Below are positions 1 to 64,000 of a stretch of 64,000 bases of DNA, piece by piece; position 1 is the stretch's first letter; each line of letters starts with the position of its first letter. The DNA comes from Sclerodactyla briareus (taxonomy: Eukaryota > Echinodermata > Holothuroidea > Dendrochirotida > Sclerodactylidae). The notes under the pieces are model-generated. The model was not told the origin of the DNA, did no database searches, and saw nothing but the letters and a program-made list of their open reading frames with translations. The DNA lies in the NCBI GenBank assembly GCA_026419785.1, contig JAODTK010005109.1, forward strand, positions 62,001 through 126,000. The letters run 5' to 3'. Position numbers and translations under genes: made by a program.

Positions 1-90
1 AGCACCATGATCCTGAACGTCAAGGACCTTACTGATCAGCTGAAGATCAGGGAAAACATGCGTTGCAACTCCAATCAAGATGCCACACTG
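1..90 (+). CDS. possible exon fragment at window edge
   Basis: The first bases read open on + as S-T-M-I-L-N-V-K-D-L-T-D-Q-L-K-I-R-E-N-M and continue to a stop near 101. The composition is helical and charged, like the other short exon candidates downstream (4577-4643, 12624-12725). The acceptor lies outside the window and no convincing GT donor is seen. The protein is not recognised. It could be a chance open stretch. Confidence 0.25.
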
Positions 91-2620
91 CACTGGTGAC
101 TCTCCAAACCCCGATAAGCTCACTACTAATTAAACTGTTACTTATTTGGGTTCATGGGTCAAACCCCGTCGACAGAAAATTTTTCAGCAATATTGTTTCA
201 TTTTGTCGAATTGAGAGAAGAGAAAAAACCCTGACATTATGCCGATATTTAGCCTCAAACCTTTTATCCACCGTTAAATTTCTAATTTTAAAGGCGTGGT
301 AAATTTCCCAATCTACTTGCAGTCGCCATAATGCATCTCGTTTATGGGAAATAATAATCATTCTTTCGGTGAATGTACGTGGTGTCTGTCGCCCGTTCAG
401 TGTTTCTCGAAATATTTTTTCCTGTTTTCACGAATGATACGTTCTTTACGATATCGTCGAAGTAATATTACCTGTTTTAAACTCCTTTCAAACACTGCAT
501 GGAAGGCCGATATTTTGGATAGCTTAAGAAGATCTCCCTGGTAAGGAAAAAAAAAAAAAAAAACAAATAAAACACAAAAATGTTTTTTGTTGCTTTTTTT
601 TTGTAACAAAAAAACAAAAAAAAAAAAAAAAAAAAAATGATTCCGACAAAAATCGCGAATAGCCCCCTGTAGTAATTCAATGTTGTGCTGGTAGCCTGAA
701 AACCCGGCAAAAATCATGAAGACCTAAAGTTAATTGAAGGCCCACCAGAAAATTTAGACCATTGAGAGTTGTGCGGCATCACTTTTAGTGTTTATTTTGC
801 CACCAGTAACTCGCAGCCCCGTTATTCGCAGCTTTCACAGTTACTATTACCGAGCTTGTCATACTTGGTCATTTGCTGCCGATCTCTCCGCCGCTGCCTT
901 TCATTGCAGCTTTTCCCTGACCTTTAAGAAGGATGAAACTGCACACCATTGTTTGCATGCTGTGTAACCTCGCATCATACTGTATTCGTAACCTATTAAA
1001 TGTGCGAAACTCAGTTCATAGGGTCACCACCCCCTGTGTTGGCAGTCAATGAAGCAAGCACAGACAGAATTGTGATATTTCACTCAGTTGGGGGTTTTCA
1101 TCGCATCAAATTGTCATATTGTGTTTTTTGGTTTCTACTGCACATGAAATTACGAATTCTGATTGAAATCAATGTTTCTAATCAAATGAGCTAATTCCGG
1201 ATCGCCGAAACCAGCCTTCCATGATACCAGTGAAGCTAGGCCTCCATATACCCCATATTGGGCCAAACCAGACTAAGGGCTTGATTTCAATTTGGCTGCT
1301 GTAATGGCCAGATTGAATGTGACATGAGATGGTTTATCTTCTTCTTGCGAACGTGGTCTGCACAGTACATTCACTGAACCGCAAATCCCATTACCTCTCG
1401 TCGGCAGTATTCCTTTCAAGTCAATCCTAAAATTTGTGCAGTAAGCGGAATGAACACTCTGGGCACCCATGCTACTGTTAATGACACCCTGATGAAGAGC
1501 TAATGAGGGTAACAGATGGTTTCATAGAGCTTGTACCTCACCATAGTAAATAATATTGAATGAAGCAAGAATATGTGGCAGCAGCTCATACGGCACCGGT
1601 TTTTGTACGCCATGTTCCCTCAAGGTTTCCAGTTTAGCACCTGTGTGGGAAGAGGAGGCTTGGAGATGGGCCACGGGAAAAGCTCGATCGTTCTTAGGGA
1701 TTCGAATTTTCAATTTCCCAATCAACAGACCTGAAGCTCTACCGAATAGCTAATCAAATATCCTGCCGATTGCTGGAGACTTAACATTGGGTGTTAATAA
1801 GTCTGAGGTTTGTAAATTGTAACCCAACAAATGATTTGTATTTTGTTTGTTTTTCAATAATAGAAGGGGTATCTTTGGAGAATCCAAGTTCAGTGAAGCC
1901 ATTGGAGGAGGTCCTAGTTTCCCCTCCTTCACTACCCTCGTGTCCTGGGCTTCAAAGACCTCTGCAATATTGAGGTATTGAAGCCTCTGTGTCACTCATC
2001 GGCAAGTATTCGTATAGAAGCAAGCAGGACATATTTTTGGCTTACTGATTATTGATCATATTAGCTCACTACCGGTGAGCTGTGGACTGCTGAATGCAAT
2101 GTTGCAAGGTGAAATCCCCCTTGAACATAAGGGTTACTCTGGACAAGGCCCTTCTGATCTTCATATCTCTCTCTATCAGGTGTTGTTTGGGAACCTGTAA
2201 AAAACTGACGACAGCTTGTCTGTATCAGCTCCTCCTGCTTTCTCTAACCTAACTGTCAAGTGGCAGTCAAGTTCTGTTGAGCAAGACTAATACATCTGAA
2301 GCCCTTTGAGCAGCATTAACACAGTTGGTAGAGGGCGTCACTTGACCGTCAGGGAGATTCAGGGTGAGAATTCCGGTTGGGGGTCGCGGAAACAAAGAAA
2401 AGTCAGTATCCAGGTCCCTTGCCCCTTGCGCAGCCTTTACAGTTTGTAATCCTCTGCTTGGTAACTATACGTGATTATTTGATGTTTCAAGCTTGAATGC
2501 CAATCACGAGAGTGTTTCCTGCCCTGAAACCAATGATTCCCGAATGGGTTTCAGTTCTAGCTCAAATGTGCAACCCAGGACATTTGGGCTCATTTGAGAT
2601 ACACTATGCTTTTGTTGTTC
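91..2620. other. unassigned intronic or intergenic DNA
   Basis: No gene is supported. The small ORFs on both strands have no recognisable motifs or splice context. The only marked structure is the A/T homopolymer patch at 547-637. Confidence 0.6.
547..637. repeat. poly(A)/poly(T) low-complexity patch
   Basis: Runs of A, a short T run, and more A runs are separated by CAAAT-like words. The lysine- or phenylalanine-rich reading frames here are products of the homopolymers. It may be a retroposed poly(A) tail, but no RNA-derived body is seen next to it. Confidence 0.7.
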
Positions 2621-3176
2621 AAAGGACAACTGCAGGAATGAGTTATAAACGGGCTTCTATATTCCTGTATTAAAACTGAAAGTCATCCAACCCGCAGTTT
2701 CATACGACTTCCTGTTAGGGAGTTTACAGTCGGAAGACGGAAAGCCCCCCCATCATGCAATAATATTTGATGTCATACTTGCACAATACCCTGCAAAACA
2801 ATCTTTGTTTTCTATTCAAATTTAAAAAAAAGTTTCCCTTCGAAAGCATCTTGGAGAGGATTGCCTGTAGTGGGGTAGTAGGTGTTGATGGTTCCTGTGG
2901 TGAGAGAAAGAACAGAAGAACTTTGCTAAATGTTGACTTACTCAACCAAATGAAAACGATGAATACATGACATAACTTTCCAGTTGTGTTCAAGTTGTGA
3001 CGGTAATGTGTTATGGCACAATTGGGATTATCCCCAATTTCTCTGCATAATGGACAAACTTTTGAAGGCCAATGACTCGACATAGGAACATCGCATTTAA
3101 ATGAGGTTTGGACTTATGATGCAGTTTCCATTATCCATGATTTATAAGCTCTGTTGATCCAGCCTGCAGTGTCCTT
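2621..3176 (-). mobile_element. MITE, copy 1 (AAAGGACAACTGCAGG termini)
   Basis: The left end reads AAAGGACAACTGCAGG and the right end CCTGCAGTGTCCTTT, an imperfect terminal inverted repeat. The body (ACACAATTGGGA, CCCCAATTTCTC, and a TTTTGAAGGCCAATGACTC block) recurs at 46.1-46.5 kb in the same orientation and at 24.0 and 34.5 kb in the opposite one. The element is about 556 bp with no transposase, so it is non-autonomous. The right end lies in CCTTTAA, so the exact target duplication is unclear; TA is possible from copy 34533-35068. Confidence 0.7.
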
Positions 3177-3471
3177 TAAGGGATCCCGGGGCCTCAAGTG
3201 ATATAACTGAACAGTCGCATATTTCTGACTTTCTGAAGGGGGAATGTTGAAAAGCTGGGGTCATTTGACAAGGATGGGGTTTTTTATCAAAAAGGACTGT
3301 AAGCATTGTATATATATTATTGCAAGAATGATTTTTAGGGGGAAATTAGATTAAGAGTCTCAAAATGTATCAGTAAAAGGAATTGACTGATGTGTTGGCA
3401 CTAGTTCCCATTAAAGGCCTAAGGGGGACCCACCAGTACAGTAATCATTAGTTACATCTTTCTCTTCACAG

Positions 3472-3615
3472 GTGCTGAGGAAGCTGAAACACTTGATTTG
3501 GAGTTGGAGTTGAGTGGCCTGCTATCTGAGATACAATGCCTCATGAGTTGCCTCACACAAGGAGAGCTGTGGTGAACAGATTCTGGCAACTGAAGCTAAC
3601 GGTTATTACTAATAG
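3472..3615 (+). CDS. candidate internal exon, unidentified gene
   Basis: A pyrimidine-rich acceptor (ATCTTTCTCTTCACAG) precedes an open stretch that begins A-E-E-A-E-T-L-D-L-E-L-E-L-S-G-L-L-S-E-I and continues Q-C-L-M-S-C-L-T-Q-G-E-L-W before a stop. A GTGCGT donor follows 3615. The start is leucine- and glutamate-rich, suggesting an amphipathic helix. Reaching the donor needs a frame change near 3568, after which V-V-N-R-F-W-Q-L-K-L reads open. That could be a sequence error or a sign that the exon is not real. No family is recognised. If real, it belongs with the exons at 4577 and 12624 on the same strand. Confidence 0.4.
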
Positions 3616-4576
3616 GTGCGTACATCCAACAGTGCTAATGACCAAAATATTTAAATTCATGCTCCACATGCTCACACAACTTGAACTATTTTCCAAAATC
3701 TCATTCTTCCTAAAAATGACTAGTGGTACTTGGAAGGTCTTCATTTCTAGATGAATGGTTAGGGGAGGGGGCAGGGATTGAGTGTTTTTTTTTTGGCCGC
3801 GATCCTGGATTCCTTAACTCAATCCCCCCACCTCAATCCCCGCCGCGGTTTCCCAATGCCCCCAAATGCCTAAAAACCCTCACCCCCAACTGATCCTCCA
3901 CCTCGCCTCACTCCCCCTCGCGTCAGTTATTCATTCATTAATATCATTCATTCCTTCATTCATTCACCAACTATTAAGGAACATACCAGGAGGCTTTTGC
4001 TGCGCCACCTTCCAATTCAAAATGTATTCAAGCGAAAACGGAAGGTACCTACTAATTCAGGGGACAAGAGATTTGGAGCATGTACATATCCAGCTCACTG
4101 AGCTCAGCAGCCGATTCCGCACTGCAGTCAGTCCTCATTGGGTGAGAGGGGGGGGGGGGGGGAATGCAGGCAAAAGCCCTCATAATTGTCTGTTCATTTT
4201 CTTTCGCCCTACATGATCACATTTTATAGGAATTTTCCTCTCCACGCTCTGAGGCAACCCAGTCCTACCAGTGAGAGATCCTGTTTGTAATCAACAAAAA
4301 TTTGATATCCATTTCACTGCATCAACTTACCCCTGATCGACTGTCCTACTAAGCAAAATGAGAAGAACAATGGGTTGCCCAGACCGTAATGCTGTGCAAT
4401 GCCAGATGCTCAATCTATGGCATTATTGGGTGCGGGGTCACAGACCACAAACCAATATCTCTGTACCGACATGTGTTCATCATATAGTATAGTCCACGAA
4501 CACTCCATTGTTATTCTGAATCTAGACAATCACGAGTAATAATTTTACTGTTATGATAGACTATACTTGACATCAG
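3616..4576. other. intron-like DNA with low-complexity tracts
   Basis: This holds a T run and a C-rich stretch (3790-3900), an ATTC-type microsatellite (about 3926-3968) and a G homopolymer at about 4149-4162. No coding signal is seen. Confidence 0.55.
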
Positions 4577-4643
4577 AGCTTGAGGCAGCGAGGATGATTT
4601 CGCAGCTCAAGATGAATGCAAAGAAAGATGAGCAGGAGAGCAA
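4577..4643 (+). CDS. candidate internal exon, unidentified gene
   Basis: A 67-base open segment lies between an acceptor (TTGACATCAG) and a strong GTAAGTA donor. It reads L-E-A-A-R-M-I-S-Q-L-K-M-N-A-K-K-D-E-Q-E and then S-K across the junction. The sequence is highly charged and helical, compatible with a coiled coil. It enters and leaves with two bases of a split codon. The strand and style match the exon at 3472-3615. The protein is not recognised. The donor is the best in this part of the window. Confidence 0.5.
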
Positions 4644-5480
4644 GTAAGTATTGCTCTACTGGAAACATTCGTTAGATCATACACCACAAGCCTTGTCCTC
4701 TCCTTGCCCAGAGGCAAGAGAATCTATCTCTGCGATGATGACAGAATCGTTTGTGTTTATGTGTGCATTGAGTCTGTTATGTGCCCTTGTGAACATGACC
4801 ACTGTTCAACCCAATGTAGAGAGCTCATACTCGGCGTGGTGTTTTCACCGGTGTTGGGGCCATAAGGAGTAATGATCATTGTTTTATTTTGGGGCAGATG
4901 CAAGCCCAAGCTCTCTAAAAGCATTGTGAACACATGCATTTTACTGAAAGGTTGACCATATGGAGAGGTGATCCGTATTGTTTTGGAGTCAGGTCTATTC
5001 ACCTACTGGTAAGGTCGCAAAGATAAAAGTTTTGGAAGATCTTGCGGTTCATCCTTTGTATGTTGGTTGGCCATATCAGCGTCCCTGGTCCCTATTATGT
5101 TTTGGGTCATGTCAACATTGACTTTAGGTCAACAATGGTTAGTCTGAAATCCTGGTATGAACAGCCTGGGGCAGTGAGGGCTGCTTCCATACAAAAGCCA
5201 TTTTGGGATTAGAAGCAGCCATTTAGGGTCCGGAAAATGCTTCAATTGATTTCTGAATGTTCACAACTGCTTTGTACAGTATAGCTGTATTGTAGAAGGA
5301 ATGTGATGAGTAAATGTGATTCTAGTTCAGAGTTCAACTTAACCCATATAGGACCAGTACCCCCACGCTGTGCTCAGGGGGGACGGAGAAGTAAGGGGTG
5401 GGGCGGCCAGGCAGGGAAGAAAAAGATTTGGAACACCCACGACCAAGTTCACAGTTGCACGCGCTCTGTTGTCTTACTGA
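4644..5480. other. unassigned intron-like DNA
   Basis: AT-rich sequence without open frames of note and without clear repeats, ending in a G-rich patch (5365-5420) just before the LINE. Confidence 0.5.
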
Positions 5481-6414
5481 TTTTCATTTTTTGTGATCAT
5501 CGTATATTATTATGGTGTGCTCTGTGTTTTTGCATCTTTGTCCGGGCCGTTGACAAGCTTTCTCTCAAGTGGTAGGAATTTCCTACGGATCTCTCTATTC
5601 TTGCGTGTTTGTCTGATCCTATTTGTAAGCGTGTGGAAGTTGCAGCCAATCGTTCTCTTCTACGTGCAGCATCCTGCCCTAAGCTTACTCCGTTTGGTGT
5701 TGCAGTTCCCCCTTGTAGACCCATTTGGGCTGTAGGAGGTCAGTCCCCATTGTTGGCCTTTTGTGTTTGTTTGGTGAATGGTGTTAATCTGTTTGTTGTC
5801 GCGTTGGCTGCGTGGTAACCGGTCGCCTTCTTTGTATTCCGCCAGCCGTATTGTGTTCGCGATTGGTAGTGTTTGTAAGTGCTTTTCCCTTTACTCTTTT
5901 TATTTTCTTTTGACATTGTATTTCTCAAGGGTACGGCCCCACTTATTCATCTCTGTAATTGTCTTCTATTTATTTGCGGATATGGGAGGGAAGGATAGGC
6001 TGATAGCCTGTCAGGGTTTGCGTATGTGGATGAGTTTTTGAGTCGGGCTGAGTTTTAAGGGAGTGAGCTCTGAGGACACTAAGCGGGGATGGGTATTTTA
6101 TGATTTAAGAAGGGTGTCATATACTAGCTGCGACTTGAAGCGAGGCTTGGGCACGTGAAGTCAGTGGGAGAGTTATAGGAGGGGCGCTGCTTGCCGTACA
6201 CGGAAGTAGTGGGTTGGTCCTGGGCCTTGACCCTAGGCAATAGTTTTGAAGTGTGCTGGGCAGTTTCTGAGGCAGTGCAGGGGGGTCAGGCGTTGGATGG
6301 CGTGGTGGCGGGTGTGGTACACAGAGGATGGGCGACAGTCCGAGCCCGGTTGGTTTCAGTCTAGGATGGAAAGTGAGGTGGACTGTGGGAGGGGATAATG
6401 TAAACAGGGAAGTG

Positions 6415-6465
6415 TTTGCTGGGGGGGATTTCGATTGTCCGGGATGTTGAGAGGGAATTTAGTCG
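6415..6465 (+). pseudogene. LINE endonuclease motif fragment
   Basis: One frame reads A-G-G-D-F-D-C-P-G-C then a stop, closely matching the GGDFNCPG block of APE-type endonucleases in CR1/jockey-like LINEs, where the D and N act in metal and DNA binding. Here the N is D. Neighbouring frames carry no longer recognisable endonuclease sequence, so the domain is badly broken or eroded. Confidence 0.55.
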
Positions 6466-7689
6466 CATAAATAAGCTGAAGCATACGCGTGGTTTGTCTT
6501 CGCGGGAGCAAGGGTGGAGGATATTTTGAGAGGGTTAATAGTATGTGGAGCTAGGAGGTGGTGGGTTGTCGGATAGGCATATAATCTCCGGGTGACAGTC
6601 AGTGACGCCTAAGATCCGATTGCCGTGAACTGCTGTGCGGCTGAAGTCCACTAGGGTCCGAAAGTCGGCGATTTGCAGCATTCCCCTAGGTTCTAACGGT
6701 TGCGTTGCTGGTATGACGATAGCGGGTCTCAACCGGTGGTTAGAAGTGGAGTGCGCTGAGGAGGAGGGCGTTCAGTTTGTGGATGTTTCGTGTTTCTGGG
6801 GAATGAGGGATCTTTTCGCTTAAGGAATGGTCGTCACCTTAAATGGTGCGGGTGGCTTCAGTCGTTTAGCAATTGTAAATGTCCTGCGTGGAATGGTTTT
6901 TTAACCTAATTTGGGGGCGATGTTTCTGGTGTCCGTAGGCTTACTGGCAGGGTCGTTCATAGTAAGCATCGCACTGGGAGGTCTGGCGAGGTCAACAGTA
7001 GCGATAGATATGTTAGCGTTTTGTTTCTGGTTGCTAAACTTGATTTTGAGAGGCATGATTGCCTCTATCTAAGGAGAACTCGTGCATTTTTCTCTTATGT
7101 GATGGGGAAGCAGAAAGTCAAGACAGATTGGTCCTATGATATTCCGACTCGGGTAAGTACAATCACAGCGATAGCCAGATATGGCTTAAGGTTCTCAGAA
7201 TATTATTTCTCTCTTTTTTTACTCATGATATTTTTGGATAATTTTGGTGACCTAGTGTCGGGGTTTCCTTCTCCGCATAGTATTGGTATATGGTGTTCTC
7301 TTCCGTGTCGCTTTTTTTTAAGAGTAAAGGAGAACTGCAGAAGCTCAATAAGTGATAAAAGCTAAGCTCCTGTCTGAACTGAGTTTAAATCCCCCTTTCC
7401 TTTCTCTTACTTCCTCGGGTAACAACCTAATCCGTGGCGACAATGTTTCGTGCTCGATATTGAACCCTCTCCACAGAACCTAGTGTTATCGTCTTCGTGT
7501 TTGTAACTATCATTGGGCTACGTTATTTCACTGAACACTCAGTCGAACTTAAGGACTGCGAGCTATGGTGCTCGCTCATGCATGGGTTAGGAAAAATGCG
7601 TCGTGTTTCGACTATCTCTTGGAATTTATGGCAGATTGTACATGTTTCATTTGCTGTCTGGTCGACAACACAATGCTGTTTTGATATAA

Positions 7690-8290
7690 TTTTCCTGGCC
7701 CTTTCAGAATCTTTTGACAAGGTTCCTCATGAGCGTCTTCTTTGCTCAAGTTGGAGATCTTTGGCATCGAGGGGAAGGTCCTTAGACAGTGGATTCTGAT
7801 TGCTTCATAATAGAGAACACGATTTGTCATTTAATGGCTGGCTTACCATCCGTCTTCTTGGCAACAGGTCACTAGTGGTGTTCTCCCCAGGATCGGTCTT
7901 GGGCCGTTACTCTTTCGCTGGCGTATATTGACGATACTAAGGTTTTCTGTTCATTCCATGGTTAAGAGGTTCGCAGACGATACCAAGTTGTATCGGGAGT
8001 CGGGGGTTCGAATGATGACTTGCTGAAATTGTTCCAAAGGGATCTGGATATAATTTCCAAATGGTCCTTCGACTGGCAAATTTTTTTCAATGTCGACAAG
8101 TGCCAAGTTATGCCTGTTGGTTTTCCACAATCGCAAACGCTTCCGTCAGTACTTAAATTTGCTCAAAAATAGTCCCAGGCGGTGATTCAGAAAAAGATCT
8201 TGGGTTTGTTTTGATTCTTCTTTGAAACTTCCAAGCAGTGTGCCCCAGCTGCTAGAATTGGTAATTGGATTCTTGGCTTTTGATCAGTTA
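7690..8290 (+). pseudogene. LINE reverse transcriptase domain, multiple frameshifts
   Basis: RT motifs appear in order but in changing frames: LALSESFDKVPHERLL (7696-7743, usually SKAFDKVPHERL); QVTSGVLPRIGLGPLLF (about 7866-7915, usually QGSVLGPLLF); VKRFADDTKLYRESG (7961-8005), the catalytic YADD box with F for Y; then FNVDKCQVMPVG (about 8089-8125). The two aspartates of the ADD box are intact, but stops and frameshifts prevent a full protein. It belongs to the LINE at 5490-8934. Confidence 0.85.
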
Positions 8291-8329
8291 CGTCACTACT
8301 TGAGTTTCCTATGATATGATATTGGTGTA

Positions 8330-8885
8330 AGGCTGTTTAAGGCAACTGGTGAGACCGCAACCTGGAATATTCGGTACAAGTGTGGAATCCCTACTTGCAA
8401 AAGACAGAGCGGTTATGAAAACGTTCAGCGTAGGGGCAACTAGAATGATTGACTGTCTGAAAAATTTTACCTACGAAGAAAGATTTAAGAGGTCGGCGTC
8501 TCGGTCTAACTACCATGTGAGCTGAGTCGAATTTCGGGGTGACTTTAATTCGGTTTTCAAATTGTCCAGGACTCTTGGCCTGATTGATCCTTTCCATACT
8601 TCTTTGGAATTTTCCATTGTTCCTGCAAATAGAGGCCACTGTGCTGAAGCGTGCCTTCGTGGCAAGCGCAGATTGGACATTCGTATTTTTGCTCTTCGTG
8701 CAGTAGAGTGATCTAATGAGGTTGGAATTGTTTTTGCCTGAAAAAGTTGGTTCATCTTTGTGCAAGATGGGGTGATTGCTTCAAGAACAGTCTTGATTCA
8801 TTTTTCAGGAATCCGGCGACATTATTTTAGTGGTTTGGTCATTTTTTCTTTCCTGGGATGTTGTGGCTCGGGGTCGTTTATGCGG
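8330..8885 (+). pseudogene. LINE ORF2 C-terminal region
   Basis: Fragments in alternating frames match the region after RT in CR1-like elements: LVRPQPGIFGTSV (usually LVRPHLEYCVQVWNP), NPYLQK, RAVMK, ATRMIDCLKNFTYEERFKR, GLTTM, DFNSVFKLSRTLGLIDP, RLDIRIFALRAVE, and ELFLPEKV. The order is as expected, so this is one element and not several fragments. About six frame changes are needed. Confidence 0.75.
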
Positions 8886-8934
8886 ATTTTTGTGTCCTTC
8901 CTACCCTTATTCACTAAACTAAACTAAACGAACC

Positions 8935-11510
8935 AGACAACAAGTCCCAGCCCAGCCGAACCTAACATAAAATACGAGCCCAAGTCATGCACATGTGAAC
9001 GTTAGGCAGTAGGAACTACAAGACATTGTGTAGATGCAGCTTAAGTTAAAAATACTTACGCAAATCGAGAGAAGATAGAGAAAAACGACATAAGCTGCAA
9101 GTTACTCGTTTGAATAGGTTGAAATCAACTGTGAAACGCTTGATCCAAGTATTGAACGATAATTAGAGTCGCAGACTAAATCTAGAAGGTAAATTCTGAC
9201 GAATTTCTAAACTAAGATGCTCAAGTGTAGACGAAATGTCTGCGGAAATGAGAAGGGGATAAGGGCGATGGGGTGGGCCACCCAGACTTTTGTGTTTATT
9301 GCCATATGTTGAATGGCGCGGGGTGGGGTGCAAGGGTCCAATATTGGGGTAAGTATTCATACGTTCACAGATCCACAAACCAGTGACGTTTTGTTGATTC
9401 TATCTATCTATGCAACCAACACGGGACACTGGGACCCGTCCATAGTTACCAAAACAGATCTGGCCGGTGTCTCCAGCTCTCGTCGGCCCACCTCCCAAAA
9501 TCATGCAGAGATGTTGTTATTCAAACCACGCAAAACTGAGGCCCAGGCTAGTCTGCTGCATCAACCAATCAAAACACGGCATTGGGGATCGATTGCTGAG
9601 GCTGATCTAAGCGAGCAGCGTGTGGTGAGTAGTGGCTGGCTGGGTACGTTTATTAGTGTGGCGGTCCTGTGACGCTTGGCAATGAACAATTCCGAGTTTT
9701 AGTTCCACCACAGCAACTTCTTTTTTCTTTTCCTGATGGCTGGCTGTACTCTCGCTCCAGCGATGGGGGTCTAGGTCCTAGTCTTCTTTCTTCACTCTAT
9801 GGTTCTGTTACAAGCAGATGGACCTGAGAATTCCTCTGGGGTTTGTTTGCGATGATCTCTAGTGGGCTGTGAGCGTCATTTTTGGACCTAGAGCTGACTG
9901 ATCCACCCTTTCAAATTTAGGACCTAAAACATGGCGGCCCTGGTATGCAGGTTTTGGCTTGGTAATACACCCCCTCCCTTAATGTCATCTGGGTCCAACA
10001 TAGGAGGGAATAGCTCATTTGGCTTTTCTGAACCCCCAGAAGTAAAACGTATTACCTGATAGAATGGAACTGAGCACAGGATTTTTGTGCGTTTCCTCAT
10101 CCTTGTCACAGTACCCAGAGCTGTGATTGGTAACTTATTTTGGCATGAGTCAATTAACAAGTCTGCAATGAGTTTTCTAGTTGGTTGCGCTGGCTTGAGT
10201 CGTGTACTGTCTATTATATTGAGACAATTTCTCCAGAAGTCATGCGAAAAAAACTGGCCTTATTGCATTTGAATGAAACAATTATACAGATTGTTGGTTA
10301 AAAAGGATCGTCCTTCCCTTCCCTTCTTGTTCTTATTTTGCAATAATCTGCCTCTGGCTCTAATAAACACCCAATGGACTGTTTATTGACTGCCAAATAG
10401 TCACAAGATATTTTCAAATCAGTAAGAGCAACTTATCCAGCGTAATCCTACCTGATTTGATATTGCGTTGAGTTCCTATTGTGCTTACAAAAGAGTGTAA
10501 TGTTGCTTGGAAGCATGCAATATGTTTTTTTTCCGGGACGTACTTCTGTGAAATAGCACTTTTCTTTCATGGCATGTAACAACAACTATTGAAATGTCCT
10601 GTCTAACTGGCATATTATGATCATTCATATTCCCCCCATTCATTTGTCTTATTGGAGCTTCACTGTAGAATGTGCTTGATTGATATTCATTCCTTGTATT
10701 CCATTGCAGCGAATTTGTGTTGCTAAAATAAATGAGAAGATAGAAGTTAGTATGCCTTGAGAAGAAAGATGTTACTTAAGAGGTTAGATGTCACAGTCCA
10801 TTCATTCAAAATGGTTGACAGAGAAAGGTAATCCATTTCCTTCCAAATCTTCCCGGGGCACGGCGAAAAAAATAAAAAAAAAGAAATAATTAAAAGAAAG
10901 GGGGGGCACGCTTGCCCAATTACAGCCAGACACTGGGTAATTTGTTTTATTGATTTATCTTATACTTCTTCTCCGACCGCCGTCAGTACTGATGATTGGC
11001 TGCCACTTGAACGCATTTCATTTTCATTTTCTAACAGCTCTGTTCTGAGCGAACGTTTTGCTTCGCACATACGCACAGCCCTGTCCATTCCCTGATGAAA
11101 AACTGTGTATCATTTTTATTCATGATGAAATAAATGGCCCAATTACAATAAATGTATATTTTTAGGGACATTTCCAGCCCAGCTTGATATCTGGTGTTAT
11201 TTGCATCTCTGTATGCGATCCGCCTATTTGAATAATGACAATTGAATTTAACTGAAAAGTTTTGGGTTACCCCCGCCCACTCCACAGGGGGCAAACGTGA
11301 AAACACTGAATCACAATGCTGTAACAAAGCCCCCCCACAACCTCCGGTGAACTACGCTGAGAGGTGCCATGCCGTATTGGGTCCTCCTTTGTAAAGTTGC
11401 TTGATGCTACGAACGCAGCCTGGGATGTTGTATACAGTTTGTTCTATACATATATGCTAGCCGTAAACAGAAATTAGAACCTACACTGCAAACGTTGTTG
11501 ATTTTCAATT
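8935..11510. other. unassigned intron-like DNA
   Basis: No gene is supported. An open + frame at 9313-9672 (119 codons) has no recognisable motif. A/G-rich low-complexity sequence occurs at 10861-10905. A short stretch near 9320-9365 (GGGGTGGGGT … GGGGTAAGTAT … CACAGAT) resembles 15325-15380, suggesting a minor dispersed repeat. Confidence 0.5.
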
Positions 11511-11539
11511 CCACAACTTTATTCTGATCATGATGCGAA

Positions 11540-12140
11540 ACTTTTTTATGACTGATTGGCATTGTTTACATGTTTTTAGACAGGTTTTTGGAGCTTTGGG
11601 GGTCTTCCAAGAGTTTATGTAAACTTTTGACAAAAGCCTTGTGTTGTAATTTCGTCCATCATGCGTCACATTTTCTGCTATACAATTTGAGAATCCCATT
11701 CCAAGTCTGCGGAAACGTGGTCTCATTTTGCGATGCAATACCGGTTAAATAAAACACAAAGACTTTTCCCATTTGTTTTCCCCACGAAGTAGTAACCAAC
11801 ATCGCTGAATTTTCGGTGGTGAATAGGCTATCACATGACTGCTACTGCTGAACAGAAGTTCCCTGTTTTCTTGATTGTTCCATGTTATGCAAACGTTGAC
11901 AACGCCTTCAAAGACTGATTTTCGTTCACCATGTAACAGATTCTTTGCTAATATAGATACAACATGATAATCACATTCAGTCTACTGAAACGTGTTTCAT
12001 TTTGTGATGCGATATCGAATAATCAAACGCAACTTTTGCCTTTTGTTTTTCCTCGCATCGTGTCTGTCACTAAAATGTGCCACGAAATACTGCTGAATAT
12101 TTGGTAGTGAATTGAGCTAACACATGACTGCTAACAATAA
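11540..12140. repeat. two tandem copies of a ~285-bp unit
   Basis: Anchors recur about 280-288 bases apart: AACGTGGTCTCATTTTGCGATGC at 11713 against AACGTGTTTCATTTTGTGATGC near 11990, and GCTGAATTTTCGGTGGTGAAT near 11803 against GCTGAATATTTGGTAGTGAAT near 12090, each followed by TCACATGACTGCT or a close variant. The copies are diverged with indels. No coding sense is seen in either. Confidence 0.7.
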
Positions 12141-12623
12141 TACCCTGATGTTTCCTTTTGTGTCCGCATCGGTGCCATGATTCACACTAACTGTCTTCAG
12201 CTCTTGAAATAAAATTAGGGGACGTGTTTTTTGGGAGGGTGGCGGTAGATGAATATGTTGAGTAATGAAAGATCTTAATATAGTGTTCATTCCTTTAGGT
12301 TGGAACTGAGTCACTGATGTTATTCATTGGCTGAACAAAAGAATCTTCATCTGTCACATAACATAACCTTGCCCTAACTAGAAAAGGGAATTTACACATT
12401 AGAAATACTTGAGATATTCCGTTGTCTTACCAGAGCTTTTGTTTATGGTTGTATGTGATAGATCCCTGTGCATGATCAGTGAACTTCACTAGGTTGTCAT
12501 ATGCATAATCCCTCTAGATAACTATGATGAGGAAACATGTCCTGAGCAGTTCAACAGATGTATACATGACAGTCTTTTACATGTGTGTTTCTCAAGGCTG
12601 TTCTTACTGTCTGTCTTCAATAG
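12141..12623. other. unassigned intron-like DNA
   Basis: AT-rich sequence leading into the acceptor at 12623; nothing else recognisable. Confidence 0.5.
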
Positions 12624-12725
12624 GGTAAAGAAGATCAGGTGGCTGCAGCCTTCCAGCCGCAGAGGAAAGAGCTGCACTTCTATGAGTGGAGTACTGTCCT
12701 GGCCTCTCTCAGGCTGCTAGAGAAG
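12624..12725 (+). CDS. internal exon, unidentified gene
   Basis: A clean 102-base exon candidate of 34 codons, phase 0 at both ends, lies between TGTCTTCAATAG and GTGAGA. It reads G-K-E-D-Q-V-A-A-A-F-Q-P-Q-R-K-E-L-H-F-Y and then E-W-S-T-V-L-A-S-L-R-L-L-E-K, with no stop. GC content and codon choice are clearly above the surrounding intron. The end (STVLASLRLLEK) is a leucine-rich helix that would run on into LQSEKAELRVEPD of the next exon at 13988. I do not recognise the protein. The last ~45 bases and the donor are repeated about ten times downstream as a minisatellite. Confidence 0.6.
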
Positions 12726-13732
12726 GTGAGAGGATATATGGGATGTGGGATTCAAGAGAAACCCCTGGCTTGATAATATGGGATGTCTTGTCAATCTCCT
12801 CTTGGCTGCTTAGAAGGGGGTTAGTAGGAGGTGGTTAGGGAGGGAGTGGGATGATCAGATGTGTGCAGAGGGAGGCACTCCTTGTCTGATGATTGGATGT
12901 CCCTGGTCCTCTTCATGGCGCTGTGGGGGGGGGGGGTAGGAGGGAGTGGGGAAGGGGAGGGAGTCAGATGGGGGGGGGTGCATAGCAGGGCACCCCCTTG
13001 TCTGATGAGAGCAGATGTCCCTGTCCCCAGCTCATGGCTGCTAAGAGGGAGGGGGAGGGATGGATGGGGGTGCAGAGAGTGCACGCCTGAACTGATGAGT
13101 GGGGGGGAGATGTCTGTTCTCTCTCATGGCTGCTAAGGGAGGGGAGTAGTGGGATGGGGTGCAGAGAGTGGCACTCCTGACCTGAGGAGTGATAGACATG
13201 TCTGTTCTCTCTCATGGCTGCTAGAGGAAGTGGAGAGAGTGGGATGGGGTGCAGAGAGTGCACTCCTGGACTTGATGTCTGGTGTCTGGTCCTTTCATGC
13301 GCTAGAGGGGTGGGAGGGGTGTGATGGGGGTGCAGAGGGGGGGAGGCACTCCTTGTGCCTGATGTGGAGATGTTCTGTTCCTCTCCATGTCTGCTGAAGG
13401 GGTAGGGGGAGTGAGATGAGGGTTGGAGGGAGTGGGACCAGGTGCAGAGAGAGGGCACTTCATGGCAACCGTGGGATGGTCTGGCCTCTCATGGCTGTAG
13501 AAGAGGGGGTGAGATGGATTGGAAATGGTGAAGGGATGGGAATGGGGGTGCAGAGTTAGGCACGCTGACTGATGAGTAGGATGTCTGGTTTTTCCTGTGG
13601 CTGCTAGAGGGGGTAAGATGAATTGTGGGAGTGGGATGGGGTGCAGAGGGGGACAGGACGTTCCCTGGCCTTGAATGAGTGGAATGTCTGGTCTCTCTCT
13701 TAGCTGTGAGGGGAAGGGTAAGAGGATTAATT
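12690..13732. repeat. G-rich minisatellite, ~98-bp unit, derived from exon end plus splice donor
   Basis: The exon end (TATGAGTGGAGTAC … CTGGCCTCTCTCAGGCTGC … GTGAG) is the first unit. The core CTCTCATGGCTGCTA or a variant recurs near 12805, 12912, 13031, 13122, 13209, 13294, 13384, 13484, 13590 and 13692, a mean spacing of about 98 bases (range about 85-120). Units also carry GGGATGGGGTGCAGAGAGTG and GGCACTCCTGA blocks. Several keep a donor-like GTGAG or GTAAG after the core (13510, 13613, 13717). The + strand has many runs of four or more G. Large ORFs on either strand here are products of the repeat. Confidence 0.85.
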
Positions 13733-13987
13733 GATTTACTGATGCTGGTAGTAATGTACTGGTGATACGCTTTCTGACAAGTTCTATTGTGTCTGCCTGC
13801 TTGTTTGTTTGGTAATTGTCTGCTAATCTGTATCACCTGATCAGGTCTACAACACACATCAAACCATTGAATTCACTGAGATTGTATTCGATATGATCTG
13901 TTGATCTTCAAATCAACACCTATATCCACTGATATTGCTCATGTTGGAGAAAATTATTCATCTGTTTTGAATCATCTTCCTTCTCAG

Positions 13988-14071
13988 ATTGCAAAGTGAA
14001 AAAGCCGAGCTCAGGGTCGAGCCAGACTGCACACACAGTGTCACATCAACCAAAAATACTCATTGGACAGA
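13988..14071 (+). CDS. candidate internal exon, unidentified gene
   Basis: An 84-base segment sits between a strong acceptor (ATCTTCCTTCTCAG) and a consensus GTAAGT donor. Two frames are open. One reads L-Q-S-E-K-A-E-L-R-V-E-P-D-C-T-H-S-V-T-S and the other C-K-V-K-K-P-S-S-G-S-S-Q-T-A-H-T-V-S-H. The first continues the leucine-rich helix of the 12624-12725 exon better, but direct phase-0 joining would hit a stop, so one base is missing or an exon between them has been overlooked. The protein is not recognised. Confidence 0.5.
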
Positions 14072-15410
14072 GTAAGTAGAAAACCAGTGACTAGGGTCAA
14101 ACTTCAAGATGTGCTGAATACCTTAAAGTACAATGGTTTGCAGCAAAAGATTTCTGTAAATTCACAGAATGTTTCTGTATGTCTAGTAAATCCTCCCACC
14201 CAAAATCAGTTGGATTCTATATTTGACTGCAGTTCATTGACCAAAACTTAGTTACAAAATAATACACTGCCCGGGCATACGAACCATTGGTATTTAGTTA
14301 AAGCACAAAGGGCCGCTGGCACGTTCCTACAAAAGCTGGCTTTAGAGAACAATCGCCCGGGGGGCAAGTGTGCATCGTTTGTTATTACAGATTCTTTGCA
14401 ATCACGTTAAACAACGCAAAAAATTGAAACACTGCATTCTTCGGTCCATCTGGTTTGGAGTGCCAGGTTCGTGAGTAGTGATGCTGTAGAAGAAGAGAAT
14501 TCAAACCTGAACGGTTGATAAGTGATCGTGGCCATCCTGCGTCTCTTGACCCATCAGGTTCCTGACCGAGGAGGGAGACCATCAGAGGCAACACCCCCGC
14601 CTCTGAGAGCCCTCTCAAGAAAGAAAGGACTGAGGCTCAGAGGTGCGTAGTAGTTTATAAGCATCTGTACCAACTGGAATATAGTCAGAATACCATCACC
14701 AATTGTAATAATGCTGTCACCCATTCGTGTCACTACTGCAAGATGGCACCTTTGAACTCATGTACTTGTCAAATTGAATGACACACACACACATTACTGG
14801 TGCATTTTCAGTCAGATGTGGGCCATTGTAAATCTGGAGTGACTCAAGTGCGTCACCTTTTTCAATGGTCAGCCAACTTCTGGGGTGTGTCGTTTGGGCT
14901 GACTTAATGTACAAGAATTTATGACCAACTTTGAAATGAATCACCGGTTCACAATTGACAGTGCATTCTTAGCGAGGGGTACCGATGTTAAACGTGCAGT
15001 CACTAATTCTCAAGTACAATATTTAGGACTGTTCAGCCTTAGTACTGAGTAAAATATGGTGATGCCCAGAAACGCTTTGGCACACTTGTTGTTAACCTTC
15101 CGCCATCACATTCTCAGAATAAAGGGAGGCCAGAAGGTTTATTGAGTCCACGTTGAACCAGTGAGGACAAAGACTTTTTGATGCCTTTGACATGCTGGAC
15201 GTAGCCCAAGCATAGGGTGGTAGGCCTAATCTATTAACTTGAATGTCCAACTGGCAAAATAAGAAGGACAAGGGGGTTGCTGTCCCGGACTACTTTAGAA
15301 GATTGCAAGATGTTCAATAGCGGAGGGGTGGGGTGAAAATGTTGCAATATGGGGTAAGTATCGTTAGCTCACAGATAAGTTTGTCATTTTCTTTTAGCTC
15401 ATCCCCACCT
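14072..15410. other. unassigned intron-like DNA
   Basis: No coding or clear repeat signal apart from a short (CA)n at 14780-14795. Small ORFs on both strands lack motifs. Confidence 0.5.
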
Positions 15411-15417
15411 TCTCTTG

Positions 15418-15510
15418 AATAGGTGGAGGAAGAGGCGAGGCGGAGGCGGGGGAAGAGGCGGAGGTGGAGGAGGAGGGGTTGTAGGCAGAAGTTCAAGGAT
15501 GGTATGACAT
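15418..15510 (+). other. purine-rich tract, possible RGG-coding fragment
   Basis: A GGAGGA/GGCGGA-rich stretch reads in one frame as R-R-G-G-G-G-G-R-G-G-G-G-G-G-G-V-V-G-R and ends in a stop soon after. It could be the remnant of an RGG-box exon, like the better one at 22722-23130, or only a purine microsatellite. No clear acceptor precedes it. Confidence 0.3.
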
Positions 15511-16849
15511 ATGAATTTTGTTATTGCTAACCTGTTTATTCAATCCTATGTGTATGTGCCCCCAGTACCAACTAATCTTGTATTTTTTAATGACTCTTGT
15601 TGGAGCATATTAGAAAATTTGAATCAAAACACCTTCAAGAATACCAAAGTGGAACCACAGCGAAAACAGAATCACATAAAGCTGGTATGGACACTAATAA
15701 TAATATTTCCTGATAAATAATAATACTCAAGACTCAATTGATACTCATCTGTCCATTGGTTGTCAATATGTGTTGAATCCAATTATTTGGCTCGAGTGCT
15801 GTGATGTTTAGAAGACCCATTCATCTCAGTAGTTGCACATTTTTTTTTGTTCACTTTCCCTATCCCCTTGTTCACTTACATTTTGTGATTGCTAACTCCC
15901 TCCACTTGCAGTAGATATTGCTTAGCCCCTTGCTTCCATTTTTTTTTTTAATTTGCCCCTGTGTTTTGTGGCTTGCTATTTGTAATGTTTCATCACCACA
16001 TTCTGAATGTTACCGTAGTCATCAGATTTAAGATGGGTTCACCACTGTTAAGAAGTTTAACCAATTAGAAGGTCATGCCAAGAGATAATTTTCGATAATT
16101 ATTAATTCCACACATCTATAGGAAATCCTCCCCCAGTGGTGATAAATGTTGGCTATATTGTGTTTATGTGGTATACTCCAATAAACCACTACCGCCATGT
16201 AAGGGTGACAATGAAACAGGAAGGATTACCTATTGACATGGTTACTCCGTAATCATTGGGGTGGGGTGAAAAACAATTCATTAAAGGACAATTCCAACCA
16301 AAAATATTTAAATGTATATGATTGTGCATTGAAATCATGCCAATCAAATTTTGTTTTATGTTCATAGCATGTTCGGTTATAAGTTCAAAATTTGTAACTT
16401 TTTAGGCCCCTTGGTGATGAAAAGGATGACAAAATCATGGGCAATCAATGTGTTCTGCAATACCCAGCTTGTGAACATGAGAAAAAAACTGTTGAAGAAG
16501 CTAATCATTGGTATTGATGTTCTCTTCAAGCCTATAGGTGTGGTGACCTTCCTGAGTAAGGCTCGAGCTGTAAGACAGTGTAGTTAGTGGGTGTGAGCAT
16601 TGTGCCGGGTGCTTCATCTCATTCGCCTCACTCCATCCAAGTGTATGGAATGGGTTACCCCTAAAAACCCCCCCCCCCCCCCCCCTTATGAGATGACATT
16701 TGTGCATAACATAGAGTCCATACACTCCCAGAATTCAGAGGGCCATAGCTAGTCTCATTGAAAATGGGGTAAGGTAATTACTGTAAAGCGCACAGAAATG
16801 CTGTTATCAACCTTAGGAATGCACCCGTTATGGTAATATTATTGATTTT
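15511..16849. other. unassigned AT-rich DNA
   Basis: It holds T-rich tracts, an open + frame at 15511-15720 with no motif, and a C homopolymer (about 17 bases) near 16669-16686. Nothing else is supported. Confidence 0.5.
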
Positions 16850-17566
16850 GATCAAATCAGAGGATGGAGCTATTGCAATCAGACCAGTGTGTATGTGTGC
16901 CTACCTGCCCACAAGGGATGGATGAAGTTCATACTTGGTATAATGGGTTACCATAATGATACATCAACCCTATGGTTGAGGGTAGGTCAAAGGTCATATG
17001 GGGTCAAGAGAGGCCAAAGTAGGATTATCTTGTCACCTGAAAGTCCAGAAGGCCTGGTCCGATCACATTGAAATTAGGTTTACTGCTCTTTATGGTAGTA
17101 CAGGAACCCTATTGTTTTTGGTGGACAGGGGATGTCAGTTTTCGGAAAACTGGGGAATTGTGAAAAATAGATGATTTAGCAAAATATAGCTTGTTAACAT
17201 GAAACTCGACCACACCCGGATGGATATAGCTCATACGTGGTTATGTGAGTCTCATGATGCGTACATGATTTCTATTTGGGGTGGGGTCAAAGGTATCTGA
17301 GGTCAAGAGAGTCAAAGTCTGACAATCTGTAACTTCATAAGTCCAGAAGTATCTGGTCTGATCAGCTTATGAAACTGGAAATTCCCAAAGGACCCTCACC
17401 TGGATGGATTGAAGTTCAAACTTTGTATGTGAGGTCCCCATTATGAGTACTACTACAGGATCCTATTGTAAATTGTAAAATTTGAAGTTGACAATGCTTA
17501 GCTTGATTCAAGTCAGGATGCAGTCAAGGAATCACAAAGCATTTTGGCTTTTCTGGTATTATATTT
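16850..17566 (+). repeat. family A element, ~2 internal units (+)
   Basis: It contains two diverged units of about 300 bases marked by AAGTCCAGAAG … CTGGTCCGATCA (17039) and AAGTCCAGAAG … CTGGTCTGATCA (17339), plus GGATGGAT … AGCTCATACGTGG. The right end, GCAGTCAAGGAATCAC … TTTTGGCTTTTCTGG, is shared with copies ending at 21385, 48600 and 58706, and in inverse form with those starting at 28065 and 46625. The left end is diverged (AGCTATTGCAATCAGACC then a GT-rich tract). No coding capacity. Confidence 0.75.
16984..16996 (+). promoter_or_regulatory. perfect DR1 nuclear-receptor motif in family A
   Basis: AGGTCAAAGGTCA is two AGGTCA half-sites spaced by one base, the DR1 consensus bound by RXR, HNF4 and COUP-type receptors. 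It lies inside a repeat unit; activity is unknown. Confidence 0.45.
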
Positions 17567-19829
17567 TTTCAACGAGTACATGAAACTATTGGCCAGATTG
17601 AAGAAGATCTGGTGCAGAGTTGACAATGTGTTACACTGATAGATCAGGATCAGTAAGGAACACTGTGAGATTTTAACCCCACTGGTGTACATACCCTTAT
17701 CACCTTTGTACAGGGTGGTTGTTTGACTGACATAAACAAACAAATGTGCAGACATAACATGATCAAAATGGGTGCATAACTAATGTCGTAATTAAGTGAA
17801 CTTCCGTACAAGGGTGTTTGACATTCACATTTTACAAAAAACTCGCACTTACCAGATCATGGTACAATGGTTCATGTCTTTTTTATTATATCCGAATGTT
17901 AAGACTAAACAAACAGCAATTCTATAGTGTGGGCCTTACCAGGTGACGAAAAAAGCCACACAGATTGTAATGAGCTGATTGGGCAGATACCATAGAGAGA
18001 GCAATTGTTATGTTATTCTAGGATGACACCAAACTTGTAACCTAAATAGAAATGGGAAATTTTTGAAGGGAGCAAACCTTTTTTTTTAAAATCACAAACA
18101 GAATTGACTGTCTGTATGAAACAAATTCTGCTTGTAACTACCGATTGTTCGTTCATAAACAGTTCCCATGATGCCTATATCACAATGAGTCTTAAGTAAT
18201 GTATGTGACTTACTTTTTATTGATTATACCAGTCAAACCATAGCAATCCAAAGCTGGAGGTGATGAAAATATAAAGAGTTATAGGGCCATGAAAGCTGCA
18301 TGCAAATTATAATTGATGCCCTAAATAGGTCATCTGTGATTTCCTATTCTTGTGTTGATTTTTTTCTTTTTTACATAAAAATCTACAATTGATTTCTGTA
18401 TGTATGTATTTACTTCTAAAAAAGCTCTTCATAAGCGGCTATTATATAAATCCACAAAAGGTGGTATCATTAGGCTGAATGATTCACATATGAAGGAAAT
18501 CCCAGTTATTTGGCCTTGACTGGACAGTTCCTGTATAGGAACTGTGGCTTCCCTGGATTCATATAGGGAAACTTTGTGAAGTGGTAAACCTAACCAAAAG
18601 ATGTTCTTGGTCGTATATCATTCTCGATAGCTTTAAATCAAGCTTTGTCTCATATCAATTTAGGGGCAAAAATATGCATTCAATTTGTCAAGCTGGCTAG
18701 ATACTGTCCTGGTAAACAAAACTGAAATTTCTTGAAAAGCCAATTTTGTCAGATGTTATATAGATTGTGTGATTATGTCCAGATTTTATAATGGTCTTCC
18801 TCAAATGTGGTCCTAATGAAAGGATTGAATCAGTATAAATAGAACTTACATATTCGATAAAAATTTATAATGTGAATGACATTTATTACTATTGACCGGG
18901 CTGCAGCTCTAGTGTCGAACGTACATTTGCCACTGGTGCGTTACACTAAAATCTTGACGCCGTCTGAAACCAAGCAATTTCTTGTGAATTCCGCAATGGC
19001 GAGGGCTGAAAATTCTTGTGCTGTGGTTGCATATTGAGTGTGATAACTGATTAACACATAGATACCTGATAGTTCACACACCAACGATATCTGGACGTTA
19101 CGTTCAGTAAATGATCATGCGCATTGTCTGACACCGACACTCTACTGCACCACAGTCTCCTATAAATACGGATGGCGAAATGATTTTTTATGTGGATTGA
19201 AAGGTATGGTCGACTTATGTGCTGCAAATATGAATTGAGGTATCATCTACATTGAGCTGAAGTTTCTTCCATTCAGATCACAGATTCTAACTTACTCTAA
19301 TTTATACTTGTCTGTTGAGGCTAAAACTACAGGATGCTTCGTTTCTAGGACCACAGGCTTGCTCAATATCAACATTAATTATATCTTTCGCAGTTCAGGG
19401 GTCTATGAGGTTGGCCAGTCCAGAAAAGGTTCAGTTATTTATTACAAACTGTGTGGAGAGTGGTCTCATGAATGAATTACTGAAAAAAAAAAAAACCTGG
19501 AAAGTCTGGGTAGGTTAGTGTTATCTGAAACAAGAGATCTCTCTCTCAGTATGGATGCTTGTTATTGTAGAGACATTCTAGTTGTGGAAAAGGAGATCGT
19601 TGCTCAAAAATTTGCGGGATGTTCAATAATTGCCGTAGTTCATTCCAGCAAAATTCAGTTTGTAGAAAACTATAAACTTTCACCCAGTCCATTTCTGATT
19701 GACCAATTCACATACAGATTCTCTTGCGTCACCTTCATAGGCCCTACTGGTCTCAAAAGAACGGAAAAGGTAAACCGTCTTGAACTTAACCAGGGCCCTC
19801 CAGCGAAGACATCGAAATGACCCATAACC
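17567..19829. other. unassigned AT-rich DNA
   Basis: Long AT-rich stretch without splice-bounded exons. Open + frames at 19315-19518 and 19518-19820 overlap end to end but have no recognisable motif. A run of A lies at 19482-19494. Confidence 0.5.
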
Positions 19830-20390
19830 GTTGTTAGGTCAGTTCTGCAGGTTGATGGGTGGGGTAGACCTGGCCGGAGGTATTCCCTCGGTCACTCTCA
19901 TGAAGAATGTTGGCTAACTTTACTCATGGCTCCCCCTGCAATACTCAGATAAATACTATTGTCAGGTCGTTGCTCTGGTTTGATGGGTGGTAATGGGCCG
20001 GATACCTCCCGTCCCTCTGTAATGGATATGTTTTCCTTTATTACCTATGGCTCTCCCCTGCAATGCAATCAAATGAATAACCTATTGTTGGTCAGTTGCT
20101 CTACAGGTTTGATGGTGGTAATATGGCCGGAAGGTAATTCCCCGGTCCCTCTCACAAAAAAGTGTCTTCGTGTTAGCTACGGCTCTCCCTTCAATGCATC
20201 AAACCGAATACCTCTGTCAGGTCCAGTTGCTCCTGCACTTTGATCGTTTTAATTTGGCCAGGATACCTCCCGCGTACCTCTTGTAGAATGGGCTTCAATG
20301 AAAAACTATTGTCAGTCAGTGTTTCTGCAGGTTGGTTGGTGGTAGATGATACAAGAGTATTCCCACCTCTTAGATCTCTTCTCCATCAGA
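19830..20390. repeat. tandem array, ~127-bp unit, about 4.4 copies
   Basis: The block GTCAGGTC…TTGCTCTGCAGGTTTGATGG…GGTAAT…GGCCGGA…TACCTCCC…GTCCCTCT recurs at about 19835, 19963, 20090, 20217 and 20310. The first four starts are 127-128 bases apart. Units also share GGCTCTCCC…CAATGC. The copies are moderately diverged. Confidence 0.8.
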
Positions 20391-20669
20391 ACCAAGATTA
20401 AAAAAGTAATACACCTTGAATCACTTCTCACACTCTTTTAGAATGCTATGGCAAGGTCATATTGCATTAAAATTACTACAGCAAACACTGTTGAGATACA
20501 GAACCCGTTTCTCTATACCTCCAGCTTTCTACAGCCTACCTTCTTCTCTCCTCCTTATTTTTTCGCGATGCCACTCTTCTGCTTTTGGGTCTAGTAATAA
20601 AAAATATTGCCTCTTTATCTCAGTCATATCTGCCAGTTTTTTTCCTGATTCCTGGTTTTAGTCCTTGCC

Positions 20670-21385
20670 GAAGTCAGAAGAACTCTTTGCAGCCATGAGT
20701 GTGTGTATGTTGTATGTATGTGATGTCTAGCATTGTTAACTCAATAACTCGACCCCACCTGAATAGGTGGAGGTCATACTTGGGGTATGGGTTTCCTCAT
20801 ACTGAGTACATGATATCTATTGGGTTTCGGGTCAGAGTCAACTCAGAAGTCTTAAATTCTTGTTAACACGTTAAGACCAGAATGCCTGGTCCGATCCCAG
20901 AATTGGGAGACAGCTCTCTTCATGGGGAGTATAGGACCATACTATTTGGATGTAGACCAAAGGTCATTTTGTGTAAAATTTGATAATTTGGCGAATTTTA
21001 GTTTGTTAACACATTAACTTGACCCAACCTGGAGGGATGGAAGCTTATTTTGTATGTGGGTTCCTCATGATGCGTACATAATCCCCATGTTTTTTGGGTG
21101 ATGGTGCAATCGTATGGCACCTGTATGCACCTTTCTTTGGTGGAGTACATTGGACGCAGGGCCAATTGGGGGGGAAATGGTGATATGTACAAAATGGATA
21201 TTTTGGCGATTTACTCTTTACAACACCTCACCTGGATGAATGAATCTTCCATTGCTTTGCAAGTTTCCCGTGATGAGTCTATGTGATTCACTATTGTAAA
21301 TCTTGTAACCAAGTGAATTGACAATTCCTATCTTGATCAAGACAGGATCAGTCCACTAAGCATTTTGGGCTTTTTCCTGGTTAAA
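20670..21385 (+). repeat. family A element, 2 units (+)
   Basis: The left end (GAAGTCAGAAGAACTCTTTG, CAGCCATGAGTGTGTGTATG) matches the hairpin plus GT-tract end seen at 48341. Two units follow (CTCGACCCCACCTG at 20749, CTTGACCCAACCTG at 21016), with CCAGAATGCCTGGTCCGATC. The right end near 21330-21385 reads CACTAAGCATTTTGGGCTTTTTCCTGG after GATCAAGACAGGATCAG, a diverged family A terminus. Confidence 0.7.
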
Positions 21386-21429
21386 ATTTTGGGACTCTGT
21401 CACTATATGTGTCTATATGTTCATCATTC

Positions 21430-21725
21430 ATTCTCTGAATATTTATTAATTATTAATATATATATAGATATTATATTAAAATCTTTTATCTGAGTGCTTG
21501 CTTTATTCTCACATTGACGACATGCTCAAAGCCTTTAACAGACATCCCCCTCATCATTAAGGACACATGCCCACCATCAATAGTGCTACCTCGAGCTTGT
21601 CCACCTTCTGCCACACTATTCCGTATATCCCCCCATTGTGTCCCCTGATACTTCCTAATAAGTGCTGCACACATACAGCCCCAGCCACTTGCACCCATCC
21701 CTGAAAGGTCCCCCCCCCCCTTTCA
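21430..21725. repeat. short dispersed repeat (CATGCTCAAAGC type), copy 1
   Basis: After an AT-rich lead (TATTAATTATTAATATATATA) comes GACGACATGCTCAAAGCCTTTAACAG and a C-rich body ending in a C run at 21711-21720. The core matches 22255-22620, so these are two copies of one small element in the same orientation. It resembles the common animal MITE-type repeats carrying an AAAGCGCTTTACA word. Confidence 0.5.
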
Positions 21726-22182
21726 ATGTAGATGTTTAAAAAACCATTGATGCTCTGCTATTCTACAGCCTATACTCTTTTTCGTTGCCTGTTGTTTTAT
21801 CACTGTCGTTCTGTAATCCTTTTAACGCCACTATTACAATTATACCCACTGTGGGACCTTTAACGGGGGTGTTCCTCATGCAGTCGCCGTCGCTTGGCAG
21901 GAGTGGCAGATGAACTTGAATATATCGTATAGCAATATGTATAACCATATTTAAAGCAGACAGGAATACAAAATTGAGACGACAATACCTCTTCAAAAGC
22001 CTGGTATCCTTCATAATTCAATCGTTCCGATGGCAAATAACACCACTCTCCCTTACCCTTGCAAACATGCAAGTTATTGTACTGCTTAGGTGTAATTTTA
22101 TTCGAACTTACAATGTCAACCCATCATCATCCCTATTTATACATACATACATATAGACATTCATATGCGCTTTTTCCAGAAA

Positions 22183-22232
22183 AAAGGTATATATATATAT
22201 ATTATATCTATATATAGAATAATAGATATACC
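22183..22232. repeat. (AT)n-rich microsatellite
   Basis: TATATATATAT with a short interruption, next to the second short dispersed repeat. Confidence 0.8.
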
Positions 22233-22254
22233 CTATTTGTTTTAATGTTTAGCT

Positions 22255-22620
22255 CATTGGGGTACATAAATGAATATCTTGTTTTACTCTAGCGCTTTTC
22301 AAAGTCGTAGACATGCTCAAAGCGCTTTACAGATATTACCCTTTCATTAGGGCCTTGTCACACGCTGTTACTATACAGCACACTTATGCTGCCACATAAG
22401 GTGCTCGCTACTCTTCCGAGTCACTTCACAATGTACCCACTTTAACACGTAGGTGGCGTGGGAATTCCCGGAGACATGCCTTGTCCAACAGCACTGCGGA
22501 AAATCCTCTGACTTCCAGGGCTTCCGAATTCACAATCAATGGTTTTGGCGTCTGAAGCTCTATACCTACTCCCTCCTATGATGGATGAATTGTAGAAGCT
22601 ATGTTAGTGTTTTCAGCATA
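22255..22620. repeat. short dispersed repeat (GACATGCTCAAAGCGCTTTACA), copy 2
   Basis: It contains TAGCGCTTTTCAAAGTCGTAG, then CATGCTCAAAGCGCTTTACAG and ATTAGGGCCTTGTCACACGC. It shares the CATGCTCAAAG core with 21430-21725. No coding capacity. Confidence 0.55.
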
Positions 22621-22721
22621 TACGTATGGGGGACAGGACCCCCCCTAACATGTTAGTGTAGAACACCATGCTAATAAGTACTTAATCAGTGTATTATTTC
22701 CAAATTTTTTCATTTTTTCAG

Positions 22722-23130
22722 TTGGTCTAACCAAGGGAAAAAGCATAGGCAGCTGGACTGGAGTCGTTGGTCAGCATGGAGACAGTCGGGTGCTTCCACA
22801 GGGTCAACAAGCTCCATATGGGGGCCCCAGGCGGAGCTACGGATGCCAAGGGGTGGAGGGTATCAAGCAGAGTAACCAGGGGGGATATGGAGGCGGGGGA
22901 TACCAACAGAACCCCTGGGGTGGCTCTGGGGGAGGTGGACCCACAGCAGGCGGGCTACAGCAGGGGCGGCATGGGGGAGTGGTTACCAGGCAAATCAATG
23001 TGATATGAAGGAGGAGCGGGTGGTTGGCCGTGGGGGAGGATATCAGAGAGGGGAAGGGGTAGGGGCCAGCAAAGAGGAGGGAGGAGGGGAGGCAGAGGGG
23101 GGCATGTTATTGATGTTACCACAGTGTGAG
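22722..23130 (+). CDS. glycine/RGG-rich probable 3' terminal exon of an RNA-binding-type protein
   Basis: A very strong acceptor (TTTTTTCATTTTTTCAG) is followed by an open frame of 95 codons, from G-L-T-K-G-K-S-I-G-S-W through Q-G-Q-Q-A-P-Y-G-G-P-R-R-S-Y and N-Q-G-G-Y-G-G-G-G-Y-Q-Q-N-P-W-G-G-S-G to a TGA at 23006. After a frame change near 22985 another frame continues Y-E-G-G-A-G-G-W-P-W-G-R, then S-E-R-G-R-G-R-G-Q-Q-R-G-G-R-R-G-G-R-G-G and V-I-D-V-T-T-V with a stop near 23128. GYGGGGYQQ and RGG repeats of this kind form the disordered tails of hnRNP-, FUS- or FUBP-like proteins. No RNA-binding fold is visible here, so the protein is not named. It may be a different gene from the helical exons upstream. 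Confidence 0.55.
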
Positions 23131-23980
23131 CTGATGTTATGCCACGATTCCAGTTGAAAGTAATCTGTTTCTAAGTTCCTTACAAAGGCAACACATTTAT
23201 TTCTTAGAAACTTCCATTATAGAGAGTAGGAGGCAGGCGATACTTATAAGCAGCTAAATTAGTTTAATTTACTTTCTGCCCAGGTGACAATATTAAGAGA
23301 TTGGTTTTCTGCAAAATTGAAAAAAAATTGTAACGTTGATGTCAAAGTTAGGCACCTATACAGTTTCATCATATAAAATGCTATATATTAGTATGGTATT
23401 ATTCACCAGTATTATCCATGACATAGGAAGGAGAGGATACAGAAATAGAAATTAAATGAGACCCTTTCAATGTATTTATAAATTGACAAGTGCTAGAGAT
23501 AGGCAGGTGGGTTAGGACACTGTTGAGAGATTGAACATGTAATCCGTTTGGTAGACATTACTTAGCACTAAGTGGTTAGTTTCTTCATGGGTGTCAAGAC
23601 CATGGAAATCTGTGCCATGAGGATAAAATCACTGGAGGTTGTAAGATTGACCCACATCAGCTGGTATTATGTTGGCATTTTGAGTATTCCAGACTTTTAT
23701 CAGCAACTCACAACCCAAGTCACACTTATGAATGCAATCATCAACCAAAAAATCTGTGGTCTCTATAGTGATGGGAATAGCAGTCATAGGAAGACCTCCC
23801 ACAATTTTGTACAAGTCCAGTGGTGGCGCCCTCCAGAAATGTGATATTGGTCATGCATGCCAGGTGAAAGTCGGCAAGGAATTGGGAGTGGAGTAGTAAC
23901 TATATTCAACGTCTACATACACAGCAAGGAATTTGGAGAAAAGTAAGGCCTATTCAACATGATAATGTTAATACACTTGG
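23131..23980. other. unassigned DNA
   Basis: AT-rich sequence after the G-rich exon, possibly including its 3' UTR. No AATAAA was taken as convincing. No repeat is identified. Confidence 0.45.
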
Positions 23981-24530
23981 AAGGACAGCTGCAGGCTTGG
24001 GTACAATAGAGGTTATATCGTGGAGAATGGAAACAATTGGATCTGTAGGTCCAAATCCCATTTTCAATACGAGTTTTCCTATGTGGAGTTAATGGCCTTC
24101 AAAGTTTGGAACATTGTGCAATACCGCATGACGTCACAAATGGAAAACCTGGGAAGTTATGTATGTAGTTCTTTGATCATTTTGTTGAATGAGGTCAACA
24201 TCATGAGAAGTTCTCGGCTCTCCCATAGACTTAAATGTTTTTCGAAGTTAAAATAACGTGTGAATTTCAACGGGAAAATAAAGATTATTTGGCAGCGGTT
24301 GTGCAGTATGACATTTATCATATTCATGCATGATGGGATGCTTTTCGATTTGCGAATACCACATGCACGAACTTCAAAGGAATAACTTCGTAACGGAAAA
24401 GTCGTATGAACTTAGGGTGTGGACTGACGGACAAGTCATGTTTTCTCCCGCTACTAATATTTTAATTTATCTTGGTCAGAGTCCTTCAATGAACAGTGAC
24501 AATATAATAGATCCCTGAGCCAGTTTTCCA
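23981..24530 (+). mobile_element. MITE, copy 2 (diverged)
   Basis: The left end AAGGACAGCTGCAGG and the body (TATCGTGGAGAATGG, TGGATCTGTAGGTCC, TTAATGGCCTTCAAAGTTTGG) match the copy at 34533-35068 in the same orientation. The right end is eroded (CCCTGAGCCAGTTTTCC near 24515). No transposase. Confidence 0.65.
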
Positions 24531-24669
24531 TTAATAACTTGAACCACTCATCTTGCCTTTTATTGCGATCAGTGGTTGTTTCATTTTTTGGTATGTTCCA
24601 AACCAACCGATTGTTAGGAGGTGAAGAGGAGAATATTAGAGGTGGATATAGTTTGCCAGCCATCCCACA

Positions 24670-24910
24670 CTAACTTATATATGGCAACTAATCAGTGACC
24701 AAAATTTGCATAATTGCAGGCAAACTAGACACACTTTAGTGACATTTTAAGGTAAACATACCCACCAAGTTTCATGAAAATCTGAGAACTAAATCTTGCA
24801 ATGAATTATGCGAATTAGAAGACCCAAGACAAAATGTTTTGCCAACAAATCACGATAGCATCGACATTTCTTTCATAAGTAAAAAATCTTGCTAACGAGC
24901 TCAAAGCATT
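24670..24910. repeat. dispersed repeat fragment (CCACCAAGTTTCATGAAAATC)
   Basis: The words ACCCACCAAGTTTCATGAAA and AATTATGCGAATTAGAAGACC recur at 36515-36600 and, diverged, at 45470-45545 and 59275-59420. It looks like a fragment of the composite repeat that also contains the family C arrays. Confidence 0.5.
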
Positions 24911-27119
24911 AAGTATATGAGAGAGGCAGGGATCGTGGTCACCCAACCCTGATGCTACAACAAAAATACTCGAAACGGTCTCTATCAACAATGTGGGTTA
25001 TGATGGAGTGATGAGCCTATCTACTGGAAAGTCAGTGCTGCAAAACGAAGCATAATCCTTATTGGGAAAGGAACAGTCATGCGTCTCTTAATATGTTCCT
25101 CAAATTTGCTTTGGTTGTGGGCATTATGAAAAAGGTATGCCCATATTGATATTTATTGATAACGCATGTTTCGTGAGAGGTTCTATCATTGTGGATAATC
25201 AATTGCTGCATCGTCAGGAAAAGTGCAAGGCATAACTTATGTGAAATAATTCTTGGCCACCACGGGAGCACTTATGATTTCTGCTACTTTCTGGAAAGTT
25301 TTGTTGGCTGAATTGCTTTTATGAGAGTGGAGCAAGCAGTGTTACTTTACACTCGTTGGTGCCGTCTGGGGATATGCTGGGCCATTGCTCCTGGGGCTGG
25401 TGGCGTATCTATTGGAATCTGCTAATTTAATTATGTCTTTTTACATAGCTTGTCTAACGAGACTGCTAAAAAAGTGTGAAAGAATTGCAACTAATATTTT
25501 CTGTTCCTCGATGTACTATTTATTGTGAAGCCATGGATTCGCCTCCCTGAAATTTCAGTCAAATAAAGAGTTGGTGAGGACATCTAGCAGCAACAAATAG
25601 GTAAGTGGTAACATTCTTTGCTAAGTCACTCCAAACGACACATTCACGAATAGGGTGAGTGATTTTGACGTATGAGTTACTAGACAAACAATGGAATGTA
25701 CCAGTTTTGAAATGTATGCCATATACGACACAATTACAAAAGATCTGGTGCTCATTTTCCACTTCCTGGATGTTGATAATTCACACCCATGTGAATTTTT
25801 TTTATGGTATACTTGCTGAGCAAAGGTACCAAACCTATTCAAGGTCCAGCAAGGATGCGGACCTGTTTATACACTATTGTCAGCTGCGAATCCATCACAA
25901 GGTACACCGAATAAGGGCGATGCTCTTCCTTTGGGGGTGGGGTAAACCACACGCAGTCCCCGCAAATTGCAAACCCCTTGTTTGTCCTGCTACCATCCCT
26001 TGTGCTGGAGCGTTCCAGCGAGGAAGGCAACAGTAACACTCTATTACTTTGTCAACCACTTGGTCAAATGGCCATGGTGATTCCAGGGTTTGAAAAAGGC
26101 ATGTGAAATCGGTCAATGACCTGCTCAATGGCCGGCCCAGCTTTGAATGTGCGAATTTCCTGGTAGGCTTACAAAGAACATGACAGGCAGGTGTGTTATG
26201 TCTGCCAGACTGCAAGTGACGATCACATCACTTTTTGTTCAATGTTTTGCAGTGCATGCATGCCTACAGGTCATTGATGGTTTTGCTGGTGTTCACTGTT
26301 CTTAGTTCATCATAATCCCAAGTGGTATTAACCTCATCAATCGTTGGTGATTGGCTAATCTGAAAAATGTCGACCTTTCAGGAATTACCATTTGATATCT
26401 CCATATTTGAAGAGGCATTAACATAGCCAACACAACTGCAATGCAGTAATACAGAAGGGACCATACATAACTGTCATCACGCCGAACAACTGCAGTAACA
26501 GTTCCAACTTGGCATCTCGGTAAGAATGTCATTAATCAGCATCCTTGGACAGTGATTATGAGAAGGATCCAAGACAGCAACCAGTCAAATCTCCGCATAA
26601 GCTCCGTGATCAGTAAGCCTACTTGTCATCAGAAAATGTTCGTCATCACCTTTCTGATCTGTTAAAGAAAAAATCAAAAGGACATTAAGAGTTAATGCTC
26701 CAAAACACTTACCAAAAAATAGGCAGGTGCGGGATGAGGAATACATGCAAAAGATTGTATACTGAAGTAATTAAAACTTGGTCTTAATAACTCGCAATAT
26801 TATACTCACCCAACACATTTTTCTGTGGAAACAATTAGCTCAGAGGATAGTACAGTCCAACATTTTTCACCCTCTCTTCTACATAGTATATACCGCAGGT
26901 ATAGACACAACCTGATATTTAGAATTTGGGAAATTGGATAGATCACCCTACCTCATGACTGTTAAAACAAAACAGTTCCATACCAATGACTCTTTCAAGA
27001 GCGTATAGTTTGACAGTCTCCTAAAGAGGGGTGAGGCTGTTCAGTAATAATACTAAACTAGGCACCAATGGTTGCTGTAGCTCTAACCCAACAGATGTAC
27101 AAAGACAGATTGTGTTAAA
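24911..27119. other. unassigned DNA
   Basis: Several short ORFs on both strands (for example 25895-26215 minus and 25659-26036 plus) have no motifs, no splice context and overlap each other. No repeat is recognised. Possibly intergenic. Confidence 0.45.
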
Positions 27120-28064
27120 TGTTCAAGATCATGAGACCAAGGAAGCAGTTTTGAACAATGGCCGGATTGTGCCCCCAGAATGGACTTTTGGACAATGATC
27201 TTCATCTGCCACGGATGTCAATAGCAAGTTAATGAACATTGATACTAGTTGGATCAATTGGCATCCAAGAATGACCAATTGAGAGAGAATAAAGGCAACT
27301 TCACACATTGGCTTATTGTGTCCCTTTAATGGCTCATGACCTTGACCTTCAAACATGTCTAAAGATGTCCTAAAGTTGATTTTGCATATTGGGTGCCAAG
27401 TTGATCCACATCCACGAAGATAGAATGACTGTTTGGTAGTTTCATCGATGTTATGTTTTAATTTTAATGACATACTGATGTGCATCCAAAATTCTCAAAA
27501 CCAGCTGAAAAGAGAACATTAGGACACAGTTTCGAGAAAATCGTAAGTACTTTGTAGGAGGAGATTACATTTGGAAATTATTACAAGTAATGACCATATC
27601 TGCCCTTTAATGACCTTTGACCCGGAACCTGCACAAAAGTCAAACATGTAACATGGGTCAATTAACAATCTGTGTGTGGTCAAATACCGTCACGAATGAC
27701 GTTTAGGGGCCAAAAAGGCAATTGTCAAACCAATTAGTGGATCCTTAGGACCAAAAAATTTTGACAAAAGTCTGTAGGTAGGCGATTCATATTATGATCG
27801 AAAAATCCGCACTGTGCACCAAAATAGGAGGCGAATTATTTTACTGTGATTGCACATGCTGGGCCCTCGGGGCCACATGGGTCTCAAGAACCTTGAAGTA
27901 GGGCCTTAGACCGTCACTAGGACCAAACATCAGCACGGACTTGTGCATCAAAAGTTGTAGAAGATCTACGCGTCCATTTACCTGATGGCTCTGAGGCGAC
28001 ATGGACCTCAGCCAGAGGTTAACAAACACCCCTGATGGACCCTTAACCCAAAGAGGATTACATG
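27120..28064. repeat. family D tandem repeat (GGGCCC-rich), left part
   Basis: It shares CCCTTTAATGGCTCATGACC, CTTGAAGTAGGGCCTTAGACC and ATTACATGTAACTTTAAAG with the block at 30436-31785 and reads in the same direction. The two blocks appear to be one repeat region split by the family A array at 28065-30435, because ATGTAACTTTAAAG at the left edge and TCAATTGGACTTTGG at the right edge join into the sequence seen uninterrupted inside family D units (near 30870-30895 and 31118-31150). Confidence 0.6.
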
Positions 28065-30435
28065 TAACTTTAAAGACCAGAAAGCCAAAAAGGCTTAGTG
28101 ATCCTTGATTGATTTCGTCAACCATAGACAGACAAACGGACAAATGGTTACCAGCTCATTAGGGTTGCAACATAATGTCTGACAAATTTCCTATTCTTTA
28201 CCAACCAAAATAAATAGGGTTACTGTACCTGGTAAGGAAAAAGCTACACACGAAATTTCAAGGTGTTCAGACTTTTTGAAACACTTAGATGACCTCAAAC
28301 CCTGACCCGAAACAATAGGTGTTCATGTATCTATGGGAATACACAAACCAAGCATTGAGCTCATTCACCCCACCCTTTAACAAAAACAAAAGGGTCATGT
28401 ACTCCCCTATAGAAAGATTAAGATACACACCTAATTTCAACCCTGATCAGACCAACCGTTGGACTTAACGTGTTGACAAGGTTGTCAGACTTTGACCCTC
28501 TTGTGACCTCAGATGACCTCGGGACTGACCCCAAACAATAGGTTCATGTACTCCTCACGGGGAAAACATACCAGTATGAGCTTTATCCATCTGGGGGGTG
28601 GGGTCGAGTATCGTGTTTACAAGCCAAAGAGTGGCCAAAATATCGAATTTTCGACACAATTTTTCTATTTTAGACCAAAAATTCACCCCGACACTTGAAC
28701 CACAAAACAATTGGGGTTCATGTACTCCCCATAAGAAAAAGCTATACACATAATTTAAACTTGATCAGACCAACCCTTCTGACCTTTTCGTGTTCACAAG
28801 GTTTCACGACTTTGAACATTGGTACCTCAGATGCCCTCTGAACCGACCCCAAAACCATTAGGTGATTACTCATCCCGGGGAAAACACATTACCGAGTATG
28901 AGCTTATCCATCTGGGTGGGGATGAGTTATCGTGTACAAGCCCAAAAATTGGCAAAATATTGAATTTTCACAAATTTTCTATTTTCGACCAAAATTACTC
29001 CCGACCTGAACGAAAACCAATAGGGTCCTGGACTCCCATAAGAAAGCGATACACATGATTCAAACTTAATCAGACAACCATTCTGCGACGATCGTGTTTA
29101 ACAAGGATTTTCGAAGACTTTGACGACCTCTGGTTGACCTCAGATGACCTCTGAACTGACCCCAAACAATAGGGGTCATGTACTCATCATGGAAACACAC
29201 ATACCAAGTATGGCTTCATCCATCTGGGTGGGGCAAGTTATCGTGTTTACAGCCAAAAATTGGCCAAAATATCGAATTAACAAAATTTTCTATTTTCGGA
29301 CCAAAATTCACCTGACCTTGAACAAAAACAATAGGGGTTCCTGTACTCCCCCTAAGGAAAGCTATACACCTAATTTCAACTTGGCCAGACCAACCATTCT
29401 GGACTTATCGTGGTGTACAAGGTTTTCAGACTTTGAACCTCTGGGTGAACCCAGATTGACCTTGACATGACCCAAAAACAATAGGGTTAATGTAATCAAC
29501 ATGGGGAACACACCTACCAAGTATGACGTCATGTATCATCATGGGGAACATCAATACAACTATGAGTTATCCATTTAGCGGGGTCAGTATTGTGTTAACA
29601 AGCCAAAAAGTGGCCGAAAAAATTATGGACGTTTCACAAATTTTCTATTTTTGACTAAAATTCACCTCCAACTATACAAAAAACAATATTGTTCCTGTAT
29701 CCCCATAGGAAGCTATACACCTAATTTCAACTTGATCAGACCAACCATCTGGGACTCATCGGTTTACAAGGTTTTCAGACGTTAACCTCTGGTGACCTCT
29801 GACCTGACCCAAAAACAATAGGTTATGTTTCATCTTGGGGCACACACATACAAAGTATGAGGCCTGACTATCAGACCCGATCAGTTAAGCGTGTTACAAG
29901 CTGGGCGTCATAAACCACACACACACACAACACACATATACTTGTCTATGGGGGATAACGAGGTAGTGTGTAGTGTGTTTTTTGGACAACCCCAAACGGA
30001 TGGGAGGGAACGTACGTATTTCATATCCAATGCCGTTCCCTAGAAAATAAGCCAGGAGATACGACTCTTTACCATGGCACAAGGTATGCTTATACCTGAA
30101 AAAGCTACCGCGAGAAACGAGGTTCTGTAAAATTTAATAACAAAACTTAAACAGTGTGTAAGCCCATGGTTAGACTTTTACCGCATAACGAGGAAGTGCT
30201 CAACTTGATCAAAAACAGCACCATTTCCCCGAGAGGGATGGTGCAGAGAGCGCCATCAAGGGCCCTTTCTAAACGAGGTATCCTCGTGTGCGGTGCTAAC
30301 TCGATTGACCAGGCTGTAAAACAGGATGTGTTACCTCGGTTTCCACCATTCACAAACGCACAAACCACACCCCAACACACCCACACAACGTGACTGCATA
30401 GATTCCTCTGACTTCGTAAAGGAATCGAAAAATCA
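28065..30435 (-). repeat. family A element, ~6 internal units (−), inserted in family D
   Basis: It begins with the inverse of the family right end (CCAGAAAGCCAAAAAGGCTT, AGTGATCCTTGATTG). Units of about 316 bases are marked by GACCTCAGATGACCTC…CTGACCCCAAACAATAGG near 28285, 28504, 28820, 29137, 29445 and 29785. It ends with a CA-rich tract and the hairpin end GTGACTGCATAGATTCC…GTAAAGGAATC near 30395-30430. It is unusually long for its family (one unit at 48.3 kb, two at 17 and 20.7 kb). A ~400-base foreign segment interrupts the CA tract. Confidence 0.8.
29946..30365 (+). other. inserted segment with a coding-like open frame
   Basis: Between two parts of the CA tract of the family A element lies unrelated sequence with balanced composition. 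From 30154 to 30393 a + frame reads V-R-L-L-P-H-N-E-E-V-L-N-L-I-K-N-S-T-I-S, later S-K-R-G-I-L-V-C-G-A-N-S-I-D-Q-A-V. It looks more protein-like than its neighbours but matches no family I know. It may be a processed gene fragment or a chance frame. Confidence 0.3.
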
Positions 30436-31785
30436 ATTGGACTTTGGAAGAGATGCATTTCAAGGTACTAATGTGTGAGATTCCATGGAATTTCATAAAA
30501 CGAGCCATCGGGCCCAAGTGGGACTTGGATCAAAATTCTGAACCCCCCTGGAGGTATGATGTTTCGACCATCATTATGACCCGAATTCAGCACTGGCACC
30601 CAAAACTCGTAAGAGGAGGAAATTTTGCTAATTCCACATTAGGGCCCTCGGGCCCCACACGGGGCCTTGGGGCCTAAATTACTGGGCCACCCTCAAAGTA
30701 GGGCCATGAGACCATCATTAATACCAAACATCAGCAATGTGCAACTGAATGTGTAGGAGAACAAGATTTTGCAGTATTCTAAATAATGGGCTTCTGAAGG
30801 CCCAACAACTGGTCTTGAACCCAAATTTCCTGAACAATTCCAATGGCCTCTACTCAAAGGACCATTAGAGTAACTTTAGGAAACTCAATTGAAGCTTGTG
30901 GGGGAAATGCATTCGAGCTAAGCGGACATTGGACCAAAAAATACTGAATACCCCAAAGGTCTGGCTATTGGGCCATCATATGAGTCTGAAATCGGCACTG
31001 TATAACTACATTTGCAGGAGATCAAGGTTTTGCAGTATTTCACATGATGGGCCCGAGGGCCCAAACTGGGCCGCCGGGCCCAAATTACTGAACACCCCCC
31101 AATGCACTGACCAAGAAACATTACATGTAACGAAGAAATAAATTGAAGCTTGTGGGAGGAAATTCATGCTCAAGCACCAATGGTGAAAATAATAAATTGG
31201 GCCTTAACGGGCCCAAGTCGGACTTTGAACCCAAAAATCCTGAACACTCGGACGGTTATGGCTTATTAGACATCATTAGACAGATGTCAGCCTGTGCAAC
31301 TACATACAGGAGATACAAGATTTTGCGTATTTACGTAATGGGCCCGACGGCCACAACCGGGGGCCCCGGGACCCAAATGCCGGAACAACCCCCAATGGCC
31401 CTCTACCCAGAAACTACATGTAATTTTGAAGAAAATACTGACGCTGTGGGAGGGAGATTGCCATTTCAAGTACTATTGTGTGGAAATTTCATAAAATGGG
31501 ACCATCGGGCCCCCAAGTGGGCCTTGGACCAAAATTCCAAGGTTACGGCTGTTAGACCTTCATTATGACAGAACATTCGCATGTGCCCAAAAAATTGACA
31601 AGAATACATTTTGAAATTTTACAACATAATGGCCTATATTGACCCTTTAATACACCTGACTTTGACCGTTACAAGGTCAGGGACCAGTCTCATGGGTCAA
31701 GGAACATTGTATCCAAGTTTGTCGGAAATCCTCAAGAATGACTGTTTGAGGAGGCAAGAGGCAAGTTAAAACACCTGATAGCTAG
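30436..31785. repeat. family D tandem array, GGGCCC-rich, ~265-290-bp units
   Basis: The block TTTTGCAGTATT…ATGGGCCCGAGGGCCCAAAC…GGGCCCAAATTACTGAACACC recurs near 30768, 31030 and 31322. A second block, CATTTCAAGTACTA…GGCCCAAGTGGGCCTTGGACC, lies near 30455, 31165 and 31455. The GGGCCC…GGGCCC pairs are short palindromes. It ends at a GATG/GATA microsatellite. Confidence 0.75.
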
Positions 31786-31915
31786 GATAGATAGATGGAT
31801 GGATGGATGGATGATGATGATGGATGGATGGATGGATGGATGGATGGATGGATGGAGGATGGATAGATAGATAGATAGCTAGATATATAGATGTAGATAG
31901 ATAGATAGATTGAGT
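31786..31915. repeat. (GGAT)n / (GATA)n compound microsatellite
   Basis: GATGGATG repeats flanked on both sides by GATAGATA repeats, at the end of family D. Confidence 0.95.
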
Positions 31916-32864
31916 GACATGCTGATTCCAATAGCTCAACTAGCTAGCTGGTTGAGCTAACAAAGTGATCAAATTTACATGGAGGGAATCCAGTCCGCAA
32001 CATCCTTTTTCTTTCTTTCTCTTGCCCTCTGGTCCTCTTTGGCAATGTATTCAGTTTCATTACGGTTTTTGAACTGTTTGAATTTAATGAGTGGGCCCAT
32101 TGTGGTCCATGGACTCTCTTAGGCCTCCTCTGCGGAGATGGCTTGGATGGCTCGGTGGCTTTATCAAGCTCAGCGGAAACCCTTCTGCCGCTGCCTTCTG
32201 TTGGGATTGTAAAACCAGTGTTCAGTTTTTTTTCTTTCTTCTAGATGTAATTGTTACGATATATGATGTGCACTGGAAATCATGAAGCTTTCCAAAATAT
32301 CCGACACTTACCAGAGAACCATTGTGGCGGATTCATTCAAATCGTTCCTGGCTCTAGTGGCCTCGATGGTCAAACTACTGGAATTGGAAAACTATTTTAA
32401 TTGCCTGCCTACCTTAATTCAATGTGTTTCTGTGATGGATGTTCATCTTAATTACCCTATGCAGCCATGCAGTGAGAACCACTGGTGGTTCGCATAGCAC
32501 AAGACAAGAGATTGCTGACGGGGAACCCTTGATCAGTGGGGGAAAGTCCAGATGAATGAAGGTCCATTATTAAGACATTTCTGGTGAGAATTCTGAAACG
32601 TATACATGAAACATCCAAAATTAGTTGAAATCAAATTTCCATTACTGAGTACAGTAGCTCCAGCTTTTTCACAGATTTTAGGCGGAAAGTCCTATGAGGA
32701 CAAAAGGAAACACCTGTCAGCTCACTTGTTAGGATTTTAACACGAAAACTATGTTTATGACTGATGAGGACATGGTTGAACCATGCAATCCTACCACTTA
32801 ACTATGTTGATCTGATATAAGGTTCATTTGTGCAGTTTGAGATACTCATGATAGTGCTCCAGGG
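31916..32864. other. unassigned DNA
   Basis: Open + frames at 32091-32285 and 32282-32497 overlap by four bases but have no motif. Nothing else is recognised. Confidence 0.45.
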
Positions 32865-33170
32865 TTGATGTGTCTGGGTATAAGGACGCCCAGATCAGTA
32901 CATTACGAGGCCAAACAAGGTGTCAGAGTACCCTCAACTCTCAAGCCACAAGCTATCAAGGAATCCGTGACGGATTCAAACCCGGAACAAACCTATACAA
33001 TCAAAGGTCCAACAAAAAACAACCAGATCCAGCACAAGGTCCGACCTAGATCCAAAACATCACAAACTGGGCAAAAAAAGGAGATCAGGCCTTCGATCTT
33101 CCGACTAAGGACCCAAACCATACAAGGTTCACTAACCCTACCTGGCACCAAACAATATATTGTAGGGTGA
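32865..33170 (+). CDS. coding-like open frame, unidentified
   Basis: A 101-codon open frame has a soluble, basic, Q/K/T-rich reading such as K-P-Q-A-I-K-E-S-V-T-D-S-N-P-E-Q-T-Y-T-I and R-P-R-S-K-T-S-Q-T-G-Q-K-K-E-I-R-P-S. The local base composition (A/C-rich) differs from flanking AT-rich DNA. No domain is recognised and no splice sites are assigned. It could be part of a disordered protein, a transposon ORF, or chance. The similar reading at 33370-33663 suggests the two may belong together. Confidence 0.3.
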   Translation: MMCLGIRTPRSVHYEAKQGVRVPSTLKPQAIKESVTDSNPEQTYTIKGPTKNNQIQHKVRPRSKTSQTGQKKEIRPSIFRLRTQTIQGSLTLPGTKQYIVG

Positions 33171-33369
33171 AGGGTTGGGGATCTATTTCCTGTATGTCTT
33201 CTATCATATCGAACTTCCTGTTATTAATGTGAAGCATTGAGATTGTTTGTTAGCTGTTAATAGGTAAACTTTACCTGTCTAAACCTCCTCTGGTGTGCAT
33301 TATACTGGATGATTCAGCAGGCTGAGGAAGGAAAACAAAGCATTAATGTATGAAGTAGGAATTACCAAG

Positions 33370-33663
33370 CAAGCAGAGCACACAAAATTTGAAGAAAACA
33401 ACTATAGATAGATACTTTTCATCGAAAAGCAAAAGGACATCAGTGAACTCCAGCGATCTCGGAAACCTGGAGGAAGCGATAGAATGTTCAAGTTGAACGT
33501 GGGAACTGTCAAGCAGACAGACAAGACTTTTTGCGGAATATCCGAAACAAATTCCAGTAACCCCAGAGAATCCACATGCATCACAAAGCAGAACCAGGAT
33601 GAGACCACGACCTCGGCCCCATCGCAACTTCAAGGGCAGCCACCTCGGGAAAATGTGCGGTGA
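33370..33663 (+). CDS. coding-like segment with a TTIDRYF motif, frameshifted
   Basis: One frame reads S-K-Q-S-T-Q-N-L-K-K-T-T-I-D-R-Y-F-S-S-K and runs to a stop at 33496. A second, open from 33412 to 33663, reads F-K-L-N-V-G-T-V-K-Q-T-D-K-T-F, then E-T-N-S-S-N-P-R-E-S-T-C-I-T-K-Q-N-Q-D-E. Joined with one frame change near 33490 they give a hydrophilic protein segment. TTIDRYF resembles a PCNA-interacting (PIP-like) box but lacks the leading Q, and similar words occur in transposon proteins, so no function is assigned. A 124-codon minus ORF over the same bases looks like its shadow. Confidence 0.35.
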
Positions 33664-34532
33664 CCGCTGCAATTTTTCAAACCCAGAATAGTTGGTTGTG
33701 GAGGTCATTGATACCATTAACCATTATTCCAGCTCTGAAATCATTACCATCTTCTTTTTCAGTTTTTGGAGCTTCTGTTCTGTGTTTTCTTCTTCACCTG
33801 CTTCCTCCTCGTCCTCCACCAGTTGTTATTCTTCTCCTCTTTCTCCACCAGTCCATCGTCCTTTTTCTTCGTTACAGCTTACTAATGACTGGAAACCTGT
33901 GCGGGAGAATATTAAAGACAACCATTGTAGTTTCATATTAGCGTATTGTAAACTATATAATATTTGTAAGATTGACCAGCATGACAAAGTTGCTAATAGT
34001 AACCTATGTAATTAAGCCTGCTCATAGTTACAGTTAATGAGTTCATTAATGCTATTGGTAAAAGGTCATAGGGGGTCCACCGGTTGCTCGACGTTACATG
34101 TTGTTACAGTGTTCCAACGATCTTCGGAAACTCCCCTGATAAAAACTACACGTCCTATCAGCACAATACCCCATTACCCTCATACTTATCAACAAAAATC
34201 CGAAAAAAATGAGACTTATTGGTCGCGTTGTTGACAGTTTGAAAATAGGACCGTATAATGATGATGAAGCTATGGGGAGAATCTGTCATACCCCCAAGCT
34301 GTTTAGCAGTGAGAATGTTGACGTACAACTGTTGAAAGGTCGTGTATGGAAAACAAGAAAATACACATTGTGGAACATTAATGATGGGTAATACGGAAGA
34401 ATCTTTATCGTATTGCTGATCTTCTTTCTTCACACAGACCACTTTCATCATGCCGAAAACATGGTAAAATTTTCCACAGGAAAATGTGAAGATAACCATG
34501 ACATAATATTTAGGGTATATGCAGAAGCTTCC
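33664..34532. other. unassigned DNA
   Basis: It includes a TCTTC/TCCTCC-rich pyrimidine stretch (33745-33870) that gives serine-rich frames. No gene is supported. Confidence 0.45.
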
Positions 34533-35068
34533 TAAAGGACAACTGCACGGCTTGCCTACACAGGTTATGTCGTGGAGAATGGACACTGGATCTATAGGTC
34601 CAACCCCCAGTCCAATACGATGTTCCTATTGGAGTTATTGGCCTTCCAAAGTTTGGTCCATTGTGCTGAGAAAATTGGGGAGATCCCAATTGCACCATAA
34701 TGCATTATTTCCTTGTTTCATTTTGGTTGAATAAATCAACATTTAGCAGAAGTTCTGTTGTGCTTTGCTCCTCACCACAGTAACCAATCAGCACCTACCA
34801 ACCCCTACAGGAAACCTCTCCCATCGACTACAATGCTTTTTGAGTGAAAAAATGTGAATTTCAATGTTTGCAGGGTGTGCAAATGTATGATATCATTTAT
34901 TTTGCATAATGGAGATTCGTTGCAATCTGGCACAATACCCTAAGCACAATTCTAAGGCCTAACTCTGTAACAGAAAGTCGGATAACTTCCATTTGGACTG
35001 ACCGCATTCATTTTCTTCTACAGCTAATATAGTAGCCTCTTTTTAATTCACCCTGCAGTTGTCCTTTA
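34533..35068 (+). mobile_element. MITE, copy 3 (best-preserved termini)
   Basis: The left end TAAAGGACAACTGCACGG and the right end CCTGCAGTTGTCCTTTA form an inverted repeat of about 17 bases with one mismatch. Both ends finish in TA, compatible with a TA target as in Tc1/mariner-type MITEs. The element is 536 bp. The body matches 23981-24530 directly and 2621-3176 and 46045-46490 inversely. No transposase. Confidence 0.8.
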
Positions 35069-35930
35069 CTCAGCATCAGCCTCTCAAGAATGGGCACTGC
35101 CATCAAAAAAAAAAAACCCCTTACCGTTATCGTTGGCTTCGCTGGAGGTATCTGCTTCCCTTTGCATCCAATCTTTCATTGGAAGCCTCGGATAGGGCAG
35201 CAACTTCTCTCAATTTTGATGACCGTGGAAGTGAATAGTGGGAACATGTTGAGAACCTACACTGCTGATCAGAAGCTGTCCATATCTTAACAACCATAGT
35301 TCATTTCGATTGCAAATTATTTTGTTACAGTCAAGAGCCCTCTGGAAAAACCTGAAGAAGTTCAGGCCACTTAGACTAGGATTTGGTTCTTGTGTCGGTC
35401 CCATGGATTTGCCTCCCACTGTGTTACAAGTGGGTCGACTAGATATCCCCAAAATCAGGTAAATGCATAGTGTCACATACGATTGCTCAGCTCCCAGACT
35501 GCACCAAATATCAACCCCACAGTCGGTGTCACTCATAACTCTCTTCATAACCTAGTATATACAGTTTTTTTTAAAAAGCAAGAAGTAACTGCCCCCCTTC
35601 AATATTGTGTTAGGCCACGCAATCAATACACCTTAAATTTTTGGGGGTTGGGGGGGGGTGTATAAAAGGCTAGTCTGATTTGATAACGTGAAACTATCAA
35701 CTACATGGTTGGATAAGATTGACACACAATGGTCAGCCATATAATTGTACACTATTTCAATGGACTGACGGTCAGCCACGTATTCAAGAAAATAACTTAC
35801 ATGAGATCCTTTTTCAATTGCTTAGGGTCGACTGTTAAAAATTATTTAGAGGTTCTATTTGTTATCATTTTGGTTGTGTATTCAACAATCACCCATCATC
35901 AATGTTAAATGCAGTAAAAACGAAGAAAAA
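35069..35930. other. unassigned DNA
   Basis: It has an A run at 35107-35116 and a G run near 35643-35660. No exon or repeat is recognised. Confidence 0.45.
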
Positions 35931-36680
35931 AAACACCGTACTTCAATGACAAGGCGATCGCCCCCAGTGTTCCTTCGCCTGGTTTCGCGATCAGTGTTTT
36001 CCATCTATTGCCCATGCGAACATTACAAGGCATTTAATGGTGTTGCTTTAGGATTTGGTATCAGCATTTAACCAAAACAGCTACTAATCATGACCAATTT
36101 TAAATTCAGAGGACTGATTATTGACCATGGTCAATACCAAGGAGTATTAAGTTTTGATGGAAATGTGACTAAAATTGCCTAATTATTCAAAGTTGCCACA
36201 ATATATATTTGATTTCCAGTGACCCATTTTTCTAATTTGAAATAACTCAGGAGCCATAATGGCCTGCACTTAATAATGTTTCCATGGGAATCCTACGAAC
36301 TTGAGAATTTGCAAGAATGAAGCAATTACACACTAAATACCCCCCAGGACCTCAACATCTATGTTAAATTGGAATTGGCAGATTGAAGGGCACACCATAC
36401 CATATCAATCTTTGTGAACATGAAGAACTCTGTAATCAATTATGCAACTTAAACACACTGAATGCCCTCCAGAGACCTTAAATCTGTGTTAAAAATGTCG
36501 GGGGCTAAGCCACCATACCCACCAGTTTCATGAAAAGATTACAAACTTTTTGAATTTAGGCCTAAATTATGCAAATTATACCAGGTTTGAATGACCTCCA
36601 GTGACCCTGAATTCAGTAATAATGTAGTAATAACCCACCCAAAGCTGATTTTCCTGCCCATGTATTTCAGCTGATTTAGC
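35931..36680. repeat. composite repeat, leader part, copy 1
   Basis: ACAAGGCGATCGCCCCCAGTG, ACAAGGCATTTAATGGTG, GGTATCAGCATTTAACC and GGACTGATTATTGACC recur in the same order at 41860-42350. In both places the leader is followed by a family C tandem array, so leader plus array is probably one repeat of several kilobases. Confidence 0.65.
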
Positions 36681-37029
36681 ATGTTCCAATTAGCACCCTC
36701 CTTCGAGAGGCCAAACTGCTCCTTTTAACTGATTACTGCCTATGTAAGCAGCCCCCCAGCATGAGAGGGGGGGGAGCTACACACAAGCAGTATTGCCTCC
36801 TGCTTCCAGTTTGCCCTTTTGTCCAAACCGAATATTACCCCAGCAGTCTCAGCCCATCAGGAGACACCGATCTCTGTTATGAACTTTTCAGACTGTCCTT
36901 TCCAGCTCACCACGATCTGGGGAGCTATGTAAACACATCTCTTGACCTGATTTATTGCCAGAGGTGGCCCCAAAAGAGGTAGACAGGCTGAGGCACTTTT
37001 TCTTGTACAGTGGCCTCAAGGAGAGGGCT
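36681..37029. other. non-repetitive segment between leader and array
   Basis: This has no counterpart between leader and array at 42.35-42.44 kb, so it may be an insertion. No gene is seen; the open frame at 36761-36982 has no motif. Confidence 0.4.
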
Positions 37030-38800
37030 GAGAGAAATCTTTGGATCTTATAGTATTTGATAACAGACGCAAACTACCTTTTTATGACTGTAAGTGACTT
37101 TGAATGACTGTTTGATGACCTAACGTTGGGGTTTTATGAAAAATGTTACCCTTGATTTGCATTATGTCCCAAAATGTCTCCATATCGCATACACTCACTA
37201 GAAGTTGTTGCAGAAAATGTTAATAATTTGGCAGTTTTTTTACCTTGATGACCTTTGATGACATGAATGGTTTTCATGAAAAATCCTTGCCTCGATGTGA
37301 TCACTAGCCCCAAGAGCCATTATGTAATCAGAAACACCACCCTATGATATTGCCCGAAAGGTATCAAAACTAAAAAAAAAGCTTGACCCCTTGTTACTTG
37401 CAACCAGGATAGATCGAGGCGGGAGTTGGTTTCGTCATATGGAGCACACGAGCTCTATCACATATCCACAATGGACCCCTGTTTAAGTTTTTCGCCCTAT
37501 AACTCCTAAAATAACACATTTTCTATAGCCTTTGACCTTTCAACATGGTCTTAGGTGATGTTTGATCCACTGAATCAGAAATGCCCATGACATACCTCTA
37601 CGAAACCCTAACTGCACTAATTCCGATCACTTTGTCCATTTTTCGATCAGAATGTACCTTAGAGATCCGAAAAATGCCACGAAAATTTGATTGGGGGGCA
37701 GCTAAAACATGGTAAAGTCAAATTGAGGTCCAAAGTTCACACAGATGGAGGTCAAACGAGTGGATCACATGGCGTACCTCCCAACCTTGCAGACATTTGA
37801 TTCCCAGTGTTATGGCCAAAAAACTAGTTTGGACCCCAAATTGACCTTTACTGACCATTGGATGACATGAACCGTTCTTATAACAATGTACCCCAGATTT
37901 GTTACACCCTGTCCTGAAATATGAACCACATCAGGAAGGTCCCCTGGAATTTGTTGCAGAACCATACTATTGGCAGTTATAGGCCCATAAGTGACCTTGA
38001 ACGACTTTGATGACATATGTTTCTATGAAAAAATGTTTCTCTACCATGACGACACCCTGTCCTGAAATTTCAAGCTTAGCCAAGCAATGTCACTGTAAGT
38101 TGTCTCCACAAATATTAGTTTTTTTTGTCCAACGTGACCTTGGAAGACCTTTGATGACATGTCAGTTTTTTGAAAAATGTTACTCTTGGGAGATGCCCGC
38201 AGTCCCTACAACTTATGTATCCAGTATACTGCCGATGCTATTTGCCAGAAGGTATCAAACCAAATTTGACCCCTTGTAACTTGAACCGAGTGCCCGATTG
38301 AAGCAGTAGTTTGTTTCGTCTATTGCAGCATCGTGCTCTGTCACATATCCAAAAATGACGGTTTCTATTTTCTTTGCCTGTATCTCTGAAAATAAGTTAT
38401 TTATTTGACATTTGACCTTTGACCTTTTGACCTCTTATCGGTAGAGTTTTTACCTGCTGATTCTACAATCACCATACAAATCACTATGAACATTCTAAAT
38501 GCACTTAATTTCAAATGAAAAACTTTGACCCCCGATATCTTCACACACAAAGGCACATGGGGTCAAATTCTTGTCCCATTTGATCAGATGGTACCTTTGA
38601 GATCCGAAAAATGCCACGAAAATTGATTCCCCAAAACTGGTAAGGTCAAAATTGCGGTCAAGGTCACACAGATGGATTTCAACGATAAATCACATGGTGC
38701 ACCTCCCAACCTCGTCAGACATTTGGTTCCCCATTTAGTGCCAAAAAACTAGTTTTGACCCCGAATTTGACCTTGTGATGACGGTATTTTACGCTGAAAG
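37030..38800. repeat. family C tandem array, ~930-bp unit, ~1.9 copies
   Basis: Two copies are set by GAAAAATGCCACGAAAATTTG at 37668 against 38604 and CCAAAAAACTAGTTTTGACCCC at 37816 against 38742, a spacing of about 925-936 bases. Units carry TGACCTTTGATGACATG…TTTTTATGAAAAATGTTAC and a CCCCTTGTAACTT…GGGAGTTGGTTTCGTC block. The same words occur at 42.4-45.4 kb in a shorter unit. Confidence 0.75.
38413..38426 (-). promoter_or_regulatory. DR1-type motif in family C array
   Basis: TGACCTTTGACCTT followed by TTGACCTCT gives three TGACCT-type half-sites in a row; the first pair is a perfect DR1 on the minus strand. Confidence 0.4.
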
Positions 38801-39600
38801 CCTCATCAGTTCGTCTACCTTATATCCCACATCTAGTGCCAACCAAGTCACCATAGCGCCTAGGTTTCATCCGTATCTTGCCACGAGCCTACATAGATTA
38901 CATAAATAGTCTAATTACCTTACGTTTAGTGACTTGCCGATGCCCACAAATCTAATCAGTCGAGTTCACCCAACCCCGATGCTACCCTGTAAATTTTGTC
39001 GCATTGCACTTTGGCCTTCGAAAGATTCCTGCTCACGGAAAGTGTGGACCCACACACACACTCATGTACGCCGTCAACGAGGACATTGGATTGAACCGCC
39101 CCAACGCCGAGGACATCTCAAATCAAGGCCATCCTCAGTGTACTGCGATACAATAGCATGTACAGCAGTGTTATTTGGAAATTTAACAAAAGTATACTGC
39201 CCCCTATGTTGGTCGAGTGTGAAATAGTGTATGATTTTTCTGCTACACACCGAGGACTATATTGTATACACACCTGCTACAGGACGCACACTAATACCAT
39301 ACAACCGTGGACCAAAAAACTGGTACCTCTACCCACCGAGGACTGGATCGCAGATTGACATAAACGGCACTAACAGCATGTTTAGCATGCCTGGGTGTCT
39401 GCTACACCCTCTTTCATACACACCTCGTTTCACCTATTACAAACGCACGCACACACACCAATACACCACACACACGCCATAGTGGACCACTAAAGCTCCT
39501 CCTGAATTTCATCCATGCGAGCCAAAAAGTGCCCTATCGACCTCCTTGGGGCCTCGGATGCCTCCTCTACAGCCCGCAGCATGCAGGATTTCAAGTTTGA
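38801..39600. other. unassigned DNA with CA-rich patches
   Basis: Short CACACA tracts (39050-39065, 39447-39477) and a word CCGAGGAC used several times (39109, 39250, 39338) suggest an old tandem repeat. No gene. Confidence 0.4.
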
Positions 39601-39973
39601 CTAGTCCTGTTCACTAGCTGCACATGCTGTGCCAACATCAGATTCTTCAGTTACATTAATACCATCCCAAAGCCTGACTAATCTTTCCTCAAATTCTGGA
39701 GTCATGTTGAAGCATAGTGACTTGGCACAGAGAACAGAGACACTGACAATGGACAGGACAGTGCAGTTGTATTCACCTTCATACCATCTCATCGATGAGT
39801 GCACTGTCTATCTCGTTGACGATAACGCCATCAACTAAATCACATCCAGGATCTCATGTCTGCGGAATGTCAACAAAATAAGACTTGCCCAATCCTATAC
39901 CCAATGCTCTATGCAACTGTAATGGACTCTCGCCACTAATCAGCATTTCTTCCATGTTCTGCCGGCTGAACAT
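39601..39973 (-). pseudogene. coding-like minus-strand segment, unidentified, frameshifted
   Basis: Reading the minus strand from 39973, one frame gives M-F-S-R-Q-N-M-E-E-M-L-I-S-G-E-S-P-L-Q-L and H-R-A-L-G-I-G-L-G-K-S-Y-F-V-D-I-P-Q-T before a stop. The next gives D-L-V-D-G-V-I-V-N-E-I-D-S-A-L-I-D-E-M-V. A third gives Y-E-G-E-Y-N-C-T-V-L-S-I-V-S-V and P-E-F-E-E-R-L-V-R-L-W-D-G-I-N-V-T-E-E-S to a stop at 39601. The pieces abut in order, like one protein with frameshifts. I recognise no family. It may be a retrogene or transposon ORF end. Confidence 0.35.
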
Positions 39974-40050
39974 GTACATCAAGCAAACATTGTGTATTAG
40001 CTAAGATTCCATGTTGTATATGGGCTATGCATACTAATTTCATCAATCCA

Positions 40051-41409
40051 CAGTGCTGGAGTCCGAGTCCTCATCATACGAGTCCAGAGTCTCGAGCATC
40101 AGTTCCAGTCCGAGTCATCCGCTTCGAGTCAAAGTGCTCCGAGGTCCTTTGAGGTCCGTATGAAATTTGCCTGTACATTTTTAATTTTTTAGGGAAAAAT
40201 TTAACAACTATTAACATATCGGGCAATTGGATTTGAATGCAGCGGCCGATGTCAAGCAATTATTACTGAAATAACGAGAACTGGTTGAAAAGGAGTACGG
40301 GGCTGGTCATACCTCTTGCCGAACCATTGAAAAAAACAGAGAATGAAATTGCTCTCTTCCAAATTCATTCTTACTTTTTTTTTATGAGGAGCTTTCTTAC
40401 TCATTGGAACAATTCCCCCCCCTTGTGAATCACTCTTTCAATTCACATACATAGCTATTCCATACCGGGTACCTCACTATTCTTAGTTATATTATGGATT
40501 TTTGCCAATGAATAAAATTAGCTGACGTTCATAACTAGATCAATCCGAGATTCGAAATGTGTTAGGCATCGTAGCGGGGGGCAAACAGCAATTGACACCC
40601 AATTAATTATAGAGGAATTACACCGCCTGCGGTAACTTCCGTTGTATGATCTATTCACATGATTTACAGTAGGCAGAAAAAGAGTAGATAACCCACTGTC
40701 AGTATACGACTTGACGAACAAATCTCTGAGAAAAGCACATGGTTAAGAACCGTATCCTACCATACATTGGCACAAGTTGAGGTGGAGCTGGGCTATAACA
40801 ATCTTCCCGAAAACAAGTTATTTCCCAGGTTTGTGTTGTTAATGTTCAGTTGATGATCATTTATAAACAGGAATAATGCTGGAACGTATCGGTCAGTTAG
40901 CAGGTATCACATCATTTGATCGATTCACAAAAAAATATGGGATATATTCACCTGTCCATGATGAGTTAAATGCCCAAACAGTTTTTTCTAATAGCAAAAA
41001 AACTTTTCGCCACAATGTATAGTTTTTTCGTTAGCAGTATCTGTTATCTCATATTGATAAGTGACCTAAAACCAGTGCGAGACGGTGTGGAGAATTGATG
41101 TAATTTCCATCCTGATTTAGACATAGGGCCCAGTCCGGATGCATTGGTCGTTCTGGGAACAGTCATTGGGCTACTTGTTGGCTTTAGCGCGTCGTTGCGT
41201 ATTATTTTGATTTTGTCTTATTTATATACGAGCGTAAATCAAGTTCGGTATTTTGAAAAAATAGAGGAATTGGACCAGGACTCGGACCAGGTCCCGAGGT
41301 CCTTTGGGGCGAGTCGAGATAATTGAACTTTTGAGTACGAGTCCCTGAAAAAAGGAATCGAGACCCGGTCTCGAGGACCGAGACTGTGGACTCGAGTCAT
41401 TCAGCACTG
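40051..41409. mobile_element. non-autonomous hAT-like element (CAGTGCTG termini)
   Basis: The left end CAGTGCTGGAGTCCGAGTCC and the right end GACTCGAGTCATTCAGCACTG are inverted (CAGTGCTG then GA or AA). The flanks are CAATCCA (40044-40050) and CAATTCCA (41410-41417), an 8-bp target duplication with one base lost. CAGTG-type ends and 8-bp duplications are typical of hAT elements. Both subterminal regions are filled with GAGTC/GACTC and GAGGTCC words, possible transposase binding repeats. The element is 1359 bp with no transposase; the hydrophobic ORF at 41144-41326 is not credible. Confidence 0.75.
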
Positions 41410-41859
41410 CAATTCCATGCTTGGGAAACCTGTGCTATGATTTCCCACACACAATTTTTCTCTGAGCAGGATTTTGGCTGTGCTATGCAGGGATCCTGAA
41501 ATGCGAGTCTTCTAGCCCAAAAAAACTGACCATGACTTAAGGAGTAGAAAATTCAACATACTGGGAGTCTAGCGTAACAGGCTGGACCAGTTTGATCAGT
41601 CGGTTTTGTAGCCTACTATGTTCCTTCTTCAGTTTTCAAAGACGTGCAGCTTCATCTTTGCTCTCTTAGTATTGTACACGGTCTTGCCCACTCTTCACAT
41701 GATGATGAATGCATCTAAGGGTATCTTACGATTGTGCTTGGAACTATTGCTCTGATTTGTGAGTTTTAGGAGAAAAAAGGTCAGATAAACAAAATGAATG
41801 CACAAAATTAAAGGAAAACGCAGGTAGATTATAGAAGTTGGCTTAATATAATAGCGGAG
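41410..41859. other. unassigned DNA
   Basis: AT-rich sequence between the hAT-like element and the composite repeat; nothing recognised. Confidence 0.45.
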
Positions 41860-42350
41860 AAACAAGGCGACCGCACCCAGTGTATCGCCTGGTTACGCAA
41901 TCTGGTGTTCATTAGTAATCACAACTGCGACAGAATTACAAGGCATTAATGAGTTGCTTAAGAATTCTGGTATTAGCATTTGACAGGAACACCCCTACTA
42001 TCAGTGACCCAATTTCAAAATCCAATAATGGACTGATTATTGACAATGTCTCACCATATAAGTTTGGTGGAAAAAAATGGGACTAAGATTGCCTAATATG
42101 CAAATTTGAGGACAATAATCAACTTTTGTTGACCCATTATCAGTTCTCTTATCTCGGACCAATTTGTGAACCTACCTTAATACATGTCACTTGGGACCTT
42201 CAACAAACTTGAACATTGGCAATGAATTGAAAGCATTTTTTATACAACTGCATAACCCCTAAGGACCTGATTCAATGTTAATTTTGGGAGACTAAAGGTA
42301 GTTAGACCACCAGGCTCATAGTGAAAACTGTTCTTATCTAATAAAGTTTG
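41860..42350. repeat. composite repeat, leader part, copy 2
   Basis: This matches 35931-36680 in order: ACAAGGCGACCGCACCCAGTG, ACAAGGCATTAATGAGTTGC, GGTATTAGCATTTGAC and GGACTGATTATTGAC. It leads directly into the family C array. Confidence 0.65.
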
Positions 42351-42439
42351 TCTGGATATCCTAAGTGTCCCCCACCCCGCCAGCTAGCTCAAACACAAGA
42401 GCTTTGCAGGGTTAACAGGGACAAAGGACCCACTTGTCT

Positions 42440-45425
42440 CTCTTTGAACAAAGTACGGCAAAACAAAATATCAGATTTTGACCCCTACGGACCTTTGATG
42501 ACTTTCAAGGACATGGTGGTTTTATACCAAAAAATTGTTTAGCACTCCATGTGTGCATCCATCCTGTAGAAAGCATATTGCATTCAAGGAACACGCCCAA
42601 ATGTTATGCGAAAAAAAGCTATGTATTAAAGTAAAACTTGGACACCTTTGTAAATGCTCACCAAAGTAAGTGTCGATCGAAGAAGAGGGATTGGTTTCCT
42701 CCATGAAGCACACAAAGGTCTATCACATACCAAAACAACCAGTTTCTTTATTTTTTTTTGCCCGTACTCCTTAAATAAGCAACATTTTTCAAGACTCACC
42801 TTTAACCACCCCATGGAACACCGCCAGAGGTCTCAAATTGAAGGTCAGAGGTCACACAAATGCAGGTCAATAATTATATTACAATGGTGAACCTTCAAGC
42901 CTTCACAGATATTCAATTCTCTGATTATGGCACCCAGAAAAGTTTTTGACCCCTAAGGGACCTTGAAATGACCTTCAATGACATGGGCAGTTTTTATGAA
43001 ACATTGGAAACGCTCCATGTTGAATACATCCACTCCTAGGAGCAATTGGCATTCTGATGAACATTGCCCAGTGTTATTGCCCAAAAAGTACCGAAAATCA
43101 GTTTTTTTTTGACCCTACGTGACCTTTGATGACATTCAATGACCAGGCGGGGTTTTATAAACAATGTTACTCTCCATGTGATGCATCCAATCTAGAAGCA
43201 TTTTTGCATTCCAATGAAACACGCCAATGTTCATTGCGAAAAAAAGCTCAGTAAATTATTAAACTTTTTGACCCATTGTAATTCCCAAAGTATGCGTCGT
43301 CCCAAGATCGAATAAGCGGGACGTGGTTTCCTCCTCATTGAAGCACACAAAGGTCTACACATATCCAAAAATAACCAGTTTCTAGTTTCTTGCCCGTAAA
43401 TCCTTCAATAAGCACATTAATTCAAGACTCAACATTTAAACACACGGACCCACCCGAACAACTTTTTTTTTTGTTTTTTTTTTTTGTCAAATGATGGGGT
43501 CAGAGGTCATCACACACATGCAGGTCAACAAATTATATCACAATGGTTGAACCTTTCAGCCTTCACAGACTAGTCAATTCTCCGGACTTATGGTCCAGAA
43601 ACAGTTTTGACCCCTAAGGACTGAATGACTTTAATGACATGGCAGGTTTTTTTAAAAATTGTGATCTCCCATGTGATAACACCTCCCAGGAGCAATTTGC
43701 ATTCTGATGACCCTGCCCATTGCTATTGCCACAAAGTACTAAAACCAGTTTGTGACCTACGTGACCTTGATGACCTTCAATGACAGGCGCGTTTTTATAA
43801 AAATTGTTACCTCCATGGATGGCATCACTCCTAGTCGCATATTGCATTCCAATGAACACGCCCCAATGTTATTGCGAAAAAGCTATTAAATTAAACTTGA
43901 ACCCTTGTAATTACAAAAGTATGCGTCCGATCGAAGCGGGAGTGAGTTGGTTTCCTCCATGAAGCACACACAAAGGTCTATCAATATCCAAAAAATAACA
44001 AGTTTCTATTTTTCTTTGCCCGTAACTCCTTTAATAAGCACCTTTATTCAAGACTCAACTTTAACCACATGACCACAGACAGAGGTCAAATGAGGTCAAT
44101 GGTCACACACATGCAGGTCAACAATTATATCACATGGTGAACTTCCAGGCTTCCACAGTATTCAAGTCTCTGATTATTGGCCAGAATACAGTGTTGCCTC
44201 AAGTTGACTTTGAATGACTTTAATGACATGGCAGGTTTTAAAAATGTAACTCTCATGTGATACATCCACTTCATAGGAGCATTTGCAGTTGATGAACATT
44301 TGCCCGTGCGATTGCCAAAAAGTACTGAATCAGTTTTTTACCCCTACGGGACATTTGATGACCTTCAATGACATGGCACGGCGGTTTTTATAAAAATGTT
44401 ACTCTCCTGTGATGCATCCAATCCTAGAAGCAAATTGCATGCCAATGAACACGCCAAGTTTTATTGCGAAAAAGCTATAAATTAAACTTGACCCCTTGTA
44501 ACTACCAAAGTAAGTGTCTGATCGAAGCTGGAGTGGTTTCCTCCCATGTGATGCCACACAAGGTCGATCACTATCCAAAAATAACAGTTTCTTTTGTTTT
44601 GACCGAAACTCCTTAAATAAGCACATTTATTCAAGACTCAACATTAAACCACACATGACCCACCTGACAGAGGTCAAATGAGGTAAGAGGTCACACAACA
44701 GCAGGTCAACAATTAATCACAATGGGGAACCTTAAGCCTTCACAGAGATTCAATTCTCTGATATGCCAGAAAACAGTTTTGAACCCTAAGTGACCTTGAA
44801 TGACACTTGAAATGACATGGCAGTTTTTATTGAAATTGTAACTCCATGTGATAAATCCACTCCTAGGAGCATTTTACCATCTGATGAACATGCCCATGCT
44901 ATTGCCAAAAAGTACTATAAACAGTTTGACCCCTATGTGACCTGTGATGACCTTCAATGACATGGTGGGGTTTTATAAAAATTGTTACTCTCCATGTTGA
45001 TGCATCCACTTACTAGAAATGAAGCATATGCATTCCAATGCAACACGCCCAATGTATGCGAAAAAAAGCTATAAATTAAAACTTTGACCCCTTTGTAATA
45101 CCAAAGTAAGTGTCCGATAGAAGCGGGAGTTGTCTCCTCCATTAAAGCAAACAAAGGTCTCTCAATATCCAAAAATAACCCGTTTCTATATTTTTGCCTT
45201 ACTCCTTAAATAAGACATTTATTCTAGCCTCAACCTTTAAACCACATGACCACCGACGAGGTCAAATTGAGGTTAGAGGGGTCACACACATGCAGGTCAA
45301 CAATTAATCACAATGGTGAACCTTCCAGCCGTCACAGATATTCAATTCTCTGATTTAGGCCAAAAAACAGTTTTGACCCCTCTAAGGGAACGTCAATGAC
45401 AGATAGTAACATTAAATGACCTCTG
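42440..45425. repeat. family C tandem array, ~590-bp unit, about 5 copies
   Basis: The anchor CTGATTATGGCC…CAGTTTTGACCCCTAAG lies at 42921, 43581, 44170, 44758 and 45350; the last three intervals are 588-592 bases, and the first is 660 because of a T-rich insertion near 43465-43490. Each unit has two half-units, both with GACATGG…TTTTTAT…AAATTGT…CTCCATGTGAT but with different tails (GGAGCA…CATTCTGATGAACATGCCC against AGAAGC…CATTCCAATGAACACGCCC), so this is a dimeric higher-order repeat. TGACCTTTGATGACC and GAGGTCAGAGGTCACAC words recur throughout. Confidence 0.85.
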
Positions 45426-45790
45426 GGGCCCTCGTCCCTACTGTCAAATTTCATTGGGACTATAGATAAACCATCTCCACCAAGTTTCGTCAAAATCCAA
45501 CAACTTAAAAAAATATCGCAGGACAAATTTGCAAAATTAGAGACTACTTATAGCATATATCATGCCAGGAATCTGATCGATTGTGTACTCTTCATAGTTG
45601 CTAATCCCTGAACCGCATACACCAAAGCATCTACCGAACAAGAGATATCTTGGACACAAGCTTTGGGCATTTTCATTAATATGCAAATTATGCAAAGGGA
45701 ATGGTTTGTGGGACGAAAAGTGGATGCACATCGGCAACTCTTCACCGCGCCAACTCACAAGAAGGTCCAGCATGATGGCTTCCACGGTCA
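45426..45790. other. tail of composite repeat
   Basis: Contains ACCAAGTTTCGTCAAAATCC and GCAAAATTAGAGAC words related to 24670-24910 and 36515-36600. No gene. Confidence 0.45.
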
Positions 45791-45794
45791 GGAG

Positions 45795-45905
45795 ATATAT
45801 ACCGCACATACGGACAGACAGACAGACAGACAGACGGACGGAGGACGACGACGGGACGGACGGACAGACCCCCACCAGGACAGACAGACAGACAGACACG
45901 CAGAC
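45795..45905. repeat. (GACA)n / (GACG)n microsatellite
   Basis: ACAGACAGACAGACAGACAG grades into GACGGACGGA and back. The long open frames on both strands across it are repeat artefacts. Confidence 0.95.
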
Positions 45906-46044
45906 GCAACACCACAACAAAAGTGACACTATGTCTCTCCTGGAAACAAAAGTTCAGGCGAGACAAAAAATCTGAATGTTCGTCCAAACAGAAGAAAGTT
46001 CATAAGTTCTCTCCGTACGGAGTGATAGTCCTTTTGAAAGTTGT

Positions 46045-46490
46045 GCATGCGTATTGGGCAAGAAAAAAAAGCATCCATTTCATGCCATAATAATACTTGT
46101 CATACTTGCACAAACCCTGCCAAACAATTTTTGTTTTCTATTGAAATGCACACATTAATTTTCACGTTTGCAAAGCATTAGGAAGTCCATGGAAAGGATT
46201 GCTATAGTGGGTTGGTATTTGTTGATGGTTACTTCAGTGGCAGAAAGACAACAGAACTTCTGCTCAATGTTGAGACTTTTTCCAAATGAAACATGAAATA
46301 CATACCATAATTTCCCGGCAATTGCACAATTGGATTCTCCCCAATTTCTCCTGCAATACGGGCCAACCTTTTGAGGCCATACTCCACACAGGAAACATTG
46401 TAGTGAAAAGGGTTGGGACCGATAGGTACAGTTTTCTATTCTCCACGATGTCACCTCCCGCTTGTATCCGAGCCTGCATTTGTGCTTTCA
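46045..46490 (-). mobile_element. MITE, copy 4 (truncated or diverged ends)
   Basis: The body (CATACTTGCACAAACCCTGCC, CACAATTGGATTCTCCCC, CTTTTGAGGCCATACTCC) matches 2621-3176 in the same orientation. The right end near 46470-46488 reads GCCTGCATTTGTGCTTTC, a diverged CCTGCAGTTGTCCTTT. The left end is not clear. Confidence 0.65.
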
Positions 46491-48340
46491 TGAAGAGGCA
46501 TTGTTGTCTGGCAGCAACAGTCAACTAGGATGGAATGACATCACAACAAAAACAGCTGTCACACAGAATGGTGCATTGTTCACCTGGTGTTGTGACACGA
46601 TAATGCTTGTCCAATGTATATATAACACCACCAAAGCCAAAAGGCATAGTGGTTCCTTGACTCATTTCTGAACATCTATGATTCCTCGACTGATTCTGGC
46701 CTTGATCAAGCTAAGCATTGTCAATCTTACATGCTTACAAGATTCAAAATGGGATCATGTAAGTACTATATGGGGAACTCACATCCGATGTACAAACTTC
46801 AATCCATGTGGAGGTCTTTGTTTAATGAGCTAGAATTTTCCAGAATATCAATTTTTCAACCACTTTCCCCATTGTTTCACCAGGAGTCCATGGACTCCCC
46901 CCCAGAAGAAAGCTGGCATAGGCGATGCATCAACCTGATCAAACCATGCATTCTTTCTGGACTCATTGTGCCAACAGATTATCCACTCAAACATGAACTT
47001 AGACTCTTCGCCCTTTGACTTGACCTAGATAACCTTTGACATGACTCCCAAAATAGGGATAATTAACTGATTGTGGGGATCCACAACCAGCATGAGCTTC
47101 ACCCATCCAGTGGGGTTAGTTATAGTGTTCACAAAGGCTAATGGCAACATTATCAATTTGCCCATATTATTCCACTTCTCAACTGAACCACCCGGCATCG
47201 TACAAACCAAAAACAATGGGTCCTGTACTCCTATGAAAAACTGCATACCAAATTTCCATCTGATCGGATAGGCATTCTTACTTATCGTTTATCATATCTT
47301 CATTATCATCTTCATACTTTTACCTCCTTGAACCTCAGATGACCTTTCAACACCTGACCCACCCAAACATAGGATCATTCTTCATTATGGGAGTCCATAT
47401 CAGTGTTGGAAGACTGTGCCGGCCTCGGCCTCAGGCCATTTTTTGTGCGGCCTCGTGGACAATATTTTTCTGGCTATTAAAATAAATAAAAATAAAACAT
47501 CTAATTTCACAAAATGATGCTTTTGTTTCTGAATTACACTGCGACAGGACCTTGAACTACCGTAGCTACCGGTATTTTCCCCCCCCACCCATGACACATA
47601 TCACGAGACTGCCGATAGAATGTACTGACCCTTTGCACTCGCCCGCCGTTCGCCATGCAAGTCCCCAGTGCAGTGCCAGAGTGCCGGTGCTTAGCAAGCC
47701 AGCTGGCCATAGAACAACTGCAGGTGTAATTTACGTGGCGCACTGCCCAGTGCAGATAGACATACGCATATGTACTAGCCAGAAGTAGTTGGAACAAAAC
47801 TGCACGTACTGCAAAGCCCCCATGCCCCCGATGCAATGTTGAATGTTATAGTGTCATTCCATCCTAAGAACATTTCCCAAAATTGAAATGGGATGGGGGT
47901 TCGGTTTGCATGGCTCCAGCCAAATTGACCGTCCCAGCATCCAATACGGTATTTTCGGAGGGATTTGTTCCACCAATTTGGCGGTGAATGTATTTTTTTG
48001 TTAGTATGCAATGATGAGGAGAGATGATCGTCCCTCGTATGTCCTAGTAGGAGTTGCGAGGTGAAATTTTAGTCTCCAGTGCATAAAAATGTGCCTAAGC
48101 CTGGACTACTAAAATACAAAGAATGTAGTCTCTGCTGCAGATTGTGGAATGTATTTATTATTTAATATACATTTATATTTTGGCAGGGACATTGGACAGT
48201 CCTGCCTAAAGTACTGCGTCTCATTGCTTGAATTGCAATTTTGTATTTAAAAAGATTATTTAACACTATTTAGTATATCTGTCAAATTAGCCTAACTGAC
48301 ACTGTAGTCTGTGCATAAGAAAATCACACCAAATTATTTT

Positions 48341-48600
48341 TGATTCCTTGACTTTAGTCAAAGGAATCTATGCATCATGACAGTTGTGTGTTTGTGGGTG
48401 TGTGCGTGCGTTGATTGGCTACGGTGAACCACAAGACTCGATCCCATCTTAGTGGATCAAGCTCATACTTGGTATGTGGGTTCCCTATAATGAGTATGTG
48501 ATCCCTATGTTTTGGTTTCAGGTCAAAGGTCATTTGAGGTCAACGAACTTCAAGGCAGTCAAGGAATCACTAAGTCTCTTGGCTTTTTGGTTTGGTTTTG
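48341..48600 (+). repeat. family A element, single unit, nested in the hAT-like element
   Basis: This is the smallest complete copy. The left terminus is a near-palindrome (GATTCCTTGAC, TTTA, GTCAAAGGAATC) followed by TATGCATCATGACAG and a GT-rich tract. One unit follows (GATCCCATCTTAGTGGATC, AAGCTCATACTTGGTATGTG), and the right end is CAGTCAAGGAATCACTAAG then TCTCTTGGCTTTTTGGT. It is about 260 bp and defines both ends of the family. Confidence 0.8.
48520..48532 (+). promoter_or_regulatory. perfect DR1 nuclear-receptor motif in family A
   Basis: AGGTCAAAGGTCA followed at 48536 by GAGGTCAA. Same position in the repeat unit as the site at 16984. Confidence 0.45.
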
Positions 48601-49287
48601 TCGTTAGGTTTGAGCTACTGTAATGTATTGCTTATCTAAAATCTTGTTCTTAGCAATTACTAAATATCTGAGGTGAATGGTGCAGGTAACTGATAGGCCA
48701 TTAGAAAACATTAATACTGTGCACCGTTTCCCCTGCACTGGTGAAACAGCATCCTCAATGTAAAACCCTGTGGTGGCAAAAGCCTTGTCTGTAAATTGTT
48801 TTTTCTGCTTGAGGTGGTGGTAAATTTGATGGAGAGTATAACCTCTATAGCAAATCTCACAAGCATTAACATTTTTTACAACTACATTCATTCAGTACTG
48901 ACTTCAAGAATAAAAGTTGTTGCATAACAATTTGTGTTCTCATTTTTGGGACTTTAAAAACCTTTTTGTCACCATTGTTATCATATGACCAGCTGTAGCC
49001 ATGGGAAGACAAAACAAAGTTATTCAATGTTTTTTAACCTGGTAATTTAAACTTTCATGCTATAATATTATTGCCCGGCCTCGGAAGGTGTGGCCTCGGC
49101 CTCGAGGGGTACGGCCTCGGCCTCGGATGCAGCGGTCTCGACTACACACTGGTCCATATACCAAGTATGAACTTCATCCATCCAGGTAAGGTCAAGCTAT
49201 TTTGTTAACAATACTTGGCGTCACATACACGCACAAAACACACAGTCATGACTGCATAGATTGCTCTGAATTTGTCAAGATAACAGA

Positions 49288-52025
49288 ACTCAATTTCGCA
49301 TAGTGAGTCCTTGCCTTGTTTTTTTTCCCCTGACATGTTCCCCTTACAAGGCTGTGGCATCACCATGATGATTCAGCTATATCAAACCCTGCAAGATGTG
49401 TGTTCCAACTCAAATCTGAGCAACTGACACAAAACGAACAAATCACCTGCAATATTTACTAACCGCAAGAGATGCTTACTGCTTTTGACCAAGGTCAAAA
49501 AGTCACTGGGGCACTTGAAGTAAAATACTGAAAACTAAATCTTGTAAGTAATGTATCTTGAAGAGAGAAGGTGAAGTTACGATTCATAACCATGATGTCC
49601 AACGTTTCCATTCAGTGTGGGAAGTACCAGCGACCGTAACACTGAGTCGGCAGACTGCAGGCAAGGCTAATGATTGATCACTTAGCGAAATTTATCACTA
49701 ATAGTAACTGGTGTGGTCAAAGCAGATAGATTGAATGAAGTGGCAGTTCTTTTGAATCGGACGACCAACATCATCAACATTTGTAAAAAAAAGAATCTCC
49801 TTTTTGGGGGTATTGTGTGGGGAAAGGGAAGTGCATTCTAGCATAGGCCTACATATGGTAATTGCATCCTCCACGACCCTGGACAAGGTGAGTCATTGTA
49901 GGTACATTCAGTGTCTAATAGCATGGTGTCTCACATATGTTGGTCATTGTACACTATGTCGTTAATCACTAATGTGATGAGGGGTGAAGTCATGCCAGTC
50001 AACAATTCGTACAGCGAGTAGTCTGTGGTCTTTTAAAAGTGACTGTGGGTGTATAATTTTTTCCATTATTTCAGGCACCAAAGTGACTGAGGGGTGCATA
50101 ATTTGTTGGACCCACCTAAATGCCAAGACTCACTTTGTCTGGAGTACAAGGGGTGGGTCATGCAGGTTGAAGTGATAACTGTTCAAAATACTTGTATCAA
50201 TAGCATTTTATCAGTCCTTCAAATGTTATTGCCATTTTTAGGGTCATACTTTTCACAAGGCTTTCAAAATCACATATTCCCTCCTACAGTGGTGGGGTAT
50301 ATGGCCCACCCCAGGCCAGCACATCCCATAAAATATATTCTGGATGCATGGAATAATACAAATAGATATAGAACAGACAAGATCTTTGCAATTTTCCAGT
50401 GTTATATAATATATATATATATATATATAATATATATTATAGCCCATGTGGAGAATTTCTGAACTTATGTGGGCTCATTCAATGTCGATCCAATAAGACT
50501 TCTGGCCAATTGTTTAAAATGTGATATCCCGGCAACCACATTCCCCAAATAGTCACATCAGTGACTGTCAACACAGATAGATAGGCACTGGGGACGAAGA
50601 GGGATATGTTATATACTCAAACCCCTACCCATTCTGCCGGGGTTGGTACAGGGAATGCCCTCACTTTTTGCTCAATAGCGAAAAATGCCACAAAAATTGC
50701 TGTGCCCTTACCCACTTTCAGAAGCTTACTTGCCCCTTGCTTTCTTCTTACTCCAACTCACTAACCCTTCACTGGCTGCTACACACACCGAATTAGGGCT
50801 TGTCTATGAAGAGGTAAATAAACAGGTAATAAGACCAAATAGTCAGTCCTGCCTGTTGCAAGTAATTTACATCCTGGAAGTGAGCTTAGAGAGAAGTGTG
50901 AACGTTAAATGTGAACAACAGATAATCGGGTGAACTTGTGCAGTGACCACAGAGAATAATTGGAATAAACACTCTCACTCCTCTGAGCAATGAATGTCGG
51001 GACGGCAGCTAGTCAAAACTTATTGTGTGTTGACGGCTCACGTTCACACAAACAAACTTGTAAGAGAATAATTCTTTTGGGGATTGGGCCGACCAATGTT
51101 GACCAGCCAAAAATTAAAGGCCTATTATAGTATACACAAACGATTTGCAGGCAGTGGTTGAGAGGATTGTGGCCTAGCATAGGGGTCTACTTGAATTCAG
51201 GACAGTTCCTGGTGTGCATTTCTGCTGTAATAACTAGTAAAAGGGGGAAATTTGAAAGATCCATATCACCGTTTTCAATTAATGTAAAGCAACAAACTTG
51301 GATTCCCCCTGGATTAAAATATATAGGCCTATGGAAAAAATTGCCAGTTTGTCCCCCCCCCCCACCTCGCACCCTCCAATTGATATCCACTGGTTACTAA
51401 ATCCAATTTGGCACCTACTTGAGAAAAAGCCACGGGATGTAAATGTAGAATATAACACAAAATGAGCGGATGTTGTACTACACCAGGAGAGAGTTTCTCG
51501 CCTTGCAATAGGAATTCTTTTTTCAATAAAGCCGTGATGCAGGCTTCAAATAGGGCGTACATTTTTCCCCATTTTCAGAAGCTGCCCATGAAACCTGTAG
51601 GGGGGGGGGGGTGCATGCAAGACCAAAATTACCACCCCCACCCCGAAACAGTACACCACTACTGATCAGGAGGTGGGTACATATAGGGTGCGTCACTAAT
51701 GATAGTCCAATACGCAAAAATATCAGGAATAATAATAAAATGACAATCAAAGAATTTGTACTGTCTCCCACTGGGGGAAATATTTGTATTGGGGAGGGGG
51801 GGGGTGGAAGCACCCCAGATTTTATGAGGGGGAAACCACAAACACTTTGGTGGTCATAAGTTATAACACTAAATGAGAGGAAGTATACGCAAGGAGAGGC
51901 GCTTTTGCCTTGCAATTAGGAATTTGTCCAAAAATGCGTGATTGCAAGGCTTCAAATATGAGTACCTTTTTCAATTCTCATAAGCTGCTATGAAACCTGG
52001 GGGGGGGGGGCGGGGGGGGTGCGTG
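49288..52025. repeat. long inverted repeat, left arm (~2.7 kb)
   Basis: The arm matches the reverse complement of 55415-57727 along its length. Paired landmarks: GTGGCATCACCATGATGATTC with GAATCTCATGTGATGCCAC (57667); ACCGTAACACTGAGTCGG with CCGACTCAGTGTTACGGT (57389); GGCCAATTGTTTAAAATGTG with CATATTTTAAACAAATTGG (56555); ATATAGGCCTATGGAAAAA with TTTTTCCATAGGCCTATAT (55707); ATGAAACCTG plus a G run with a C run plus CAGGTTTCAT. The inner part (51455-51640 and 51865-52020) is also duplicated in tandem. Open frames in it have no motifs. Confidence 0.85.
50404..50446. repeat. (AT)n microsatellite in left arm
   Basis: TATATATATATATATATATA at a point where the right arm (near 56610) has ordinary sequence, so it arose after the arms separated. 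Confidence 0.9.
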
Positions 52026-53215
52026 CGTTTTGAACTTAATAGAGAATTTGATTCATTAGATATCTGGTGACGAGCAGATGTCAAATGCCAAAGTTATCCA
52101 ACATTCAGTTGTTTTTAGCTGTCTTTGACCTTCCACATTCATTGCGATTTTAGTCAGTTGTACCAGAGTTTGGTCGGGACGGGGTGGGCAACTTTTGTCG
52201 GGTGGTAATCGTTGATTTTTAAATTTTTGTCCGGGTGCAGCACCGGACAAAATGGCTGTGGAGAACTGCCCTTCCCCCCTACCCCTTCCCTCCCACAGGA
52301 TGAATTTCCGTAAAATATCCCACTAAACTTTATCCCCCTCCCCTGCCTCTTCCCCACAGAACATTGAAAGAAAATTATCAAACCAGAACATTATAACAAA
52401 CAGCTTGATAAGCACAAATTTGTCAAATTGTAATGTGCACCCCAATACTCTGCGCAGGTTCTGTCAAATGGGGGTCATTGTCGAACCAAAGTGACTCACA
52501 TTGTGAATCAGTCTCTCTAAAGGTCAGTCACAATGTATGGGTGTTGTCATTTTCCTCGGATTATTATAGAACGTAGTTAGGAAAATGACATGCGTGTGAT
52601 CATTTCAAAGGAATTGTAAGTCATATTTAAAGGAATTCTCAGGCAACATACAACCACATCTTGAATAGTTCCTTATTTCAAAACGCTGCAAAAGGAACCA
52701 CTGAGGTCTATGAAAACTATTTTATGCCAAGGTTTCCACTGTGGTTTCACTGATGAATCGCGGCTAACAGCGTCTGCAGATGTGTCTGATGGGACCGCCT
52801 TATTATTCTATTTGCGTGAAACCTATGTCAAACATGAAGTCCCACCCGGACAGCTAATTTCATCCCAATCATGTACAGTGTGAGCACCCCTATATGCAGA
52901 GTGACCAATGTGTGTTAAGGTTCCTAAAAGGTCCACAAAGGTAATTGGCAGGGGAATACGCGTCAGCGGTGTACCCGCCCTTCACATGTCCAGTTATTCT
53001 TCGGGTAGAAGAAATTATACATGATCTTGAATTATTTTGATACCGGCATAATATTTATAAACCGTTATGTTGAAAAATCCAAGGAACTCTTTTAACTGGG
53101 GTTGAAAGAAAAATTGCGTCTGTTGTAAGTTGGTGGTGGGTGTTGACGTACCTATTTTGTGAAAGACTGGTTCAATGATTTCAATGTAATTTGTTCTATT
53201 ATATTATGTATACAG
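52026..53215. other. inverted-repeat spacer, unassigned intron-like DNA
   Basis: AT-rich single-copy-looking sequence ending in the acceptor of the 53216 exon. No repeat identified. Confidence 0.45.
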
Positions 53216-53313
53216 CTTGCTGCCAAACAGAGTCATCCATCCTTACGGCCTCATCTGTGGCTGCTGTTTGAGGTGACCCAGGTGGAACATCAACCCAATT
53301 TGACAGTGGAGTG
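53216..53313 (+). CDS. candidate internal exon, unidentified gene, inside inverted-repeat spacer
   Basis: A 98-base segment between TTATGTATACAG and a consensus GTAAGT donor reads L-A-A-K-Q-S-H-P-S-L-R-P-H-L-W-L-L-F-E-V and then T-Q-V-E-H-Q-P-N-L-T-V-E with no stop. GC content is well above the flanks. It enters in phase 0 and leaves with two bases of a split codon. The protein is not recognised. If it belongs to the same gene as the 12624 exon, the gene spans more than 40 kb here. It lies between the arms of the inverted repeat, so pairing of the arms in a transcript would loop it out. Confidence 0.55.
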
Positions 53314-54049
53314 GTAAGTGTGTGCAATTTTCCTTAATAATAAAGCCAGTTCAGAGTTAGTTATTGAGAAGGTAATGCTGAACAACCAGCAGTTCGACGT
53401 TGAAGTTACAGTGTGCAGAACGATCTTTTGAAACTCCCCCCTGCCCGAAATTAAGGTTCCATTCAACACAAAACTACACAGATGTCCCCCATTTACTGTC
53501 AACAATAACATCCGAAAAACATGGGATGAATTGATTGCGTTTTCCAAATATCGTGACAGTTTAGAATTAGCCGTAAAATATGCTATGGGGGGAATCCGAC
53601 AGAATCTTGTCTATTCGCCGAACTGTTCGTTAGTGAGCTGCGCACTTAGAACTAACAAACTGGCTATTAACCCCTTAGTTTTAGGGGGGGGGGGGGGTTA
53701 GCTTGGTAGCAAGATTAGGAGTGGGCCATCAGTGATATGGTGAGTTGGTTTGGCACAAAGTACAGGATAATGGGATAATAAATATTCCAGGTCATTCAAT
53801 GTGTCTAATTTTGCTTGATTCATGCAACTTTGTAAGTTAGGTTTTTTATGATATATATTGGGTGTGGTCCACCATTGACCCTGAGAATGAGTGGGTCACT
53901 GGAGAAGTAATTTAACTATCTATCGCTCAATTCGGCAATTTACATAAAGCTTATAAAAGATACTCTTTTGGTAGACATTGAACAATCATTCCTAATGAAT
54001 TTGTAATTTGCTCTTTTTGATCCTTGCCAGCGGCAATAGGAATCTAGGT
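53314..54049. other. inverted-repeat spacer, intron-like DNA
   Basis: Holds a G homopolymer at about 53683-53697; nothing else recognised. Confidence 0.5.
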
Positions 54050-55140
54050 AATCAAGTTGGTTTTTTGTGCGTATGTGTGTGTGTTGTGTGTTGTGTGTGT
54101 GCGTCTGTGTTGTGTGTGTGTGTGTGAACCCCTTGTCAGCACGATATCTAACGGACGCAAACTGTATCCACAGTTCAATTAGGTATTGGGTTGCCATATG
54201 GGAGGAATGACCCCTATTGTTTTGGTGCCCGTTCAAATTCATTCAAGGTCACGAGAGGCAAAGTTTAGAAAAGTCTTGTCGCACGATATCTAAACGAACT
54301 CGAGTATCTATCAAGTTCAAATTGGGGTATGGTGGGTAGCATGTCAGGGTGAGATATGAACCCTATTGGTTTTTGGTGTCAGGTCCCGGTCATTCGAGGT
54401 CACCATCGGGAATCGTCATATATCTCTGTAACGAAACATTTTGGAGGACTAACGTAATGGGAAGTTTTATGTTCGTCTGGGTGAATTACATCTGGTGACC
54501 ACTTTGACTCATTTGACCTTTGACCTTTTGACATCATTTGACCTCTTGACCTGGTGATTTTGGCCTGCTTTTTTGTGTTGGCCGGAAGTAGTCTTGTTGA
54601 GGACAAACAAAAAGTCGGATGACACTACCTACCCGATTAATCTTATCACAAGCTATCTCAAGAATGTGGAAGGTCAAGACAGCTAAAATGGTCATAGATC
54701 TCGGCAACGAAACATTTTGGAGGCTTGTCGTAATGGAAAGTTTAGTTGTTCTGAGTGAATACCATCTGGTGACGGACTTGACCTCGTTGACCTTTTGACC
54801 TAATTTGACCTTTACCTGTGCTTTTGCATGCTTTTTTTTGTGTTGGCCTGAAGAGCTGTTGAGACAAAAAAAAAGTCAATAATACTACCATACTATGATA
54901 CCCTTATCACAAGCTATTCTCAATGAAGTTGCAAGACAGCAAAACACGAAATGTGGATAAATTGGACATTTGAAATCGCTCGTCAGCTGATATCAATGAA
55001 TGCAAGTATTCTATAAAGTTCAAATAAGGGTGGGGATTGTAAACAGATGAAGATTTGACCCTAGTGTTCGTGGTACTTCAGGGGCAAGTCATTCCAGGTC
55101 ACCATAGGACAATCCTTATATCTCTGCAACGATTCATTGT
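54050..55140 (+). repeat. family A-related array (+) with GT tract
   Basis: It starts with TAATCAAGTTGG and a (GT)n-rich tract (54067-54125), like the left end of family A. Units follow with GCACGATATCTAA (54136 and 54279), AACGAAACATTTTGGAGG (54430 and 54706) and TTTTTTGTGTTGGCC (54569 and 54835). The unit is about 275 bases in the central part. The right end is not the standard family terminus. Confidence 0.65.
54514..54527 (-). promoter_or_regulatory. DR1-type half-site cluster
   Basis: TGACCTTTGACCTT followed by TTGACATC and TTGACCTCTTGACCTGG gives at least four TGACCT-like half-sites within about 45 bases. Confidence 0.4.
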
Positions 55141-55414
55141 ACAGATGAGAACAAGCATATAGCCAACCCAAACACATATTTCCCGGTTGAAGGACAGTAA
55201 CAAATTCTCAATGGTCTTTTATGGTGATTCCTATATGTCTGAGTAATGGACTAGCACCAATATATTTCCCCAGTGAAGACAAGGACAGTAACCAAATTCT
55301 TGAGTGTTCATTTTAAATTTCATTTTCCTGATAAGTATTGGACTAACACCAGTGACCAGCCTAGCCTATATGTACCTCCTGATCAGTAGCAGGTGTGTTA
55401 CGGGTTGAGTGGCA
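55141..55414. other. inverted-repeat spacer, inner right part
   Basis: Repeats the words CAAGGACAGTAACCAAATTC near 55190 and 55282 about 85-90 bases apart, a short tandem duplication. No gene. Confidence 0.4.
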
Positions 55415-55430
55415 ATTTGGGTCTTGCACG

Positions 55431-55462
<32 letters not shown>

Positions 55463-57727
55463 AGGTTTCATAGGCAGCGTTGAAAAATTTGTCAAGTGTT
55501 AGCTCTATTTGAAGCCTGCATCAACGCATTTATGACCAAATTCCTAAATTGCAAGGCAGAAACGCCTCTTTGCTATACGTCCTCCTTATTTAGTGTGAAA
55601 TTTTACATTTAATCTCTTTGGCACTGTCAGGGGAGGTACCAAAAGAGATTAGTACATGGAGATCAATGGGTGGGTGCGAGGGAGGGGGGGGGGACAAACT
55701 TGCAATTTTTCCATAGGCCTATATATTTTCCTCGAGGGGGGAATGCCAATGTTTGTTGCTTGCAGTTAATGTGAAAACGGTGATATGATCTTCAGAATTT
55801 GTCCCATTTGGACTTAGTTATTACAGCGAATTGAACACCCAGGAATGTCCTGATTCAATTGGAACACCTATGGCTGGGCCACATCCTCCTCAACTACTGC
55901 CTGCTTGTGTACGTGTATACTATAATAAGCCCTTTGTTTGGCTGGTCAAATTGGTCCGGCCCAATCCCCAAAAGGATTAATCTTTAAGTTGTGGTGTGAG
56001 CTTGGAAGCCAGTAAAAACACAATCAACTTTTTGACTGCCTGTCAGACATTCAGGTGGGGAAAATGGTACTGGCACTGGGCAATGCTCAGCGGACTTTTT
56101 GCGAGTGGTATTCCAATATTCTATGTGTGCCACCAGGGTATAATGCATTATTGATTGTTACATTTAAAGTTTAAACACTTCTTTCTAAGCACCTTTCAAG
56201 GATGTAATACTTGAAAGGCAAGGAATGACTATGGGTGTATTAAATGTTTATTACTTTTATTAGACAAGCCCTAATGAGGGCATTAACTGTGGTGTGTAGA
56301 AGGCAGTGCGCGGGTAGGAGTGGGAGGGTAAGAAAGGAACAGAAGCAAGGGTCAAGGAAGCTTTTGAACGGGGGAAGGGCACAACATTTTTGGCATTTTT
56401 TGCTATTGAGCAAAACGTGAAGGCATTACCCGTAACCCAGGGAGAAATGGTAGGGGTTTGAGTCTATCAAATATCTGATTCTTCACCAGTGCAATCTATC
56501 TGGTGTTAACAGTCACATAATTTGACTATTTGGGAAAAGCGGTTGCCGGGAAAATCATATTTTAAACAAATTGGACAGGACGTCTTACTGGATCAACAGT
56601 AAATGAGCACATTAGAAATTGCAAAGATTCTTGTCTGTTCTATCATCTATTGTATTTTGTATCATGCAGCCAGCTAGTTGTTATTGGGAGGTGCTGCATG
56701 GGGTGAGCTATATATCCCACAAGTGGGGGGAAATATGTGATTTGACAAGGCCTCGTGAAAGTTGACCCGAAAAATGGCAATAAGACATTTGATGCCTGGT
56801 TAATAAAATGGCTATTGAGACAAGTATTTTAAACAGTGATGCACGTGTCAATTGCATGATGGGCCCACCCCTGATACCCCAGACAAGGTGAAGTCATTGA
56901 CTTAGGTGGGTTCAACAAAATGTGCAACCCTCAGTCACTTGCGCCTGAAAAAATGAAAATGAACAACCACAGTCACTTAAAAGATCACAGACTACTCTGC
57001 TGTACGAATTGAAAAGATTTACTGGCAATGATTACCCCTTAGTCACATTAGTAATTATGACATATGGTACAATGACCAACATGTTGAGACACCCTGCTAT
57101 TGGACAATGAAAGTACCTACAATGACTCCCTTGTCCAGGGTAGTGGTTGGATGCAATTGACAATATCTATGCCTGTATGCAGAAGGCACTTCTCATTTTC
57201 CCCCACCATATCTCCACATTTTTTTGTTTTTTTTTTTTTACAATTGTCCGATGATGTTGATGATGTGGTCGTCCGATTCGAAGGACTGCCACTTCATTCA
57301 GTCTATTCTCTTTGACACACCAGTTTACTTATGAGTGATAAAATTTCGCTAAAGTGGGATCCTCATCATTTAGCTTGCCTTCCAGTCTTCCGACTCAGTG
57401 TTACGGTCGGTGGTACTTTCCACACTGAATGGAAAACGTTTTGGACCTCACTGGTTATGAATCTTAACTTTACCTTCTCTCTCCAAAATACACTTACTTA
57501 CCAGGTGTATTTTTCAGTATTTTCCTCAATTTGACCTCAGATGACGTTTTGACCTTGGTCAAAAGCAGTAAGCATCTCTTGCGGTTAGTGAAGTTTGCAG
57601 GAGATTGGTCGTTTGTGGTTCAGTTGTGGTTAGTTGGCAACACCATCTTGCAGGGTTTGATATAGCTGAATCTCATGTGATGCCACGCCGAAAAAAGGCA
57701 AGGAATCACTACGCAAGATTGCGTTCC
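55415..57727. repeat. long inverted repeat, right arm (~2.3 kb)
   Basis: This is the reverse complement of the left arm (49288-52025), with many small indels and at least one larger length difference caused by the tandem duplication inside the left arm. It begins with a C homopolymer of about 32 bases (55431-55462) opposite the G runs of the left arm. Outer edge: GGCAAGGAATCACTACGCAAG near 57698, opposite CGCATAGTGAGTCCTTGCC at 49297. Confidence 0.85.
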
Positions 57728-58127
57728 TTTTGACTGATAAGATTGGGTTAGTTGAAACATACAACATGAAACAAGACAAAAACTGATCTTGTAGTTAACT
57801 GACACAATGAACATGAACTCACTTTTTTTGACATATATACTATTAACCATTTGGTAATTCAATATTTCAGCTTGTTGCGGCCTGAACATCCATCCTCACC
57901 TCTCCTGCTGCAGTGTTGCTGATGACCCTGGTTAGAAAACAGCAACCGATTTCGACAGTAAGATTGGTTAAGTGTTTGGTGATTTCCCTCATCATGTTCA
58001 CTACCAGTGGTTGGGATAGCGTGAGTGGTTGAGATGAGGAGGGCTTGGTAATTTGAGTGTAATGCTTTAAAGTTTATAGGCCAAATTTGTAGTTGAATGA
58101 TGCATAACATATTCCCCCCCCCAACAG
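57728..58127. other. unassigned DNA
   Basis: Open minus frames at 57620-57889 and 57859-58110 have no motif. A C run (58113-58122) forms part of the acceptor-like tract before 58128. Confidence 0.4.
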
Positions 58128-58238
58128 ATTATCGCCATGTTCCGCATCTCAAAAATTGAGGAGGCGGACCTCAAAGTTGGTGCAGGCCATGCTTTATTTC
58201 AACCCATCAGGCTATCCCTATTCCAGACACATGTTTAG
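58128..58238 (+). CDS. possible exon start, unidentified
   Basis: A C-rich acceptor ending AACAG is followed by 36 open codons: I-I-A-M-F-R-I-S-K-I-E-E-A-D-L-K-V-G-A-G then H-A-L-F-Q-P-I-R-L-S before a TAG. No clear donor is seen; it could be a terminal exon or a chance frame. The protein is not recognised. Confidence 0.3.
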   Translation: MIAMFRISKIEEADLKVGAGHALFQPIRLSLFQTHV

Positions 58239-58706
58239 TTTCAAATCCACACTTGATCCCACCGGGATTATAAGGCTCATATGGTATGTGTGTTCCCTAT
58301 GATCAATAACGCGAACCTTATTGTTTTGGTGGTCAGGTCAGAGATTTTCTAGGTCCCCCGAGAACAAAATCTGAAAACCTGTAAACTTGATAGTCCAGAA
58401 TATGGGTGTAATCCGCTTTCTTAGTACAGAAACCCTATTGTTTTTGGTTCAGGTCGGGCGAATTGTTGTCAAAAATGAGATTGGTGGGAGTAGTTACTTG
58501 GGCCATCATGGCCTATAAACGTAACTTGACCCCACCGGGATTATTAATAAAGCTCATACCTGGCATGTGTCTTCCTATGAATGACTAAAATTTTATCAGG
58601 TCAGGGGATAGTCAACGTAGGTTAATTTTTGTCTGTCCTCGGGTCTGGCCATAGATTGTCGGAATGGTCAAGAATCACTAAAGCCTCTTGGTTTTCTGGT
58701 TATTAT
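58239..58706 (+). repeat. family A element, ~2 units (+), left end missing
   Basis: Units start CTTGATCCCACCGGGATTATA (58252) and CTTGACCCCACCGGGATTATT (58524), about 272 bases apart. The right end GGTCAAGAATCACTAAAGCC, TCTTGGTTTTCTGG matches the family terminus. The hairpin left end is not seen, so it is truncated at the left. Confidence 0.7.
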
Positions 58707-60838
58707 AGGAGGTCACTCCAATGAATTCCAGGCATTCATGAATATACATGAACTATTTTATATGCTCCTTGCTGGAAAAAATGTGAATTTCCCGAGGAAA
58801 ATGTATTTCCCAGTAATATGACATAGACGATATACCCCCAAAAATTGAAAATTCCCCTCCATATTGCAAGATTTTCACTTCCAGCTGATGGCAAGATTTC
58901 TTGGGAAGCGAGCTTCCCAAATTTCAAAATTTTTTCACATGTTATTGCGTTAAATGTAAATGGTCCATAACCTATTTGGACTGGACTAGTTATGGAGCGC
59001 TGCAGACAAAACAAACCTCCGTTATAGGAGATGTTACTATGTGAAACTCAAGCGTCCTCAACTGATGACCTCAATGATATAGGTACATACAGTTCGGTGA
59101 AATCCAACAAAATGCGAAAAATCACAGAAATAAATAGACATGTGTAGGCGGGGTAAACGGCCACGTGTATTATCACCCCACTTGCGAGCATATTGGGAAG
59201 AAGTATTCTAACACACACAAAACATCATTGTGTCAGAAACTAAGATCAATGTTGTTTGGGACTAACAACAGGAACATCCACCAAGTTTCAAAATAATCCA
59301 AAATAATAATAATAAAAAAAACCTACAATTGAAAATTAAAAAAACATAAAATTTGACTATTTGATCTTGAATCAAGTCATGTTATCGGCAACAACTTCGT
59401 CCCCGCCACCAAGTTTGTCCAGTGAATTGACTAACCATGTAATTTGCAAAAAAAACAAAAATTTAACCTCCTGTGACCTTGAAATCATGCATTATTTTCG
59501 GAACGACTTTTGTCCCCACAACAGTTTTGTGTAAATCGGATAATATAAACTAGAAAACAATGTAGTAACCTGCGAGATAGAGGGCAGCAGAAAAGCAGGT
59601 CATCCAGATCTCACAGGGCAGACATGTGTACAAAGATGCAGATCAGGCGGATAAAGCGTTGGAGGTATTGTGGAGGTAGAGTTTCGGCGGCGGAGACGGC
59701 TACATCCGCAGAACCATAACATCCTCGGACACCTTCCAGTGTCGTGGGAAGATAAGTATAAGGTGGTGGTATCTATGATTCCCATTCTCGAACCATCGGA
59801 GGAATTTCTCCATGAGCGCGACAGTGTGTCAAGTTTGGAGTCTATTGTAATTGGATGCGTTTCAGCTAATGTTAGTGTTAGACAATTATGTAATCCAAGC
59901 CTTATTAAACGGAACTGATGGGCTGATGAGCATGTGATGACAAATGTTCTCATTAACAGAACTGACAGTTTAAAGACGACTGATAGGTGGCACGCCCAGT
60001 GTAGCACTGATTCGTATACCAAAAACTAGACATCGCCCCTCGGGTAAACCGCAAATGATATCCCACCTTCCGATCAATTAGAGGGTGACATTGTTGCCAT
60101 CTCAAAAAGGTATTGAGGCCCAGGAAAGTGGGAGGTTGGTTCCAATGCAACACCATGCTCAGAAATATGCAAATCTGTAGTAAAATCAGATCTGTCAGAT
60201 ATTCGAACTGCCATTGGTACTAATGTCCGAAATCTGGTATGAGATGTGAATTTTGTTCTGGTTATTAGAAGGCAGAGGTCATTTTGGGGTAGGCTTAGGT
60301 TGATCTTCACTATATACCCAGGACTAATGGTTAGTTAAATACAATGAGTCATTAAACTTTTGTTTGGGACTTCTGCTCCCTTGGTGTTTTATATCTAATA
60401 TTAATTATAAAACCTAAACCTCAGGAAAGGAATTTCAGGCCGATTTGGTGTGGATGAGGAGGCAATTCTGGATTGCGCAACTTTGCCACTTTACGTCACA
60501 AGAGTAATCGGGAACCATGTGGAATTACATAGTCATCAAAACATGTATTTTACCAACCTAGTGACAAAACAATTAACAATGGGATTGATTTGAAAACTTA
60601 AAAATTGTCACAAGATATGAAGATATTTTCAATGATGTATTATGAATATTAACTGATATTTTCTCTGCTATAATGGTGCAAATAATGAGCATTTACTGTG
60701 TAAGTAAATAGGGCAACTTTGCCAACGTTACTTTGGTGACGGCGTCAGTTGGGTGCAAATGAATTAGAGAAATGAATACTCGAGAGGGAACATTCCAGAA
60801 TCAGTTTAAGTTAATAGTTTTTTTTTTTTTTTGTGCAG
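58707..60838. other. unassigned DNA
   Basis: Contains CCACCAAGTTT words (59278, 59407) related to 24670-24910. Open frames of 82 codons (+, 59670-59918) and 140 codons (−, 59600-60022) overlap on opposite strands; neither has a motif. T-rich tract before 60838. Confidence 0.45.
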
Positions 60839-63000
60839 CCCATGCAGCTTACTGGCCCAACTTTTGGAAATTGACATCTTTCCTCACAGGTCAAGAGGTT
60901 GGGAACTACCTAGTAGACATGGCAACCCAAACAGAGTTGGAAACTTGTCAACGAACAGCAGGACGGACCTCATGACGCTGTCTTCTGCCTGTCAGTTCCA
61001 TCCGGAACCAATCATTATTTGGATCACTCTTAGGCTAGAGGGGGCCAGGCAGAGAGCTTAATCTTGTGAACACAATCGAGGCCAAACCGAATGGGGCCAG
61101 TCAAGAGGCTTCTCTTCTTGAGAAACCAGAAGAGGTCACGACTGAGAGCAACCCACCCTGGAGGATTAGGAGAAGAGGCTCAAGGAGAAGAGAAGTGCAT
61201 CAGGCAGAAAGCCAGCAGAGATGTTGAGGGTGAGTGCAAGAGTATGTGAGGTGTTCTGACCGAGGAAAGGAGCAAGGATGAGCCAAGCGGGAGCAATGCA
61301 GAGGACGAGGATAGTCATGGGAACGGGTGACAATAGCAGCTCAGCAGTAGTAGCAGCGCCAGCTCTCCGCAGGAGTTACCTGCGTCCTACAGCGGGAGTG
61401 CACCCCCCCAGCAGGAGGCTCCTCCTCCAGCAGTAGTTACGAACAGCAAAATCAACCAACCCCACACAGCCCAGCTTCCAGCCCAGTGTCAGCAACGTCC
61501 AGTATCCTTCGTACAAACCAAGCGAATTGGCAGCAGTGATCACCAAGATGAATCAGAAGATCCAGAAGCCATCAGACAGTGTAAAGAGTCAAAGTTTCTT
61601 GTGTTTGATTCAGGCCTTGATAAAATATTGTACGATCCCTTGTCCCCAGTGTTCAAGTGCTAATGCTAGCGTGGAGAAGCGGTCCATGGTACGATGGTGA
61701 GTGCTACGTAACATGTTGTTCAAGGGCACACGGGTGTGAAAGGGGGAGTAACAACCCGCCTGGGTAGGCCCCAGTAGGTAACCTTCTGTGCTCGGCGGCA
61801 TTATGTTCAGCGGCAATACGTTTGGTTCAGTTGCACATTTCTACAATATGCTTAGCCTGCAGTTTGTATGTCTGAAGGCTCTGTACTTCGATATTCAGAG
61901 TACATACTTGTTTCCAGTTGTGACTCACCCACTCCTAAGTCAGACACTGAATTCTAGGGTATGTTGAGGAAATATACCTGACATGGCTGGTGATGGTAGG
62001 TGCGATTCACCTGGCTACAGTGGATAAGTACGTTCTACACAATGAGAAAGGAAAACACAACCCAAATTGGCGCTATGAGCTGTTGCGAGTGAATCAAGCG
62101 AGTAGTTCTGTGGCAATGGAGAAAGTTGGTTTTAAGAAAGGCTGGACGGTATATGGACACTAATAGTGTGGGTACGTTCCACTGATAGACCATGTCGGCA
62201 TGAGGAAGATGTTGCGGGAAAAAGACTCTGCCAACATTGATCAATCAGTTTGACGTTTGGCATGGCCAAGAGTATCGGTTAAGAAACTCTCAGCATTGGC
62301 AAAGCACCCAACTTTGCTGGCTGGTCAAGGGATACTGCATCAAGAAACCACTGTGGTGGTCTGCACAGAAGTAAGGGGACTGGGGAGTGCTTTGTGACGA
62401 TGTGGACATCGCTGGTGCATCATGTGGGGCATGTTCCAGCTGGAAACGTGGTGACTTCTATCACAAATGCACAGCCATGATGCGCTCTCCCCCGAGAGGA
62501 GCGCCAGAGAAATGGCTAAAGCCAGGTTCGAAGGCGCATGAAGCTTGCAGAGGTGTGGAGACAAAACGCGTGCTGAAAAAAAGGGGGGGGGGACCGGCAG
62601 CATTGACCAGGCCTTGGACACAAAGGGAGTCGGCGGTCTTCATAGTTGTGTTGCTTAAGTACTGGCCTAAGAGACTGCACTTTAGTTTATGACATGAGGC
62701 CAGAGTGCAATAGCCATCCGTGACAATCAACCAAATGTGACCACCCAGTGTGCAGGCGGTTGGTCAGGAAGCCAACAACCAGTTCTTGACAAAGTGCAGC
62801 CTTAGTTCAGACGAGGCTACTCGAAAGTACTAGCAGGGGATTGTCAAGCTGAGGGAGGGAGAAAGGAGATTCCTACTTGTGGGAGCTATGGTGGAGGTCC
62901 TCTCAGTGCAGGCAAGGACGGTGACATGTGATCTGCACCAGTCCTGAACGCCTCAAAGTTTGCGCCGGTTCCTTGCCCTCCTTACAGGAGATGCTAGAGG
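60839..63000 (+). pseudogene. decayed DDE transposase of a deuterostome family (Kolobok-like, tentative)
   Basis: A string of short frames in consistent order, broken by many frameshifts. The N-terminal part reads VDMATQTELET, then acidic and serine-rich linker (VLTEERSKDEPSGSNAEDED; SSSYEQQNQPTPHSPASSP). Then come KFLVFDSGLDKI (61591), CPQCSS (about 61638), IMFSGNTFGSVAHF, FPVVTHP, GDGRCDSPG (61989-62015), SSSVAMEKVGF, TDR…HVGMRKMLREK (62181-62224, one extra base), FDVWH (62249-62263), VKKLSALAKHP, WWSAQ, MWTSLVHHV, EKWLKPGSKAHEA, E-S-A-V-F, LLKYWPKRLHF, and AIRDNQPNV. This block order is what I know from uncharacterised multi-copy proteins of fish, lancelet and sea urchin genomes. GDGRCDSPG, TDRH and the E before the F are candidate DDE residues. 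The Kolobok assignment is tentative; no THAP domain or terminal repeats were seen. Confidence 0.75.
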
Positions 63001-64000
63001 GCAAGAAGCCCTAGGTTCACAACTAGGCACGCCATGCCTGTGTGGGGGATTAGGTGCTCTGTGGTGATTACATATGGTTTTGCAAAATAATGTATGCCAA
63101 GATCGTTACGACTACCTTACTGAAGAAGGAAGTGTTATTGCTATTATCTGCACCACTAGTATATACAGGTAAAGATGTTGCAGACAGTGATGCACGTCAT
63201 GAGGGAGTGGTATAGGGTAGGGGAATCCATTTAAGAATTTTTTTAAACCCTGATGGGTGCTACACGCAAAATGTGGCATTCAGAAAGAATGTTTGATTCT
63301 CAAAAATACCCTGAGATCCTTACGTTTTTTTCTTTTGGATCACTGAATTTTCCTAGAATATCGGTCATTAAGTAAGGTAAGAAATTTGTGTGGGCGGAAA
63401 AGGACTGAATTGACCTGGTACGGGTGGACGTTTGAGCGGGTAGCACCCGACAGTAGTGGTGAGACACCAGCTGTTGTACACAGGCCTTTGTGGTGCAAGT
63501 GGGGGCAAATTTTACATTTTCCAAAATCTGTCCACACAAAAATTGTGTAACTATATATCGAGGAAGAGGTAGCCTAAAATCATCTACTTCGGAGTCTAGC
63601 CGGGAGGTTTTCTCAAAGGGGCTACAGACCCTTAACCAAGTGTGTCTGTTCAGTGTAATATCAAATGGGATGCACTGATGGTCTTTGAGCTGTATTTATA
63701 CTAATTGAGTATATTATTTGCCTGCATTTTGTTTTGAGTTGGCTAGTTCTTCTGTGCACTTGTGGGGGAAGGGTAGCACTGATGTCAGTCCCGAAAAATT
63801 ATGAATATGCAAAACAAATGTGGCTCTGCATGTTGCCACCAGGCAGGGCACATGTTGTAAATCGATTGCAGTATTCATTACCACACTCCCTAATGCCCAA
63901 ACAGGTAAAACCTGTTTAGGTGTAGTTTGGGAAGTGGGGGGGGGGGGAAGAGTAACTTCATTCTTTTATAACAACAAACGGAAATATATACACCAAATGA
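63001..64000. other. unassigned DNA
   Basis: Downstream of the transposase relic. Small open frames without motifs. A G run at 63938-63948. The 3' end of the transposon, if present, was not located. Confidence 0.4.

Follow-up and report, generated by a model that had tools for sequence, protein, structure and literature searches.

The window analysed here, a 64-kb stretch of the genome of the sea cucumber Sclerodactyla briareus, contains a dispersed family of old, decayed elements, family A, whose copies have constant ends that enclose an internal array of 1 to 12 half-units (Table 1). Copies lie on the forward strand at 17, 20.7, 48.3 and 58.2 kb and on the reverse strand at 28 and 49/46 kb, and all of the evidence on the family comes from this one window of a single genome. 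In the best-preserved copy, c48, GATTCCTTGACT is followed by a spacer, AGTCAAAGGAATC, a short stretch, a GT tract, one half-unit, AGTCAAGGAATC, the letters CACT and a small stem-loop, ending in ...TTTTTGGT. This order of parts is kept, in worn form, by c28.

Table 1. Positions of family A copies, related elements and associated features in the window.
Feature	Position	Strand	Remarks
c5, weak related left end CTCTCCTTGCCC...GGCAAGAGAATC	4698..5156	+	GT tract, weak half-unit match
c17	16844..17557	+	Decayed 5' end; A B A and a partial A (by eye); 3' subterminal repeat intact at 17522-17533
c20	20647..21382	+	Decayed ends; A B and a short A, with a partial one by eye
c28, full family A element as read	28076..30426	-	5' end at 30426; end motifs, empty site
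c28 5' subterminal repeat GATTCCTTTACG	30415-30426	-	
c28 inverted copy AGGAATC	30401-30407	-	
c28 GT-rich microsatellite-like tract	30357..30388	-	
c28 array	28178..29861	-	12 alternating half-units (6 A, 6 B)
c28 3' subterminal repeat ATCAAGGATC	28100-28109	-	One base lost
c28 3' end	28082..28109	-	Subterminal repeat and stem-loop AAGCC-TTTTT-GGCTT
Paralogous empty site of c28	31384..31538	+	Repeat in the same window; junction 31431/31432
c49/46, family A copy	46627..49284	-	5' part 49152-49284, 3' part 46627-47400
hAT-like insertion	47401..49151	-	1751 bp; splits c49/46, contains c48
c48, best-preserved family A copy	48342..48591	+	End motifs, half-unit match, folding
c48 5' subterminal repeat GATTCCTTGACT	48342-48353	+	
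c48 inverted copy AGTCAAAGGAATC	48356-48368	+	After 2-base spacer
c48 GT-rich microsatellite tract	48384-48410	+	
c48 single A half-unit	48436-48554	+	
c48 3' subterminal repeat AGTCAAGGAATC	48557-48568	+	Inverse of the 5' one
c48 3' stem-loop	48572-48585	+	
B2	49285..52019	-	3' subterminal repeat GGCAAGGACTC at 49305-49315
B1, related element	54019..57731	+	Long GT tract, weak half-unit matches
B1 5' subterminal repeat GATCCTTGCC	54019-54028	+	With inverted copy
B1 3' subterminal repeat GGCAAGGAATC	57697-57707	+	
B1 3' stem-loop ACGCAAGATTGCGT	57711-57724	+	
c58	58252..58700	+	A B and a partial A; right end

A preliminary description of this DNA had proposed a right end common to six places, and a profile model finds it at all of them (17.5, 21.3, 28.1, 46.6, 48.6 and 58.7 kb), with E-values from 1.5e-10 to 1.1e-24 for the same copies that built the model. 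When the seven modelled right ends were left out in turn, five were recovered at E<0.001, while the 20.7-kb end reached only 0.23 and the 57.7-kb end, which belongs to the related family B, 8.6. The proposed left ends with a GT tract behind them also held up: five built the left-end model and four were recovered when left out, the exception being the 17-kb end. This model found two further left ends, at 49.28 kb (E 1e-6) and, weakly, at 4.7 kb (E 0.039), and recognised none in c58. The 4.7-kb element, whose right end was not found, is related to family A and did not figure in the earlier list of copies. A GT-rich tract was read behind all seven left ends.

The remaining end signals were assessed copy by copy. 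Subterminal inverted repeats at both ends, 11-15 bp long in HINEs, exceed chance in two of six copies, c48, where the end-to-end inverse match covers 13 letters (p=0.0018), and B1, where one base is lost (p=0.048); the same match is not above chance in c28 (p=0.35), c20 (0.35), c17 (0.73) or c49/46 (0.60). The 5' subterminal repeat folds on a nearby inverted copy in four of seven left ends (c28, c48, B1 and c5), this fold being absent in c20, c17 and c49. Tested alone, the 5' hairpin is above chance only in c48 (p=0.0053), with p=0.053 in c28, p=0.08 in c5 and values of 0.18 to 0.59 in the other four, among which the c49 sequence was cut off-register; the refolded c49 5' end has no terminal hairpin. 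A small stem-loop lies directly behind the 3' subterminal repeat in six of eight right ends, at the same spot and with differing stem sequences (AAGCC/GGCTT, ACGCA/TGCGT), and none of the eight 3' hairpins tested singly was above chance (p=0.15 to 0.99). The right ends of c17, c28, c46, c48 and c58 read ...GGT, not CTRR.

The array between these ends was detected at 28.1-30.4 kb as a tandem repeat of period 312 with 3.7 copies, 76% matches and 11% indels, and its 310-bp consensus consists of two half-units, A (142 bp) and B (168 bp), which form a divergent dimer and have a mean length of 155 bp. The A-B dimer scores 59, a value reached by none of 1000 shuffles (mean 29.7, highest 54). A and B alternate along the arrays, with 12 half-units in c28, A B A B and a partial A (read by eye) in c49/46, A B A in c17, A B and a short A in c20, A B in c58 and A in c48; partial last units were read by eye or, for c58, by self-comparison. 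The earlier picture of ~300-bp units in variable number is therefore right in that the array is real and its length varies by copy, but the unit is a divergent A-B dimer, the "1" counted at 48.3 kb is one half-unit and the 28-kb copy comprises 12 of them. In c17, c20, c28, c48 and c49/46, the arrays that have a left end and a recognised first half-unit, that half-unit is A.

Excluding pairs with <50 aligned columns, identity among half-units within c28 is 72.5% for A and 73.1% for B (15 pairs each), and between c28 and other copies 65.3% for A (50 pairs) and 59.9% for B (30 pairs). Higher identity within c28 is what would be expected if its array grew within that lineage. In c49/46, with a single pair of each type, identity is 55.3% for A and 43.2% for B, no higher than between copies.

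Evidence that family A moved as a unit into other repeats, as had been suggested, comes from c28, the one copy for which an empty-site alignment of the kind proposed earlier was obtained: its paralogous empty site lies in a repeat, and the insertion is seen there without duplication beyond 1-2 bases. On the element strand this T-rich site reads TATTTT^CTTCAAAA. At the empty site the right flank scores 82 on its own and the joined flanks 102, and none of 19848 random stretches, whose maximum was 26, equalled the left-flank match of 32; by itself the left flank matches best elsewhere, at about 30.70 kb, with a score of 52. The related local repeats that host c28 span 30730-31540 (30730-30912, 30991-31167, and 30923-31240 with 31219-31538). 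With element boundaries placed by eye, the flanks are rich in T, averaging 6.14 T per 10 on seven 5' sides (reached by 0 of 5000 random sets) and 5.29 on seven 3' sides (1 of 5000) against a background of 2.89.

The 46.6- and 48.3-kb copies had been listed as separate copies. We found instead that one element, c49/46, starts at 49.28 kb and has the 46.6-kb copy as its 3' part, and that the 48.3-kb copy, c48, is nested within an insertion that splits this element. The 5' part of c49/46 stops within half-unit A at ATATGGAC, and half-unit A resumes with the same 8 bases at 47400, giving an 8-bp duplication at 49152-49159 and 47393-47400; once joined, the two sides match half-unit A at 69-74, as against 31 and 51 separately. 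The insertion begins and ends CAGTGT...ACACTG, and we call it hAT-like because of this hexamer and the 8-bp duplication; long terminal inverted repeats were not found, CAGTGT being all that its ends have in common. GGCCGAGGCCG-rich stretches occur near both of its ends. Since c48 lies inside the insertion and the insertion inside c49/46, the family A copy c49/46 came first, the hAT-like insertion entered it next, and c48 arrived last.

The earlier list of family A copies also lacked a related family, B, which occupies 54.0-57.7 kb and recurs at 52.0-49.3 kb. Its inverted copies, at 49354-52019 (-) and 55262-57686 (+), are 73-80% identical over ~2.4 kb, have HINE-like 3' ends and are apparently noncoding. 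We infer that both B1 ends belong to one element; for B2 the 5' end was not found. The subterminal repeats of the two families differ together, GATCCTTGCC with GGCAAGGAATC in family B versus GATTCCTTGACT with AGTCAAGGAATC in family A. The 3' end of B2 is immediately followed by the start of copy c49/46, and a family A copy also lies ~0.5 kb behind B1. Family B was considered as an autonomous partner and rejected for want of evidence, its frames being short and the matches between its two copies short and spread over several frames. A run of 32 C occupies 55431-55462.

Among the 150 longest of the 187 stop-to-stop frames of at least 70 aa in the window, a Pfam scan returned four families at E 0.0046-0.0088, none of them Rep, helicase or endonuclease and none a transposon family. 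One frame, at 7464-7799, contains SFDKVPHERLL and has no Pfam match at E 0.01; we take it to resemble a decayed non-LTR reverse transcriptase. An exact pattern scan of a genome-contig collection with a 20-base unit motif gave 0 stretches. In a viral-contig collection, exact scans with an 18-base unit motif and a 5'-end motif gave 3 and 4 loci, respectively, and in these seven neither the left-end model nor either half-unit had a match at E up to 1. Six weak right-end-model matches in L004, L005 and L007 (E 0.39-0.76) were taken as chance.

Because the same parts recur in the same order and place, although the signals are weak copy by copy, family A very probably belongs to the HINEs, non-autonomous rolling-circle transposons of the Helentron type, here with a short satellite-like array as cargo. 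Such elements are protein-less mobile DNA of a kind already known from oysters and flies, related to Helitrons and variously called non-autonomous Helentron, DINE-1, pearl or Cg_HINE; for family A the Helentron-type label is a putative one, judged from end anatomy. Its anatomy matches the HINE or DINE-1-like layout described in PMC7492417 and PMC4067079, and hairpins occur at both ends (6/8 3' ends, 4/7 5' ends); the preliminary view of a one-sided terminal hairpin in an element without a named superfamily therefore fails on both points.

The likeness is broad, as judged by description. Like family A, Cg_HINE from Crassostrea gigas (PMC7492417) has a 5' subterminal repeat (11-12 bp in Cg_HINE) with an inverted copy (7-12 bp, set off by a short spacer), then a microsatellite, a variable stretch, a satellite-like array, a 3' subterminal repeat and a 3' palindrome; both insert into T-rich targets and into other repeats without target duplication, and both form families with common ends and differing repeats. 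The microsatellites differ, consisting mostly of 4-base motifs in Cg_HINE and being GT-rich here. The DINE-1/HINE elements of Drosophila and a mite (PMC4067079) likewise combine subterminal inverted repeats, a 5' inverted copy, a microsatellite, optional central repeats and a 3' stem-loop with T-rich targets that are left unchanged. In pearl/CvA from Crassostrea virginica and DTC84 from Donax, up to six ~160-bp repeats lie between fixed ends (PMC7492417, PMC5139131), a length close to the half-unit mean; unlike these, the family A array has a two-part A-B unit and reaches 12 half-units in one copy. At 45813-45898 the window also has a GACA/GTCT microsatellite, whose type of motif has been reported for oyster HINEs.

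Other classes of element share some of this anatomy. A Helitron2-type element, whose Rep/helicase would lack an endonuclease domain, would combine palindromes at both termini with terminal inverted repeats that are asymmetrical (PMC4067079), which the ends of family A resemble; we nevertheless regard it as very unlikely, as the combination of microsatellite, satellite array and 5' inverted copy is one described for DINE-1/HINE. Still less probable is a miniature inverted-repeat element (MITE) or foldback element that a cut-and-paste transposase would have mobilised. Inverted repeats do lie near both ends of c48, and pearl was originally classified as a MITE, but these repeats are subterminal and about 12 bp, and the c28 empty site lacks the clean duplication that the hAT-like insertion displays. 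It is barely conceivable that fragments of an ordinary satellite array were scattered by recombination, tandem and satellite-like as the core is, when the same left and right ends lie outside the array at unrelated loci and c28 is seen against its empty site. A canonical Helitron (5' TC ... CTRR 3', A^T target), which also moves by rolling circle, has a 3' hairpin and leaves no target duplication, deserves next to no weight beside five right ends in ...GGT and the T-rich flanks and c28 site.

What has been published on HINEs and Helraiser suggests how family A, if it is a HINE, may have moved. Its ends would be read by a Rep/helicase that a Helentron at another genomic site provides, rolling-circle transfer would stop at the 3' stem-loop, and insertion would take place into T-rich DNA; the stop-signal role of the 3' hairpin is carried over from Helraiser (PMC4778049). 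The number of units may shift by gain or loss within the array, and the ends would stay constant because movement needs only the ends.

A more specific scenario, which we consider unlikely, is a HINE lineage with a fixed A-B higher-order cargo, in one phase from the left end and reaching 12 half-units in one copy, together with a tendency of one HINE family to insert at another's 3' end. If true, this would show, as it happens, how a satellite forms within a rolling-circle transposon. For the oyster HINEs an autonomous partner could not be assigned, and which autonomous Helentron moves satellite-carrying HINEs is described as an open question in PMC7492417. Recognition of the seemingly unnamed anatomy as the published HINE layout allows the locus to be annotated, and a reading of this genome could serve both the question of the Helentron partner and that of how transposon cargo becomes satellite.
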